In this document: in pieces, positions 1 through 41,537 of the stretch | Layout of the letters: each line of letters begins with the position of its first letter | How positions within the stretch are numbered: position 1 is the stretch's first letter | Virus record (IMG/VR): IMGVR_UViG_3300048588_000101 | Location: 1-41,537 of that record | Direction: 5' to 3' (one strand) | Source: a virus | Length of the DNA: 41,537 nt | Position numbers and translations under genes: made by a program | Notes under the pieces: generated by a model | The model's database searches: none | Told to the model about the DNA's origin: nothing | The model's input: the letters and a program-made list of their open reading frames with translations, nothing else

Positions 1-18
1 GTAGTCCGGCGCCGGGAC
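1..18. repeat. Terminal direct repeat, left copy
   Basis: The first 18 bases are identical to the last 18 (41520-41537). The reading frame entering the window here continues the frame open at the right end, so the join is real and the molecule is circular or circularly permuted, or this is an assembly overlap. The repeat contains the 10-base palindrome CCGGCGCCGG. A cohesive-end site is an alternative that cannot be tested from the sequence. Confidence 0.85.
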
Positions 19-1394
19 CGACGACACGAGGCAAAAGAATGCACCGCCAAATTCCTGACAAAGCGAATTCTGGTGATACCGATTCCGGGCCGCCACCGCC
101 GGGCGGCGCCTTCACCTTCGAGTCGATCACCGCCGTCCAGCCATACCCCGGCAACCCGCGCATCAATGACCAGGCGGCCGGCAAGGTCGCCGCCAGCATT
201 CAGGAGTTCGGGTGGACGCAGCCGATCGTGACCGACGAAGCCGGCGTGATTCTGGCCGGCCATACCAGACTGAAAGCGGCGCAGCGCCTCGGCCTGCAGG
301 AGGTCCCGGTCCATCGCCTGGTCGGATTGAGCGACGCGCAGAAGCGCGCATACCGGCTGGCTGACAACCGGATCCACGAGGAAGCGACGTGGCACGACGC
401 GATGCTGGCCGCAGAGCTGCGCGGATTATTCGATGGCGGATACGACCTGAGCCTGACCGGCTTTAATAAAGCGGAGTGGGACAAGCTGCTCGGCCTTGAC
501 GCAAACATCGAAGGGAAAACACCGGAGGATCAGATCCCGCCGGCGCCGAAAAAGCCGACGACCAGACCAGGCGACGTGTGGATCCTGGGCCGGCACCGGC
601 TGGTGTGCGGCGACAGCACGGACCCGGCGACCATCGCCAAGGCGCTGGATGGCGCGACAGCCGACCTGCTGTGGACGGACCCGCCGTACAACGTCGCCTA
701 CGCCGCCGGCGAGCACAAGCCGATCGCCAATGACTGCATGAGCGACGCCGACTACGAGAAGTTCCTCGCCGCCGCCTTCATCGCCGCCGGCCAGCACCTG
801 AAGCCGGGAGGGTGTTTCTACGTTTGCCACGCCGACGTCATGGCCGCCGAAAACCGGGCCGCCTTGGGCGCCGCCGGCCTGCGCGTCTCGCAAGGGCTGG
901 TGTGGGTTAAGAGCGCGGCCACCCTGAGCCGGCAGGATTACAACTGGCGCCACGAGCCGATCCTGTACGGATGGAAGCCGGGCGCCGGCCACTACTTCGG
1001 GCGGGACTTTACCGAAACCACCGTGATCGACTACGGCCAGCGCGACCTGGCGAGCCTGAGCAAAGCCGAACTGCTCGCCCTCGCCCAGGCCGCCGCCGAC
1101 CGGCCCGACACCGTGATCTACGAGGATAAGCCGAGCCGAAACGATGTCCACCCGACAATGAAGCCCGTGAACCTGGTGCGCCGCCTGATTCAGAACAGCA
1201 GCGCCCGCGGCGAGCGGGTGCTGGACCTGTTCGGCGGCAGCGGCAGCACGCTGATCGCCTGCGAGCAGATCGGCAGGACCGCCAGCCTGGTCGAGCTGGA
1301 CCCGACGTACTGCGACGTCATCGCCAACCGATGGCAAGAGTTCACCGGCAACGAGGCCAGTCGCATCCCGAGCAGCACCGAGGGCGAGCCGTGA
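3..1394 (+). CDS. ParB-like domain DNA methyltransferase (N6-adenine/N4-cytosine), main part
   Basis: This is probably a phage DNA modification enzyme. The N-terminal part has a ParB/sulfiredoxin-like fold signature (NPRIND, then GHTRLKAA), seen around base 140-340. The methyltransferase domain follows, with catalytic motif IV DPPYNV (near base 680) and the SAM-binding motif FGGSGST (near base 1230). Having motif IV before motif I is the order of the beta class. The first ATG inside the window is at 39, but the frame is open to the left edge and joins in frame to the ATG at 41426 once the 18-base overlap is removed, giving 495 residues in total. The stop overlaps the GTG start of the small terminase gene. 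Fused ParB-methyltransferases next to terminase genes are common in phages; the target sequence is unknown. Confidence 0.9.
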   Translation, partial: SPAPGPTTRGKRMHRQIPDKANSGDTDSGPPPPGGAFTFESITAVQPYPGNPRINDQAAGKVAASIQEFGWTQPIVTDEAGVILAGHTRLKAAQRLGLQEVPVHRLVGLSDAQKRAYRLADNRIHEEATWHDAMLAAELRGLFDGGYDLSLTGFNKAEWDKLLGLDANIEGKTPEDQIPPAPKKPTTRPGDVWILGRHRLVCGDSTDPATIAKALDGATADLLWTDPPYNVAYAAGEHKPIANDCMSDADYEKFLAAAFIAAGQHLKPGGCFYVCHADVMAAENRAALGAAGLRVSQGLVWVKSAATLSRQDYNWRHEPILYGWKPGAGHYFGRDFTETTVIDYGQRDLASLSKAELLALAQAAADRPDTVIYEDKPSRNDVHPTMKPVNLVRRLIQNSSARGERVLDLFGGSGSTLIACEQIGRTASLVELDPTYCDVIANRWQEFTGNEASRIPSSTEGEP

Positions 1395-1840
1395 GCACGC
1401 CCGGCCCGAAGCCAATACCACGCAACCTGCGCGTGCTGATCGGTGGCCGGAGCGCCAGCCCGGACCGGATGAACCCGAACGAGCCGAAGCCCAAGGTGAA
1501 AGTGCCGAGGCCGCCACGCGAACTGAGCCAGCAGGAGCGGCGGTATTGGCGCGAGTTCACCTCCCGCATCGCCGAACTGAACTGCGCAAGCGGCGCCGAC
1601 GTCGGCGCGATCCTGATATGGGTAAAGGCCAGGAGCAGGTGGAAAACCGCCTTCGACAACGTGGACAGGTACGGGATGCTGATCACCGGCGGCACCCTGA
1701 AAAATCCGCAGCCGCGGCGCAACCCGCTGCTGGCCGAGATCCACAAGTGCGAAGCCACCATGCTGCGGATTGAAACCGAATTCGGCATGACGCCATCGAG
1801 CAGGTCGCGTGTCAGTAGCAACAACAACGAAAGCCAGTGA
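1391..1840 (+). CDS. terS: Terminase small subunit (P27 family)
   Basis: A 149-residue protein likely to recognise the packaging site and recruit the large terminase. The N-terminus (STPGPKPIPRNLRVL) followed by a basic, proline-rich stretch and a helical region (LSQQERRYWREFT) is typical of P27-type small terminases, which carry an HTH-like DNA-binding region. The GTG at 1391 is chosen because it overlaps the methyltransferase stop (GTGA) and removes an arginine-rich non-homologous extension in the longer reading frame. The gene overlaps the large subunit by 32 bases. Position upstream of the large terminase agrees with the call. Confidence 0.85.
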   Translation: MSTPGPKPIPRNLRVLIGGRSASPDRMNPNEPKPKVKVPRPPRELSQQERRYWREFTSRIAELNCASGADVGAILIWVKARSRWKTAFDNVDRYGMLITGGTLKNPQPRRNPLLAEIHKCEATMLRIETEFGMTPSSRSRVSSNNNESQ

Positions 1841-3548
1841 ATGGGCCGACCTTGGTCCCTACGTTTCGCAGGCATTGGACTACGCAACCGACGTCGTCGA
1901 GGGCCGCATTCCAGCCTGCAAATGGCTGCGCCTGGCAGCCGAGCGACAGCTGGCAGACCTCGAGCGTGACGGGCCGGAGTTCCCGTTTTACTTTGACGTC
2001 GAAGCCGCCAGCCGACCCTGCCGGCTGATCGAAAGCCTGCCGCATATCGAGGGCGAGTGGGCTGCCCGCGGCGAGCTGATCAAGCTGGAACCGTGGCAAC
2101 TATTCATGATCACCACCGTGTACGGGTGGCGGCACAACGACACCAGCCGCCGCCGGTTCAGACAGGCGTATTGGGAAGTGGCGCGGAAGAATGCCAAAAG
2201 CACGATAGCCGCCGGCCTGGCCCTCAACGCCCTGGACAACGACGACGAAGCCGGCGCCCAGGTGTACAGCGCGGCGACGAAAAAGGACCAGGCAAAGATC
2301 GTCTTTGACCACGCCAAGGAGATGATGAGCCGGGCGAAAGCCAAGGGCGCCCGATGGGCCAGGCGCATCCAATCACACAAAAACGTGCTGTTTGTTCCAA
2401 AGACCGCCTCGAAGTTCGCGCCGCTGGACCGCGAAGCATCGAGCCAGGATGGCCTCAACGTGCACACCGCCATCAACGACGAATTGCATGCCTGGAAGCG
2501 CCGCGACCTTTATGCGGTGATCGAGACCGCCACCGGCGCCCGCCGCCAGCCGCTGATCATCAACATCACCACCGCCGGGTACAACCTGGGCGGGATTTGC
2601 TACGAGCTGCGCGATTACGGCCTGAAGGTGCTACAGGGATTGCTGATAGACGAAACGTTCATGGTCGCCATTTGGACCATCGACGACGACGACGACCCTT
2701 GGGATCCGGCCTGCTGGCCCAAGGCCAACCCGAACCTCGGCATCAGCGTATACGCCGACGACATGCGCGCCCTGGCGGCCAAGGCCCAAAGCATGCCGAG
2801 CCAGCAAACCGACTTCCTGACCAAGCGCCTCAACGTCTGGTGCAACGCCGAATCCAGCTGGATGGACATGACCAGGTGGGCGGCCTGCGCCAGGCCCGGC
2901 GTGCGCATGGAGGAATTCTCCGGCGCCCAATGTATCGGCGCCATCGACGTGGCCGAAAAGCGCGACATCACCGCCAGATGTCTGCTGTTCCAGCGTGAGG
3001 AAAAAGGGAAACGCCACGTGTATGCATTCCTTCGGTACTATTTGCCGGAGGATGCCGCCCGCAACACCCGGCACGCCGGGTACGACGGATGGATCCGGGC
3101 CGGCCTGATTACGGTGACGGATGGCAACATCATCGACCTCGATACCGTGCGAGCCGACCTGGTCGACGACAGCCGGAAGTACACGGTGGCAGAGCTGGCC
3201 TTTGATCCGCACAACGCGACATCGATGGCGCTGGAACTGAACAAAACCGGGATGCGCACCGTTGAGTTCCGGCAAACGCCGATGAATTTCGATGAGCCGA
3301 TGCGGTGGTGGGAAGCGATGGTGGCAGAGGGAACCTTTCACCACAACGGCGACCCGGTCCTGACCTGGATGGTCAGCAACGTGACAATCAGGAAAACCGG
3401 CCGCATGCATGAATTTCTGCACCCGCGCAAGGAACGAGACACCGCCAAGATCGACGGCGCTGTTACTATTTGCATGGCCCTCAAGCGGCTGATGGCCGAG
3501 CGAGAGGGATACACGGTGTACGAGAGCCGAGGGATCGTGGTGGTATGA
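1809..3548 (+). CDS. terL: Terminase large subunit (HK97/P27-like)
   Basis: A 579-residue packaging motor. The ATPase domain lies in the N-terminal half: an adenine-binding/Walker A region reads ARKNAKSTIAAG (near base 2190), and INDELHAW (near base 2475) is the Walker B-like acidic motif. The C-terminal half has the RNase H-like nuclease pattern, with an acidic residue in AIDVAEKRDIT (near base 2945) and another in FDPHNAT (near base 3205). Length is normal for the family. It starts at a GTG inside terS and its stop overlaps the portal ATG. The protein cuts concatemeric DNA and drives it through the portal. Confidence 0.95.
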   Translation: MSVATTTKASEWADLGPYVSQALDYATDVVEGRIPACKWLRLAAERQLADLERDGPEFPFYFDVEAASRPCRLIESLPHIEGEWAARGELIKLEPWQLFMITTVYGWRHNDTSRRRFRQAYWEVARKNAKSTIAAGLALNALDNDDEAGAQVYSAATKKDQAKIVFDHAKEMMSRAKAKGARWARRIQSHKNVLFVPKTASKFAPLDREASSQDGLNVHTAINDELHAWKRRDLYAVIETATGARRQPLIINITTAGYNLGGICYELRDYGLKVLQGLLIDETFMVAIWTIDDDDDPWDPACWPKANPNLGISVYADDMRALAAKAQSMPSQQTDFLTKRLNVWCNAESSWMDMTRWAACARPGVRMEEFSGAQCIGAIDVAEKRDITARCLLFQREEKGKRHVYAFLRYYLPEDAARNTRHAGYDGWIRAGLITVTDGNIIDLDTVRADLVDDSRKYTVAELAFDPHNATSMALELNKTGMRTVEFRQTPMNFDEPMRWWEAMVAEGTFHHNGDPVLTWMVSNVTIRKTGRMHEFLHPRKERDTAKIDGAVTICMALKRLMAEREGYTVYESRGIVVV

Positions 3549-4798
3549 ACATCCTGCGCCGCATTTTTGGGCCGAGCACCGAAGCCAAGGACACCACCCT
3601 GAGCATCGACCAGGTGCTATCCCGGATGGACATCCTGCGGGCCACCGCCGCCGGCGAGCCGGTCACCAGCGAAACCGCCCTCAACGCGCCGACCATTCTG
3701 GCGATTGTGCGCGCCCTCGCCAGCGTGCTGGCAATGCTGCCGGTCGACGTGATCAAGGGCAGCGGAGACGACCGCGAGGAACTGCCGAACCACGAGCTGG
3801 CCTGGCTGCTTAACCGGGCGCCGAATACGTGGCAGTCGCGCTACGATTACTGGTACACCGTCGCCGCGCAGATGATCCTCTACGGCGAATTTATCGCGGT
3901 AAAAAACCAGGCGCTGAACGGCAAGCTGGTCAACCTGATCCCGATCCCGCCAGGCATGGCGATGGCCCGCCTCGGCGACGATTTCCGCATGACCTACCAG
4001 ATCACGCAACGGGGCGGCGGCACCCGCACCTATCAGCAGCGGGAAGTGCACCACATCCGCACCGGCACCGTCGACGGCGTCACACCGATCCGGGCGATCG
4101 ACCGGCTGCGCGAGGATATCGCCCTCGAGATCGCCTGTACGAAATTCGGCGCCGCCCTGTTCGGCAACGGCGCGATCCCGAACCTGGTGATCGAGCACCC
4201 GAGCCATTTCATGACGCAGGAGGCCGCCGACCGGTTCAAGGAAGCGTGGACCTCCACCTTCAAGAAAAAGCGCGGTACGGCGGTGCTCGAGGATGGGATG
4301 AAGCTGCATGAGATCCAGCTGGCGAACGATGAAAGCCAGTTTCTGGAAACGCGGAAACACCAGCGCAACGTGATCGCCGGCGCCTTTGGCGTGCCGCCGC
4401 ACCGGATCGGCGACCTCGAGCGGGCCACCTTCTCGAACATCGAGCAGCAGAGCCTGGAATTCGTGACATACGCCCTGATGCCCTACCTGGTCGCCATCGA
4501 GGCCGCCGTCAACCGCGACCTTTTGCCGGAGGCGCAGAAGTGGGACACCGCGGTTAAATTCAACGTCGACGCCCTGCTGCGCGGCGATGCCAAGAGCCGG
4601 GCCGAAACGCTGCAGATCGAGCGCCAGATGGGCATCATCAACGCGAACGAGTGGCGGGCGCTGACCGACCGGGCGCCGCGCACCGACCCGGCCGGCGACG
4701 ACTACATGACGCCCATGAACATGAGCGCCGGCAAGAGCACCGACGCCAGCAAGCCGGATGCAGGCGCCGCCAGTAACGACCAGGAGGCAACCCCGTGA
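3545..4798 (+). CDS. Portal protein (HK97 family)
   Basis: A 417-residue portal subunit, expected to form the dodecameric ring at the packaging vertex. Recognisable segments include the N-terminal NAPTILAIVRALASVLAMLP, the RAPNTWQSRYDYW region, and HRIGDLERATFSNIEQQSLE near the C-terminal third, a hallmark of HK97-type portals. The ATG at 3545 overlaps the terminase stop (ATGA); a longer in-frame start at 3470 lies inside terL and is unlikely. The C-terminus (Lys, Asp, Ala-rich) is low complexity. It is followed by the protease with a 4-base overlap. Confidence 0.93.
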   Translation: MNILRRIFGPSTEAKDTTLSIDQVLSRMDILRATAAGEPVTSETALNAPTILAIVRALASVLAMLPVDVIKGSGDDREELPNHELAWLLNRAPNTWQSRYDYWYTVAAQMILYGEFIAVKNQALNGKLVNLIPIPPGMAMARLGDDFRMTYQITQRGGGTRTYQQREVHHIRTGTVDGVTPIRAIDRLREDIALEIACTKFGAALFGNGAIPNLVIEHPSHFMTQEAADRFKEAWTSTFKKKRGTAVLEDGMKLHEIQLANDESQFLETRKHQRNVIAGAFGVPPHRIGDLERATFSNIEQQSLEFVTYALMPYLVAIEAAVNRDLLPEAQKWDTAVKFNVDALLRGDAKSRAETLQIERQMGIINANEWRALTDRAPRTDPAGDDYMTPMNMSAGKSTDASKPDAGAASNDQEATP

Positions 4799-5454
4799 GC
4801 AGACCAGAAATCCAGTACATGCAGGTCAAGTTTGACCTCAAGGCCAGCGACAAAGCCGGCCGGATCAGCGGCATGGGCGCCGTGTTCGGCAACATCGATG
4901 AAGGATTCGACGTGATCCATCCCGGCGCCTTCACCGACAGCCTGAAGCGCCAGCGCCCGCTGATGCTGTGGCAGCACGGGTTTACCGACGACCCGGTCGG
5001 CGTGTGGGACAGCGTCGAAGAAACCGATGAAGGACTGGCGGTCGACGGCACGATGGTGTTGGTCAGCGACCAGGCGAAGCAACGGCATGCCCTGCTGAAA
5101 GCCGGCGCCCTCACCGGCCTGAGCATCGGCTACACCATCGACGAAGCCCGTTATGACGACAGCAACGTCCGGCACCTTTTCAAGCTGGATTTGTGGGAAG
5201 TCAGCGTGGTGAATTTTCCGATGAATCGGGAAGCAAGAATTTCCGCCGTAAAAGGGATGGCCGGATATAATCGTCTCCCAACGCCACGCCAAACTGAGTC
5301 GCTCCTGCGGGATGCAGGGTGGTCACCAGCACAAGCCAAGGCGCTGATAACCGGCGGGTACGAAGGTCTCAAGGCCGAGTTTCCCGACCGCATGGATAGA
5401 ACGGCCAGCGAGGAATTGCTGGTCGCCATCAACGCAGCAAGAGGAATTTTGTGA
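4795..5454 (+). CDS. Prohead protease (HK97 family, S78)
   Basis: A 219-residue maturation protease that would process the capsid precursor inside the prohead. Motifs include MLWQHGF (near base 4965), containing the conserved His, and TGLSIGY (near base 5115), containing the nucleophilic Ser. LWEVSVVNFPMN (near base 5190) is also typical of the family. The GTG start overlaps the portal stop. The C-terminal part, after about residue 145, is a helical extension with a Mu I-like 'RDAGWSPAQAKALI' segment. Order portal-protease-capsid is standard for HK97-type phages. Confidence 0.92.
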   Translation: MSRPEIQYMQVKFDLKASDKAGRISGMGAVFGNIDEGFDVIHPGAFTDSLKRQRPLMLWQHGFTDDPVGVWDSVEETDEGLAVDGTMVLVSDQAKQRHALLKAGALTGLSIGYTIDEARYDDSNVRHLFKLDLWEVSVVNFPMNREARISAVKGMAGYNRLPTPRQTESLLRDAGWSPAQAKALITGGYEGLKAEFPDRMDRTASEELLVAINAARGIL

Positions 5455-6746
5455 TGGACCAGAAAGCAGTCAAAGAGGCCATCGAGGCGCTGGGCCACGA
5501 TTGGCAGGAGTTCAAATCGGCGAACGATGCCCTGCTCAAGGCGAAGGCCGACGGCAAGTCGGTGGCCGAGCTGGAAAGCAAGGTCGACCGCATCAACAGC
5601 GCGATCACCGATGCCGAGGCCCGCAAGGCCGCGGCCGAGGCCGACCGCAAGAGCCTGATCGAGCGGATCGACCAGCTGGAAGCCAGTCTGCAGAACCACA
5701 AGCCGGGTTCCGCGGGCGACCAGGCCAAGGCCAAGCACCGGCAGCTGTTCGACGCATTCCTGCGCAGCAAATCCAACAGCAGCGTCGCCGCCCGCGAATT
5801 GGGCGCCTTCGAGCAGACACCAGAAGGTAAGGCGATCTCGACGGCAGCCGGCGTTACCGGTGGCTATGCGGTGCCGGAGGAAATCAGCCGCATGATCAAC
5901 GAGCAGGAAAACCTGCTGTCGCCGATGCGCAACCTGGTCAAGGTGGTGCAGGCCGGCACGCCCGACTACAAGGAACTGGTCGCGGTGCACAACACGCACG
6001 GCGGCGGGTGGGTAGGCGAAACCGATAGTCGCACGGAAACCGGCACCGCCGGCCTGCGCGAACGGGCGCCGACCTTTGGCATGCTTTATGCCTACCCGAA
6101 AGCGACCGAGGAATCGCTCGACGATATGTTCTTTAACGTCGGGCAGTTCCTGGTCGACCACACCAGCCTCACCTTCAGCCAGCTGGAAGGCATCGCCATC
6201 CTGACGGGCAACGGCACCAAAAAGCCGACGGGCATCCTGAACACCGCGCCGGTCACCACCGACGACGATGCGTCGCCGGAACGGGCCGCCAGTGCGCTGG
6301 AATACATCCCGCTGGCGCCGGGCACCAGCCCGAGCGGCGTGATCACGGCCGACGGCCTCACCGATCTGTGCTACGGCCTGCGGGCCGGGTACCGGAACGG
6401 CGCGTCCTGGGCCATGAACACCCTGACCCAGGGCCGCGTGCGCAAGCTGAAGGACACGACCAACAACTACCTGTGGCAGCCCGGCCTCGCCGCCGGCCAG
6501 CCGTCGACCCTGCTGGGTTACACGGTAAACACGATGGAGGATCTCGCCAACGCGGCGCTGAACGCCATCCCGGTCCTGTTCGGCAACTTCCGCCGCGGTT
6601 ACGTGCTGGTTGACCTGGTCGGGTTCCGCATCACCGTCGACGAAGTGACCACGCCCGGCTACGTGAAGTGGTACCTGCGCCGGCGCGTCGGCGGCATCGT
6701 GCTCGACAACTACGCGATCAAGGCCGGCAAGTGCGTCGCCGCGTAA
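5454..6746 (+). CDS. Major capsid protein (HK97 fold)
   Basis: A 430-residue precursor. Residues 1 to about 85 are a charged coiled coil resembling the HK97 delta scaffolding domain, normally removed by the protease encoded just upstream. The HK97-fold part follows, with TAAGVTGGYAVPEEIS, the central GNGTKKPTGIL loop and the C-terminal GNFRRGYVLVDLVGFRITVDE. The ATG at 5454 overlaps the protease stop and has GAGGAA seven bases upstream; the GTG at 5451 is an alternative. A strong terminator follows, so this probably closes the head transcription unit. Confidence 0.95.
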   Translation: MDQKAVKEAIEALGHDWQEFKSANDALLKAKADGKSVAELESKVDRINSAITDAEARKAAAEADRKSLIERIDQLEASLQNHKPGSAGDQAKAKHRQLFDAFLRSKSNSSVAARELGAFEQTPEGKAISTAAGVTGGYAVPEEISRMINEQENLLSPMRNLVKVVQAGTPDYKELVAVHNTHGGGWVGETDSRTETGTAGLRERAPTFGMLYAYPKATEESLDDMFFNVGQFLVDHTSLTFSQLEGIAILTGNGTKKPTGILNTAPVTTDDDASPERAASALEYIPLAPGTSPSGVITADGLTDLCYGLRAGYRNGASWAMNTLTQGRVRKLKDTTNNYLWQPGLAAGQPSTLLGYTVNTMEDLANAALNAIPVLFGNFRRGYVLVDLVGFRITVDEVTTPGYVKWYLRRRVGGIVLDNYAIKAGKCVAA

Positions 6747-6778
6747 GCGACGACCACCGACAAGCCTGCTAGTAAAAG

Positions 6779-6816
6779 CCGCCGCCGAGCGTTAAAGTTC
6801 GGCGGCGGTTTTTTTT
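6779..6816 (+). terminator. Rho-independent terminator after capsid gene
   Basis: A perfect 10-bp GC stem, CCGCCGCCGA (6779-6788) pairing with TCGGCGGCGG (6799-6808), with a 10-base loop, is followed directly by eight T residues. It lies 33 bases after the capsid stop. It would limit expression of the following accessory cassette relative to the highly expressed capsid. Confidence 0.93.
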
Positions 6817-6828
6817 GGAGTTCGCCGC

Positions 6829-7116
6829 ATGCGCATATTTTTTACCCGCCGGTTCCACGGCAGCCCGGATGGCGGCAGAAGCGTCAAAACCTACCGGCCC
6901 GGCCGCACCTACACGGTGCCGGGCGACATCCCGGCCGACCTGGCCGCCGCCGCCCTGAAAACCGGCAGCGCGAAGCAAGGGAACCACACCGATCCGCTGC
7001 CACCCGTCACCAACACCCTCGACGACACCACCACCCGGCGCGGCAAGCGCCCACCCGACAACAAGGCGCACCAGAATGCACCACCGAACAAATCCGCTGG
7101 CCGGCTGGAAACCTGA
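6829..7116 (+). CDS. Small head-region protein, unknown function
   Basis: A 95-residue protein directly after the capsid terminator. Residues 1-50 (KTYRPGRTYTVPGDIPADLAA) resemble short proteins often found after capsid genes in siphoviruses. The C-terminal half is polar and disordered-looking (TTRRGKRPPDNKA). No enzymatic motif or membrane segment is visible. It overlaps the next gene by 41 bases. A minor head or decoration role is only suggested by position. Confidence 0.7.
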   Translation: MRIFFTRRFHGSPDGGRSVKTYRPGRTYTVPGDIPADLAAAALKTGSAKQGNHTDPLPPVTNTLDDTTTRRGKRPPDNKAHQNAPPNKSAGRLET

Positions 7117-7753
7117 CAGCACGGCGGTACTGATCGCCAGCGGGCCGAGCCTGACGCCGGCGCAGATCGAATACATCAGGCCACGCCGCGCCTTCGGCGA
7201 TTTGTGGGTGGGCGGCGTGAACGACGCCTACCGCATTTGCCATTTCCTCGACCTGCTGTATGCCGCCGACTACGGATGGTGGCTGCACCACGCCGACGAC
7301 CTGCAGGTGGCACCGTGGACCGTCAAAGCGTGCTACGTGCCGGCCGCGGCCGAGGGCCGCGAGGATCCGGGCCAGGCAATCACCGCCCTGCGCGAGCGCC
7401 TCGACCTGCGGTGCATTCCCGGCCGGCAGGCGCCCGGCATCAGCCTCGACCCGGCCGCGGTCCACCTCGGCCAGCATTCCGGGTTTCAGCTGATCAACAT
7501 CGCCATACAGGCCGGCGCCAAGCGGATCGCCCTGCTCGGATTCGATTACCGGTTGGCCGATGACGGCGCCCGGCATTGGTTCGGTGACCACCCGGACCAC
7601 CTGAACCGCGACAGCCCATACCAGCGGTTTATGTACGAACTGGAGCACGCCGCGCCAGGCATCGCCGCCGCCGGCGTCGAGGTGATCAACTGCAGCCCAG
7701 GCAGCGCCCTGCGGTGCTTCCGCCAGGCCCGCCTCGAGGATGCCATCGAGTGA
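7076..7753 (+). CDS. DUF115/Maf-like putative glycosyltransferase, copy 1
   Basis: A 225-residue protein resembling the DUF115 superfamily, which includes flagellin glycosyltransferases (Maf), MptE-like pterin pyrophosphokinases and relatives of GT42 sialyltransferases. The nucleotide-binding signature AVLIASGPSLT lies at about residues 18-28. HSGFQLINIAIQAGAKRIAL with LGFDYRL around residues 140-165 is the second conserved block, and the C-terminal INCSPGSALRCF closes the domain. The adjacent gene is a paralogue with the same blocks. The substrate cannot be read from sequence; a sugar or activated cofactor transferase is likely. It is the first gene of a six-gene cassette with ATGA/GTGA overlaps between capsid and connector genes. 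Confidence 0.72.
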   Translation: MHHRTNPLAGWKPDSTAVLIASGPSLTPAQIEYIRPRRAFGDLWVGGVNDAYRICHFLDLLYAADYGWWLHHADDLQVAPWTVKACYVPAAAEGREDPGQAITALRERLDLRCIPGRQAPGISLDPAAVHLGQHSGFQLINIAIQAGAKRIALLGFDYRLADDGARHWFGDHPDHLNRDSPYQRFMYELEHAAPGIAAAGVEVINCSPGSALRCFRQARLEDAIE

Positions 7754-8400
7754 TCCCGCGAAAGTATCCGGGCGCCACCGGCATCGTGGTCGGCACCGGG
7801 CCGAGCATCACCGACGCCGACATCGAGGCGATCCGGGCCGCCCGCCAGGCCGACCGGGGGCGGGTATTCGCCGCCAACCGCGCCCACGAGTTTGTGCCGG
7901 CCGACGTGATCCACGGCTGCAATTACCAATTCTGGCACCGCTGGTGGCCAGACCTGCGCGATCACCCGGCCGACCGATGGACCACGCGCCCGGAGCTGGA
8001 AGGGATATACCCAGGCCTCGAGTACATCGCCGAGCGATGGGAGCCGGGTCTTTCCCGCGACCCGGCATGGATTGCCGCTCACCACGGCACCGGGCCGCAG
8101 CTGGTCAACATCGCGTACCTGTACGGCTGCACCCGCCTGCTGTTGGTCGGATGGGACATGCGGTTTCATGGCAAGCAGGACAACCGCACCTACGTCACCC
8201 GGCGCTACCTCGGCGAGGATGACCTGACGCTGCAGCATTGGCCACGCACCGGGCCGAACGGCGAACTGGAGGGGCTGATCCGCGAGATGGAGACCATCCG
8301 TCCGGCCGAGTACGGTATCGAGATAATCAACTGCACGCCAGGCAGTGCCCTGCGCTGTTTCCCGTTCATGGAGATCGACCGTGCGCTTGCGACACCCTGA
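7750..8400 (+). CDS. DUF115/Maf-like putative glycosyltransferase, copy 2
   Basis: A 216-residue paralogue of the preceding gene. Shared blocks are GIVVGTGPSITDADIEAI near the N-terminus, GPQLVNIAYLYGCTRLLLVG with WDMRFHGKQDNRT in the middle, and the C-terminal INCTPGSALRCFPF. The GTG at 7750 overlaps the stop of copy 1 (GTGA), making it a better start than the upstream in-frame ATG at 7714, which lies in copy 1. Divergence between the copies is large outside the blocks, so different substrates are plausible. Expected to act in the cytoplasm on nucleotide-activated donors. Confidence 0.72.
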   Translation: MIPRKYPGATGIVVGTGPSITDADIEAIRAARQADRGRVFAANRAHEFVPADVIHGCNYQFWHRWWPDLRDHPADRWTTRPELEGIYPGLEYIAERWEPGLSRDPAWIAAHHGTGPQLVNIAYLYGCTRLLLVGWDMRFHGKQDNRTYVTRRYLGEDDLTLQHWPRTGPNGELEGLIREMETIRPAEYGIEIINCTPGSALRCFPFMEIDRALATP

Positions 8401-9346
8401 AGTTCGCTACGAGGTCACCGACCATTGCAACGCCCGGTGCATCATGTGCCCGCGGGACAAGCACGACCGGCCGCACGGCATCATGGACACCGCCGCCTAC
8501 TGCCGGAGCATCGATGAGGTCGCCGCGATGGGCGCAACCCAAGTGGTTCTCACCGGCTTTGGCGAACCCATGCTGGACGTCGACCTGTCCCGCAAAATCA
8601 GCTACGCCAGCGAGGCCGGCCTGCGCACCTACATCATCAGCAACGCGTCGGCGCTGACCGAGGCCAAGGCGACCGACCTGCTGCGCGCCGGCCTGAGCGA
8701 GCTGCGTGTTTCGTTTTACGGCATGCGCCCGGAGACATACGGCGCGGTGATGTCGGGGCTGGACTACTACCGAGCCACCGAAAACCTGCGCACCTTCCTG
8801 CGCGTGCGGGCCGAGATGGGCGCCGCCTGCAAGCTGCAGATGAGCTACCTGGTGCTGCCGCAGAACGCCAGCGACACCGAGCGGTTCCGCGAGTATTGGG
8901 AACCGCTGGTCGACGCCATCGAGATATGGCGCCCGCACAACTTCGGCGACGGCAGGCATTACCGCAAGCGCACGCTGACCAAGCGCAGCTGCGGACGGCC
9001 AGACAACGGGCCGCTGCAGATCCAGTGGGACGGCACCGTGGTGCCGTGTTGCTACGATTACAACAACGCCATGCCGCTGGGTAACGCCTTCCGCCAGCCG
9101 ATCGCAGAGATCCTGACCGGGCCGGCGTACTACGACCTGCGCGACGCCCACAAAAAAGGCGAGTTCCACCGCGTTCCGTATTGCGACCAATGCGACCAGC
9201 TGCTCGAGCACCCGGACGCCCTGGTTTACAGCAACCGGCACGACCTGCCGCCGGCCGAGGCGGTGCAACTGAGCAACACCGATCTCTACAACCTCGACCA
9301 GGGCCGCCCGATAGACCCGGCGCGCACCAAAGGAAAACAACCATGA
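8381..9346 (+). CDS. Radical SAM/SPASM domain protein
   Basis: A 321-residue iron-sulfur enzyme. The radical SAM cluster motif CNARCIMC (Cys16, Cys20, Cys23) is near the N-terminus, followed by the TGFGEPMLD block that contacts SAM. The C-terminal part is a SPASM-like auxiliary cluster domain: IQWDGTVVPCCYDYNN, then PLGNAFRQPIAEI, and finally PYCDQCDQL. SPASM enzymes modify peptides, proteins or sugar-nucleotides using a 5'-deoxyadenosyl radical. The GTG at 8381 has GGAG seven bases upstream and overlaps the preceding gene by 20 bases. Such an enzyme inside a phage structural operon is unusual; its substrate is unknown. Confidence 0.88.
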   Translation: MRLRHPEVRYEVTDHCNARCIMCPRDKHDRPHGIMDTAAYCRSIDEVAAMGATQVVLTGFGEPMLDVDLSRKISYASEAGLRTYIISNASALTEAKATDLLRAGLSELRVSFYGMRPETYGAVMSGLDYYRATENLRTFLRVRAEMGAACKLQMSYLVLPQNASDTERFREYWEPLVDAIEIWRPHNFGDGRHYRKRTLTKRSCGRPDNGPLQIQWDGTVVPCCYDYNNAMPLGNAFRQPIAEILTGPAYYDLRDAHKKGEFHRVPYCDQCDQLLEHPDALVYSNRHDLPPAEAVQLSNTDLYNLDQGRPIDPARTKGKQP

Positions 9347-9879
9347 GCGACATCGTCGGCGACCGCGAAAAATTCAGCCGGGGCTGGCAGAGCGGCATGC
9401 CGGAAACGCCGTGCGGATCAGGATCAACCATGGCGCGAACAGCCGCACAACGCGCCTGGCTGCCGGGCATGCTGCAGCGGCATGGCGTGCGCAGCATCGC
9501 CGACATCGGCGCCGGCGACCTGAACTGGATCCAGGCCACGGCCATCCCGGCTGGCGTGGCGTACACCGCATACGACCTGGTGCCGCGCCACCCGCGGGTG
9601 CGCGCCTTCGACCTGGTGACCGACATGCCGCCCGCCGTTGACCTGATCATGTGCCTGTGGGTGGTCAACCATTTGCCCTACGAGGCCGCCCGCAAGGCCA
9701 TCGCCAACCTCCGGGCCAGTGGCGCCAGGCTGCTGCTGATGACCGACCGGCCACGCTGGCACCACGAACAGCCGCCTGAGATCCACATGCCGTACATAGA
9801 AAAGCTGGACCTCGGCACCGATGCCGGTGACCGCCTGCTGCTGATCAGCCTGGCCGACCAGGCCGCGCCGCCATGCTGA
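9343..9879 (+). CDS. Class I SAM-dependent methyltransferase-like protein
   Basis: A 178-residue protein with a Rossmann-type methyltransferase core. Motif I reads SIADIGAGDLNWI at about residues 49-61, followed by an acidic strand end (AYDLVPRHPRV), then DLIMCLWVVNHLP as motif IV/V, typical of small-molecule or sugar methyltransferases. The N-terminus has a conserved-looking EKFSRGWQSGMPETPCG. It overlaps the radical SAM stop by four bases. It is shorter than most family members and lacks a clear substrate-binding domain. Confidence 0.78.
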   Translation: MSDIVGDREKFSRGWQSGMPETPCGSGSTMARTAAQRAWLPGMLQRHGVRSIADIGAGDLNWIQATAIPAGVAYTAYDLVPRHPRVRAFDLVTDMPPAVDLIMCLWVVNHLPYEAARKAIANLRASGARLLLMTDRPRWHHEQPPEIHMPYIEKLDLGTDAGDRLLLISLADQAAPPC

Positions 9880-10508
9880 CGGTGTGGGCGGTTCAGGTCG
9901 GCGAAAAGTACCCGCCGCATTACCTGCACAAGCTGCACAAAGCCGTGGCGCGCAACCTGCGCCAGCCGTTCGCGTTCGAAGTGCTGACCGACAACCCGGC
10001 GGCCGTTCCCGGTAAGGCGCACGCGCCAGACACCGCGCTGTGGGGATGGTGGCAGAAAACCGCCCTCTTCCACCTCACGCGGGACCAGCCGCCAACCCAC
10101 CAGAACCTGTACATCGACCTCGACAGCGTGATCGTGGGCGGCCTGGACGCGATGCTGGAGGCCCACCGCGGCGACCGCCTCGCCATGCCGGCGAATTGGG
10201 CACAAAGCGGCCACGGTGGCTGCCAGAGCAGCGTCATGATTTGGGCCGGTGGTGCGTACCCGGAGATCCGCGACGACCTGACCAGCGCCACCGCGACCGG
10301 CCTATGGGGCGACCAGGAGTGGATCACCATGCTTCTAGGCCAGCCAGGCCAGGGCAAGGTGGCCGCGATCGCGCACCCGACCGTGGTCAGCTACAAGTAT
10401 CACTGCCGGGAGACCGGCCAGCCGCCCGCCGGCGCCGCCATTGTGACCTTCCACGGCAAGCCCGACCCGCACGAGGTCGACGACAGCTGGGTGCGGGCAT
10501 GCTGGTAA
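9873..10508 (+). CDS. GT-A-like glycosyltransferase
   Basis: A 211-residue protein resembling GT8/GT32-type glycosyltransferases. The DxD-like metal/nucleotide-sugar motif is in LYIDLDSVIVGG (residues about 84-95). It is preceded by ALWGWWQKTALFHL, a pattern common in phage and bacterial glycosyltransferases of this type, and followed by SSVMIWAGG and WGDQEWITMLL acceptor-site-like blocks. The C-terminal IVTFHGKPDPHEV is also characteristic. No membrane segment is seen, so it is probably cytoplasmic. It overlaps the methyltransferase by seven bases. Donor and acceptor unknown. Confidence 0.78.
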   Translation: MLTVWAVQVGEKYPPHYLHKLHKAVARNLRQPFAFEVLTDNPAAVPGKAHAPDTALWGWWQKTALFHLTRDQPPTHQNLYIDLDSVIVGGLDAMLEAHRGDRLAMPANWAQSGHGGCQSSVMIWAGGAYPEIRDDLTSATATGLWGDQEWITMLLGQPGQGKVAAIAHPTVVSYKYHCRETGQPPAGAAIVTFHGKPDPHEVDDSWVRACW

Positions 10509-11260
10509 TCGTTCACGTCAACCCGAAGCAGCCGCACCAGGTCCGCCAGGCGCTGGAGTTCGCCAGCGGCCTGGACCGGCACGGCATCAACCGGATCGTG
10601 ACGCCGCAAGTAGACCTGGCCGGCGACGTGCACGTTTGCCTGGGGCCGAATTACGCGCTGCAGGCGTGGCAGAACCACCCGCGCACGATCCTGCTCGATC
10701 GGTGCTTTTACGGCGGCGAAAACACACATGTCACGCTCGGGTGGACCAGGCCGGGCGGCGGACGCCGGTTCCCGGCCGGCGACGACCGACGATGGCGGGC
10801 CAGCGGCCAGCAACTGGCACCGTTAAGGCGGACCAGTGGAAGCGCCATCTTCCTCGATGACTACGGCGGCGACAGCCACCGCGCCAGCGCGGTGATTCGT
10901 GAGTTGCGGGCGCACCACCACGTCGTCGGCTATCGAGGCCACCCGCGCCAGGAGCTCTGGCACACCAGCCCGGTCGACCGATGGGATGCACCGCACGACC
11001 TCGAGGCGGCGCTGGCCGCGCACGACACCGCCGCCGGCTACCTGACCAGCGCCCTGGTCGTTGCCGGCCTGCGCGGCCTGCACCTGATCGCCATGCATCC
11101 CGGCAGCATCGCCGCCCGCTGGCGCGCCGACGACCGGCAACGATGGGCGCATGCGGTCGCCTGGGCGAATTGGGCCGAAACGGAAATCGGCACCGGCGAT
11201 GCGATCGCGTGGCTGATGGCAACCGAACAGGAACCCGCCGACCCGGCGGCGGCCTGCTAA
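10499..11260 (+). CDS. Unknown protein, possible GT-B-type transferase
   Basis: A 253-residue protein ending the accessory cassette. The ATG at 10499 overlaps the preceding gene by ten bases. The N-terminal MLVIVHVNPKQPHQVRQAL and the later segment YLTSALVVAGLRGLHLIAMHPGS suggest two Rossmann-like halves, as in GT-B transferases such as CDP-glycerol transferase-like or capsule-synthesis-like proteins. No decisive catalytic motif is seen, so this assignment rests on fold-like pattern and on its glycosyltransferase neighbour. The product is well conserved in codon use with its neighbours and is not a shadow frame. Confidence 0.6.
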   Translation: MLVIVHVNPKQPHQVRQALEFASGLDRHGINRIVTPQVDLAGDVHVCLGPNYALQAWQNHPRTILLDRCFYGGENTHVTLGWTRPGGGRRFPAGDDRRWRASGQQLAPLRRTSGSAIFLDDYGGDSHRASAVIRELRAHHHVVGYRGHPRQELWHTSPVDRWDAPHDLEAALAAHDTAAGYLTSALVVAGLRGLHLIAMHPGSIAARWRADDRQRWAHAVAWANWAETEIGTGDAIAWLMATEQEPADPAAAC

Positions 11261-11290
11261 CATTCGACCACACCGCAAGAGGCGACCCCG

Positions 11291-11899
11291 ATGGCACAAT
11301 GGCAACAGACCGCACCAGCCGCCAACCCGGTGACGCTGACAGAGGCGCTGGCATTCCTGCGCGTCGAGGCCGAAAGCCCGGCCACCGCCAGCCAGGCGCT
11401 GATCGAGAGCCAGATCGCCGCGGCCACCGCCTGGGCCGAGGGATTCACCCGCCGCGCATTTATTCACCAGACCTGGAAAATCACCCTGCCAGCATTCCCG
11501 GCCGGAAGTGACGCCATCGAGTTACCCCTCGGCAAGGCCGCCAGCATTCAGCGCATCGAATACATCACGCCAGCCGGCGCGACCATGACCATGACCGGCC
11601 CGAGCAGCAGCCCGGCCGGCGCCGGGTTCCGCGAATACCTGGCAAGCCCGCAGGGCAGCATGCTGCTGCCGGCCCGTGGCGCCACCTGGCCGGCGACCAT
11701 CGACGACGAACCGGCCGCGGTCACCGTGACCTTTGTCGCCGGCTACGGCGCCGGGCCATCGACCGTGCCCGAACCGATCCGGCACGCGATCCTGTACCGG
11801 CTGGCCGACCTGTACGATAACCGCGGCAGCGGCGACGGCACCTGGACCGACGTGGCCGCCGTGACGCTGCGCCCGTATGCCCTGCGGGATCAGCAATGA
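11291..11899 (+). CDS. Head-tail connector (gp6-like)
   Basis: A 202-residue adaptor predicted to bind the portal ring in the neck. The N-terminal PVTLTEALAFLRVEAES, then IESQIAAATAWAEGFTRRAFI, is the helical signature of phage gp6-type connectors (HK97 gp6 / phiE125 gp8). The C-terminal half is beta-rich with the conserved AVTVTFVAGYG and IRHAILYRLADLYDNRG. Connector genes follow immediately in the normal order. A 30-base gap separates it from the accessory cassette. Confidence 0.85.
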   Translation: MAQWQQTAPAANPVTLTEALAFLRVEAESPATASQALIESQIAAATAWAEGFTRRAFIHQTWKITLPAFPAGSDAIELPLGKAASIQRIEYITPAGATMTMTGPSSSPAGAGFREYLASPQGSMLLPARGATWPATIDDEPAAVTVTFVAGYGAGPSTVPEPIRHAILYRLADLYDNRGSGDGTWTDVAAVTLRPYALRDQQ

Positions 11900-12225
11900 A
11901 AATCGGCCGCAAGCGCCACCGGGTAACCATCGAGCGGATCACCACCGCCCAAACCGCAACCGGCGCCCTCGAAAAAACGTGGGCCAGCGTCGGCAAGGTA
12001 TGGGCCGAAATTGTCCCGCAGCGCGGTGACGAAGCCAGCGAACAGATGCAGGTCACCGCCACGGCGGCGCACACCATCCGCCTGCGCCGCACCGGCGCCG
12101 CCATCAACCTGACACCGGCCGACCGGATCACCTACCAGGGGCGCACCTTCGAGCTGGTCAGCGTCGCCGACATCGGCGAGCGCAACCGGGAGATCGAGTG
12201 CCAGGCCACCGAGGTGACCGCATGA
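11896..12225 (+). CDS. Head closure / head-tail joining protein
   Basis: A 109-residue protein of the SPP1 gp16-like/Phage_H_T_join type. It begins IGRKRHRVTIERIT, continues with TWASVGKVWAEIVPQRGDE, and ends TYQGRTFELVSVADIGERNR, all characteristic blocks of this beta-barrel family. It would plug the head after packaging and present the tail docking surface. ATG overlaps the stop of the gp6-like connector. Confidence 0.87.
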   Translation: MKIGRKRHRVTIERITTAQTATGALEKTWASVGKVWAEIVPQRGDEASEQMQVTATAAHTIRLRRTGAAINLTPADRITYQGRTFELVSVADIGERNREIECQATEVTA

Positions 12226-12731
12226 TGAGCAAGGGCAGCATCCGCGTCGACGGCCTGCGGGAAGTGCAAAAGCTGCTGGTCGAGCAGCTGCCAGCCAGGG
12301 CGCGCACCCGTGTGCTGGCCCGCGCCCTGCGCGCCGGCGCCGTGCCGATGCGCGACGCCGCCCGGATCAACGCCGCCGGCCTGGGCGGTTCCGGCGCCCT
12401 GGCGAAAAGCATGGGCATCTGGACCCGCAAGCGCAGCGGCCGGGATACCGCCGCCAGCGTCGAGATCGGGCCGAGGCGCAGCAGCAAGGCCGCCCTGGCG
12501 CGGTACTTTTCGTACTACGGGAAGAAACCGACGCCAAAACAGATGGCATCGGGGATCCGTCACGGCCACCTTGTCGAGTGGGGTACACGGCGCACGCCGC
12601 CGCGGCGATTCATGCAGCGCGCCTTTGATGCGCATGCCGAGCGCGCCGTCGAAATATTCCGCCGCGACATCGGTGGTTTTATCGAGCGCGAGGCGATCAA
12701 GATCGGCGCGCAAAACGGGGTAAAGCGATGA
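12222..12731 (+). CDS. HK97 gp10-like neck/tail protein
   Basis: A 169-residue protein of the HK97 gp10 family, acting at the head-tail interface. The core pattern is a leading GLREVQKLLVEQLPARAR, then an ARALRAGAVPMRDAAR helix, and the C-terminal HLVEWGTRRTPPRRFMQRAFD, which is the family hallmark (VE-G-T, P-R-PF/FM). The ATG at 12222 overlaps the preceding stop; an ATG three bases later is equally possible. The upstream in-frame ATG at 12198 lies within the previous gene. Confidence 0.87.
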   Translation: MMSKGSIRVDGLREVQKLLVEQLPARARTRVLARALRAGAVPMRDAARINAAGLGGSGALAKSMGIWTRKRSGRDTAASVEIGPRRSSKAALARYFSYYGKKPTPKQMASGIRHGHLVEWGTRRTPPRRFMQRAFDAHAERAVEIFRRDIGGFIEREAIKIGAQNGVKR

Positions 12732-13144
12732 GCCTGGAAACCGGCCTGTTTAACAAGCTGGCGACCACCACCGCCGTCGCCAACCTGGTGCGCAACGCGA
12801 CCAGCCCGGCCACCTATCGGATATTCCCGAGCATCATCCCGCAGGGCCAGGCCATGCCTGCGATCCGCTACGAGAAAATCAGCGTGGTGCGCCCGCAGAC
12901 ATTGGGCGGCCCGGCTGGATTCCTGCAGGCCAGGTTTCAAATTGATGTATGGGCCGACACCGACGCGCAGGTGACCGCCCTCGCCGATGCGGTGGTGACC
13001 GCAATCGACGGCACCCGCGGCGATTTCGGTGGTGCTACCATTCAGCACGGATACCTCGAGGATTTCGGCCGGCTGCCCGAGTTTGATGCCGAGGAAACCG
13101 GATACCGAGTCACCATGGACCTCATCATTTTGGCCGACGGATAG
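12728..13144 (+). CDS. Tail terminator/completion protein (DUF3168, HK97 gp11-like)
   Basis: A 138-residue protein, normal length for tail terminators that cap the tail tube. Typical blocks are YRIFPSIIPQGQAMPAIRYE, then ARFQIDVWADTDAQVTALAD, and VTMDLIILADG at the end. The ATG overlaps the gp10-like stop and the tail tube gene follows 12 bases later. Order connector, closure, gp10-like, terminator, tube matches HK97-type genomes. Confidence 0.87.
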   Translation: MSLETGLFNKLATTTAVANLVRNATSPATYRIFPSIIPQGQAMPAIRYEKISVVRPQTLGGPAGFLQARFQIDVWADTDAQVTALADAVVTAIDGTRGDFGGATIQHGYLEDFGRLPEFDAEETGYRVTMDLIILADG

Positions 13145-13156
13145 GAGACAGCAGAC

Positions 13157-13582
13157 ATGGCAACGAAAGCACGCGCAGGCGTAGGCGCAACACTGAGCAT
13201 GGGCAACGGCGCCAGCCCTGAAGTATTCACCGCCGTCGCCGGCATCGTGAACATCAGCGGCCCGGAACTGAGCGTCGAGGAACTGGAAGTCACCAGCCTG
13301 GACAGCACCGGCGGGTACAAAGAGTACATCCCAGGCATGAAGGACGGCGGCGCCGTTTCGTTCACAATGCATTTCAGCAACGACGCGCAGCAACGCAGCC
13401 TGCGGTCGAAGCTGGGCGCAGCCACCACAACCAACTTCCGCGTCACCCTGCCGACCAGCCCGGTCTGCACCATCAACTTTGCAGCCAACCTGACCAGCTG
13501 GTCGCAGGCCACCGAGGCCAACGCACCGATGACCGCCGACGTTAACCTGAAGATCAGCGGCGCGCCTGTTTTCACCCCGTAA
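13157..13582 (+). CDS. Major tail tube protein
   Basis: A 141-residue tube protein. Blocks VEELEVTSLDSTGGYKEYIP and GGAVSFTMHFSND, then TNFRVTLPTSPVCTINF and a final MTADVNLKISGAP, are typical of siphovirus tube subunits with the lambda gpV-like beta fold. The gene has its own GGAG ribosome site (near 13144) and lies before the tail chaperones and tape measure. A second gene at 23782 carries a closely related N-terminal domain. Confidence 0.9.
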   Translation: MATKARAGVGATLSMGNGASPEVFTAVAGIVNISGPELSVEELEVTSLDSTGGYKEYIPGMKDGGAVSFTMHFSNDAQQRSLRSKLGAATTTNFRVTLPTSPVCTINFAANLTSWSQATEANAPMTADVNLKISGAPVFTP

Positions 13583-13594
13583 GAGCAGAACCAT

Positions 13595-14002
13595 ATGACC
13601 AACACGCCAGCCCTCACCGCGGAGCAGACGCCAGCCCTCACCGCGGAGCAGACGCCAGCCCTCACCGCGGAGCAGATCCGCGCCGCACGCGACTACCTGA
13701 TCGAGCCGCTGGAGGTGCCGAAGTGGGGCGGCACCGTGTACCTGCGCAGCCTGAGCCTGCGCGATGCCCGCGTTTTTCAGCAGGTATCGGTGTCAGCCGC
13801 CGAGGGCACGTTCACCACCGACGACATGGTCAAGGTGGTGGCGGTGTGCCTGTGCGACGAACACGGCAAGCGCCTGTTTGGCGATGAGGCCATCGATGAG
13901 CTGGCCGCCAAAAACCTGGACGTGATCCGGCAATTGTTCGACAAGGCAGTGGTGGTGATCGGCCTGTCCAAGCAAGGCGTCGACGACGAAAAAAAAGAAT
14001 AG
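13595..14002 (+). CDS. Tail assembly chaperone, short form (gpG-like)
   Basis: A 135-residue protein upstream of the tape measure, in the position of lambda gpG. Residues 4-27 are three exact copies of TPALTAEQ, encoded by a perfect 24-bp tandem repeat. The core begins IRAARDYLIEPLEVPKWGG and contains LSLRDARVFQQV and VCLCDEHGKRLFGDEAI, typical of this family. The gene ends in GAA AAA AAA GAA TAG, an eight-A tract that permits a -1 ribosomal frameshift to make the longer chaperone. Confidence 0.85.
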   Translation: MTNTPALTAEQTPALTAEQTPALTAEQIRAARDYLIEPLEVPKWGGTVYLRSLSLRDARVFQQVSVSAAEGTFTTDDMVKVVAVCLCDEHGKRLFGDEAIDELAAKNLDVIRQLFDKAVVVIGLSKQGVDDEKKE

Positions 14003-14346
14003 CCGCAGACGACATCCTGCGGTTCGAGTACCGCCTGGCATTCCTGCTCGGGATGACCGTCCGGCAGCTGCGCGACAACATCGAGGATAGCCGCGAGCTG
14101 GCCGGGTGGATGGCATACCTGCAGATGGAGCCACCGGCGCAGGAGCAATGGCACCAGACCGCCATGCTGGCCCTCAACGCCCGCCGCATCGCCGGCGACA
14201 AGCGGGCCAAGCTGAAGGACTTTATGCCGCAACCACCACGCCCGAAGGTAGAATCACCGCAGGGCATGCTGGACAAAATGCGCGCCATGTTCGGTGGCAA
14301 ACCGAAGCCACCGAGCCTTCAGCTAGATGACGACGACGGAGAGTAA
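13595..14346 (+). CDS. Tail assembly chaperone, frameshifted long form (gpGT-like)
   Basis: A fusion made by a -1 slip on A AAA AAA at 13990-13996, just before the TAG at 14000. The shifted frame has no stop and continues as RIAADDILRFEYRLAFLLGM to 14346, giving about 250 residues. The added T-like domain contains RELAGWMAYLQMEP, a widespread motif of frameshifted tail chaperones. Such a fusion, next to the tape measure, is the standard arrangement that recruits tube subunits during tail assembly. An internal ATG at 14053 could be a start but leaves out conserved sequence. Confidence 0.82.
13604..13675 (+). repeat. 24-bp x 3 tandem repeat
   Basis: Three perfect tandem copies of a 24-base unit (13604-13627, 13628-13651, 13652-13675), each encoding TPALTAEQ in the tail chaperone. 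Copy changes keep the reading frame. Identity at DNA level implies recent expansion. Confidence 0.95.
13989..13996 (+). promoter_or_regulatory. -1 ribosomal frameshift slippery site
   Basis: Eight consecutive A residues. In the chaperone zero frame the codons are GAA AAA AAA GAA TAG, so both tRNA(Lys) can re-pair after a one-base backward slip. Continuation in the -1 frame is open for 116 codons. No clear downstream pseudoknot was identified by eye. Confidence 0.8.
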
Positions 14347-14349
14347 GCG

Positions 14350-17349
14350 ATGGCAACAGCAGCCACGGTAACCATCCGCCTCGACGGCGACAGCGCCACG
14401 CTGATCCGTGAGCTGAACAAGGCGAACCAGGCCACCGCCCGCACCTTTTCTGGCATGCAGCGCGACGCCGCCGCCGCCGCCAAAGCCCTCGGCCTGGTCG
14501 GGCTGGCTGCCGCCGCCGCCTTCGGCGCCCTGACAAAGCGCGCCTTTGACAGCGTCGACGCCCTGGTAAAAGCCAGTGATCAACTCGGCGCAACGACCTC
14601 GAGCCTGGCCGGCCTGAAATTGGCCGGCGCGCAGGCCGGCGTCGGTTTCGAGTCGGTGGTCGGCGGCATGCTGAAAATGCAGCGGTCACTGGTCGACGCC
14701 ACCACCAAGGGCGGCGAACTGGCGGCGGTTTACGAGCGCCTCGGCGTCAACACCCGCGAACTGCTGAAGCTGACGCCCGACCAGCAGCTATCCAAGCTGG
14801 CCGACGCCTTCGCGCAGATCCAGAACCCGGCCGAGCGCACCGCCCTGGCGATGCAGGTATTCGGCAAGGGCGGCGCTGAGATGATGCCGATGCTGGCAAA
14901 GGGTGGCGGCGAGCTCGCCAAGTGGGCCGAGCAGGCCGACCGCCTCGGCATCGCCCTCAGCAACGTCGAAGCCAAAACCATCGACGACGCCGGTGACGCC
15001 CTCGGCGTGGTGGCGCTGGCGGCAGAAGGCGTGGCAACACAATTCGCCCTCGCCATTGCACCAGCGATCATCAAGGGATCCGAAAGCATCGTGGACTTCA
15101 TCGCCAAGAGCGATGGGTTCAAGACCGCGATGACCGCCACCGCCGGCGCCGTTGTATCCGTCGGCGAGGCGTTCGGGACCAGCCGCGCCGCCGCCGCCGC
15201 ATTCTCCGGGATTGGCGCCGCCATCCTGACCGCCCTGGTCAACGCCGCCAACCTGCTGCGCAAGGCGCTGCTCGGCATTGACCTGGCGTTCATGACCATC
15301 GAGGCCACCATACGGCGCATCAAGGGCGAAACGCCATTCGATGACATCGGCAGCCAGGCAAAGAGCCTGACCACCGAGCTGGGTAAGCTGAAAACACAAG
15401 CGCAGCTGCTCGAGGCCACCAACATCGGCGGCATCCATACCGAAGGGCTGGCCGCGCTGAAAAAAGAGATTGCCGACACCGAGGCCAAGCTGAAGCTGCT
15501 CGGCGCGCCCGGCAAGCTGGCGCCGCTGGTAAACGAGCTGGACCGGCTGAAAGCCCGCCGGGTGGATTTGGGCGAAGTGGTAAACGCCCGATCATTGGAG
15601 GGCGCAACGGCGCAGCTGCGCGAGCTGCAAGGCAAGGCCGCGGCGGCCAGGAAAGCCCTGGAAGGCAAGGGCGCGCCAGGCTGGCTGGACGACATCCAGG
15701 CCGCCGGCATCCGCGGCGTCGACACCATCGATGAACTGCAGGACCGCTACGCCACCCTGCAGCGGTCGATTGCACAACAGCAGGGCGCCATCAACATCGG
15801 ACAGACCGGCCTCGACCTGGCCCTGGCCGACGTGCGCGCCCTCGACAAGGAGATCGCCGCACTTCAGGGGCGCATCAAGGCTGAGGGCGGCGAGATTCTG
15901 CTCAAGGTGCCGAAAGACGCGCCGCTGACCGAATACGGCGAACTGCTGCGGGATATCGCCGCCAAGGGCAAGGAGGCGCAGGCCATCCCGCTGTGGATCG
16001 GCACCGAGCAGATCCTGGCCGACGCCAAAAAGGCCGGCGACGACGCGGCCGCCGCCTTCGCCGATGCTGCCGCCGCCGCACCGCCGGCCACCTTCACCGT
16101 TTCCGCGCCGGTCCCTGCCGCGCTGGACTTCAGCGCCCTGCTGGCCGATGCCACCGCCACGGCCAATGCGCGGGTAGCGATTGAGCGGGCCGCCACCGAC
16201 GAAATCCGGCGCATCGCCATCGCGGGCGAGCAGGACGTCAGCGCGGCCCTGCAGGGCAGCCTGGCGGCAATGGCGGCCCATTTGACCGAGATCCAGCGCC
16301 GACAGGCCGAGAACCAGGCCAAGGCCACCGGCAAGCCGGTCGATTTCGACGAAAGCGCGGCCCTGATGCAGAACCAGGTGCGCGTGACCAACGCCGCCGC
16401 CGACCAGCTGCTGGAAGCCCGCGAGCGCGTCGCTCAGGGCGGCCCGCTGGCCCTGCCGGCCGCCGACGCCGAAAGCATCCGGGCGGAAACCGAGATGGCG
16501 ACGCAGGTGCTGCTGGCGACCTACGCCAACGCCGACGCGCAACGCCTCGAGGCGCAGCAGCTGCTCAACGACACCCTGTACCTGAGCGAGCAGCAAGCCG
16601 GCCAGGCGCTGATTGAACTGGCCGCCACGCAGGCACGCGAAAAGGTGCTGGCCGAATTTGAGGCACGCGGCCAGGCAATGGACGAAACCGGCCAGTTTGC
16701 GGATCCAGAAACGCAGGCCGCCTTTGAAAAAGCCGTACAGGACGAAACGCTGGCCAGAGAAAACGATTTCCTGAACCAGCGCCTGCAGATGCACAGTCAG
16801 TTCGGCCAGCAGTACCTGAGCATTCAAAAGCTGATCACGACGCTGACCGGCAAGACATGGGCCGACAGCAACCGCAAGCAGCTGGCGAACATCACCACCT
16901 TTGCCACCGGCGCGCTGGGCATCGCCAGCGCCCTGTTCAGCGACAACAAGGCCATCGCCATCGGCCAGGCCATCGTCAGCACCTACCAGGGCGCGGCGAA
17001 CGCCCTCTCCACGGTTCCCTATCCTGCCAACATCGCCGCCGCAGCCACCGTGGTGGCGACCGGCCTCGCGCAGGTGGCAAACATCCGCAGCGCAGCCAAG
17101 GGCGGCGGCGGGTTCAGCGGCGCCAGCGCAGCGGCGCCATCCAACGTGCCGGATTATGTGAGCGCGCAGACCGGCGACAAGGGCGGGAGCCAGGCGGCCA
17201 TTCAGATCGTGGTGCAAGGCGACCTGCTCGGCTGGGATGACTGGATGCGCGACCGATTGGTCGGCAGCCTGCGCGACATTGTCGACGGCAGCGACGTGGT
17301 GATTTTCGGACCAGGCAGCCGGCAGGCCGCCGAGATCCGCGGAGGATAG
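14350..17349 (+). CDS. Tail tape measure protein
   Basis: A 999-residue protein, by position and composition the tape measure that sets tail length. It is almost wholly helical and Ala-rich, with coiled-coil stretches (about residues 330-520 and 620-830). A hydrophobic segment near residues 38-60 (AKALGLVGLAAAAAFGALTK) and a C-terminal hydrophobic block near 855-915 (ITTFATGALGIASALF, then AAATVVATGLAQVANIRSA) are typical. Gln-rich LAALKKEI and RAVIERA-like repeats support a rod. It starts three bases after the long chaperone stop. Tail of roughly 150 nm would be expected from length, as inference. Confidence 0.93.
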   Translation: MATAATVTIRLDGDSATLIRELNKANQATARTFSGMQRDAAAAAKALGLVGLAAAAAFGALTKRAFDSVDALVKASDQLGATTSSLAGLKLAGAQAGVGFESVVGGMLKMQRSLVDATTKGGELAAVYERLGVNTRELLKLTPDQQLSKLADAFAQIQNPAERTALAMQVFGKGGAEMMPMLAKGGGELAKWAEQADRLGIALSNVEAKTIDDAGDALGVVALAAEGVATQFALAIAPAIIKGSESIVDFIAKSDGFKTAMTATAGAVVSVGEAFGTSRAAAAAFSGIGAAILTALVNAANLLRKALLGIDLAFMTIEATIRRIKGETPFDDIGSQAKSLTTELGKLKTQAQLLEATNIGGIHTEGLAALKKEIADTEAKLKLLGAPGKLAPLVNELDRLKARRVDLGEVVNARSLEGATAQLRELQGKAAAARKALEGKGAPGWLDDIQAAGIRGVDTIDELQDRYATLQRSIAQQQGAINIGQTGLDLALADVRALDKEIAALQGRIKAEGGEILLKVPKDAPLTEYGELLRDIAAKGKEAQAIPLWIGTEQILADAKKAGDDAAAAFADAAAAAPPATFTVSAPVPAALDFSALLADATATANARVAIERAATDEIRRIAIAGEQDVSAALQGSLAAMAAHLTEIQRRQAENQAKATGKPVDFDESAALMQNQVRVTNAAADQLLEARERVAQGGPLALPAADAESIRAETEMATQVLLATYANADAQRLEAQQLLNDTLYLSEQQAGQALIELAATQAREKVLAEFEARGQAMDETGQFADPETQAAFEKAVQDETLARENDFLNQRLQMHSQFGQQYLSIQKLITTLTGKTWADSNRKQLANITTFATGALGIASALFSDNKAIAIGQAIVSTYQGAANALSTVPYPANIAAAATVVATGLAQVANIRSAAKGGGGFSGASAAAPSNVPDYVSAQTGDKGGSQAAIQIVVQGDLLGWDDWMRDRLVGSLRDIVDGSDVVIFGPGSRQAAEIRGG

Positions 17350-17352
17350 GCC

Positions 17353-17772
17353 ATGCAAGCGGTTCAATACGAGGCCAGGCGCAGCCTTGTCAGCGGGCAC
17401 ACCGCCGGCGGCCTGTACATTCTCAACCTTCGCGTGACCAGCTGCGACCGGAAGCGCGATGTTGAGCGCACGCAGAAGCGCGCCATGAGCGGCAAGACAT
17501 TTACCATGTACACCCGCGGCGACGTGGTCTGGAGCTGCGAAACCATCCCGCTGAAAGGCGCCGACGCCGATGAGATGCGTGAGTTTCTCGACAGCGTCGA
17601 GGATGGGCAGGTGTTCCAATTCGACCCGCTGAATTGGGGTGGCGCGTCACCGGGCGCCTTCCGCAGCGTGGTGATCAGCAGCGACGGCTACACCGAAAGC
17701 CGCGTCACGCAACGAGGCGTGCCGAGCGACGATCATTACAAGTTCCGGTTTTCGTTCCACGAGCAGCCTTGA
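17353..17772 (+). CDS. Distal/minor tail protein
   Basis: A 139-residue protein between the tape measure and the large hub/fibre gene, the position of distal tail or minor tail proteins. Sequence is beta-rich and begins QAVQYEARRSLVSGHTAGG. It has no motif I can tie to a named family with certainty. FLDSVEDGQVFQFDPLNWGG resembles segments in small tail-tip proteins. Its stop overlaps the next ATG by one base. Confidence 0.72.
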   Translation: MQAVQYEARRSLVSGHTAGGLYILNLRVTSCDRKRDVERTQKRAMSGKTFTMYTRGDVVWSCETIPLKGADADEMREFLDSVEDGQVFQFDPLNWGGASPGAFRSVVISSDGYTESRVTQRGVPSDDHYKFRFSFHEQP

Positions 17773-20700
17773 TGCGCATCGACCCGCCAGACATTGCCAC
17801 CACCCGCGAAGGCCAGGCGCAGGAATGGCGCTACGCCATCCAGATCATGTTTGCCACGTCGACGCCGACCATCACGAGCCGCGACGGGATAGCCAACCTG
17901 CCGGGATCACCGATCGAAGGCGTGATCAAGGGCATTAGTTCGCGCAGCCAACAGGTGTGGCCGGATGAGGGACGCACCACCATCGGCCAGATCACGGTCG
18001 AGATTGTCGACATCAACGAGGCGCTGACCGACGAACTGCGCGACCAGCTGTACAACGACGACGCCGGGATCCGCGACAAGGAGCTGCGCGTGTTTGCCGG
18101 CGTCGGCGATGACTTCGCCGCCTTCACGCGGGTAGCAACCGCATTCGTCGATTCCTGCACCTACGACGCCGGCGTTTACACGATATCCGCCCGCGACCGG
18201 ACCCGCGAGCTGCGCGACAAGATCCTCGACCCGAAAACCGCCCGCATATCGGCGGCGGTCAGCGCAAGCGACACGACCATCACCGTGCGCACCACGGCCG
18301 GGTTCCACATGGTGGCGCACGGGCCATCGTTCGCCGACGCGCCAAGCGCGACAGTCGGCTACCTGCGGCACAAAAAGACCGGCGAGATCATGCGTTACAC
18401 GGGCATGACCGGGACCACCTTCACCGGCATCACCCGCGGCGTGTTCCGCACCAAGGCGGCAGCAATCGAGTTCAACCCGGCAGACCCGATCGAGCGATGG
18501 CCCGAGGTCGAGGAATACATCTACATCGAGCTGCCAGGGCCAGCGATGGCGATCGCCCTGATGACCGGCATCGTCAACATCAACGCATCGCCGATGCCGC
18601 GCCTGCCGGACCATTGGCACTTGGGAATGGACTGGAGCGCGGCGTTTGACCAGGCCAGCTGGCTGAACATCGGCACAGACCTGTGGAACCCGGCCGACTA
18701 CAGCGAAGGTTTCCCGCTGCGCCTGGCAGGATTCACCAGCGACACCGATGGCAAAAAGCTGATCGAGAGCGACGTGCTGCGCCTGCTCGGCCTGTACGCG
18801 CCGACCACCCCAAGCGGGCAGATCAGCCTGCGCCGGGTGGCGCGCATCACTGCCACGCAGGGATACGTCGCCGAACTGAACAGCGACAACGTGGTAAGCC
18901 ACGGCCCGCTGCGCTACGACCTGAGCGCCGTCCGCAACAAGTACCAGGTCCGGTACAACTACGACGGCGAGGAATTCACGCGATCGATGGCGGTGGTCGA
19001 CGCCGGCAGCATTGCCAGGAACGGCGAATCCGAAACCAGCACCCTGGAGTTCCGGTCGCTGACCACCGAGCGGCATACCGAGCGGCTGATCCGGGCGCGC
19101 CTCGAGGCGATGGGCGACCGATACGCCGACCCGCCGATCCGGCTGCAGACCAGGTGCACGCCGAACATGACCTGGCTGGAGATTGGCGACACCGTGCGCG
19201 TGCGCCTGAGCAGTGTGCAGAACCATGTCTCCATCGGCACCGGCACCCTCGACCAGACCTTCGAGGTGCAGAGCACCACCATCAACTGGACAACCGGCGA
19301 AGTCACGCTGGAATTGTTCGCCTCCGGGCGCCTGATCGAGCGCGGCGGCACCAACGAGCTGCCAGACTCCGTGCTTGCCGACAGCTGGTACACGAGCACC
19401 GGCACCAACATAAGCGGCCTGACCGGCTACGTCGCCGGCAGCCCGGCCCGTTTGACCGCCGACGTCACGCTGACCGGCACCAGCGACATCAACGATGCCG
19501 GATCGATCTGGTACCACGCCGGCGACCTGCAAATCGACGCCGGCGTCACGGTAACCATCCAGAACCAAGCCCAGCTGCGGGTGCGCGGATTTTTTACCAA
19601 CGCCGGCACCATCGACGGCGCTGGCCGCGGGCACCCCGGCGGGACCGACCCGGACACCGTCGGCGCGACCAGTACCGGATGGGCCAAGGCCACCGGCATC
19701 GCCGGCTACCTGGGGCCGACCCGGCCAGGCGCCGGCATGCTGTTTTTCTATTCCGACGGCAACGAGGTCGAGCATTACCGGCAGATCGACGCCGCCGTGA
19801 TCGAGGGCAAGGCGCGAGCCACCGCCGCGCCGTACCTGTCCCTGGCGACCGACAACGCCGGCGCGCTGACCACCAGCCTGCCAGCCGACCTTCGTGGCAC
19901 ATCGGGATCACCAGGCGCCTCGGTGATCAACCGGGTCGGCAACTTCACGTCGCCTCTTGGCAGCGGCGGAACGCTGTCGCGCAAGGGCGGCGCAGGCGGC
20001 GCATCGGGCGCCGGGCTGGCGATCATTTGCCGCGGCCTCGGGTTTTCAACATCCGGCGAGATCACACTGGCCGGCGCCGCAGGACAGCCGGGCCAGATCG
20101 GCGGCACGCCGGATATTTACGACGTCAACAAAAAAATCCATTGGGATCTTGCCGAGCAGGCCGGCGCCGGCGCGGGTGGGTTTCCAGGGTCCCTGCACAT
20201 CCTGCTCGACGGCGACGGCGTGCCGTACCCGGACATCAACGCGACGACCATCGACCTGACCGTCGGCACCACGCCGATACAAGGATATTCCGCCATACGC
20301 GCCGACAATGTCCGATTCAGGTCGGGATCGAATTACTACACCTGGCCGTCGTTGCGATGGGGCACAGACCTGCCAGGCGACGGCGACAGCATCTCGCCGC
20401 GGCCCTCATTCACCGGCATGAATTCCAGCCTGCCGCTGGCCGGTAATTTGTGGGCGGCGGCCTCGATGATTCAGTACATCCCGGCGACCGGCGAGGGCAC
20501 GCCGGACGCGGTACCAGCGCCGGTCGACCTCAACCTGACCGTGAACACCGGCAGCATTACCGCCAGCTGGCAGCGCAACGCAGGCTGGGACTTCGTCGAG
20601 GTGTTCGCCGCGACCAGCAACGACCGCGCCTACGCCGTCGAGGTTGGCGAGGCCGCAGCCTCAGCCTTCACGCACCAGCTGCCGGACGGCGGCCTGCGGT

Positions 20701-22646
20701 ATTACTGGATCCGGGCAGTGCGCGGCACCGGCGCGCAACGCCAGGTAAGCGCCTTCTATCCAAGCGGCGCGACCTCCGGTGTAAGCGCCACCGCACCGCC
20801 AAGCGGCATCACCACCACGCTGACCGCATCCAACGGCATGACATGGAACGGCGACACGACGACCAGCCCGACCACCTGGACGCCTAGCAGCCCGACCACC
20901 GACCTGACGTTTACCGTGTTTCAGTTTGGCAGCCAGATTGCCCAGGAGGTGGTGCGCGTCACCCTGGACACGAGCACCGGCGCCCTGACGTGGGCATACA
21001 TCACCAACGACGCCGGCGTGACCACCACGGCGTCGTCGACGCCAGCGAGCGTGATCACCTTTACCTTCGTGCACGTCACCAGCGGCCTGACCACACTGGC
21101 ATCCGTCACCGCTGTCCGTGGCGGCGGCGGAGCGGCAGGACCGCCAGGCGCCGACGGGGCAGACGGGGCCGATGGCGTGGACGGCGTGGACGGCGTGGAC
21201 GGAGCGCCAGGCGCGCCTGCCAGCCGGATCCTGTCCGTGCGGAACAACCGCAACGACATGTCGACCACCGTGGTCAACGGCTCGATGTACGTGCATGGTT
21301 TCGATTCGCTGGGCAACCCGATCGCGGGACCAGGTGAAATCGGGTTCAACGGCACGACCGCCGTGGTACCGAACGGCGCGATCGCCACATCGCAGAACCT
21401 CACCGAAGGATGGTTGCTTCTCGAAACAAACACCGGATCGACGCCCTTCTCCGGCGCCCGCATCGGCGCCGCAAGGAAAAGCCGAGCCGGGTGGGTCTAC
21501 GATAACGGCACCGCCTGGACGGCGTTCACCGCCACGGCAACGATGGTGGCGTTCGGCGCCTACAGCCGAGTGGCCGGCGTGATCGTCGGCGCCGCCGTGA
21601 TCGGCAACGCGCTGGCCCTCGGCGCCGTACCCTACGAGAACGCGCACCAGGTACAGGCCGGCGACATCCAGTCGGGTGCCATCAGCGACCTGGACGCATT
21701 CACGTCGACAATGCGGCCGACGGCGGTGCTTTCGTCGTTGCCAGGACTGCCGGCAGCAGCCTACCCAAACGGCGCTCTGATTTACCTGACCAGCGACAAA
21801 AAAGTGTACCGCGCCGATTACGCGAGGTCGCCGATCGCGTGGACCGCAGCGGTCGACGGCGCCGACATCGTGGCCGGCACCGTGACGGCCGCAGCTCTGG
21901 CTGCTGACATCGTGCTGGCGACGCTGTTCCGCACTGCCGGCAGCGGTAACCGCGTCGAGCTGGAAGGCAACGGTCACGACTTCCCGTTCTGGATCGGCTC
22001 GGGGACGAAGGGCAGCACCAGCGGCGCGCCGGGGAGCGGTGCGAAGGTTTATTACGATGAACCCGCTGATGAGTTTGTTGTCACTGGGAGACTTGAGGCG
22101 TCGGTGGTCGGATGGGATGCCGACGAAGCATTCATGGCGGAGACGGAGAGCGGAAAAAAGGCCGCCCTTGCCATCGCCCTCTCCGCAACCGGTGTCAATA
22201 ATGTCAGCACCGCCTACGATGGCTCGTACCATACGCTTATCACTCTGCCCACGATATTTCACCCGAGCTACGCGGCCGGTGGAACAATCGCAGGGCGGCG
22301 GCTACAAGCCGCCGATCAGCCGTTCTTGCTGACGTGGTTCATTCACGCGGCGAACTGGGCATCCGGTGCCAACACCCCGAGTTTCCGCTTCTACTATAAA
22401 TACGATGGCGGCACCGCAACCGTGTATGACACAACAAATTTCACTTCACTGGATGACGGAGAAAGTGACGTGCGGTTTCTCACGCTGCATCGAAAAGCGA
22501 AGGCGACTGGATGGAGTCAGACACTGCAAATAGCCTGTGAATGCATCGGGTCGTCGTCAGCGGGGAATGCGTACCTGCGGGGGATTGGAATGATTGCTCT
22601 GCCGAACATGGGGGCCGCTGGCATTGTGGCGGCTGAACTGACATGA
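17772..22646 (+). CDS. Tail hub / host-specificity fibre protein with FN3 and collagen-like parts
   Basis: A 1624-residue tail-tip protein. Residues 1 to about 540 resemble a baseplate-hub type domain with mixed alpha/beta structure (DLSAVRNKYQVRYNYDGEEF near residue 390). Residues about 540-880 are Gly/Ser/Thr-rich and beta-helical looking. An FN3-like domain spans about 917-1010. A collagen-like Gly-X-Y run occupies 1123-1149 (GPPGADGADGADG onward). The last 200 residues, after base 22040, are encoded by visibly less GC-rich DNA and form the probable receptor-binding tip. The ATG at 17772 is chosen because upstream in-frame codons overlap the previous gene. Function: tail tip assembly, host binding. 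Confidence 0.85.
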   Translation: MRIDPPDIATTREGQAQEWRYAIQIMFATSTPTITSRDGIANLPGSPIEGVIKGISSRSQQVWPDEGRTTIGQITVEIVDINEALTDELRDQLYNDDAGIRDKELRVFAGVGDDFAAFTRVATAFVDSCTYDAGVYTISARDRTRELRDKILDPKTARISAAVSASDTTITVRTTAGFHMVAHGPSFADAPSATVGYLRHKKTGEIMRYTGMTGTTFTGITRGVFRTKAAAIEFNPADPIERWPEVEEYIYIELPGPAMAIALMTGIVNINASPMPRLPDHWHLGMDWSAAFDQASWLNIGTDLWNPADYSEGFPLRLAGFTSDTDGKKLIESDVLRLLGLYAPTTPSGQISLRRVARITATQGYVAELNSDNVVSHGPLRYDLSAVRNKYQVRYNYDGEEFTRSMAVVDAGSIARNGESETSTLEFRSLTTERHTERLIRARLEAMGDRYADPPIRLQTRCTPNMTWLEIGDTVRVRLSSVQNHVSIGTGTLDQTFEVQSTTINWTTGEVTLELFASGRLIERGGTNELPDSVLADSWYTSTGTNISGLTGYVAGSPARLTADVTLTGTSDINDAGSIWYHAGDLQIDAGVTVTIQNQAQLRVRGFFTNAGTIDGAGRGHPGGTDPDTVGATSTGWAKATGIAGYLGPTRPGAGMLFFYSDGNEVEHYRQIDAAVIEGKARATAAPYLSLATDNAGALTTSLPADLRGTSGSPGASVINRVGNFTSPLGSGGTLSRKGGAGGASGAGLAIICRGLGFSTSGEITLAGAAGQPGQIGGTPDIYDVNKKIHWDLAEQAGAGAGGFPGSLHILLDGDGVPYPDINATTIDLTVGTTPIQGYSAIRADNVRFRSGSNYYTWPSLRWGTDLPGDGDSISPRPSFTGMNSSLPLAGNLWAAASMIQYIPATGEGTPDAVPAPVDLNLTVNTGSITASWQRNAGWDFVEVFAATSNDRAYAVEVGEAAASAFTHQLPDGGLRYYWIRAVRGTGAQRQVSAFYPSGATSGVSATAPPSGITTTLTASNGMTWNGDTTTSPTTWTPSSPTTDLTFTVFQFGSQIAQEVVRVTLDTSTGALTWAYITNDAGVTTTASSTPASVITFTFVHVTSGLTTLASVTAVRGGGGAAGPPGADGADGADGVDGVDGVDGAPGAPASRILSVRNNRNDMSTTVVNGSMYVHGFDSLGNPIAGPGEIGFNGTTAVVPNGAIATSQNLTEGWLLLETNTGSTPFSGARIGAARKSRAGWVYDNGTAWTAFTATATMVAFGAYSRVAGVIVGAAVIGNALALGAVPYENAHQVQAGDIQSGAISDLDAFTSTMRPTAVLSSLPGLPAAAYPNGALIYLTSDKKVYRADYARSPIAWTAAVDGADIVAGTVTAAALAADIVLATLFRTAGSGNRVELEGNGHDFPFWIGSGTKGSTSGAPGSGAKVYYDEPADEFVVTGRLEASVVGWDADEAFMAETESGKKAALAIALSATGVNNVSTAYDGSYHTLITLPTIFHPSYAAGGTIAGRRLQAADQPFLLTWFIHAANWASGANTPSFRFYYKYDGGTATVYDTTNFTSLDDGESDVRFLTLHRKAKATGWSQTLQIACECIGSSSAGNAYLRGIGMIALPNMGAAGIVAAELT

Positions 22647-23065
22647 CAGTGTGGGTAGTTTATAAGACAGCCTCCGGCCAGGTGGTTGGTTGGCACAGCG
22701 CCACGTTTGATCCGGTGGATACCGAGCATCCGCTACCGACTGGGTGCGCGGCCATATTGGCTGAAGACGCCGTGGACGATTCGGCGGCGTACATCGCCGG
22801 CAGCCCGCCCGCAGTCACCGCCCGCCCGTCACCCGCCTGCACCCTCGACAAGTCCACCATAACCGCCAATGGCACCGACACCGCCACGCTGTCGAATATC
22901 CCCATCGGCGCAACAGTGGCCGTGACTGACAGCAACGACACGACGACCTACACCATCAACGACGGCACGCTGGAGATCACCGCTGATGAGCCGGGCACGA
23001 TCACGATCACCGTCACGCCCGCATTCCCATACAAGCCACTGACCGTCACGGTGACCGCATCATGA
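22643..23065 (+). CDS. Small tail-associated protein with Ig-like C-terminus
   Basis: A 140-residue protein starting at an ATGA overlap with the fibre. Residues 1-60 (TVWVVYKTASGQVVGWHS) are of unknown fold. Residues about 65-140 are Thr/Val-rich and look like a bacterial Ig-like (Big) domain, including SKTIT-type strand spacing in CTLDKSTITANGTDTATL and the final ITITVTPAFPYKPLTVTV. It may bind or cap the fibre; no catalytic motif is present. Confidence 0.7.
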   Translation: MTVWVVYKTASGQVVGWHSATFDPVDTEHPLPTGCAAILAEDAVDDSAAYIAGSPPAVTARPSPACTLDKSTITANGTDTATLSNIPIGATVAVTDSNDTTTYTINDGTLEITADEPGTITITVTPAFPYKPLTVTVTAS

Positions 23066-23268
23066 AACACCACGTCGCCAAACCAGCACCGGCAAACGTA
23101 GTGGACACCCTGCGCACAGATCCGGCTCTGCGCGCCATCTATCGCTGCAAGACCATCGCCGAGCTGAACACCAAAATCGCCGGGCTGACCAACGCGCAGC
23201 GCCAGGCGGCGCTGGACGGCCTGCTGCGGCTGGCCTGGCTGCAATTACGCAACATCAGGGAGAGGTGA
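23062..23268 (+). CDS. Small protein of unknown function in tail operon
   Basis: A 68-residue protein, ATGA-overlapping the preceding gene. It is helical and basic (KTIAELNTKIAGLTNAQRQA then LLRLAWLQLRNIRER). No known domain is recognised. Its codon use matches the tail genes, and the downstream gene begins immediately after its stop, so it is probably translated. Confidence 0.65.
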   Translation: MKHHVAKPAPANVVDTLRTDPALRAIYRCKTIAELNTKIAGLTNAQRQAALDGLLRLAWLQLRNIRER

Positions 23269-23269
23269 A

Positions 23270-23785
23270 GTGCTAGACCCGGAACAGCTGCGGCGTTTTG
23301 TCGTTCGGCCGACCCTCGAGGAACTTGGCATGTGGAGCCAGGCGGCGGAGAACCTGGTTATGGGCACCGCCGCGCAGGAAAGCCACCTGACGTACATCGA
23401 CCAGAAGGAACCAGCCGGACGCCGGCCGCAGATCGGGCCGGGCCTCGGCCTGTGGCAAATGGAAGCGGCAACGCACGACGACATCTGGAAAAACTGGCTG
23501 ACCGCCAGGCCGGCCATCGGCAAGCGGGTGCTCGAGGTGGCCTGCGTGTGGACCAGGGCCGCCGCGCTGTTTTCCGTCGACCCCGGCGTGCTGGTTTACA
23601 ATTTGCGCTACGGCGCCGCCATGTGCCGGATCCACTACCGGCGGCGACCGGAACCGCTGCCAGCGGCCGACGACGTGGCTGGGCTGGCCGACTACTGGAA
23701 GCGCCACTACAACACCAGCGCAGGCGCGGGGCGCATTGAGCAATTCACTGCCAATTACCGGCGGTTCATAGGAGTCGCAGCATGA
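23270..23785 (+). CDS. Transglycosylase-like virion or lysis protein
   Basis: A 171-residue protein with a lysozyme/SLT-like fold signature. AENLVMGTAAQESHLTYID carries the probable catalytic Glu37-Ser38, followed by GLGLWQMEAATHDDIWKNWL, as in soluble lytic transglycosylases. The C-terminal half has the conserved ADYWKRHYNTSAGAGRIEQF segment. Cognates occur beside tail genes of many phages, where such proteins may locally open peptidoglycan during entry or act as endolysin. No signal peptide is visible. The start is a GTG just behind the previous stop with GAGAGG upstream. Confidence 0.68.
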   Translation: MLDPEQLRRFVVRPTLEELGMWSQAAENLVMGTAAQESHLTYIDQKEPAGRRPQIGPGLGLWQMEAATHDDIWKNWLTARPAIGKRVLEVACVWTRAAALFSVDPGVLVYNLRYGAAMCRIHYRRRPEPLPAADDVAGLADYWKRHYNTSAGAGRIEQFTANYRRFIGVAA

Positions 23786-25779
23786 CAACCAAAGCCCGCG
23801 CCGGCGTCGGCGCAACCTTCGAAGTCGACAGCGGCAGCGGATACACCTACGTCGCCGACCTGGTCAGCATTGGCGGCCCTGAGATTGCCGTGGAGCAGGT
23901 CGAGGTAACCAGCTTGGACAGCACGGCCGGGTACAAGGAATACATCCCAGGATCCCTGGACGGCGGCACCGTCAGCCTAACGCTGCACTTCAGCAACAGC
24001 GCCGCGCAACGCGCCCTGCTGGCAATGGTTGGTAGCATCGACGTCGCGTCCTTTCGCGTTCTTCTTCCGACCAGCCCGACCTCCCACTACACCTTTACCG
24101 GCAGCGTCACGGCATGGACGCAGAGCGCAGAACCTAACACGCCGATGGTGGCAGAACTGACCTTCAAAACCAGCGGCGCCATCATCACAACTACCGGCGC
24201 CTTTCCGTTGGCATTTTCCATCCCGGCGGCCGTTACCTACACGGCTGGCGGCGTCACCACATACAGCGGCGAGGATGCGCCAGACGACGGTGTCAATTCG
24301 TTCACGGGATACTATTCACCTGTTGGAACTGTCGATGTTCATGCCGGTTACAGCAACGCGACAGAAGCGCGGGATACCCGCGTGCATTTCACGTTCCCTG
24401 GATCTGCCGTTGCAGGGCAGGCTGGGAATGGCATAACGTTAAAAACGAACGCGGTGGTGCATTCCGCCATGCTGCGATTCAAATGTTCATACCGAGGCAG
24501 CGGTGTGACAACGGGCCGTTTCTACGCAAAGAAGGTTCAGCAGAGCACCGTCGTCGCGGGATTGGATGCGTCATCGCAATGGCTGGCAGCAGGGCGAACA
24601 ACGTCGGCATATGTGACATGGACGCCATCCGTCGGGACTGCGGCCGTCGACGTGACTCCGCTGATCAACGAGCTGCTCGGATCAGCGGAGTGGGATGAAA
24701 CGGACGCCACGGTGCAGTTCTTCTTTCGGTCTGACACGCCGCCAGGCGACATCACGGCGGCGCCGGACCCGAATGTTTATCGTATTTCCTTTGATAGATA
24801 CGATGCGCCGACGTTCCTCACTTCCCTTTCAATCAGCGCAACGCAGGCCGACGGAGATCCAGAGACAGCCGCCATCACAAGCGGGCGCGTGATCAACTAC
24901 TGGCCGATCAACGCGGCAGACCTCGCGCTGGCAAACAGGGTCCGATACGTGGTGCAGAACGCATCGAACGGCCGCAGGAGCAGCACCGTGCTGGCGTCGA
25001 ACTTCAGTGGTTTGACCGGCACGACGCACAACACGACATGGAAAACCACCGCCCTGATCGGAAGCATTTTCGAGCTTGGAACGTGGGACATTGATGCGCA
25101 GGCGGCGATCTTTGGCGACGCCTACGCAAACCACGCAGATCTGCTGGCCGCCGGGACGGTTTCTAGCCTGCTTGGATACACCAACGGGTGGATAACGAAT
25201 TTCCGCGACCGAGACTACCTGTTGCTCGCATCGTTCGACTACGCAACGACAGGGGAAACCAGGCTGGTATTCGACCTATGGAATGCAACAGCGCCGCTGC
25301 AGAATTGCCTGTACGTCGTAGCGAACGGCGCCACCCAGCGAGTAGAGGCAGAATGCCTGAGCGCCGGCGCAGCAAGCGCAAGCACGCAGGGCGCGAAGGC
25401 AACTCACCTTGCATTTGCGACCGGCGTCGCGCCGGCGGCAAATCGCACACTACGAATCGCGCTGTTTTGGGATCACCTGACTTTGACGTTCAACTGGCGC
25501 GTATGGACCACAGACAGAGTGACGGGCGCGACGGCGCTGGTTGGCTCTGGATCGTGGAGAACAGCGAGCATCATGAACCCGGATTCAAATACAACGGCAC
25601 AACGCAATATGCGCAGCCTTGTCGGGTTCGGCTGGGTATTCCCGGAAGGCGCCTACGGCACCGCGCTGATCGAGTTCACGCAGCCTGCAGCAGCGGTATG
25701 GGTGGACACCAGCAACTGGATGACAGCCGCATGGGTGCGCGGGGTCAAGTCGCTGGATCCGCGGCTGATGGCCGCATGA
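23782..25779 (+). CDS. Tail-tube paralogue fused to long C-terminal domain
   Basis: A 665-residue protein. Residues 1 to about 135 clearly match the major tail tube protein at 13157: KARAGVGAT, then EVTSLDSTAGYKEYIPG, GGTVSLTLHFSN and FRVLLPTSPTSHYTF. Residues about 140-665 are Thr/Ala/Ser-rich, beta-strand heavy and unmatched, and encoded partly by less GC-rich DNA. Likely a minor tube or tail-decorating subunit with an exposed carbohydrate-binding or adhesion domain. Its ATG overlaps the previous stop. A duplicated tube gene 10 kb away from the first is unusual. Confidence 0.8.
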   Translation: MTTKARAGVGATFEVDSGSGYTYVADLVSIGGPEIAVEQVEVTSLDSTAGYKEYIPGSLDGGTVSLTLHFSNSAAQRALLAMVGSIDVASFRVLLPTSPTSHYTFTGSVTAWTQSAEPNTPMVAELTFKTSGAIITTTGAFPLAFSIPAAVTYTAGGVTTYSGEDAPDDGVNSFTGYYSPVGTVDVHAGYSNATEARDTRVHFTFPGSAVAGQAGNGITLKTNAVVHSAMLRFKCSYRGSGVTTGRFYAKKVQQSTVVAGLDASSQWLAAGRTTSAYVTWTPSVGTAAVDVTPLINELLGSAEWDETDATVQFFFRSDTPPGDITAAPDPNVYRISFDRYDAPTFLTSLSISATQADGDPETAAITSGRVINYWPINAADLALANRVRYVVQNASNGRRSSTVLASNFSGLTGTTHNTTWKTTALIGSIFELGTWDIDAQAAIFGDAYANHADLLAAGTVSSLLGYTNGWITNFRDRDYLLLASFDYATTGETRLVFDLWNATAPLQNCLYVVANGATQRVEAECLSAGAASASTQGAKATHLAFATGVAPAANRTLRIALFWDHLTLTFNWRVWTTDRVTGATALVGSGSWRTASIMNPDSNTTAQRNMRSLVGFGWVFPEGAYGTALIEFTQPAAAVWVDTSNWMTAAWVRGVKSLDPRLMAA

Positions 25780-26276
25780 GCACGCGGTGGGTATGCGCGG
25801 TGATCGCCATCGCCGCCCTGCAGATTGCCGGCGCCGCCGAGCTGCGCGTGGCAGGCGGCGCGGCCCTGGCCGACGTCAGGCACCTGACCGAAGCCGGGCC
25901 GGCCCTCGAGGTCGGTATCGACCACCAGGTCGACCATGGCGCATGGCGCGCCACCGTCGCGTGGATCGGTGAACAGGACGTCACCACCAGCGGCGCGATC
26001 CACCAGCGCGGCACCATCGGCGATTATTGGCTGGCCGGCGCACAAGGCGTCTACCAGCACCAGGTCGGCCGCGTTCGCCTCGAGGCCGGCGCCGGGCTGG
26101 CCTGGCGCACCGAGGCCAGAAACGTCCACTACCTGCTGCCGAGCCGGGCGAACTTCAACCTAACGCTGGGCCTGCGCATCGGCCGCACCACCATCGAGGC
26201 GCGCCACATCAGCAACGGCTGGACCAGCGACGGAAACAAGGGACAAAACTGGTTGCAGGTCGGGATCGCCTTTTAA
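25776..26276 (+). CDS. PagL-like outer-membrane barrel (lipid A deacylase family)
   Basis: A 166-residue protein with an N-terminal signal peptide (ends near IAGAAEL). The C-terminal RHISNGW (His144, Ser146, Asn147) followed by a final amphipathic strand ending in Phe (NWLQVGIAF) matches PagL-type lipid A 3-O-deacylases, whose catalytic residues include His and Ser of an H-x-S-N motif plus a downstream Glu. Here the position aligning with that Glu is Asn158, next to Gln157, so activity is uncertain. If functional it would modify host LPS, possibly blocking superinfection or weakening the outer membrane. It overlaps the previous gene by four bases; the upstream frame is a shadow. Confidence 0.72.
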   Translation: MSTRWVCAVIAIAALQIAGAAELRVAGGAALADVRHLTEAGPALEVGIDHQVDHGAWRATVAWIGEQDVTTSGAIHQRGTIGDYWLAGAQGVYQHQVGRVRLEAGAGLAWRTEARNVHYLLPSRANFNLTLGLRIGRTTIEARHISNGWTSDGNKGQNWLQVGIAF

Positions 26277-26329
26277 CCCACGGAAGCCTGCAGGCGCGGT
26301 AGACTTCTCGCAACCCTGGAGGGACCAAC

Positions 26330-26923
26330 ATGCGAACCGTGATCCGCCTTGCCATCCTGCTGCTGTTCGCCGCCACCGCAACCGCACAGACCGCCGGCAC
26401 GGTGACCTTCACCGCCCAGGCAACGACCGGCAACGGATCGGTCACGCCGGTACTGACGTGGAGCACGGCGCCAGCCGCAACCTCCTGCACCGCCGGCGGC
26501 AGCTGGAGCGGCACCAAGGCCGCAGCCGGCACCGAAACCCTGCCAGCCATCGCGACCAACGCCACCTACACCATCACCTGCACGTGGCCAGACACTGCGG
26601 CGCTGGTGTCGTGGACGCCGCCCACGAAAAACACCGACGGCAGCGACTACACCACGCCAAAGCTGACGCGCATTCTTTACGGCCGGACAGCGGCGAGCCT
26701 CACGCAGACGCAGGATGTGAACGAGCCAGCGACCAGCTACCAGTTCACCGGGCTGGCGTCCGGCGCGTGGTTCTTCGGCGTCAAGGCGGTCAACCAGGCC
26801 GACCGCGAATCCGCCCTGTCGAACGTGGCATCGAAAGTGCTCGGCACCGCCACCGCCAGCCGATCCGTCGGTATTACCGTCAACGCACTACCGCTGCCGC
26901 CCACCGGCGTGACGGTTCAGTGA
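26330..26923 (+). CDS. Secreted protein with FN3-like domain
   Basis: A 197-residue protein with a typical signal peptide (hydrophobic AILLLFAATATA, cleavage near residue 19). Three cysteines occur in the mature chain. Residues about 95-170 look like an FN3 repeat, including TKLTRILYG-like strands and WFFGVKAVNQADRESALS, ending in Ser/Thr-rich sequence. GGAGG precedes its ATG. Its place between the PagL-like barrel and the holin suggests an envelope-associated accessory or lysis-related role; no enzyme motif is seen. Confidence 0.72.
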   Translation: MRTVIRLAILLLFAATATAQTAGTVTFTAQATTGNGSVTPVLTWSTAPAATSCTAGGSWSGTKAAAGTETLPAIATNATYTITCTWPDTAALVSWTPPTKNTDGSDYTTPKLTRILYGRTAASLTQTQDVNEPATSYQFTGLASGAWFFGVKAVNQADRESALSNVASKVLGTATASRSVGITVNALPLPPTGVTVQ

Positions 26924-26948
26924 TCAACAACCTACCAGGAGAAACGCC

Positions 26949-27212
26949 ATGCTGGCTGGATACCGCACCCTGATCGTTGCCGCCATTTGGCTGATCTACC
27001 AGATCGCCGCCGTGGTGGTTCCTGATTTCCAGGCGCCAGGCCAGCCGACCGTCGAGGCATTGGTCGACGCGCTGATCGCCATCGGCGGCCCGTTGATTGT
27101 CGCCTTCCTGCGCCTGCGCACGACCGGCCCGGTTGGGCCAGCCGTCCAGCAGGCGCCCGTGCTCGGCGCCCTGGCGAAAAGCGAGCCCAAGCCACCGGAG
27201 GATACGCAATGA
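26949..27212 (+). CDS. Putative holin
   Basis: An 87-residue membrane protein with two hydrophobic segments: TLIVAAIWLIYQIAAVVV (about residues 7-24) and ALIAIGGPLIVAFLRL (about 41-56), then a polar C-terminus. This two-segment layout and the short length fit a holin, which would permeabilise the inner membrane for lysis. GGAG is six bases upstream of the ATG. It overlaps the lipoprotein gene by four bases. Holins are too diverse for a family call. Confidence 0.68.
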   Translation: MLAGYRTLIVAAIWLIYQIAAVVVPDFQAPGQPTVEALVDALIAIGGPLIVAFLRLRTTGPVGPAVQQAPVLGALAKSEPKPPEDTQ

Positions 27213-27550
27213 ACCGCGCCAGCAAGCTGACCGGCGTGCTGGCCGCCGTGGCGATACTGATCGCCGGCTGCCAGACCTTTACGCCACCGGAACCGGCCAC
27301 GCCCACCGAAGCCGTGGCGATCGTGTACGCCAGCATCACGGCGACCGCCAGAGCGACCACAGAGCGCCTCGAGGCAGGTGCCATCACCGTCGACCAGGCC
27401 ACCGATGTGCAAAAGATCCTCGACCAGGCTGACGCCATTGCAGATACCGCAGCAGCGGCCCTCGCCGCCGGCCGAGCCGACGACGCCGCCACGTACCTCG
27501 ACATTGCCACCGGCATCCTGAGCCAGCTGGAACGGAGCGCACGCCGATGA
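27209..27550 (+). CDS. Lipoprotein, possible outer-membrane spanin subunit
   Basis: A 113-residue protein with a signal peptide and lipobox LIAGC (Cys21). The mature part is alanine-rich and helical, with a single Pro-rich stretch just after the Cys (FTPPEPATPTEA). In lysis modules such a lipoprotein beside a holin could be an o-spanin, but its length and the helical body are not typical of Rz1-type proteins. It overlaps neighbours at both ends. Confidence 0.65.
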   Translation: MNRASKLTGVLAAVAILIAGCQTFTPPEPATPTEAVAIVYASITATARATTERLEAGAITVDQATDVQKILDQADAIADTAAAALAAGRADDAATYLDIATGILSQLERSARR

Positions 27551-27765
27551 GCGCCATAGCCCTGATTGCCGCCGTGAACACGCTGCTGACGCTGGCGGCC
27601 GAGGCCGGCATCAGCTGGACCCGGTTGCGAGCCGCGATCGACAAGGCAAAAGCCGAGGGCCGCCAGTTCGACCTGAGCGACATCGAGGCCGCCGCCGCAG
27701 AAGCCGACCAGGCGCTGGCAAAGCTGCGGGAGGCCATCGCAGCCGCAAAGCAACCCCATCCATGA
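27547..27765 (+). CDS. Small protein with N-terminal hydrophobic helix
   Basis: A 72-residue protein. Residues 4-20 are hydrophobic (IALIAAVNTLLTLAAEAG) and the rest is charged and helical (IEAAAAEADQALAKLREAI). It overlaps the lipoprotein stop. An i-spanin-like or holin-accessory role is conceivable but unsupported. Confidence 0.6.
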   Translation: MSAIALIAAVNTLLTLAAEAGISWTRLRAAIDKAKAEGRQFDLSDIEAAAAEADQALAKLREAIAAAKQPHP

Positions 27766-27781
27766 CAACCCGGAGATCATC

Positions 27782-28201
27782 GTGGCGCGATACCAAGGGC
27801 GGCAAGTACCGACCAACAACCATGACGATCGGATCTCGGACCTCGACCGGCGCGTCGCCACGATCGAAGCCACGCTCGAAGGCGTCGCGGCCGGCGTCGA
27901 GGATCTCCGCAACCGTGAGGCGCAACCGACCAACTGGCTGGCATTCCTGGTTGCTGCGAGCATCATTGGCGCTGGCGGGGCTGTTTACATGGACACCCGC
28001 CTCAAGCCGACGGAAACCACCGTCCAGCACCTCGCGGTGGTGTCGACCGCCAACGCGGAACGCGTCGGGGCGATGGAAACAATCGTGGCGATGACCGCCA
28101 AGCACACCGATAAAACAGCAGCCCAGCAAGCCATCGTCCGCGAACGCATCGCCGCCATCGAAGCCCTCACGCGCGCCTCTCAACCCGCCCGGTTGCCATA
28201 A
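27782..28201 (+). CDS. Membrane protein with coiled coils, possible i-spanin or holin partner
   Basis: A 139-residue protein with a GTG start preceded by GGAG six bases away. Residues about 15-45 form a charged helix, one transmembrane segment lies at about 52-70 (LAFLVAASIIGAGGAVY), and a coiled-coil tail follows. It ends the rightward late gene series. The overlapping frame starting at the ATG 27762 is Arg/Ser-rich and is considered a shadow. Confidence 0.62.
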   Translation: MARYQGRQVPTNNHDDRISDLDRRVATIEATLEGVAAGVEDLRNREAQPTNWLAFLVAASIIGAGGAVYMDTRLKPTETTVQHLAVVSTANAERVGAMETIVAMTAKHTDKTAAQQAIVRERIAAIEALTRASQPARLP

Positions 28202-28231
28202 GCCCAAACCACAAGTCAACGGCGACAGCCG

Positions 28232-28277
28232 AAAAAAAACCCGGCGCCCTGCTTCGTGAAAAGCCGGACGCCGGGTT
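28232..28277 (-). terminator. Intrinsic terminator for leftward transcription
   Basis: A 9-bp inverted repeat, 28238-28246 (AACCCGGCG) with 28269-28277 (CGCCGGGTT), is preceded on the plus strand by eight A residues (28232-28239). On the minus strand this reads as a GC stem followed by a T run. For rightward transcripts only two T residues follow, so it would be weaker. No convincing leftward gene is seen to its right. Confidence 0.7.
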
Positions 28278-28454
28278 AGACTCACCTTGTCACATCGAGG
28301 TGCTGGATATGCATCGCGGTGGGAGCAACACCGGAAGCAAGCACATCGGGTAGGCAAGGGCAACGACCACCACCAAGCGGTCGACGACAAGTCTACCAGC
28401 CCGCCCTCCCCGATGAAACCACCGGCAAGCCACCCGCCCACATGCCAATCCGGC

Positions 28455-28474
28455 CCTTGACGCGACCGTCAAGG
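28455..28474. promoter_or_regulatory. Perfect inverted repeat, possible operator
   Basis: CCTTGACG (28455-28462), a four-base centre, then CGTCAAGG (28467-28474). It is perfectly symmetric and lies in a gene-free stretch. It contains a TTGACG -35-like hexamer on each strand but no good -10 at normal distance. A protein-binding operator or small hairpin is possible. Confidence 0.4.
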
Positions 28475-28759
28475 CGCACGACAGCACACGCGGGATAGTC
28501 CTCCCGGCATCGCCAGAAAAGGGACCAGGCCCGGCCGGGATTAACCCCGCCCGCAGTAGGTGAGCACAGAACCCCGTGACCGCGCCCGATGATGGGCGGG
28601 GAGGCGCCCTGGCCGGCGGTAAAAGGCACGCTCACCGAAAGCCGGATCATTCACGAGACAGCACCGGCAGCAGACCGGAAACCGCCAGCCCTGCCCGAAC
28701 CTCGGGAGGGAGGCGGTCGGGGTTCCTTTGGCCCGGCGACAGCCCGCGACAGCCAGCGA

Positions 28760-28875
28760 CCGCCGGCCGGCCAGGCAACGTCAGGCCGCATCGAGGATCG
28801 TCGCGCCGGGCCGCCGGCCGGCCAGGCAACGTCAGGCCGCATCGAGGATCGTCGCACCGGCCCGCCGGCCGGCCA
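28760..28875. repeat. 51-bp tandem repeat, 2.3 copies
   Basis: Copies begin at 28760, 28811 and 28862; the first 45 bases of each unit (CCGCCGGCCGGCCAGGCAAC onward) are identical in the first two, and the third covers only about the first 15. Units are GC-rich with the palindrome GCCGGC. It lies upstream of the early promoter module. Confidence 0.85.
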
Positions 28876-28888
28876 GCACCGAGGCGGC

Positions 28889-29010
28889 AAAACCACCAGG
28901 CGGGCGAAACATTACCATTTGAAAAAAGCCGCAAAAGGGCTTGCCAGTAGGCGAGGATAGGCGCAATGTCGAAACCGTAGAGCAAGCCACCAGCAACCGG
29001 GAGAGACAAA
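28889..29010 (+). promoter_or_regulatory. Early promoter-leader module, copy A
   Basis: A candidate promoter with -35 TTGCCA (28941-28946), 17 bases, then CAATGT (28964-28969), so a weak -10. The flanking block, including GCGAAACATTACCATTT upstream and GTCGAAACCGTAGAGCAAGC downstream, recurs at 34267-34391 with small indels. The two copies cannot be aligned as protein in one frame, so conservation is likely for DNA or RNA function. The first early gene follows. Confidence 0.55.
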
Positions 29011-29247
29011 ATGAACACCACCCGCCACAACGTCAGCACCAGCGCCTTCCGGTTTTCGCACGGCCACGAACCTCGCGGTCGCGGCTGGTGGGTTTTTGAG
29101 ATGACCGGCGAGGCCGGCCGCGCCGCCACCTTCACCGCCACCGCCGAAGCCGGAACCGGGCGGGCGCCCACCTTCACCGCCGCCCGCGCCGAGGCGGTCA
29201 GATTTGCCGCCGCCAACAGGATGACGCGCGTCACCGTCGGCAGCTAA
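29011..29247 (+). CDS. Hypothetical early protein
   Basis: A 78-residue protein with GGGAGAG upstream of its ATG, first gene after the duplicated leader. Residues 29-39 read WWVFEMTGEAG; Thr-Phe-Thr-Ala repeats (RAATFTATAEAG, RAPTFTAARAEA) follow. No domain is recognised. Position suggests early expression. Confidence 0.62.
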   Translation: MNTTRHNVSTSAFRFSHGHEPRGRGWWVFEMTGEAGRAATFTATAEAGTGRAPTFTAARAEAVRFAAANRMTRVTVGS

Positions 29248-29274
29248 AACACCACCACCAACCGGAGCACCACC

Positions 29275-29544
29275 ATGAGCAACATGCCACATTGCCGATT
29301 CGAGAATACCCTCCACGATTTCAACGAGTGCGTCGAGGTGATCGGCGACATCGTCGAAGCCGCGATGGGCGGGCCGACCAACGGCAACGACACCGAACTG
29401 AGCGCCGCGGAATTCATGAAGGCGGTCGAGCTGGTGGTCGCCGCGCAGGAATTGGTGATCCGGTTCAAAGAGGCCGCCTGCATTGAGGGCGAGGATGAGC
29501 TGACCGACGACGACATCCGCGACCTGCTGGCGGGCGCAGAATGA
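29275..29544 (+). CDS. Hypothetical acidic protein
   Basis: An 89-residue acidic protein, helical, with the end DELTDDDIRDLLAGAE. Cys residues occur at 7, 19 and 69. The upstream leader is a CACCACCACCAACCGGAG copy. No family recognised. Confidence 0.68.
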   Translation: MSNMPHCRFENTLHDFNECVEVIGDIVEAAMGGPTNGNDTELSAAEFMKAVELVVAAQELVIRFKEAACIEGEDELTDDDIRDLLAGAE

Positions 29545-30017
29545 CCACCCGCAGCTGGAAGCCGGCGCGCATGACAGGCAGCTGCCGCAACGGCGCCGAG
29601 CGCGACGGCGGCACGGTGGTGCACCTGATCACCGCCCGGTCATGGCGCGCCGCCAGCGCCAGCGTCAGCATGGCGCCAGCCCTTTGCGGCGCCGGCCCGC
29701 GCCGGAATAGCGCCGGGTGGGAAGCCATGACCGAAGCCACGCCGGCGACCTGCGCAAAATGCCTGCAGCGCGCCGCTGACGATGCCAAGGGCGCGGTTCC
29801 GACCGTCACCATCGAGCGGGGCATCGCACCGCCACCGCTGCCGACCCGCATGCATTTCCCGCTGAAAAAGATGGAGGTCGGTGAAAGTTTCGAGGTACCG
29901 GCCGGGAGCCGAAAACGGGTGGCATCACTGGCGCAGTACATGAGCCGCAGCATCGGGCGACGATTCAGCGTCCGAACCATGCCGGATGGCACCGTGCGGT
30001 GCTTTCGGCTGACATAA
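29541..30017 (+). CDS. Hypothetical protein with conserved C-terminal domain
   Basis: A 158-residue protein beginning at an ATGA overlap. Its first half is Arg/Ala-rich with Cys residues at 15, 49, 72 and 75 (TCAKCLQRA), which could bind a metal. The C-terminal part (HFPLKKMEVGESFEVPAGSR to RFSVRTMPDGTVRCFRL) resembles a short domain frequent in phage early proteins. Function unknown. Confidence 0.7.
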   Translation: MTTRSWKPARMTGSCRNGAERDGGTVVHLITARSWRAASASVSMAPALCGAGPRRNSAGWEAMTEATPATCAKCLQRAADDAKGAVPTVTIERGIAPPPLPTRMHFPLKKMEVGESFEVPAGSRKRVASLAQYMSRSIGRRFSVRTMPDGTVRCFRLT

Positions 30018-30040
30018 CCGCAACAAGAGGGAGAAACACC

Positions 30041-30232
30041 GTGACGAAGAAAACAAGCAAGCAGATATTCACCGCGCAGGAGCGACAGCTGCGGCTGACC
30101 ATCCCGGCGCCTTTGTGGGCCGAGCTGGTCGACTACCAGGAGCGCAACGCCCACGGCAGCATGGTCGCCGCCGCCCGCGATTTGATCCGGCAGGCGCTGG
30201 TGCGCGAACGGCAGGAGGCGAAAAATGCGTGA
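30041..30232 (+). CDS. Ribbon-helix-helix-like small protein
   Basis: A 63-residue protein. GTG at 30041 with AGAGGGAG upstream is preferred over the in-frame ATG at 29999, which overlaps the previous gene. RQLRLTIPAPLWAELVDYQE with MVAAARDLIRQALVRE fits a beta strand followed by two helices, as in Arc/CopG-type repressors. It may regulate early genes. It overlaps the next gene by eight bases. Confidence 0.6.
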   Translation: MTKKTSKQIFTAQERQLRLTIPAPLWAELVDYQERNAHGSMVAAARDLIRQALVRERQEAKNA

Positions 30233-30536
30233 CCCCGCCAGGAGCTACGCCAGGCGCCCGCGAACCCGGATGGATAACCTCGAGGCCGACATCGAGGCCG
30301 GCATCGAGGCCCACCGCAACGGGCGGCCCGACCAGGCCACGCGTCCGCCGATCAAGTGGGGCGAGATAGCCGATGACGCCGGCGCCTTCATCGGCTGGCT
30401 GGTCGCCGGCTGCGCGATCGCATTCGCCCTGGCCTGGCTGGCCGACCGGGCGCTGGCCCGCAACGATTACCCGATGCCCGCCGACTACATCATCGAGCAC
30501 CAACCGCCGACCACCACCAGGAGCACAACAACATGA
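30225..30536 (+). CDS. Single-pass membrane protein, unknown
   Basis: A 103-residue protein with one transmembrane helix near residues 51-70 (GAFIGWLVAGCAIAFALAWL). The N-terminal half is basic and the C-terminus Thr-rich because its 3' end contains the CACCACCACCAGGAG leader of the next gene. Function unknown. Confidence 0.68.
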   Translation: MRDPARSYARRPRTRMDNLEADIEAGIEAHRNGRPDQATRPPIKWGEIADDAGAFIGWLVAGCAIAFALAWLADRALARNDYPMPADYIIEHQPPTTTRSTTT

Positions 30537-31357
30537 CCAGCAAAACCGTCACCATCCACGAGGGCGAACTGAAGCCCATCAACGTCGCCACCCTGCAGGC
30601 CCGCGTCCAGCTGGTGCACCAGGCGCTGCAGACCGTCATGCAGGATGGCACGCACTACGGGACCATTCCCGGCACCAACAAGCCGAGCCTTTACAAAGCC
30701 GGTTCCGAAATTCTGCTGACCATGTTTCAGATTTCGGTCGAACCCGAAGTCGAGGATCTGAGCACGGGCGATAAATGCCACTACCGCGTGCGCGCCGTCG
30801 GCCGGCACCAGGGCACCGGCACCACCGTCGGCATCGGCATCGGCGAGGCGAGCAGCGAAGAAGAAAAATACTGCTGGCGTGAGGCGGTATGCCCTGAAGA
30901 ATTCGACGCCGCGCCGGCCGACAAGCGCCGCATCAAGTGGAAAAAAGGTTACCAGGGCGGCGCCGCGACCAGCACGCCGCAAGTTCGCACCAACCCGGCC
31001 GACGTCGCCAACACCGTGCTGAAAATGGCCAAAAAGCGGGCGCAGATCGACCTGAGCCTGACCGCCACCGGCGCGTCGGATATTTTCACGCAGGACATGG
31101 CCGATGACGAAGGCGGCGAACCCGGCGAGCGCCGGCCAGCGGCGCAGACACCACGAGCGAAGGCGACCAGCGAAGGCAAGCCCGGAGCAGCATCGCCAAA
31201 ACAGATCAGCCTGATCCGCGCACGAGCAGCGAACAGCGGGATCACAGAAGCCGAGATTTGCAAACACCTCGTGAAAGACAGCCTCGACGACCTCGAGTGG
31301 CGCGAGGTTAACCCGCTGCTGGCCTGGATCGACGGCCAGGCAAAAGGCAACAAGTAG
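30533..31357 (+). CDS. Putative ssDNA-annealing recombination protein (Rad52-like group)
   Basis: A 274-residue protein recognisable by VMQDGTHYGTIPGTNKPSLY followed by KAGSEILLTMFQI, and by NPADVANTVLKMAKKRAQID with ATGASDIFTQDM. These blocks define a phage family commonly annotated as recombination or annealing proteins, probably related to Rad52-like annealers; the exact subfamily is uncertain. The C-terminal tail SPKQISLIRARAANSGIT is a helical accessory part also found on such proteins. The Cas4/RecB-like nuclease one gene further on supports a recombination role. Confidence 0.68.
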   Translation: MTSKTVTIHEGELKPINVATLQARVQLVHQALQTVMQDGTHYGTIPGTNKPSLYKAGSEILLTMFQISVEPEVEDLSTGDKCHYRVRAVGRHQGTGTTVGIGIGEASSEEEKYCWREAVCPEEFDAAPADKRRIKWKKGYQGGAATSTPQVRTNPADVANTVLKMAKKRAQIDLSLTATGASDIFTQDMADDEGGEPGERRPAAQTPRAKATSEGKPGAASPKQISLIRARAANSGITEAEICKHLVKDSLDDLEWREVNPLLAWIDGQAKGNK

Positions 31358-31413
31358 AGCGACCCGAAGCCGCGGCGGTTCCGCGGCACACCACCACCCG
31401 GAGCACCACCACC

Positions 31414-31689
31414 ATGCCAAAACCGTTAACCGAAGCGCAGAAGGCGCGGAAAAATGAGCTGCGGCGCCAGCGGCACGCCGCCAACCCGGAGGCGCACCGC
31501 GAGGCCGCCCGCCGGCGGTACGCCGCCAGCCTGGTCGTGCGCAAGGCAAAGCAAATCGAGCAGAGGGCGAAAATGTTAGTGGGATGCGGGAAACAAACCG
31601 CCCACGAAATAATGGATTGGCACCAGGCACGACAGGCCCGCGACCAGGGTAAGCCGTTTGAACAGTTCAAACCGTGGTGGGTGCCATGA
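31414..31689 (+). CDS. Basic hypothetical protein
   Basis: A 91-residue strongly basic protein, rich in Arg, Lys, Ala and Gln, with an N-terminal RKNELRRQRHAANPEAHRE helix and the end PFEQFKPWWVP. Nucleic acid binding is plausible. It ends with an ATGA overlap with the nuclease gene. Confidence 0.62.
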   Translation: MPKPLTEAQKARKNELRRQRHAANPEAHREAARRRYAASLVVRKAKQIEQRAKMLVGCGKQTAHEIMDWHQARQARDQGKPFEQFKPWWVP

Positions 31690-32273
31690 TGCTGATCGAA
31701 TTCGACCGGGCCGCCCACCGCTACAAGGTCGACGGCAAGCCGGTGATCAACGTCACCGGCGTGCTCGAGCCGCTGGTCGACCTGTCACGCATTCCGCGGG
31801 CGGTGCTCGAGAATGCCCGCGCCCGTGGCGTATTCGTTCACGAATGCTGCGACCTCGACGACCGCGATGCCCTCGACGACGATAGCGTGCCGACCGACCT
31901 GATGCCCTACGTGACCGCATGGCGAGAATGGAAACGGCGCACCGGCGCCACCATCATCGCCAGCGAGCTGCGCGTCGCCAGCAAAACGCACGGCTACGCC
32001 GGTACCCTGGATTTCGTGGCTGACATCAAGGGCAAGCTGGTGCTCGGCGACCGCAAGGTAACCGCCGCCATCCCGGCCGCCGTCGGCCCGCAGACCGCCG
32101 CCTATGCGCAGGCATACCTGGAAACATTCGGGCACCGCATCCGCGACCGGATCGTGGTGCGCATCGACCAGATCGCCGACAAAACACCAAGCCGCCGCCT
32201 GACCGACCCCGCCGATTGGCCGACGTTTATGGCCTGTCTCAATATCCACCGATGGAAGGAAAACAACCGATGA
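31686..32273 (+). CDS. PD-(D/E)XK nuclease, Cas4/RecB-like
   Basis: A 195-residue nuclease. The signature GTLDFVADIKGKLVLGDRKV holds Asp109 and Asp122-x-Lys124, the DxK form of the catalytic motif, and QTAAYAQAY after it is the typical RecB-family motif. FDRAAHRYKVDGKPV at the N-terminus is the usual phage variant. Expected to process DNA ends with the annealing protein. The start at 31686 overlaps the previous stop; an ATG three bases later is possible. Confidence 0.82.
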   Translation: MMLIEFDRAAHRYKVDGKPVINVTGVLEPLVDLSRIPRAVLENARARGVFVHECCDLDDRDALDDDSVPTDLMPYVTAWREWKRRTGATIIASELRVASKTHGYAGTLDFVADIKGKLVLGDRKVTAAIPAAVGPQTAAYAQAYLETFGHRIRDRIVVRIDQIADKTPSRRLTDPADWPTFMACLNIHRWKENNR

Positions 32274-33082
32274 CCACCAAGGGAATGAAAAAAGCCGCCG
32301 CCGCCACCTACGTGACCACCAACGACGTGCCGCCGGAAACATCCGCCGCCATCCGCGACGCCGCCACGCTGGCCGGCACCAGCCAGCAACTGGTGGTGGT
32401 CGACCAGCCGAGCTACGAAGCCGCCACCGAGTACCTGCAGAACCTGAAAGGCGCAACAAAGCGCCTGATCGAAAAGCGCAAGGCGATCACCGACCCGCTG
32501 GATGCCAGCCGCAAGGCCGCAATGGAACTGTTCGCGCCCACCCTGCAGCGGATCGAGGCCGCCGAACGCCAAGCCAAACAGGCCATCGGCGGGTATATCG
32601 AAGCGCAAGAGGCCGAGCGCCGCCGGCAGCAGCGGGTCGCCGACGAAGCCGCCCGGAAAGAGCGTGAGCGCATCGAGGCCCAGGCCCGAGAAACTGAGCG
32701 CAAGGCCCGCGAAAAGGCCGACGCTGACCGCCAGGCCGCCGAAGCTGCCGCCGCCGCCGGCCGAGCTGACGAAGCCGCCGCCCTCGAGGCCAGGGCCGCG
32801 ACCACCGAAGCCAAGGCCGAAGCGAAAACCGAACAGCTGCAGGAACGGGCCGCCACCGTCGCATCGACCGTGGTCGCCGCCACCGTCACCACCAAGGGCA
32901 CCGGCGTCAGCATGCGCACCGTTTGGAAATTCGAAATCACCAACCCGGCCGCGGTGCCGCGGGAGTACTGCATGCCGGACGAAATCAAGATCCGCAAAAT
33001 TGTCAGCGCCCTGCAGGCCGACGCCAGCATCGCCGGCGTGCGGATTTACCGCGAAGCCGTTGTCGCCAGCAGAGGGAACTGA
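32270..33082 (+). CDS. Coiled-coil protein of the recombination module
   Basis: A 270-residue protein. The middle, residues about 90-195, is a long Ala/Glu/Arg coiled coil. The C-terminal 60 residues (VWKFEITNPAAVPREYCMP to GVRIYREAVVASR) form a conserved domain found in phage proteins near recombinases. Function unknown; it may be a scaffold for the nuclease/annealer. ATGA overlap with the nuclease. Confidence 0.75.
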   Translation: MTTKGMKKAAAATYVTTNDVPPETSAAIRDAATLAGTSQQLVVVDQPSYEAATEYLQNLKGATKRLIEKRKAITDPLDASRKAAMELFAPTLQRIEAAERQAKQAIGGYIEAQEAERRRQQRVADEAARKERERIEAQARETERKAREKADADRQAAEAAAAAGRADEAAALEARAATTEAKAEAKTEQLQERAATVASTVVAATVTTKGTGVSMRTVWKFEITNPAAVPREYCMPDEIKIRKIVSALQADASIAGVRIYREAVVASRGN

Positions 33083-33084
33083 CC

Positions 33085-33369
33085 ATGATCATTGATGAGG
33101 AAAGCGCCAGCCACCGCCGCTGCTGCGGCCCGCCGGGATGCGGGTGGATTGCCGGCCTCGGCGATGCAGCGGATAGGCGCTACAAGCTGCAAGAGGGCGA
33201 GCGGTACTGCCTGGGCCAGCAATGCATGGGATGGCAAACCGTCGGCCGGTTGTACCTGACGCCGAACGGCGACCGGATGGACCGCCCTGACCTCGAAGGA
33301 AAATGGCAGGAGGTCACGCTCGGGTGCTGCGGCCTGGCACCTGACCGCGGCACCGACCAGGAGGCGTAA
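33085..33369 (+). CDS. Cysteine-rich protein, possible zinc-binding
   Basis: A 94-residue protein with eight or more Cys residues arranged as HRRCCGPPGCGW, RYCLGQQCMGW and TLGCCGLA, which could coordinate zinc. The ATG at 33085 follows the previous stop with AGAGGGAA upstream. The upstream in-frame extension is Arg-rich shadow sequence. Role unknown. Confidence 0.68.
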   Translation: MIIDEESASHRRCCGPPGCGWIAGLGDAADRRYKLQEGERYCLGQQCMGWQTVGRLYLTPNGDRMDRPDLEGKWQEVTLGCCGLAPDRGTDQEA

Positions 33370-33372
33370 GCC

Positions 33373-33630
33373 ATGAGCACGAAACCAGAAGCGCACATCG
33401 ACGCGGCGGTCGACTACCGCGACCGCTGGCACGGCGTGGTGCAGGTCCAGGCCGAACAATTGGCCGACAAGCTGCGTGACCAGCTGCAGGAAATCCTGCA
33501 CCAGCACCGCGCCGCCACCGGGTGGGATCCGGCCGCGATCCGCGTCAGGATGATCGAGACCACCACCCTCGGATCCCGGCGCCCGGAGTACATCATCGGC
33601 CGGGTGGAAATCGACCCGCCAAAACCATGA
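33373..33630 (+). CDS. Hypothetical protein
   Basis: An 85-residue protein starting three bases after the previous stop. A helical N-terminal half (VQAEQLADKLRDQLQEILH) is followed by a beta-rich TTTLGSRRPEYIIGRVEI. No family recognised. It ends at the ATGA beginning the next leader. Confidence 0.65.
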   Translation: MSTKPEAHIDAAVDYRDRWHGVVQVQAEQLADKLRDQLQEILHQHRAATGWDPAAIRVRMIETTTLGSRRPEYIIGRVEIDPPKP

Positions 33631-33656
33631 GCACCAGCCACCACCAGGAGCACCGC

Positions 33657-34064
33657 ATGGACATCGAGCAACCCGACCTGTTCACCGGCCGGCAAACCAT
33701 CCGCGAGCGCGAGCGCGAGCGCCACGATTACCCGGATGGATTCTCGCAATGGCTGGAAATAAACGAACACATCTATCGCGCCTTTGTGCAGCTGGCCCTG
33801 CAGGCCCGCGCCCGCGGATTCCCGCGATGGGGCGCGCACGCCGTGCTCGAGCACATCCGCTGGCAAACCGCCCTGCGCGATGGATTCGATCACGCCGTCA
33901 AGGTCAACAACAACGCCCGCGCCGGCCTGAGCCGCCTCGCAATGGCCGAGCATGACGAACTGGCCGGATTTTTCTCGACCCGCGAACCGCCAGCCCGCCG
34001 GGAAGCATTCCGTATTGATGGCCGCCCATACCTCGAAAACCATGCCGGCGGTGACGGCGCATGA
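33657..34064 (+). CDS. Conserved phage protein of unknown function
   Basis: A 135-residue protein whose core, FPRWGAHAVLEHIRWQTALR followed by VKVNNNARAGLSRLAM and HDELAGFF, belongs to a family widespread in phage genomes but without assigned function. ATG 33657 has AGGAG six bases upstream in a CACCACCAGGAG leader; the ATG at 33627 would give ten more residues. Confidence 0.75.
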   Translation: MDIEQPDLFTGRQTIRERERERHDYPDGFSQWLEINEHIYRAFVQLALQARARGFPRWGAHAVLEHIRWQTALRDGFDHAVKVNNNARAGLSRLAMAEHDELAGFFSTREPPARREAFRIDGRPYLENHAGGDGA

Positions 34065-34432
34065 GCACCGGCACCCGGTACATCCGCCTCACGCTGACCA
34101 TCCCGCAGGCCCGCGGCCTGCTGGCCCTGACCGGGCAAGGCGCCGCCGACGCCAAGGAATACCGAGCATGGGCCAGGGCGACCCTCGGCGCGCCAGCCAG
34201 CGAGGGCGCCGCATACCGGGCCGCGGGCAAGCTGCAGGCCGCGGTCGAGGCCCACAGATCCACCCGAAAAACCGCCAGGCGGGCAAACATTACCATTTCA
34301 AATAAAGGCAAGAAAACGCTTGACGGTAGGCAAGAGTGGCGCAATATCGAAACCGTAGAGCAAGCCACCACCACCAACCGGGAGACAGACCATGACCGCC
34401 ACCACCACCGCGCCGATCGAAGCCCTCGGTGA
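34061..34432 (+). CDS. Hypothetical protein, C-terminus inside promoter repeat
   Basis: A 123-residue protein with the conserved-looking start TRYIRLTLTIPQARGLLALT. Residues from about 72 on are encoded by the duplicated promoter-leader DNA (34267-34391) and run into the next gene by 41 bases, so the last 50 residues are probably not under protein selection. The N-terminal part resembles short DNA-binding-type proteins. Confidence 0.55.
   Translation: MSTGTRYIRLTLTIPQARGLLALTGQGAADAKEYRAWARATLGAPASEGAAYRAAGKLQAAVEAHRSTRKTARRANITISNKGKKTLDGRQEWRNIETVEQATTTNRETDHDRHHHRADRSPR
34267..34391 (+). promoter_or_regulatory. Early promoter-leader module, copy B
   Basis: Candidate promoter with -35 TTGACG (34320-34325), 16 bases, then CAATAT (34342-34347). 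It is better than copy A. The block GGCAAACATTACCATTTCAA upstream and TCGAAACCGTAGAGCAAGCC downstream matches copy A at 28889-29010 except for small indels. A CACCACCACCAACCGGGAG ribosome leader ends the module. It should drive the genes from 34392 on. Confidence 0.62.
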
Positions 34433-34682
34433 AGCCATCAGCACCAGCGCCCTCCGCGCCTTGGTTTTTGCCAAAGCAGACTGGTTCCGGGCCGCCAGCC
34501 GGGCCGACCGCGAGGCGGTGCTCCGGGTTATGCACATCGAGGCGGTCGAAGCGATCCTTGAGGTCATTGAGGCCGGCCGGCAGAATCCCGGCATGGAAGC
34601 CGCCCTGACCGCCAGCGCAGTCGCCAGGATCGTCGCCGCCGGCGCCAAGGCGATCGCAGAAGGCCCGCGGGTTTTTAGCTGA
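34392..34682 (+). CDS. Hypothetical helical protein
   Basis: A 96-residue protein, mostly helical (RVMHIEAVEAILEVIEAGRQ). First gene after promoter copy B. A GC hairpin follows about ten bases after its stop. No family recognised. Confidence 0.65.
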   Translation: MTATTTAPIEALGEAISTSALRALVFAKADWFRAASRADREAVLRVMHIEAVEAILEVIEAGRQNPGMEAALTASAVARIVAAGAKAIAEGPRVFS

Positions 34683-34691
34683 TAAGCGAAA

Positions 34692-34717
34692 CCGGGCGGC
34701 CAAACCAGGCCGCCCGG
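34692..34717. terminator. Perfect 10-bp GC hairpin, possible attenuator
   Basis: CCGGGCGGCC (34692-34701), loop AAACCA, then GGCCGCCCGG (34708-34717). No T run follows, so it may be a rho-dependent or partial terminator or an RNA-stability element. It separates two small genes. Confidence 0.5.
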
Positions 34718-34743
34718 CCACCACCACCAACCGGAGAGACACC

Positions 34744-34941
34744 ATGAGCACCAGCAAAAACAGGACCGCCACCATTACCCGGATCGCCCAAAAGCATCTC
34801 GGTTTCGAGACACTGCGCATCCGGTGGAGCGACAGCAAGGAGTTCCGCGAGGTTTACGTCGACAAGCTGCGCGACGCCCTCGAAGCAGCATACGAGGCCG
34901 GCCGGGCCGCAGAAGCAAAAACATGGGTGGTGTGCAAATGA
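34744..34941 (+). CDS. Small hypothetical protein
   Basis: A 65-residue basic protein, with a CACCACCACCAACCGGAGAG leader 13 bases upstream of the ATG and ending in an ATGA overlap. IRWSDSKEFREVYVDKLRDAL is the longest structured part. Function unknown; coupled to the exonuclease-like gene. Confidence 0.62.
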   Translation: MSTSKNRTATITRIAQKHLGFETLRIRWSDSKEFREVYVDKLRDALEAAYEAGRAAEAKTWVVCK

Positions 34942-35675
34942 AAATCCTCACCGTTCCACGTGGAACACCGGAGTGGCACGCGGCCCGGCGCGGCGCCCTG
35001 ACCGCCGGCAGATACAGCGACATCACCGGCAGTGATGAGGCCCGCGCCCGGTACGCCGGCCACCTGGCCCTCGACCTGCTCGGCGACGATAACCATCAGG
35101 ACCACGAGCCGGCCGCGCCTTGGCATGATGCGGCCGACGCCAACCGGACCCGATGCCTGGCCGCATTCGCCCGCCGGCACCCGACCGCCACGCTGGTGAC
35201 GCCGGATCTGGTCGCATCAGATCGGCATGCCTGGTTTATGACCAGCGCGGCCACCATCGCATCGAGCGCCAGACACCATCCCGGCACCTTCACGATTGCC
35301 ACATCGGAAACACGCGACCACCACCGATGGGCCAGGATCAACGCCGGCCTCGAGGCGCCACCGGCCAGCACCGCGATCAGGATCCAGGCGCAGCTATGGA
35401 TTACCGAGCTGCCGATGGCCCTCTTGCTGCTGGCGACCACCACGCCGGACGGGCAATGGCTGATGACCGAGTGCACGGTTTACCCGGGCCCGGCCGAGCA
35501 GCGGCGCATCGAGGAAACGGCGCTGATCTTCCGGCTGGAAGTGTTGACGCTGGCGAAACGGTGGCAGAGCGTCGTCGGCGCGAGCAGCGAAACGGTGGCC
35601 GATCGCCACCATAACCAACCGGAGCAACACGATGAAAAGCCGCGACCACATCACGCATCTGGCGCCCTTGGTTGA
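34938..35675 (+). CDS. YqaJ/lambda-exonuclease-like protein, catalytic residues apparently lost
   Basis: A 245-residue protein. The N-terminal TPEWHAARRGALTAGRYSDI matches the AWHKLRLGVITASE region of lambda exonuclease, and RIQAQLWITELPMALLL matches the later AQVQYSMWVT region. Between them, SAAT (103-106) replaces the SPDG that carries the catalytic Asp, and FTIAT (118-122) replaces the LELK strand with the Glu and Lys. All three key residues are therefore missing by this alignment. It may bind DNA ends without cutting. It overlaps the next gene by 44 bases. Confidence 0.68.
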   Translation: MKILTVPRGTPEWHAARRGALTAGRYSDITGSDEARARYAGHLALDLLGDDNHQDHEPAAPWHDAADANRTRCLAAFARRHPTATLVTPDLVASDRHAWFMTSAATIASSARHHPGTFTIATSETRDHHRWARINAGLEAPPASTAIRIQAQLWITELPMALLLLATTTPDGQWLMTECTVYPGPAEQRRIEETALIFRLEVLTLAKRWQSVVGASSETVADRHHNQPEQHDEKPRPHHASGALG

Positions 35676-35841
35676 CTACCGCGGCCAGCGCGAGCGCATC
35701 GCCGGCAGCGCCCTCAACCTGCAGCGGTGCCTGCGCGCCATCGAGGTCGCGCAGCACGGACTGACCAGCGTCACCGCCCGCCTCGACAGATTGAGCGCCG
35801 ATATTCAGGCAATCACCGCCGGCGCAAGAGGCCGAGCATGA
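35632..35841 (+). CDS. Small hypothetical protein
   Basis: A 69-residue protein starting inside the end of the exonuclease-like gene, from a CCAACCGGAG leader. Helical, with LRAIEVAQHGLTSVTARLDR. Function unknown. Its stop overlaps the next ATG. Confidence 0.62.
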   Translation: MKSRDHITHLAPLVDYRGQRERIAGSALNLQRCLRAIEVAQHGLTSVTARLDRLSADIQAITAGARGRA

Positions 35842-36047
35842 CCGCCCGCCACAAGCTGCCACCGCACAAGATCGAGGAGCTGCGCGCCAGGCGCCAGGCC
35901 GGCGTGCGCCTCAAGGTGCTGGCGCGGGAATACGGTCTCGCCGCCGATTACATCCCGAAGCTGGTCGGCCCGATCCACCAGAAACTGAGCCAAGCCATGC
36001 AGGCGGTCAACGCCGGCCGAGCAAACCAACAGGAGCAGAAGCCATGA
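35838..36047 (+). CDS. Small HTH DNA-binding protein
   Basis: A 69-residue protein with a helix-turn-helix of recombinase/resolvase type: EELRARRQAGVRLKVLAREY followed by GLAADYIPKLV. It ends with QQEQKP at a boundary sequence shared by the following genes. Probable regulator. Confidence 0.68.
   Translation: MTARHKLPPHKIEELRARRQAGVRLKVLAREYGLAADYIPKLVGPIHQKLSQAMQAVNAGRANQQEQKP
36033..36047 (+). repeat. Cassette boundary repeat (EQKP-stop/start), representative copy
   Basis: GAGCAGAAGCCATGA encodes Glu-Gln-Lys-Pro-stop for one gene and supplies the ATG and ribosome site of the next. Other copies are 36206-36220 (CCGTGA), 36862-36876 (CCGTGA), 37772-37786 (AAACC) and 38613-38627. A second repeated element, CCGCGCACTGGAG, lies at 36196-36208, 37433-37445 and 37800-37812. 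Confidence 0.85.
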
Positions 36048-36220
36048 GCGATAAATTACTAGAAGATGCCCAGCCGCACGAGGGGCTAGAGGCCGAGAAC
36101 AATCGGTTACGGAAGGCGCTGAAAGAGATCGCTGGTAGCTGGGGGTGGCTCGACACAGACAAAGAAGCTCGACGGCAAATGCTGAACATAGCAATCCGCG
36201 CACTGGAGCAGAAGCCGTGA
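36044..36220 (+). CDS. Short helical protein ending EQKP
   Basis: A 58-residue protein (MSDKLLEDAQ... ends RALEQKP). AENNRLRKALKEIAG is a probable coiled coil. It has AT-rich codons (TTA, CTA, AAT) unlike its left neighbours. Both ends are 4-base ATGA/GTGA overlaps within the repeated boundary sequence. Function unknown; similar leucine-zipper-like small proteins are common in exchangeable phage cassettes. Confidence 0.6.
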   Translation: MSDKLLEDAQPHEGLEAENNRLRKALKEIAGSWGWLDTDKEARRQMLNIAIRALEQKP

Positions 36221-36876
36221 CCTCCCGCCCCATCCTCTTTTCGGCACCGATGATCCGCGCCTTGCTGGCCGGGGAGAAAACGCAGACGCGCAGGATCGTG
36301 AAGCCGCAGCCGCCACGGGATCACTCCCCGCTGGTAATAGACCGTTTTTGCCCGACAGTGATAGACCGGTATGGCGATGAGCAGCCCGGCGACGAGGTGT
36401 TTGGAGTCACCACGGAAAATGGGGAGTGGTGCTTACGCTGCCCCTACGGCCAGCCGGGAGACACGCTCTGGGTGCGTGAGACCATATTTGTTCAGCCGGA
36501 TCTGTGGGAAGTTGGCCACGGACCGCAGCCGGGCCACTACGCCGCTGACATCGACGACCCTCGACAGGTTGAGGACTACATCTGCAAGCCCTCCATCCAC
36601 ATGCCCCGCTGGGCATCGCGCCTGACCCTACGCATAACCGACGTGCGCGTGCAGCGGTTGCAGGAGATCAGCGAGGCGGATGCGCGGGCGGAGGGAGCGC
36701 CGCTCGAATTAAGGCTGCTTGATTCAGTCAGGCTGGGCGCAACCGCATCGCATACGGGCGGGTTTGAACGGCTTTGGGAATCCATCCACGGCCCCGGCTC
36801 ATGGGCTGCGAATCCGTGGGTGTGGGCGCTGACCTTCGATGTCATCAGGGCGAACGTGGATGAGCAGAAGCCGTGA
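36217..36876 (+). CDS. ASCH-domain-like protein
   Basis: A 219-residue protein. ILFSAPMIRALLAGEKTQTR followed by IVKPQP, PYGQPGDTLWVRET, and IHMPRWASRLTLRITDVRVQ plus LQEISEADARAEG, are hallmarks of the ASCH-like phage proteins. ASCH domains resemble PUA domains and bind RNA or act on modified cytidines. The GTG at 36217 overlaps the previous stop. C-terminus EQKP comes from the boundary repeat. Codon use is more AT-rich than the phage core, suggesting acquisition. Confidence 0.72.
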   Translation: MTSRPILFSAPMIRALLAGEKTQTRRIVKPQPPRDHSPLVIDRFCPTVIDRYGDEQPGDEVFGVTTENGEWCLRCPYGQPGDTLWVRETIFVQPDLWEVGHGPQPGHYAADIDDPRQVEDYICKPSIHMPRWASRLTLRITDVRVQRLQEISEADARAEGAPLELRLLDSVRLGATASHTGGFERLWESIHGPGSWAANPWVWALTFDVIRANVDEQKP

Positions 36877-36882
36877 GGCCGC

Positions 36883-37200
36883 CTAAACCCCCGTCACCGG
36901 CATCCCCGCCAGCCACCATTTATGCACATCAAAACACGGGCAGTCCTTCGGCGGATCACCCGGCCTGATAACGTCCCTATGCCCCGTCACCTGCGCCCCT
37001 GGATACATCGCCAGCAGGAACTTGATCGTGGTCCTGAGCGCCGCCCATTGGCCCGGTGTGTAGTTCACTTCTGACTTGCCCTTTGCATCAATCCCGCCGA
37101 CCAGACAGACGCCGATCGAGTCCGAGTTTCGACCGAGTACATGACTGCCGACCTTATCCAAATGCGGGCCGCGCTTCGTGAGGCGAGGGAGGATGGTAGG
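36883..37200 (-). pseudogene. 5'-truncated T7-lysozyme-like amidase fragment, antisense
   Basis: Reading leftward, the translated frame DKVGSHVLGRNSDSIGVCLV with GGIDAKGK, then VTGHRDV and CPCFDV, matches the C-terminal two thirds of T7 lysozyme-like N-acetylmuramoyl-L-alanine amidases. The frame is blocked upstream by a stop at 37201-37203. The N-terminal part with the first zinc ligand and the catalytic Tyr is missing, so it is probably non-functional. It is the only clear minus-strand gene. The 3' end has VRP-like 'IRPGDPPKDCPCF' intact. Confidence 0.7.
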
Positions 37201-37206
37201 TTATGA
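37141..37206 (+). CDS. Possible 21-residue ORF opposite amidase fragment
   Basis: MTADLIQMRAALREAREDGR plus Leu, ending in TGA that overlaps the next ATG. Its first bases resemble the start of the next gene (a shared 13-base CCGACCTTATCCA at 37148-37160 and 37207-37219). It may be a remnant from recombination and not a working gene. Confidence 0.25.
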   Translation: MTADLIQMRAALREAREDGRL

Positions 37207-37412
37207 CCGACCTTATCCAGAAAGCCCGAAAGGAGTGGTGCGATCCATACGTTGTCAATCCGCTCTGTGCGAAAGATGCGCACTACAAAACCTGCCCGCC
37301 AGAAGTTGTGGCCGCGCTGCTGGATGTGCTGGATGAGGTCATGCGCGCCGATTCCTGCGTCTCGTGCTTCGGGCACAGGGTCTATAAACACAGGCCCGGT
37401 TGCATCGTCTAA
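37203..37412 (+). CDS. Small Cys-rich protein, possibly prematurely stopped
   Basis: A 69-residue protein with Cys at 13, 22, 31, 52, 55 and 67 (VSCFGHRVYKHRPGC), possibly zinc-binding. After its TAA, the same frame continues without a stop as AAQKTITRALEGPG to a TGA at 37455-37457, exactly overlapping the next ATG. This is the usual cassette boundary arrangement, so the TAA may be a recent premature stop. Confidence 0.55.
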   Translation: MTDLIQKARKEWCDPYVVNPLCAKDAHYKTCPPEVVAALLDVLDEVMRADSCVSCFGHRVYKHRPGCIV

Positions 37413-37453
37413 GCCGCTCAAAAGACCATCACCCGCGCACTGGAGGGGCCAGG

Positions 37454-37786
37454 ATGAGCAACTACAAACAACTTCCAGACGGACGCTGGCAGAAGCATAT
37501 AGTCCCAGAGGAGGCGCTTCCGCAGTACGTCACAGCCCATTACATGCGGGATAACCACACGTTCCTCTCGCTCCCGCTGGATATAGAGGACGCCCTGCAA
37601 TTACTGCGGAACGAGCGTGACGCCGGGTGGACTTACGGCATGTTGTGCGGGCGACCGACAGGCGTAGTGCCAGAGCCTATACATGCGCGTGGGCTTGAAT
37701 ACTGGGATTCTTTCGAGCGAGCAGCCCGTTATTGGTTGACTGCGGCAATTGCTAAGAGCAAACCACCGAAGGAGCAGAAACCATGA
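37454..37786 (+). CDS. Hypothetical cassette protein ending EQKP
   Basis: A 110-residue protein. NYKQLPDGRWQKHIVPEEA at the start and ERAARYWLTAAIAKSKPPKE at the end. No family recognised. Start ATG 37454 lies in GGCCAGGATGA, overlapping the stop of the extended upstream frame. EQKP end from the boundary repeat. Confidence 0.62.
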   Translation: MSNYKQLPDGRWQKHIVPEEALPQYVTAHYMRDNHTFLSLPLDIEDALQLLRNERDAGWTYGMLCGRPTGVVPEPIHARGLEYWDSFERAARYWLTAAIAKSKPPKEQKP

Positions 37787-37821
37787 CCGACCCAATCACC
37801 CGCGCACTGGAGGGGAAATGA
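37783..37821 (+). CDS. 12-residue ORF between boundary repeats
   Basis: MTDPITRALEGK, overlapping the previous stop and the next ATG by four bases each. It consists almost only of boundary sequence: a start of one cassette gene and the end (ITRALEG) of another. Best read as the scar of a deleted gene. Confidence 0.4.
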   Translation: MTDPITRALEGK

Positions 37822-38177
37822 CAGACTACAAGAGCATGTTTGAGCAGGCGGTGCGCACGCTGGCCGCGATTGATGAGGCGCTTGGAATCGGTGATGACGG
37901 ATGCGGCGACCCCGACCAGACGCTGACAGCGATTGCTGAACTGAAGGCGGCAAAAGTTGGCACTGGCAGGACGGCGACAGTAACCCGAGAAATGATTGGC
38001 GCTGCGCATGATGTGATGCTGGCGAAGGGCGACTTCGTTTTGTCCGCCAACCTGCTGGAGCGAATCTATCTGGCAATGGAGCAGGCAGCGCCACCACCGC
38101 AAACGCCGTTTGATACCTGCCCGACGTGTGAGGCGCTGGCCCGCACGGTGATGATGGATCAGACGGGTGCGGCATAA
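37818..38177 (+). CDS. Hypothetical cassette protein
   Basis: A 119-residue protein, helical at both ends. TDYKSMFEQAVRTLAAIDEA at the start and FDTCPTCEALAR near the end, where two Cys may bind metal. TVTREMIGAAHDVMLAKGD is also helical. Function unknown. Confidence 0.6.
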   Translation: MTDYKSMFEQAVRTLAAIDEALGIGDDGCGDPDQTLTAIAELKAAKVGTGRTATVTREMIGAAHDVMLAKGDFVLSANLLERIYLAMEQAAPPPQTPFDTCPTCEALARTVMMDQTGAA

Positions 38178-38326
38178 CTTCGACATTGAGGGCACCATCA
38201 GCGGCGGGCAAGATCCACACGCAGATTTATGGCATCGGCGGCCCGCTCAACGAAATACGCGCACGAAACGACGAACAAGAACGGCAGATGGCGCAGTTTA
38301 TTAAGGAGCAGATGGCATGTTCGTAG
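38167..38326 (+). pseudogene. Frameshifted short gene remnant
   Basis: From the GTG at 38167 the frame reads RHNFDIEGTISGG, then continues in the next frame (one base extra near 38207-38209) as KIHTQIYGIGGPLNEIRARN with DEQERQMAQFIKEQMA, to a TAG at 38324. The two parts make one sensible protein of about 53 residues only if a single base is removed. It may be a sequencing error or a decayed gene. Confidence 0.4.
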
Positions 38327-38535
38327 ATATTCGGAAGCTCACCAGGCCGCAGGTGAAAGAAGTTCTCGAAGCGGCCGGATGGGCATGGGATGACGCCAAG
38401 AGCATTGACGGTGAGCAGAACCGCCGCGATTGCGAGTCGCTAGTAAATGAGGCGTACATGCGCGGATTTAAGGCTGGCATCAACGCAAAGACTCAGGTGG
38501 CGGCTGTTGTTGCTGCTTGGGATGCTGACGCCTAA
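38317..38535 (+). CDS. Small hypothetical protein
   Basis: A 72-residue protein with LTRPQVKEVLEAAGWAWDDA, a likely helical DNA- or protein-binding segment, and NEAYMRGFKAGINAK. Preceded by AAGGAG (38303-38308). Function unknown. Confidence 0.6.
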   Translation: MFVDIRKLTRPQVKEVLEAAGWAWDDAKSIDGEQNRRDCESLVNEAYMRGFKAGINAKTQVAAVVAAWDADA

Positions 38536-38611
38536 CGCCCGAAATAAGGCGCGGCGCGAAGCGCCGTATCTTCGCGGGGAGTGGATTCACATTGAACAAG
38601 CTGCTGAATGA
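38522..38611 (+). CDS. Possible 29-residue ORF
   Basis: MLTPNARNKARREAPYLRGE with WIHIEQAAE, overlapping the previous stop by 14 bases. It includes a GCGCCGTATC hairpin region and its stop falls just before the last EQKP-type boundary repeat. Weak evidence only; possible remnant. Confidence 0.25.
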   Translation: MLTPNARNKARREAPYLRGEWIHIEQAAE

Positions 38612-38623
38612 GGAGCAGAAGCC

Positions 38624-38848
38624 ATGAGCTTCGACACCGACGACACCACCGAGGCCCACGAGCGGCGCATTGTGCGCTGCCGGTCATGCCGCCAGACGAT
38701 CATCTGGTTCCGCACGGCCAGCGGCAAGAACATGCCAGTCGATAGCGACACCGTGAAACCGGACGACGACGAGCTGGACCTGAGCCGGCATGTGTCGCAT
38801 TTCAGCACCTGCCCTCATGCAAACCAGCATCGGAGAGTCGGTAAATGA
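38624..38848 (+). CDS. Zinc-ribbon-like phage protein
   Basis: A 74-residue protein with the conserved pattern CRSCRQTIIWFRTASGKNMP and HVSHFSTCPHAN. Two Cys and a later Cys/His pair suggest a zinc site. Related small proteins are common in phages, without known function. ATG 38624 is at a boundary repeat. Confidence 0.72.
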   Translation: MSFDTDDTTEAHERRIVRCRSCRQTIIWFRTASGKNMPVDSDTVKPDDDELDLSRHVSHFSTCPHANQHRRVGK

Positions 38849-39297
38849 CGCTGCCCTACGCCTCCGCCACCAGCGGCAACCGCGCCCTGGATGACATCCA
38901 GAAGCTGCTGACGAAGTTCGGCGTGTCGCGGTTCGGCACCATGACGGACAGCGAACACGGCGAGATCATGGTGCAGTTCACGTATCGCAGCCGGGACGTG
39001 AGCATCAAGGCCAGCGTGAAAGGCTACGCCGTGGCCTTGCTCAAGGAGCGGCCGTACAACCCGTCACGAATGCGCAAGACCCTGATCGAGCACGAGCGGG
39101 AAGCACTTGCGCAGGCGCAAATATCCACCTGCTCGATCCTCCGGGACTGGATCAAGGGCCAGATCACCGCCATCGAGGTGGGGATACTGTCCTTCGAGGG
39201 CGCGTTTCTCGGTCAGATCCTGCTCCGCAACGGCCAGACGGTGCTTGAGGTTGCCGAGGAGCGAGAACTGCTGCCGAGGTTGGAGCATCAGCCATGA
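38845..39297 (+). CDS. Conserved phage protein
   Basis: A 150-residue protein. ASATSGNRALDDIQKLLTKF with GVSRFG is a familiar N-terminal signature of a broadly distributed phage protein of unknown function, and ILRDWIKGQITAIEVGILSF follows in the middle. ATGA overlaps at both ends. Located before the RusA-type gene. Confidence 0.72.
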   Translation: MTLPYASATSGNRALDDIQKLLTKFGVSRFGTMTDSEHGEIMVQFTYRSRDVSIKASVKGYAVALLKERPYNPSRMRKTLIEHEREALAQAQISTCSILRDWIKGQITAIEVGILSFEGAFLGQILLRNGQTVLEVAEERELLPRLEHQP

Positions 39298-39740
39298 CCG
39301 CTGACGCGCCCATCAAGCCACAAGCCAGTTTGCCAACGCTGCCGGCGTGTGGTCAGATCACGCCGGAGATCATCACCGCGTTCGTGAACCACCTCACGAC
39401 CGCCGGCGTGGTGATTCTCGAAGGGCGCCCGAACCCGGCGCAGTGGGCCGCCTACATGCGGGAGTTCACCAAGGGCGATTTATGGCAGCTGGCGCAAGAG
39501 GCAAAACGAAACGGGACGCTGCCGACACTCAGCGTGTGCTTGGTGCGCATGCAGACCAACAACGCCGGCGCTTCTGCATCACCCTCCCATTCCCGCCATC
39601 CGTCAACAACTACTGGCGACGCAACCGCGACGGCAGCATCCGAGTCGCCGAACACGGCAGAAACTACAAGGCCGACGTCGCCATCCGCGTCGCGCAAGCC
39701 CGCGGCCGAGCCGGCCGATCGCCACTGGCAGGACGACTGA
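39294..39740 (+). CDS. Hypothetical protein overlapping rusA
   Basis: A 148-residue frame. The first 85 residues (ITPEIITAFVNHLTTAGVVI, AAYMREFTKGDLWQLAQEAK) look like a real protein. From base 39536 the frame overlaps the RusA-like gene for 205 bases and becomes Ser/Thr/Pro-rich, as expected of an out-of-frame reading. Either the C-terminus is overprinted, or a frameshift lies near 39540. Confidence 0.6.
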   Translation: MTADAPIKPQASLPTLPACGQITPEIITAFVNHLTTAGVVILEGRPNPAQWAAYMREFTKGDLWQLAQEAKRNGTLPTLSVCLVRMQTNNAGASASPSHSRHPSTTTGDATATAASESPNTAETTRPTSPSASRKPAAEPADRHWQDD

Positions 39741-39958
39741 CCATGCGCGTGGTTGCCGTCGCGCCAGACAACCGCTGCCGCGACCTCGACAACATCCTGA
39801 AAGCCCTGCAGGACGCCCTGCAGGACGCCGGCGTTTACAACGATGACCACCAGATCGACGACCTGCGCGTTACCCGGACAGCACCACAAAAGCCGGGATG
39901 GGTAGACGTCGACATCACCGAAACCACCACCACACAACCGGAGAAACCACCATGCTGA
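39536..39958 (+). CDS. rusA: RusA-family Holliday junction resolvase
   Basis: A 140-residue endonuclease. LPFPPSVNNYWRRN near the N-terminus and RCRDLDNILKALQDALQDAG with VYNDDHQIDDLRV carry the acidic catalytic residues (RDLDN and NDD) and the conserved Lys of the RusA family. It would resolve branched DNA before packaging or recombination. The GTG at 39536 is the best start in this frame; no strong ribosome site is seen upstream. Longer in-frame starts lie inside the previous gene. Confidence 0.87.
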   Translation: MLGAHADQQRRRFCITLPFPPSVNNYWRRNRDGSIRVAEHGRNYKADVAIRVAQARGRAGRSPLAGRLTMRVVAVAPDNRCRDLDNILKALQDALQDAGVYNDDHQIDDLRVTRTAPQKPGWVDVDITETTTTQPEKPPC

Positions 39959-40419
39959 CCATCGACCCGACGCTGGCCTCGATCACCGCCATCCGCCTGA
40001 GCAAGGAAAAAACCGCCGACGCCAGGCGCAAGTACAAAATCACCCTGCTGATCGTGCTGCCGACCGCCGTGATCGCCGACCTTAGCCCGGATCCCGAGCT
40101 GACCGGCACCTTCTGGAACGGCAACGGCGAACCGCAACTGAGCAACCTCTACCCGCTGCACATCAACGAACCGATCCGCAACGTGCGGGCCAAGTTCCAC
40201 GACCGCCTAAAGCCAGGCGCCGGCCTCGAGCTGGATGGCGCCGACATCACCGCCATCACCGTCGAGCCACGAAACGAGGGCCGCGGCCTGGTTGAGATCA
40301 CCATCGAGGGCATCCACGAGAATGGCGCCATCGACGCCGGCGACCGCCTGTGGCGCATGATCGGCGTACCAACCGAAGTCAGCATCGCCGCCCGCCAGTT
40401 CACGATAGATCCAGCATGA
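39952..40419 (+). CDS. Hypothetical protein
   Basis: A 155-residue protein after a CACCACCACACAACCGGAG leader. Beta-rich with GLELDGADITAITVEPRNEG and LVEITIEGI near the middle. No family recognised with confidence. Confidence 0.68.
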   Translation: MLTIDPTLASITAIRLSKEKTADARRKYKITLLIVLPTAVIADLSPDPELTGTFWNGNGEPQLSNLYPLHINEPIRNVRAKFHDRLKPGAGLELDGADITAITVEPRNEGRGLVEITIEGIHENGAIDAGDRLWRMIGVPTEVSIAARQFTIDPA

Positions 40420-40754
40420 AAGCGCGGAAACAGAAAGGCCAGTGGGCGGTGCCCGACGGGTTCATCAGCCAGAGCACGGCGGCCGAGCGCCTCGGCGTGG
40501 CGCCAAACCACGTCGCGTATTGGGCCGACCGCGGCAACCTGCCGGAACCCGCGGTGCATGGGCGCGCCTGCCGGATTTACCCGGCAGCCATCATCGAGGC
40601 CATGCGCCAGCGCCGGGAAGCCGGCCAGCCAACCCCGCCAGGGTGGTGGCGCACGGTCGACATCGAGGCGATCGCCCGCCAGGCCAGCCCGCCGCCGGCC
40701 CGCCGGGAAACGTTCGCCGAACGATGGGCCAGGGTGCGAGGCCAGCCAGCGTGA
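40416..40754 (+). CDS. MerR/excisionase-like HTH protein
   Basis: A 112-residue protein. FISQSTAAERLGVAPNHVAY followed by WADRGNLPEPAVHGRACRIY fits the winged-helix MerR/excisionase type, with an N-terminal KARKQKGQW basic patch. Probable regulator or excisionase, though no integrase is seen in this window. The ATG overlaps the previous stop. Confidence 0.72.
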   Translation: MKARKQKGQWAVPDGFISQSTAAERLGVAPNHVAYWADRGNLPEPAVHGRACRIYPAAIIEAMRQRREAGQPTPPGWWRTVDIEAIARQASPPPARRETFAERWARVRGQPA

Positions 40755-41011
40755 GCAGATACCCGCCCGATCCAGAAGGCGACAAGATGGCCGCAGCGAT
40801 CAAGGCCAAGTGGGCGCACCGCATCCAGCGATGCCCTGACTGCCGAGCAGCGGTGATCCCGCTGCGCATCAGCGACGGGATCCGCGACCTGATCATTTAT
40901 GTGGACCACGGCAGCAGGCCCGAGCAAGCCCAGGCATGGCACACCACCTACAAGCCGGAGAAACACCGCGAGCACGAATGCCCTGCCGGTACGCCACTCG
41001 GGCCGAGGTAG
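40751..41011 (+). CDS. Small protein with Cys/His metal-binding pattern
   Basis: An 86-residue protein starting with a GTG that overlaps the preceding stop. RCPDCRAAVIPLRI and the late HREHECPAG could form a zinc site. Function unknown; it precedes the HNH nuclease. Confidence 0.65.
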   Translation: MSRYPPDPEGDKMAAAIKAKWAHRIQRCPDCRAAVIPLRISDGIRDLIIYVDHGSRPEQAQAWHTTYKPEKHREHECPAGTPLGPR

Positions 41012-41015
41012 CACC

Positions 41016-41396
41016 ATGCCAACCGCCAGCCTGCGCCCGTGCACCTACCCCGGCTGCCACAACCTGAGCCACGAGGCCCGCTGCCCGCAGCACCCTTACC
41101 CGGCCAAACTGGATCGGCGGCAAAGCGCAGCCAGGCGTGGATACGATGCCGCGTGGCTGAACCTTCGGACATGGAAGCTGCGCCATAGCCCGCTGTGTGA
41201 GATACGCCACCATTGCAACGGCACACCAGGTACAGAGGTAGACCACATCACGCCGATCAACATGGACCCGACCAGGCGCCTCGACCCGCGCAACCTGCAG
41301 ACCGCATGCGGCCCGTGCCACAAGTGGAAAACAGCAACGATAGATAGGCCAGCATTGGCCCAGGCCGGCATCAGGCCAGGCCAGCGCACCAGGTAG
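41016..41396 (+). CDS. HNH endonuclease
   Basis: A 126-residue nuclease. CTYPGCHNLSHEARCPQHP is an N-terminal zinc knuckle; GTEVDHITPINMDPTRRLDP, then NLQTACGPCHKWKT, is the HNH core with catalytic His and the second His/Cys set. HNH enzymes next to terminase genes assist cos cleavage or packaging in many HK97-type phages. The terminase genes lie downstream across the join. Confidence 0.87.
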   Translation: MPTASLRPCTYPGCHNLSHEARCPQHPYPAKLDRRQSAARRGYDAAWLNLRTWKLRHSPLCEIRHHCNGTPGTEVDHITPINMDPTRRLDPRNLQTACGPCHKWKTATIDRPALAQAGIRPGQRTR

Positions 41397-41425
41397 CACG
41401 CCCACGAGGCGCAATAGGAAACGAT

Positions 41426-41537
41426 ATGAGCAAGGCGAAAGAGAAGCCGAACAAGGCCAAGGGCATCAAGGGCAGCGCGAAGCCAGCCAGCGCCCAGGGG
41501 CGGGGCGGGTCCAATCTCTGTAGTCCGGCGCCGGGAC
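41426..41537 (+). CDS. N-terminal part of the ParB-like DNA methyltransferase
   Basis: An ATG at 41426 with AGGA upstream (41416-41419) opens a frame to the window end. It reads SKAKEKPNKAKGIKGSAKPA, a basic low-complexity tail, and continues in frame from base 3 at the left end to the methyltransferase. Counting the 18-base overlap once gives 1488 bases, 495 residues. The first ATG inside the window at 39 is therefore probably not the natural start. Confidence 0.8.
   Translation, partial: MSKAKEKPNKAKGIKGSAKPASAQGRGGSNLCSPAPG
41520..41537. repeat. Terminal direct repeat, right copy
   Basis: Identical to bases 1-18. The methyltransferase frame is consistent across the join. Confidence 0.85.

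Follow-up and report, generated by a model that had tools for sequence, protein, structure and literature searches.

Predicted glycan-building enzymes with Maf/GT42 and Kdo-transferase folds, and a radical SAM branch, in a conserved gene cassette of a phage head operon

Introduction

To our knowledge, virion glycosylation has been proven for only a few actinobacteriophages. Mycobacteriophages have been proven to glycosylate their capsids with transferases that they encode themselves (Freeman et al., 2023, cited in PMC11256854). In flagellin O-glycosylation of the Maf/FlmG type (Maf 5mu5; Aeromonas Maf1), Maf moves a sugar onto flagellin in the cytoplasm (PMC4065374).

Phages P1 (pmgO/pmgP/pmgQ), P7 (hdmB/C/D) and D3 (orf7/orf13) encode homologues of the PmgO and GT8 proteins described below. 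Those of P1 and P7 are annotated as head morphogenesis proteins, and D3 orf7 and orf13 lie beside head genes. Also, the Tetraselmis viridis virus S20 carries two PmgO genes, a methyltransferase gene, further GT-like and FkbM-cluster genes and a GT8-type gene between the major capsid protein (MCP) and head closure genes of its head operon. Our literature searches brought up no work on pmgO or on a radical-SAM system linked to phage capsids, and no demonstrated function of the P1, P7 and D3 genes. Here, we describe a six-gene cassette in the head operon of the viral record IMGVR_UViG_3300048588_000101, of which the whole stretch analyzed (positions 1 to 41,537; 41,537 nt) is referred to as the window.

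Results

Organization and Distribution of the Cassette

Six overlapping enzyme ORFs were found between the MCP and connector genes, each overlap measuring 4 to 20 bp (Table 1), which bears out the six coupled genes that a first-pass annotation had placed there. All six genes are under purifying selection (dN/dS 0.12-0.34, relative to the near relative L007) and their order recurs in phages with distant capsid, terminase and portal proteins; chance is thus not the explanation, and the cassette is confirmed as a real, conserved module. The cassette is situated downstream of the MCP gene. Direct reading of the sequence 3' of the MCP gene (about 6785-6815) shows an inverted repeat, rich in GC, and then T8; its absence from the automated scan is probably due to a loop of more than 8. 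The search for sigma-70-like promoters in 6500-11700 was negative.

Table 1. Features of the cassette and of its borders in the window.
Feature	Coordinates	Strand	Evidence
HK97-type major capsid protein (MCP)	5451..6746	+	PF05065 (Phage_capsid) E 6.7e-61; phrog_10
Small 95-aa protein, candidate acceptor or docking protein	6829..7116	+	overlaps pmgO1 by 41 nt
PmgO1, predicted Maf/GT42-fold glycosyltransferase	7076..7753	+	phrog_4603 8e-33; profile vs Cst-I/II
PmgO2, predicted Maf/GT42-fold protein, GTG start	7750..8400	+	phrog_4603 1e-16; AF2 model fold match
Predicted radical SAM/SPASM enzyme (twitch-type), BtrN-like, GTG start	8381..9346	+	PF04055, PF13186, BtrN 4m7s match
Predicted SAM-dependent methyltransferase	9343..9879	+	phrog_3382 2e-26
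Predicted GT8-type GT-A glycosyltransferase, P1 PmgQ / P7 HdmD homologue	9873..10508	+	phrog_1962 3e-18; tblastn PmgQ
Predicted GT-B glycosyltransferase, Kdo-transferase fold	10499..11260	+	AF2 model, structural matches
Head-tail connector (gp6-like), right-hand cassette boundary	11291..11899	+	PF05135 0.0014; phrog_442 1.5e-23

The co-occurrence of the gene families in other phages had been proposed as a check, and about 50 viral contigs indeed have a core PmgO-PmgO-(MTase)-GT8-GTB at this place in the head operon. In the 52 non-redundant loci that extended far enough upstream to be counted, the GT8 gene directly precedes the last gene in 50, two PmgO genes occur in 44 and head genes in 43; the connector gene comes next after the cassette in 59 of 71. 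This order is kept even where the identity of the capsid, terminase and portal drops to about 24-38%. In cassette-free phages, the MCP gene is separated from the connector gene by at most one small gene. The variable members of the cassette are glycan-type enzymes (FkbM MTase, GT8, epimerase). Some giant phages carry PmgO-like genes elsewhere in the genome, and linkage to head genes is therefore not universal. A nucleotide search with the cassette gave no match among known phages.

Few of the loci include the radical SAM gene, which is present in 10 of the 81 contigs that carry the last cassette gene. Thus, of the six-gene set described by the first-pass annotation, the core stands as a widespread module, whereas the radical SAM gene marks a smaller branch and is not a fixed part. 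The combination with a radical SAM enzyme had not been recognized as a described phage system at first reading; relatives of the PmgO and GT8 genes are annotated in P1, D3 and S20.

Predicted Glycosyltransferases

PmgO1 and PmgO2 were assigned to the Maf/GT42 glycosyltransferase fold based on profile and model comparisons. For the AF2 model of PmgO2 (pLDDT 96.6), the best VIA structural match was the Maf flagellin glycosyltransferase 5mu5 (Z 15.7, 187 residues), followed by the CMP-sialyltransferases Cst-I/II (Z 11-12; Cst-I 12.1), and Foldseek gave 5e-6. The earlier description of the two proteins as DUF115/Maf-like is therefore retained for the fold, but not at the level of the PF01973 family (MptE-like/DUF115), to which the pair scored 18.1 and 23.0 bits, below the curated cut-off of 34.6. 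The PmgO profile aligned with GT42 Cst-I/Cst-II over the GxGPS motif, the SG...A..G...L.G.D block and the His column, with a sequence similarity that is weak at the family level (E 9.7e-5 against Cst-I). In this column, which is that of the CstII base, His is found in 39 of the 45 aligned rows, PmgO1 included, while the PmgO2 of the window has Arg; without the presumed catalytic His, PmgO2 may be altered or inactive.

The product of 9873-10508 is predicted to be a GT8 enzyme by profile similarity (5gvv 1e-5, 6mw5 3e-5, glycogenins about 0.01 in the PDB) and by its DxD motif, as DLD and FHG are invariant in the alignment. The Pfam GT8 model by itself did not match this protein. A GT-A-like protein with DxD and a possible GT-B protein were precisely what had been noticed at first reading. 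For the latter, encoded by the last ORF, a profile search of the PDB by sequence gave nothing meaningful, but the fold search did match: the top 14 VIA entries for the AF2 model (pLDDT 82) were all Kdo transferases (WbbB/KrkA/KpsC, Z 9.4-11.4), the next entry being at 7.5. The model thus suggests a two-domain GT-B fold closest to the GT99/GT107 Kdo transferases, and R-HP is invariant in the A3 alignment.

Predicted Radical SAM Enzyme and Methyltransferase

The radical SAM ORF matched PF04055 (4e-12) and the SPASM family PF13186 (1e-14), as the first reading of the sequence had it. It presents CxxxCxxC and four auxiliary-cluster Cys (204/223/268/271) in invariant columns. BtrN, DesII and BlsE are enzymes of sugar or aminocyclitol chemistry, and these were the nearest solved relatives by profile (BtrN 4m7s 6e-20, DesII 1e-10, BlsE 4e-8). 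The four auxiliary Cys of BtrN align with those of the window protein, and the Cys register, with one auxiliary cluster, points to a BtrN-like twitch type of sugar enzyme. SPASM maturase models were matched as well (StsB 3e-20). The methyltransferase, also recognized at first reading, retained its assignment (Table 1) and is probably of the small-molecule or sugar type.

On chromosomes, genes closely related to that of the radical SAM enzyme are located within surface-polysaccharide clusters, and the gene order in L031 is rSAM, GT-like, RmlD, PseB-like, DegT, NeuB. The profile of the 565-aa chromosomal partner matched no protein of solved structure. The radical SAM gene also follows the MCP gene in at least two other groups of phages, and in podovirus-like contigs it lies 3' of the MCP gene and two small virion genes. 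The podovirus partner P0007 was similar to PmgO by eye; its hhalign comparison with PmgO was not significant, and we thus do not claim it as a PmgO.

The Small Protein Upstream of PmgO1

The 95-aa protein has a basic, probably disordered tail, in which PPDNK and APPNKS are variants of the (A)PENK motif. The latter was found in 26 of 52 related loci, and the small protein just 5' of the first PmgO gene often presents a conserved tail motif and is a candidate acceptor. Profile searches revealed no family match for the 95-aa protein, and tblastn no homologue of the small protein in known phages. In the test of the SASQ motif, a fixed regular expression was weaker than a profile; in the capsid clade of the window SASQ did not separate PmgO+ from PmgO- phages, and (A)PENK is found there instead. 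The PENK codons may have a ribosome-binding role, although they vary synonymously.

Discussion

Our data argue strongly for a glycan-building role of the cassette. We propose, with a probability of roughly 0.6, that a head-protein glycan is built and attached by the cassette in the host cytoplasm in a Maf-like manner. The position of the genes suggests a virion protein as target, and an ulosonic-acid-type donor (Kdo or a nonulosonic acid) is favoured. We infer the donor sugar, the acceptor, the order of the steps and the purpose, which may be virion shielding or adsorption tuning.

Modification of LPS or DNA would be compatible with the late-operon position, too. In the former case, LPS core or O-antigen sugars would be altered late in infection from the cytoplasmic side, freeing the progeny from debris or blocking superinfection. 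LPS or capsule is the usual target of Kdo and sialyl transferases according to the titles of structure entries, the radical SAM protein has its chromosomal relatives in polysaccharide clusters, and prophages are known to carry genes for the nonulosonic-acid tailoring of capsule (epaA/epaB; PMC12053666). Nevertheless, we consider such a change of the host surface unlikely, as none of the six proteins was assigned by Pfam to a family of membrane proteins, flippases or ligases, the module is located within the head operon of many unrelated contigs and not near lysogeny genes, and the closest fold is that of Maf, a protein glycosyltransferase. Very improbable, in our opinion, is a decoration of the phage genome bases against restriction, even if many phage glycosyltransferases act on bases (e.g., PMC12838424) and the window encodes one DNA methylase (PF01555). 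A Pfam scan of the 31 other ORFs of the window revealed no base-hydroxylating enzyme and no other gene for an activated base (pyrimidine hydroxymethylase, TET/JBP or deazaguanine), so that DNA glycosylation is poorly supported; moreover, the cassette lies among head genes and not replication genes. We also know of no action of GT42/Maf or Kdo transferases on DNA.

Another possibility is that the radical SAM enzyme modifies a peptide, for example the 95-aa head protein, in the way of a SPASM RiPP maturase, the sugar enzymes being separate. The StsB match and the gene arrangement of the podovirus-like contigs are in line with it. However, BtrN and DesII are the better profile matches among solved proteins, there is a single auxiliary cluster with the Cys spacing of BtrN, and the polysaccharide-cluster relatives speak for sugar chemistry, so that we regard a peptide substrate as quite doubtful.

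For the glycosylation of a head protein, the following course may be proposed. Late in infection, a short glycan would be put on the acceptor in the host cytoplasm, as in Maf-dependent flagellin glycosylation. PmgO1, a stand-alone Maf/GT42 domain, would transfer a CMP-activated ulosonic acid to a Ser/Thr residue (or to Asn) in a head protein, for which the MCP and the adjoining 95-aa protein are the likeliest candidates. Since Pfam scans of the window revealed no gene for CMP-sugar biosynthesis, the donor must come from the host pool, as CMP-Kdo or, in hosts that produce it, as a nonulosonic acid. The glycan would then be extended by PmgO2 together with the GT8 enzyme and the GT-B protein that resembles Kdo transferases. 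Finally, one sugar would be oxidized, or remodeled in another way, by the BtrN-like enzyme and capped by the methyltransferase. Other phages would obtain an altered coat by exchanging tailoring genes (FkbM methyltransferase, GT8, epimerase, possibly sulfotransferase).

More tentatively, the locus may belong to a widespread, so far unrecognized class of tailed phages with a cytoplasmic ulosonic-type head O-glycan. Here, (A)PENK or SxSQPAPASxKKT, in the tail of the small protein encoded next to the capsid, would be the short motif read by the Maf-type enzyme, and one branch would have its sugar remodeled by a BtrN-like enzyme. If so, this would be the first viral glycan to be tailored by radical SAM chemistry, a step that would be new for the coat of a virus. 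If the proposed glycosylation of a head protein is right, virion glycosylation would be common in HK97-type phages, via Maf/Kdo-transferase chemistry. It would also account for pmgO-Q of coliphage P1 and orf7 of D3, which have long been listed as putative morphogenetic genes and could then be tested directly in laboratory phages.

Compared with known systems, the locus would be a variant of Maf-like protein glycosylation with a novel radical-SAM branch, its acceptor being proposed from position and its enzymology predicted. PmgO shares the fold of the Maf/FlmG type, and cytoplasmic transfer onto a polymerizing structural protein is proposed for both, but PmgO, with its about 220 aa, has one domain only, is phage-borne and adjoins capsid genes. 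The last ORF appears to have the same GT-B fold as KpsC/WbbB/KrkA, with about 10% identity and only 253 aa. The radical SAM enzyme shares its core and aligned twitch auxiliary Cys with BtrN, a 2-deoxy-scyllo-inosamine dehydrogenase, but belongs to a phage operon. The mycobacteriophage systems differ in being actinobacterial, with GT genes near the genome end in the relative Maravista and, as far as known, with different enzymes. Finally, the P1, P7 and D3 sets have no radical SAM or GT-B partner, and S20, which also has no radical SAM gene, carries another set of tailoring genes.

Gene content of the capsid-connector interval

The window is a viral contig with a head operon of the classic HK97 type; the interval from the major capsid protein (MCP) to the connector holds an ORF of 95 aa and six enzyme genes that overlap.

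Coordinates of the cassette and its flanking genes in the window
Feature	Position	Strand	Remark
MCP	5451-6746		left of cassette
Small ORF (95 aa)	6829-7116		
pmgO1	7076-7753	+	
pmgO2	7750-8400	+	
Radical SAM	8381-9346	+	
Methyltransferase	9343-9879	+	
GT8-like	9873-10508	+	
Last ORF (GT-B)	10499-11260	+	
Connector	11291-11899		right of cassette

Family scans recognized a radical SAM/SPASM protein, a methyltransferase (phrog_3382), a glycosyltransferase (phrog_1962) and two members of phrog_4603, labelled alpha-2,3-sialyltransferase. With the motifs, these matches bear out the gene list of the first-pass annotation. The Pfam DUF115/MptE match points the right way but scored under the curated cut-off. 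The enzyme classes can be assigned with high confidence. Matches to ParB_N and to N6_N4 DNA methylase were also found among the 31 scanned non-cassette ORFs, probably in ORF 39-1394.

Against the closest contig, L007, all six cassette genes are under purifying selection (dN/dS 0.12-0.34). Identity to L007 is 99% for MCP, small ORF and pmgO1 versus 78-91% from pmgO2 (83%) through the last gene, which therefore places a recombination boundary at pmgO1/pmgO2. This step suggests exchange of the outer cassette, with pmgO1 remaining linked to the capsid and small protein.

Predicted enzymes

A profile built from 45 PmgO proteins matched two sialyltransferases of family GT42, Cst-I (1e-4) and Cst-II. 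The predicted PmgO2 model (pLDDT 96.6) best matched the flagellin glycosyltransferase Maf (5mu5, Z 15.7, 187 residues, 3.5 A), followed by Cst-I/II (Z 11-12). The invariant residues, in PmgO2 numbering, include G17, S19, L132, G134, D136 and N194. The histidine of the CstII SHY motif, the presumed catalytic base, has an aligned His in 39 of the 45 rows and in PmgO1; the window's PmgO2 has Arg.

In the radical SAM protein, CxxxCxxC and auxiliary Cys 204/223/268/271 are kept in 11 phage homologues, the N-terminal triad being absent only in one truncated row. Its closest solved relatives are BtrN (6e-20), DesII and BlsE, and BtrN C169/C187/C232/C235 align with the four auxiliary cysteines. Its nearest relatives on chromosomes, 60-65% identical and from Betaproteobacteria among other hosts, are sited in polysaccharide clusters, as in locus L031 (rSAM, 565-aa GT-like, RmlD, PseB-like, DegT, NeuB). 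Of 14 close loci, 9 have the 565-aa partner near the radical SAM gene; it is conserved in L031, L039 and other chromosomal loci, and NeuB or SIS-CBS genes are present in some of the clusters.

The GT-A protein, homologous to P1 PmgQ and P7 HdmD, has invariant DLD and FHG motifs and matches GT8 enzymes of solved structure (5gvv, Gat1 6mw5, glycogenin). The last ORF had no match in sequence libraries. Its two-domain model (pLDDT 82) retrieved Kdo transferases (WbbB, KrkA, KpsC) as all top 14 structural entries (Z 9.4-11.4; next row 7.5), which predicts a Kdo-transferase-type fold, fold not being equal to function. CMP-ulosonic acids are donors for both Cst-I/II and Kdo transferases.

Recurrence in other phages

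After removal of redundancy, 81 contigs carry the last gene; GT8 immediately precedes it in 69, and a connector lies downstream in 59 of the 71 with downstream sequence. The co-occurrence check proposed in the first-pass annotation found the core of the cassette in other phages, with the radical SAM gene as a minority addition: of the 52 contigs whose upstream sequence spans 4 kb or more, 50 had GT8, 44 exactly two PmgO, 43 head genes, 33 a methyltransferase and 9 a radical SAM gene (10/81 overall). Tailoring genes varied (FkbM methyltransferase, GT8 plus epimerase, weak sulfotransferase, another methyltransferase). Between contigs, the radical SAM and PmgO2 proteins share ~47-70% identity, far above the 24-38% for terminase, portal and capsid from those contigs.

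PmgO lies within 2.5 kb after MCP in 54 of 62 contigs with the closest capsids, a sample biased by its choice via cassette-bearing capsids. VW-6S, ST64B, PARCL1pr and ST101-KPC2phi6.3, which have no cassette, hold at most one small gene between MCP and connector. PmgO, a 275-aa protein and a methyltransferase occur together in D3, PAJU2 and Psp6. Long ORFs matched by both profiles (~640-790 aa; L155, L157, L162, L163, L136, L145, L171, L152) appear to be GT8-PmgO fusions. In P7 and P1 (L001, L002) the order is pmgN-pmgO-pmgP-ppp-pmgQ. P1 PmgP also belongs to the PmgO family (1.5e-28), and P1 therefore has two PmgO and a GT8 homologue, separated by a gene for a protein phosphatase.

A position after MCP is likewise taken by the radical SAM gene in the L076 group and in podovirus-like contigs (L013 group). 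In four of the latter (L013, L068, L070, L017) it stands directly 3' of MCP and small virion genes, before a conserved ~250-aa gene (P0007), which resembled PmgO by eye, not by profile.

Candidate acceptor and proposed mechanism

The small protein preceding the first PmgO gene has, in many loci, an otherwise variable, basic tail. Many contigs carry SxSQPAPASxKKT there; when half of the sequences were used to train a profile, the remaining half scored 7.5 versus -3.7 (sd 0.68) for shuffles, and the motif is absent in three PmgO-less phages and present in Psp6. Within the window's capsid clade, (A)PENK occurs in 26 of 52 loci versus 0.5 expected, the window having PPDNK and APPNKS. The (A)PENK codons vary synonymously, but a ribosome site may still partly drive this tail conservation. 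As a lead rather than a result, the small head-proximal protein is a possible glycan acceptor or docking peptide.

Our best reading is that a glycan would be assembled on a head protein in the cytoplasm, in the way that Maf glycosylates flagellin (PMC4065374), from host CMP-Kdo or CMP-nonulosonic acid, the sugar being tailored by a radical SAM and a methyl step. We hold with moderate confidence that the sugar is of ulosonic type and, by position only, that the acceptor is a virion protein; step order and purpose are speculative. Rival explanations are late LPS/capsule modification, action of the radical SAM enzyme on a peptide, and DNA modification, against which stands the absence of a base-activating gene among the 31 other ORFs scanned.

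Capsid glycosylation is already known in phages (Freeman et al., 2023, as cited in PMC11256854), and PmgO/PmgQ genes are annotated in P1, P7 and D3. The open-access literature searched contained no description of PmgO/PmgQ function, the module or a radical SAM partner.

Follow-up and report, generated by a model that had tools for sequence, protein, structure and literature searches.

An uncultured virus, whose record of 41,537 bases was analysed over its full length (hereafter the window), encodes two tail-tube proteins, and the longer of these, TTP2, is probably a minor tube subunit that carries host-surface-binding domains, i.e. an adhesin-bearing building block of the tail. In the mechanism that we favour, the N-terminal domain of TTP2 would take a place in the hexameric tube ring through a conserved N-terminal arm and stacking loop, either scattered among copies of the major tube protein, TTP1, or forming a dedicated ring, and two further domains, C1 and C2, would project outwards as flexible arms. 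These arms could bind host-surface glycans weakly but with high avidity, so that the phage would linger on the cell until its tip reaches the receptor. As for dosage, TTP2 could be kept scarce by having a gene of its own, one that starts inside the preceding gene, and this would stand in for a programmed frameshift. The minor-subunit part of this reading draws on the paralogy of the two proteins, their grouping in one clade within the lineage, a gpV-like model of the N-terminal domain, the conservation of arm and loop, synteny with a near relative (G001, IMGVR_UViG_3300048838_000379) and, by analogy, the long tube proteins gp17.1* of SPP1 and TpeX of lactococcal 936 phages.

The two open reading frames, of 665 (23782-25779) and 141 residues (13157-13582), are present as the earlier note on this DNA had claimed, and so is the match between them. 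In a pairwise BLASTP, 75 of 140 positions are identical (54%, E 7e-48) and residues 1-137 of TTP2 are covered, the blocks KARAGVGAT and GYKEYIPG being common to both proteins. The likeness extends to the DNA, with 194 of 266 bases identical (73%, E 2e-17) in a match that starts 5' of both start codons, runs into the genes and includes ATAGGAG, an AGGAG ribosome-binding site; only two other stretches of the window are self-similar at E <= 1e-5. The note had also seen TTP2 as a separate long paralogue rather than a frameshift product, which holds, its own ORF lying 10.6 kb downstream of TTP1 and ruling out a frameshift within the TTP1 gene. As for repeats further on, a 66-base repeat (97%) occurs in two overlapping-register copies at 28760-28876, and a dispersed repeat of ~120 bases (83%) at 28889-29004 and 34268-34385, the latter repeat also resembling parts of G001.

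Only TTP1 passes the Pfam tail-tube models (Phage_TTP_12, 42 bits; cut-off 26.1). TTP2 has no Pfam match at E <= 1, and its G001 orthologue scores 27.3 bits, below the cut-off of 28.4, although such curated cut-offs are a naming rule and not a defining property. TTP2 matches PHROG 158, 'major tail protein' (E 1.2e-16), and our tube profile A3 (E 1.5e-53; A3 itself includes TTP2), and is a homologue of the phage tail-tube proteins (PHROG 158/Phage_TTP/gpV-like). Promoter and terminator scans made no distinction between the two genes, and neither a tRNA nor an Rfam family at the gathering threshold was found. In a 70-row tree, TTP1 and TTP2 of the window and of G001 fall together in a single clade (100/98), which shows that TTP2 originated from a tube-gene duplication inside the present phage lineage; the duplicate kept the tube domain.

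Table 1. Coordinates of TTP1, TTP2 and the surrounding tail genes in the window.
Feature	Position	Strand	Basis
Tail completion/terminator protein	12728..13144	+	PF11367, 53.7 bits; PHROG 347
TTP1, major tail-tube protein, 141 aa, without extra domain	13157..13582	+	Phage_TTP_12, 42 bits
Tape measure protein, 999 aa	14350..17349	+	PHROG 9483, E 1.1e-49
Large tail-tip/fibre protein, variable C-terminus	17766..22646	+	PHROG 19394 (tail fiber), E 4.7e-6
PHROG 3108 gene (PHROG function unknown)	23270..23785	+	E 1.3e-36; overlaps TTP2 start (ATGA)
Ribosome-binding region of TTP2 (ATAGGAG)	23768..23781	+	resembles that of TTP1 at 13141-13156
TTP2, long tail-tube paralogue, 665 aa	23782..25779	+	PHROG 158 (major tail protein), E 1.2e-16; orthologue in G001
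TTP2 N-terminal domain, residues 1-137, predicted tail-tube fold	23782..24192	+	54% to TTP1; model; Foldseek
TTP2 domain C1, residues ~161-356	24262..24849	+	hhalign to IQEIVDRPGW phage domain; beta-rich, carbohydrate-binding-module-like model
TTP2 domain C2, residues ~353-665	24838..25776	+	most variable part; conserved DPRLMA tail at end
PagL-like (lipid A deacylase-like) gene	25776..26276	+	PF09411, 24.9 bits (cut-off 23); overlaps TTP2 stop (ATGA)

The gene order runs from the terminator (12728) through TTP1, ORFs 13595 and 14053, the tape measure gene (14350), the tail-tip gene (to 22646; its start at 17766 was chosen inside a listed ORF, 17634-22646), two small ORFs and the PHROG 3108 gene to TTP2 and the PagL-like gene, TTP2 overlapping its neighbours on both sides by ATGA. 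ORFs 13595 and 14053 are presumably the tail chaperone region, judging from their position and the lambda G/T order; a run of eight A at 13989-13996, near the end of ORF 13595-14002, may be the slippery sequence at which ribosomes shift into 14053-14346, as is usual for tail chaperones. Between the head and tail genes lies a glycosyltransferase-like gene (9873-10508, + strand; PHROG 1962, E 3.4e-18). The PagL-like product begins with a hydrophobic stretch resembling a signal and contains an HISN motif, phmmer finding no relative for it in the PDB. A lipid A deacylase carried by a phage would point to a Gram-negative host.

It is at this border, where TTP2 overlaps the start codon of the PagL-like gene, that one might place a reading in which TTP2 stays outside the virion, either as a decoy, soluble or held at the surface, or as a moron protein with another purpose that simply reuses the tube fold. 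We consider this improbable, since the TTP2 sequence shows no recognisable signal peptide, its N-terminal domain retains the assembly elements, the gene adjoins tail genes and relatives of C1 occur in tail proteins. That the window stems from an uncultured virus could likewise raise the suspicion that TTP2 is an assembly chimera or a decaying, functionless duplicate. Such an origin is hardly credible and appears largely refuted by G001, whose contig holds an intact orthologue of 646 residues in the same place, the frame having stayed open in both genomes despite strong divergence.

Turning to structure, a full-length AlphaFold2 model of TTP2, built on a 14-row alignment, has a pLDDT of about 80 over the greater part of residues 10-138, dropping to very low values at residues 34-60 and in the C-terminus (under 40 in nearly all blocks there). 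Phage tail tubes are the best PDB matches of the N-terminal domain in Foldseek, including YDC107 (9mfe, 1.9e-6), lambda gpV (7t4f, 2.3e-6) and others, so that the model, with low confidence for the loop at 34-60, predicts the fold of a tube subunit, in line with the earlier expectation of a tube fold. Identity between TTP1 and TTP2 is concentrated in the N-terminal arm (1-12) and a loop (32-62), at 35 of 43 positions (81%) vs 40 of 95 elsewhere (42%), an excess reached by one of 138 circular shifts, namely the observed one alone. The G001 pair behaves alike (37/43 vs 37/95), and a long tube copy from another phage, L051, holds the two elements less well (18/43 vs 33/98). Arm and loop are the most conserved part across the whole tube family as well, which counts against a TTP2-specific reading of these figures. 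The available text of a review describes the long loop of the tube protein as touching the N-terminus of the next ring (PMC9022992); equating that contact loop with residues 32-62 of TTP2, as we infer, arm and loop are likely the ring-stacking parts.

A translated comparison of the window with G001, using mechanically chosen ORFs, gives 74-100% identity for the head and tail genes ahead of the variable end of the tip protein, 97% for TTP1, and 85% (23270) and 86% (26330) for the genes flanking TTP2 in the compared list. Identity is 72% in the N-terminal domain of TTP2, 41% in C1 (over 196 positions), 32% in C2 (over 325 positions) and 27% in the last 126 residues of the tail-tip protein, and ORFs 22643 and 23062 have no match in G001 at all. 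The variable parts of the tail region are therefore the TTP2 extension, the end of the tail-tip protein and the pair of small ORFs that comes next. Several ORFs near the right end of the window also have no match, and a five-ORF block (36145-38535) is without counterpart in the otherwise similar G001. These identities support the view that the extension is fast-evolving, as expected of a surface appendage, and the host-binding part of our reading follows from where the divergence peaks, in C1, C2 and the tail-tip C-terminus, while TTP1 is nearly unchanged. High divergence fits host-surface binding, but recombination or module exchange without host selection could also give it. A diversity-generating repeat was rejected as an explanation for the variable C-terminus, a template-like copy being absent from the rest of the window (best match of 26 bases, E 0.011).

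The drift of the N-terminal domain, stronger than that of TTP1, is also what would be expected if only one interface had been kept, as in a single dedicated ring at one tail end (tip or neck), where TTP2 would act as an adaptor or collar with six arms instead of being scattered. Genes for side fibres often lie after the tail-tip genes, where TTP2 is found, and the long copy in L051 adjoins the tail-terminator position, before the short tube gene, which both speak for such a ring. We regard it as a possible but rather unlikely arrangement, considering that TTP2 retains the arm as well as the loop, the two elements of ring stacking, and that no terminator- or Dit-like feature was found in it.

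What a minor subunit of this kind would display are the about 525 residues beyond its tube domain. The earlier note had called this part unmatched, which stands for C2 and has to be given up for residues ~161-356, where profile-profile comparison connects C1 with a family of phage domains. Relatives were sought through what we take to be a phage domain with the motif QEIVDRPGW; 31 loci (L165-L195) were fetched by a DNA pattern for it, and 21 of them entered alignment A7. C1 of the window and G001 together matched A7 with an hhalign probability of 96.4 (E 1.4e-9, 139 columns), and singly with 78.7 (window) and 95.3 (G001), the controls (C2, reversed C1, ten column shuffles and the tube profile) giving <=2.5%. 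In a plain HMM search, with a profile free of window rows, the G001 protein was found at E 0.0023, the window protein was not listed at E <= 0.05 and three unrelated ORFs came up alike at 0.0013 to 0.012; once window and G001 are added, E and W alone remain invariant in the motif IQEIVDRPGW. By profile comparison, C1 can be placed in a recurrent, uncurated phage domain with this signature, which would merit its own family, none of the 21 members matching Pfam. A scan of ten full ORFs from the family found Amidase_2 in one, Prophage_tail with many tail families in another, a minor-tail-protein match in a third and a separate CBM96 domain in a fourth, the rest being uninformative.

The structure prediction proposed earlier for residues 140-665 succeeded in part: the C-terminus was unusable in the full-length model, and C1 alone could be modelled (22 rows; pTM 0.69, mean pLDDT 66.5) as a beta-rich domain. 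Its best match in VIA is a chondroitin-sulfate-binding module (8wab; Z 9.9, rmsd 4.2, 147 aligned), followed by an alginate-binding module (7vbo; Z 8.2, rmsd 4.0, 140 aligned) that is not clearly set apart, since the next, unrelated rows stand at 7.6 and below. Foldseek returned nothing at E <= 0.001 from the PDB and one uncharacterised phage protein at 7e-4 from BFVD, and comparison of the C1 family profile with one CBM96 segment (from L168), a single-sequence test, gave a probability of 3.3%. Because of the modest pLDDT, the poorly separated second VIA row and the blank in the PDB, the modelled link between C1 and carbohydrate binding is suggestive. It is nonetheless on the two best VIA matches, both carbohydrate-binding modules, and on the occurrence of the C1 family in tail proteins and in an amidase protein that the adhesin part of our reading draws.

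For C2, no match was found in Pfam or the PDB, one weak row each appearing in NCBIfam (E 0.13) and PHROG (E 0.11), and searches of the TTP2 C-terminus against Pfam, NCBIfam, PHROG and the PDB gave nothing usable. Among the candidates discarded are (i) eight Klebsiella records that tblastn of the window C-terminus picked out of the phage records (best E 3), taken as chance since the one region looked at is on the wrong strand of its gene, (ii) two records found in the same way with the G001 C-terminus (E 5) and (iii) a relation between C2 and the L051 extension (hhalign 0.1% and 0.2%).

How widespread are such paralogues? Profile A3 matched 58 of 59 records (28 + 31), with two copies in four (the window, G001, G036 and G037), and 159 of 165 loci and window sources, which yielded 111 distinct tube ORFs, three of them longer than 400 residues; these counts describe a sample, many sources being partial, mutually overlapping contigs and one scan covering 80 of 386 relatives. 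Among 398 genomes of the phylum of G348 (Aliikangiella), A3 matched 65 (longest open frame 283 aa) and PF06199 matched 77 (longest 364 aa, from a below-cut-off match), and no close pair of tube copies was present bar one copy split by a stop. PF16461 matched one of 286 genomes of the phylum of G030.

The remaining two-copy records (G036 and G037 from IMG/VR, loci L051 and L052) resemble the window in having a long tube paralogue, of 564 residues, beside a 141-residue tube protein. They differ in that the long copy is placed just ahead of the short one and bears another extension, with a weak match to Laminin_G_3 (22.1 bits, under the cut-off of 27.6). A single clade of all long copies is rejected (AU p 0.0059) and a sister relation of the L051 long copy to its own short copy is not (p 0.39), the position of the long row being unsure because of a very long branch and a bootstrap that had not settled. 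On these phylogenetic tests, the long copy of L051/L052 would have formed independently. Together with the actinobacteriophages discussed below, these cases lead us to propose, tentatively and with some reserve, that phages repeatedly and independently recruit duplicates of the tube gene for tail decoration, resulting in heterotypic tubes in which adhesin density is set by the expression of the second gene and not by frameshifting, and in which the appendage is free to diverge with the main tube frozen.

If TTP2 is indeed in the tail, this would have implications reaching beyond one phage: (i) host-binding devices would not be confined to the tip, (ii) a duplicated tube gene would be a modular port for large, fast-evolving adhesins, (iii) tube rings would tolerate a second, diverged subunit and (iv) the dosage of a second gene could replace frameshifting. 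A long tube paralogue would moreover be a simple marker for decorated tails in uncultured phages.

Among known systems, SPP1 is like the present phage in having two forms of tube protein, the longer with an extra C-terminal domain. In the accessible parts of the papers, gp17.1* is described as a +1 frameshift product of the single gene, N-terminally identical in sequence to gp17.1 and with an 87-residue extension containing an FN3 domain (PMC8718954, PMC6316719); it makes up one in four subunits (ratio 1:3; PMC8718954), is dispensable and is thought to bind the cell surface (PMC8718954, PMC6316719). TTP2, in contrast, comes from a separate, diverged gene and has an extension of about 525 residues. 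The MTP-TpeX proteins of lactococcal 936 phages, according to the text available, are tail proteins of 470-530 residues made by programmed frameshift, whose TpeX part carries a BppA-type carbohydrate-binding module on the tail and, fused to GFP, binds host cells host-specifically (PMC6669499). They share with TTP2 a large tube protein with an extra domain (carbohydrate-binding-module-like in model only for C1), but differ in the frameshift, the BppA-type module and the Gram-positive host. In lambda gpV and T5 pb6, Ig-like domains decorate the tube, as far as the review text available goes (PMC9022992). The decoration there lies inside the one tube protein, whereas TTP2 is a second gene. We know of no second tube gene in lambda or T5.

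Comparable too are actinobacteriophages with separate major-tail-protein paralogues, such as DizzyRudy (gp17, gp19 and gp20) and Shiba (gp16, gp18 and gp19), which like the present phage can have long C-terminal extensions. DizzyRudy gp19 (L196:7259-9019; 586 aa, annotated 'major tail protein') is 51% identical to gp17 over its first 211 residues, its extension is akin to minor tail proteins from other phages (one from Zooman has 37% identity to part of it), and tblastn finds it at 510 places in 274 records, some of them matching the extension alone; Shiba gp18 (L199:4501-6540; 679 aa, annotated 'minor tail protein') has an N-terminal part 45% identical to gp16. Rima, Secretariat and Miek have two major tail proteins each (262-294 aa), a long one being absent from the stretch shown, and Count has three (215-294 aa); two major tail protein genes are in print, in the text available, for Damascus and for cluster DJ phages, whose pair differs by 51 C-terminal residues. 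The DizzyRudy/Shiba-type proteins have no detectable sequence similarity to the TTP2 tube family or to C1-C2, and their genes, unlike TTP2, sit together ahead of the tape measure gene. No description of a long tube paralogue as tail decoration was found in the literature searched, subscription papers falling mostly outside it. The actinobacteriophage cases made us give up the notion that a long tube paralogue in a gene of its own has no precedent, and of the 'different solution' seen in the earlier note the separate gene without frameshift survives and the novelty does not. Since the actinobacteriophages, in another tube family and with a paralogue of 586-679 residues in some, and L051/L052 in IMG/VR provide precedents for separate-gene decoration and similar doubled tail genes, TTP2 is a variant and not a new principle.

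Follow-up and report, generated by a model that had tools for sequence, protein, structure and literature searches.

A phage-encoded member of the PagL family, predicted to be an outer-membrane lipid A deacylase

The closest described relatives of the protein examined here are PagL of P. aeruginosa (PDB entry 2erv; Pfam family PF09411) and PagL of Salmonella. In the account of a 2016 mBio paper (PMC4958258), active Salmonella PagL requires H163 and S165; the active enzyme raised vesicle formation about four-fold, the H163A/S165A variant did not, and PagL expression gave vesicles without an envelope stress response. OMPLA (PldA; Pfam PF02253) is described as a calcium-dependent dimer with the triad His142-Ser144-Asn156 (PMC5043575). 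No paper describing a phage-encoded PagL was found in the openly licensed PMC literature (titles and abstract starts).

The window, i.e. the whole stretch of viral DNA that was analysed, comprises 41,537 bases with a G+C content of 65%. The head genes are ordered large terminase, portal, protease and major head protein, with connector and tail genes following. Among named terminases, the four closest (45-49% identical) belong to Burkholderia, Acidovorax, Variovorax and Marinobacter phages. The open reading frame of interest (166 codons) and its neighbours are as follows.

23270..23785, + strand: lysozyme-superfamily-like protein, phrog_3108 (function unknown), candidate peptidoglycan hydrolase; weak fold match
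23782..25779, + strand: tail-type protein, phrog_158 at residues 12-281; PHROGs match
25776..26276, + strand: predicted PagL-type outer-membrane lipid A deacylase, 166 aa; Pfam, alignment and model
26330..26923, + strand: secreted Ig/fn3-like protein; weak matches below cut-offs
26949..27212, + strand: small membrane protein, holin-like; inspection only
27209..27550, + strand: lipoprotein with lipobox-like LIAGC, possible outer spanin; inspection
27782..28201, + strand: small membrane protein, weak XhlA/hemolysin-type match; phrog_1193, E 5.5e-4

The 25776-26276 gene is real. Its ATG overlaps the stop codon of the upstream tail-type gene (ATGA), and its codon-position G+C (0.69/0.52/0.88) is like that of the neighbouring genes. 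A sister contig (L002) carries a PagL-type gene at the same place and in the same arrangement, its product being 67% identical overall. The signal sequence has diverged between the two copies; dN/dS is 0.40 over codons 22-166, and the mature part therefore evolves under constraint. No PagL match was found in the 13 other contigs of the 14 that share the upstream gene, several of which are fragments. By inspection of the translation, the signal-peptide-like start (MSTRWVCAVIAIAALQIAGA followed by AE), the HISN motif and the terminal Phe named in the original prediction are all present. Residues 3-16 form a helix in the model, and the final residue, Phe166, is a C-terminal aromatic as in barrel proteins; the L002 homologue likewise terminates in Phe.

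Pfam assigns residues 80-164 to PagL at 24.9 bits against a cut-off of 23, a margin of 1.9 bits. PagL was the sole family above its cut-off; among rows to E 1 the other was a weak unrelated family, and PLA1 (PF02253) gave no match. The L002 homologue scored 29.0 bits. A family alignment of 27 rows was built from viral and bacterial relatives, in which Gly107, His144, Ser146, Asn147, Asn154 and Gly156 are invariant. When residues 21-166 were shuffled 300,000 times, the spacing H.SN.{6}N.G arose in 11 cases. When the 27-row profile was searched against the PDB, a single sequence was matched, PagL 2erv, with E 3e-16. Searches of the PDB with the phage protein alone and with a two-sequence profile (phage protein and sister) missed 2erv and returned chance-level unrelated proteins; at the sequence level, 2erv is therefore reached through the broader profile, in which bacterial PagLs are included.

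The AlphaFold2 model (pLDDT 84.5, pTM 0.76) has eight barrel strands. Its best Foldseek match was 2erv, which VIA-align superposed with Z 17.8 and an r.m.s.d. of 1.4 Å over 125 residues; the next rank had Z 15.4 at 2.6 Å, OmpA-type barrels scoring 15.4 or less. The mismatch to the PagL barrel that the original prediction had named as counting against it was thus absent, and its proposal of a phage-encoded PagL-like barrel stands. Since Pfam, the 27-row profile, the eight-stranded model, Foldseek and VIA-align agree, membership of the PagL family is well supported by sequence and model, and a known enzyme family gains a new member, here in an unusual setting. In searches for close relatives, the single sequence found none in viral contigs, genome contigs, phages or plasmids and no useful match in PHROGs or NCBIfam, and the two-row alignment with the sister recovered the sister alone. 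The sister and two other viral PagLs had no match in phages, nor did an 8.5-kb megablast against phages. The phage proteins returned by a fold search of BFVD were labelled either outer-membrane barrels or uncharacterised; PagL was not among the names.

The motif of the phage protein reads H144-I-S146-N147 ... N154-K-G156-Q157-N158. To the original prediction, the Glu of the triad appeared to be Asn158 (or Gln157). Its first choice is correct: the alignments place Asn158, and not Gln157, at the position 14 residues after the His (H+14), which in the PagL crystal sequence is occupied by Glu (E140 of P. aeruginosa PagL). Asn158 is retained in the sister homologue.

The residue at H+14 was then compared across the family. 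In a class-wide bacterial sample, 64 places were listed and 50 loci were read, of which 44 had the strict motif and six did not (L204-L208 were excluded from these totals). The 44 carry Asp (17), Asn (16), Glu (6), Thr (3), Gln (1) and Ser (1), i.e. Asn or Asp in 33/44 against Glu in 6/44. A pattern-found set from genome contigs gave Asn in 57, Asp in eight and Glu in three of 68, although this set is biased by a pattern with P-N, many Bacteroidota and near-copies, and the class-wide sample is the fairer of the two. From its 119 matches, 51 had been set aside, mostly longer Bacteroidota proteins, because in them no frame longer than 100 aa ended close to the motif. A gene caught in the viral scan (L319, 1923-2486) shares 99.5% identity with proteins that three records of a plasmid collection annotate as Salmonella pagL. 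It has His163, Ser165 and Asn177, the first two bearing the numbers that PMC4958258 gives for the essential residues. Ten PLA1 loci were also fetched, of which nine had H.SNG, with Asn (6), Asp (2) or Ser (1) at H+14. The spacings of the OMPLA triad (2 and 14) are those of His144-Ser146-Asn158.

Because Asn is common in bacterial PagLs and occurs in Salmonella PagL and in the OMPLA triad, it is a normal and probably working third residue. His144-Ser146-Asn158 is the likely triad, and a catalytically competent enzyme is the default reading of the sequence. The idea of an 'altered' site is thus not borne out: the active site is normal for the family, and the surprise disappears. A possible annotation pitfall is corrected at the same time, since demanding the Glu of P. 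aeruginosa PagL would mislabel most PagLs as inactive.

The 23270-23785 product, encoded two genes upstream, is a conserved protein of 14 viral contigs whose Glu37 is invariant, and its motif looks lysozyme-like. Its model had no Foldseek match at E <= 0.001 (best E 0.7); the higher VIA rows were mostly muramidases, lytic transglycosylases or chitinases, with a best Z of 8.2, weakly suggesting a candidate muramidase or peptidoglycan hydrolase that lacks annotation. The 23782-25779 protein is matched at two separate places in L002 (1-420 and 10515-12452), and the segment 13157-13582 of the window opens with a similar sequence (MATKARAGVGAT); these observations suggest that a major tail protein has been duplicated and has gained an extension. 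Downstream, the L002 counterparts are 85% identical for the 26330-26923 protein (over 163 aa) and 99% identical for the 26949-27212 protein. As the synonymous difference from the sister DNA is 0.014 for 26949-27212, against 0.33-0.40 for the PagL and muramidase-like genes, this segment may have been exchanged recently. Family searches with the 26949-27212 and 27209-27550 proteins gave no match, and the small-gene cluster downstream of PagL yielded no firm holin or spanin match.

Two further features of the window were noted. The head genes are separated from the connector genes by a block of transfer-type genes (7076-10508, +), which comprises a sialyltransferase-type protein (phrog_4603), an MptE-like protein (below cut-off), a radical SAM protein, a methyltransferase and an unassigned protein, and possibly serves glycan or surface modification. 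The open reading frame at 36883-37161 (-) aligns with phrog_822, an amidase family, only from position 76 onwards and is perhaps truncated; the sister contig G001 yielded no match to it.

PagL-type genes were also sought on other viral contigs with three codon-pattern scans and one script, the scans undercounting through codon-choice limits (Arg-His, middle-T codon after His). In the 206 loci scanned, the motif lay near the frame end in 25; the 27-row profile was passed by 20, a test that is partly circular because the profile holds eight of the viral proteins, and 14 were distinct. Leaving out the Salmonella gene, 13 distinct viral PagL-type proteins remain, the sister (L002/L048) among them, with nine Asp, four Asn and no Glu at H+14. 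All eight of those tested exceeded the Pfam cut-off, and one of eight touched a PHROG, of unknown function; none was recognised as PagL. PagL-type genes thus recur in phages and are unrecognised by PHROGs annotation. L319 and L362 were dropped as phage PagLs because they are the Salmonella pagL gene; by inspection, L362 has an integrase-like frame beside pagL and L319 a response-regulator frame, and for these reasons both are probably host DNA beside a prophage. A quick family tree with four label changes was too weak to separate one from several origins of the phage genes and is compatible with a single origin. At about 50 loci within L018-L083, on many viral contigs, the motif pattern also picked out one protein that keeps recurring and whose complete frames run to about 500-560 aa; its motif lies mostly 55-59 residues before the end, and the frame is not of PagL type.

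Gene neighbourhoods vary among these viruses. In L084 a tail fibre J gene precedes PagL, with endolysin and Rz-like spanin genes following; in L304 a tail fibre J gene likewise comes first and PagL is followed by an Rz-like spanin, and in L033 an endolysin adjoins on the opposite strand. Together with the present phage, these have tail or lysis-type neighbours. Elsewhere PagL lies near a terminase (L049), a portal-type connector (L069), a primase (L076) or an RNA ligase (L394), and a lysis role as a general rule was rejected on this account.

From sequence and model, the phage protein most likely trims fatty acids from host lipopolysaccharide. Our main reading, to which we assign a probability of about 0.65, is that it is a late outer-membrane lipid A deacylase of PagL type that makes the outer membrane of the host looser or more curved at about the time of lysis. 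It would be made late in infection, exported to the outer membrane by Sec and BAM, and act there as a secreted, eight-stranded enzyme. Ser146 would attack the 3-O ester of lipid A, with His144 as the base and Asn158 orienting His144, and a 3-hydroxy fatty acid would be freed. Less certainly, the deacylated lipid A would loosen or curve the membrane around lysis; the outcome could be easier release, or the shedding of vesicles and LPS, sparing virions from recapture by this material. The late role is proposed because the gene overlaps the tail-type gene and lies between the candidate muramidase gene and the small membrane-protein and lipoprotein genes. The vesicle increase with Salmonella PagL makes loosening or shedding the most likely phage use, while the lack of an envelope stress response there argues against PagL being lytic by itself. 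Weakening of the outer membrane late in infection fits the tail and lysis-type neighbours, so the role in lysis raised in the original prediction gains some support from the neighbourhood, short of proof.

The main rival takes the same enzyme to be a receptor changer: whether in a lysogen or in the course of infection, deacylated LPS or an altered outer membrane would block superinfection or re-adsorption. LPS-changing exclusion by phages is described for O-antigen acetylation and glucosylation (PMC11436027), and the window holds the sugar- and methyl-transfer-type genes between head and connector genes. We nevertheless consider this reading unlikely: among the 41 distinct predicted window proteins, PagL included, the PHROGs scan found no integrase or repressor, a weak excisionase/regulator-type match at 40350 standing alone, and the late-gene position favours late expression. 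Lipid A is, moreover, buried and rarely a receptor.

It is less probable still that the protein is a PagL-fold phospholipase or esterase with an OMPLA-like substrate. The triad spacing and the H+14 residues of the PLA1 loci agree with such a reading, but Pfam scores PagL and not PLA1, the barrel has eight strands, and PagL is the best structural match. Least likely of all, and very improbable, is the non-catalytic barrel that the original prediction had entertained on account of the Asn. That argument falls away with the Asn of Salmonella PagL, which is compatible with the active enzyme described in PMC4958258; the His, Ser, Asn147, Asn154 and Gly156 are invariant in 27 rows, Asn158 is kept in the sister, and the dN/dS of 0.40 speaks for a maintained protein.

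A wider proposition, which we put forward tentatively and with considerable doubt, is that many kinds of tailed phages carry PagL-type deacylases (Asp or Asn, with no Glu so far) as a dedicated tool for remodelling the outer membrane. Such a tool might loosen the membrane at lysis, or let deacylated LPS be shed so that progeny avoid debris. If this were true, holins, endolysins and spanins would be joined by a further class of phage envelope enzymes that lacks annotation; if the enzymes are active, phages would possess lipid A enzymes acting on their hosts, which bears on how phages handle the outer membrane. The gene itself is ordinary; what is noteworthy is the presence of such genes in viruses.

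Compared with known systems, the phage protein shares with P. aeruginosa PagL a start that by inspection is signal-peptide-like, the predicted eight-stranded barrel and the H-x-S-N...N-x-G motif; it differs in having Asn for Glu at the third triad position, in much of its sequence (identity of about 24% across the structurally aligned residues) and in being phage-borne. Against Salmonella PagL (HFSNG...NSGHN, the phage protein having HISNG...NKGQN), the His, Ser and Asn positions are the same; overall identity is low, and the local alignment spans the C-terminal 36-38 residues only. OMPLA has the same His-x-Ser with Asn at +14. Its barrel, however, has 12 strands, whereas the phage protein is modelled with eight and lacks a Pfam PLA1 match. 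Like the phage PagL, D3 oac and P22 gtr are phage genes that change host LPS; as described in PMC11436027, they differ in acting on the O-antigen rather than lipid A and in being conversion genes of temperate phages.
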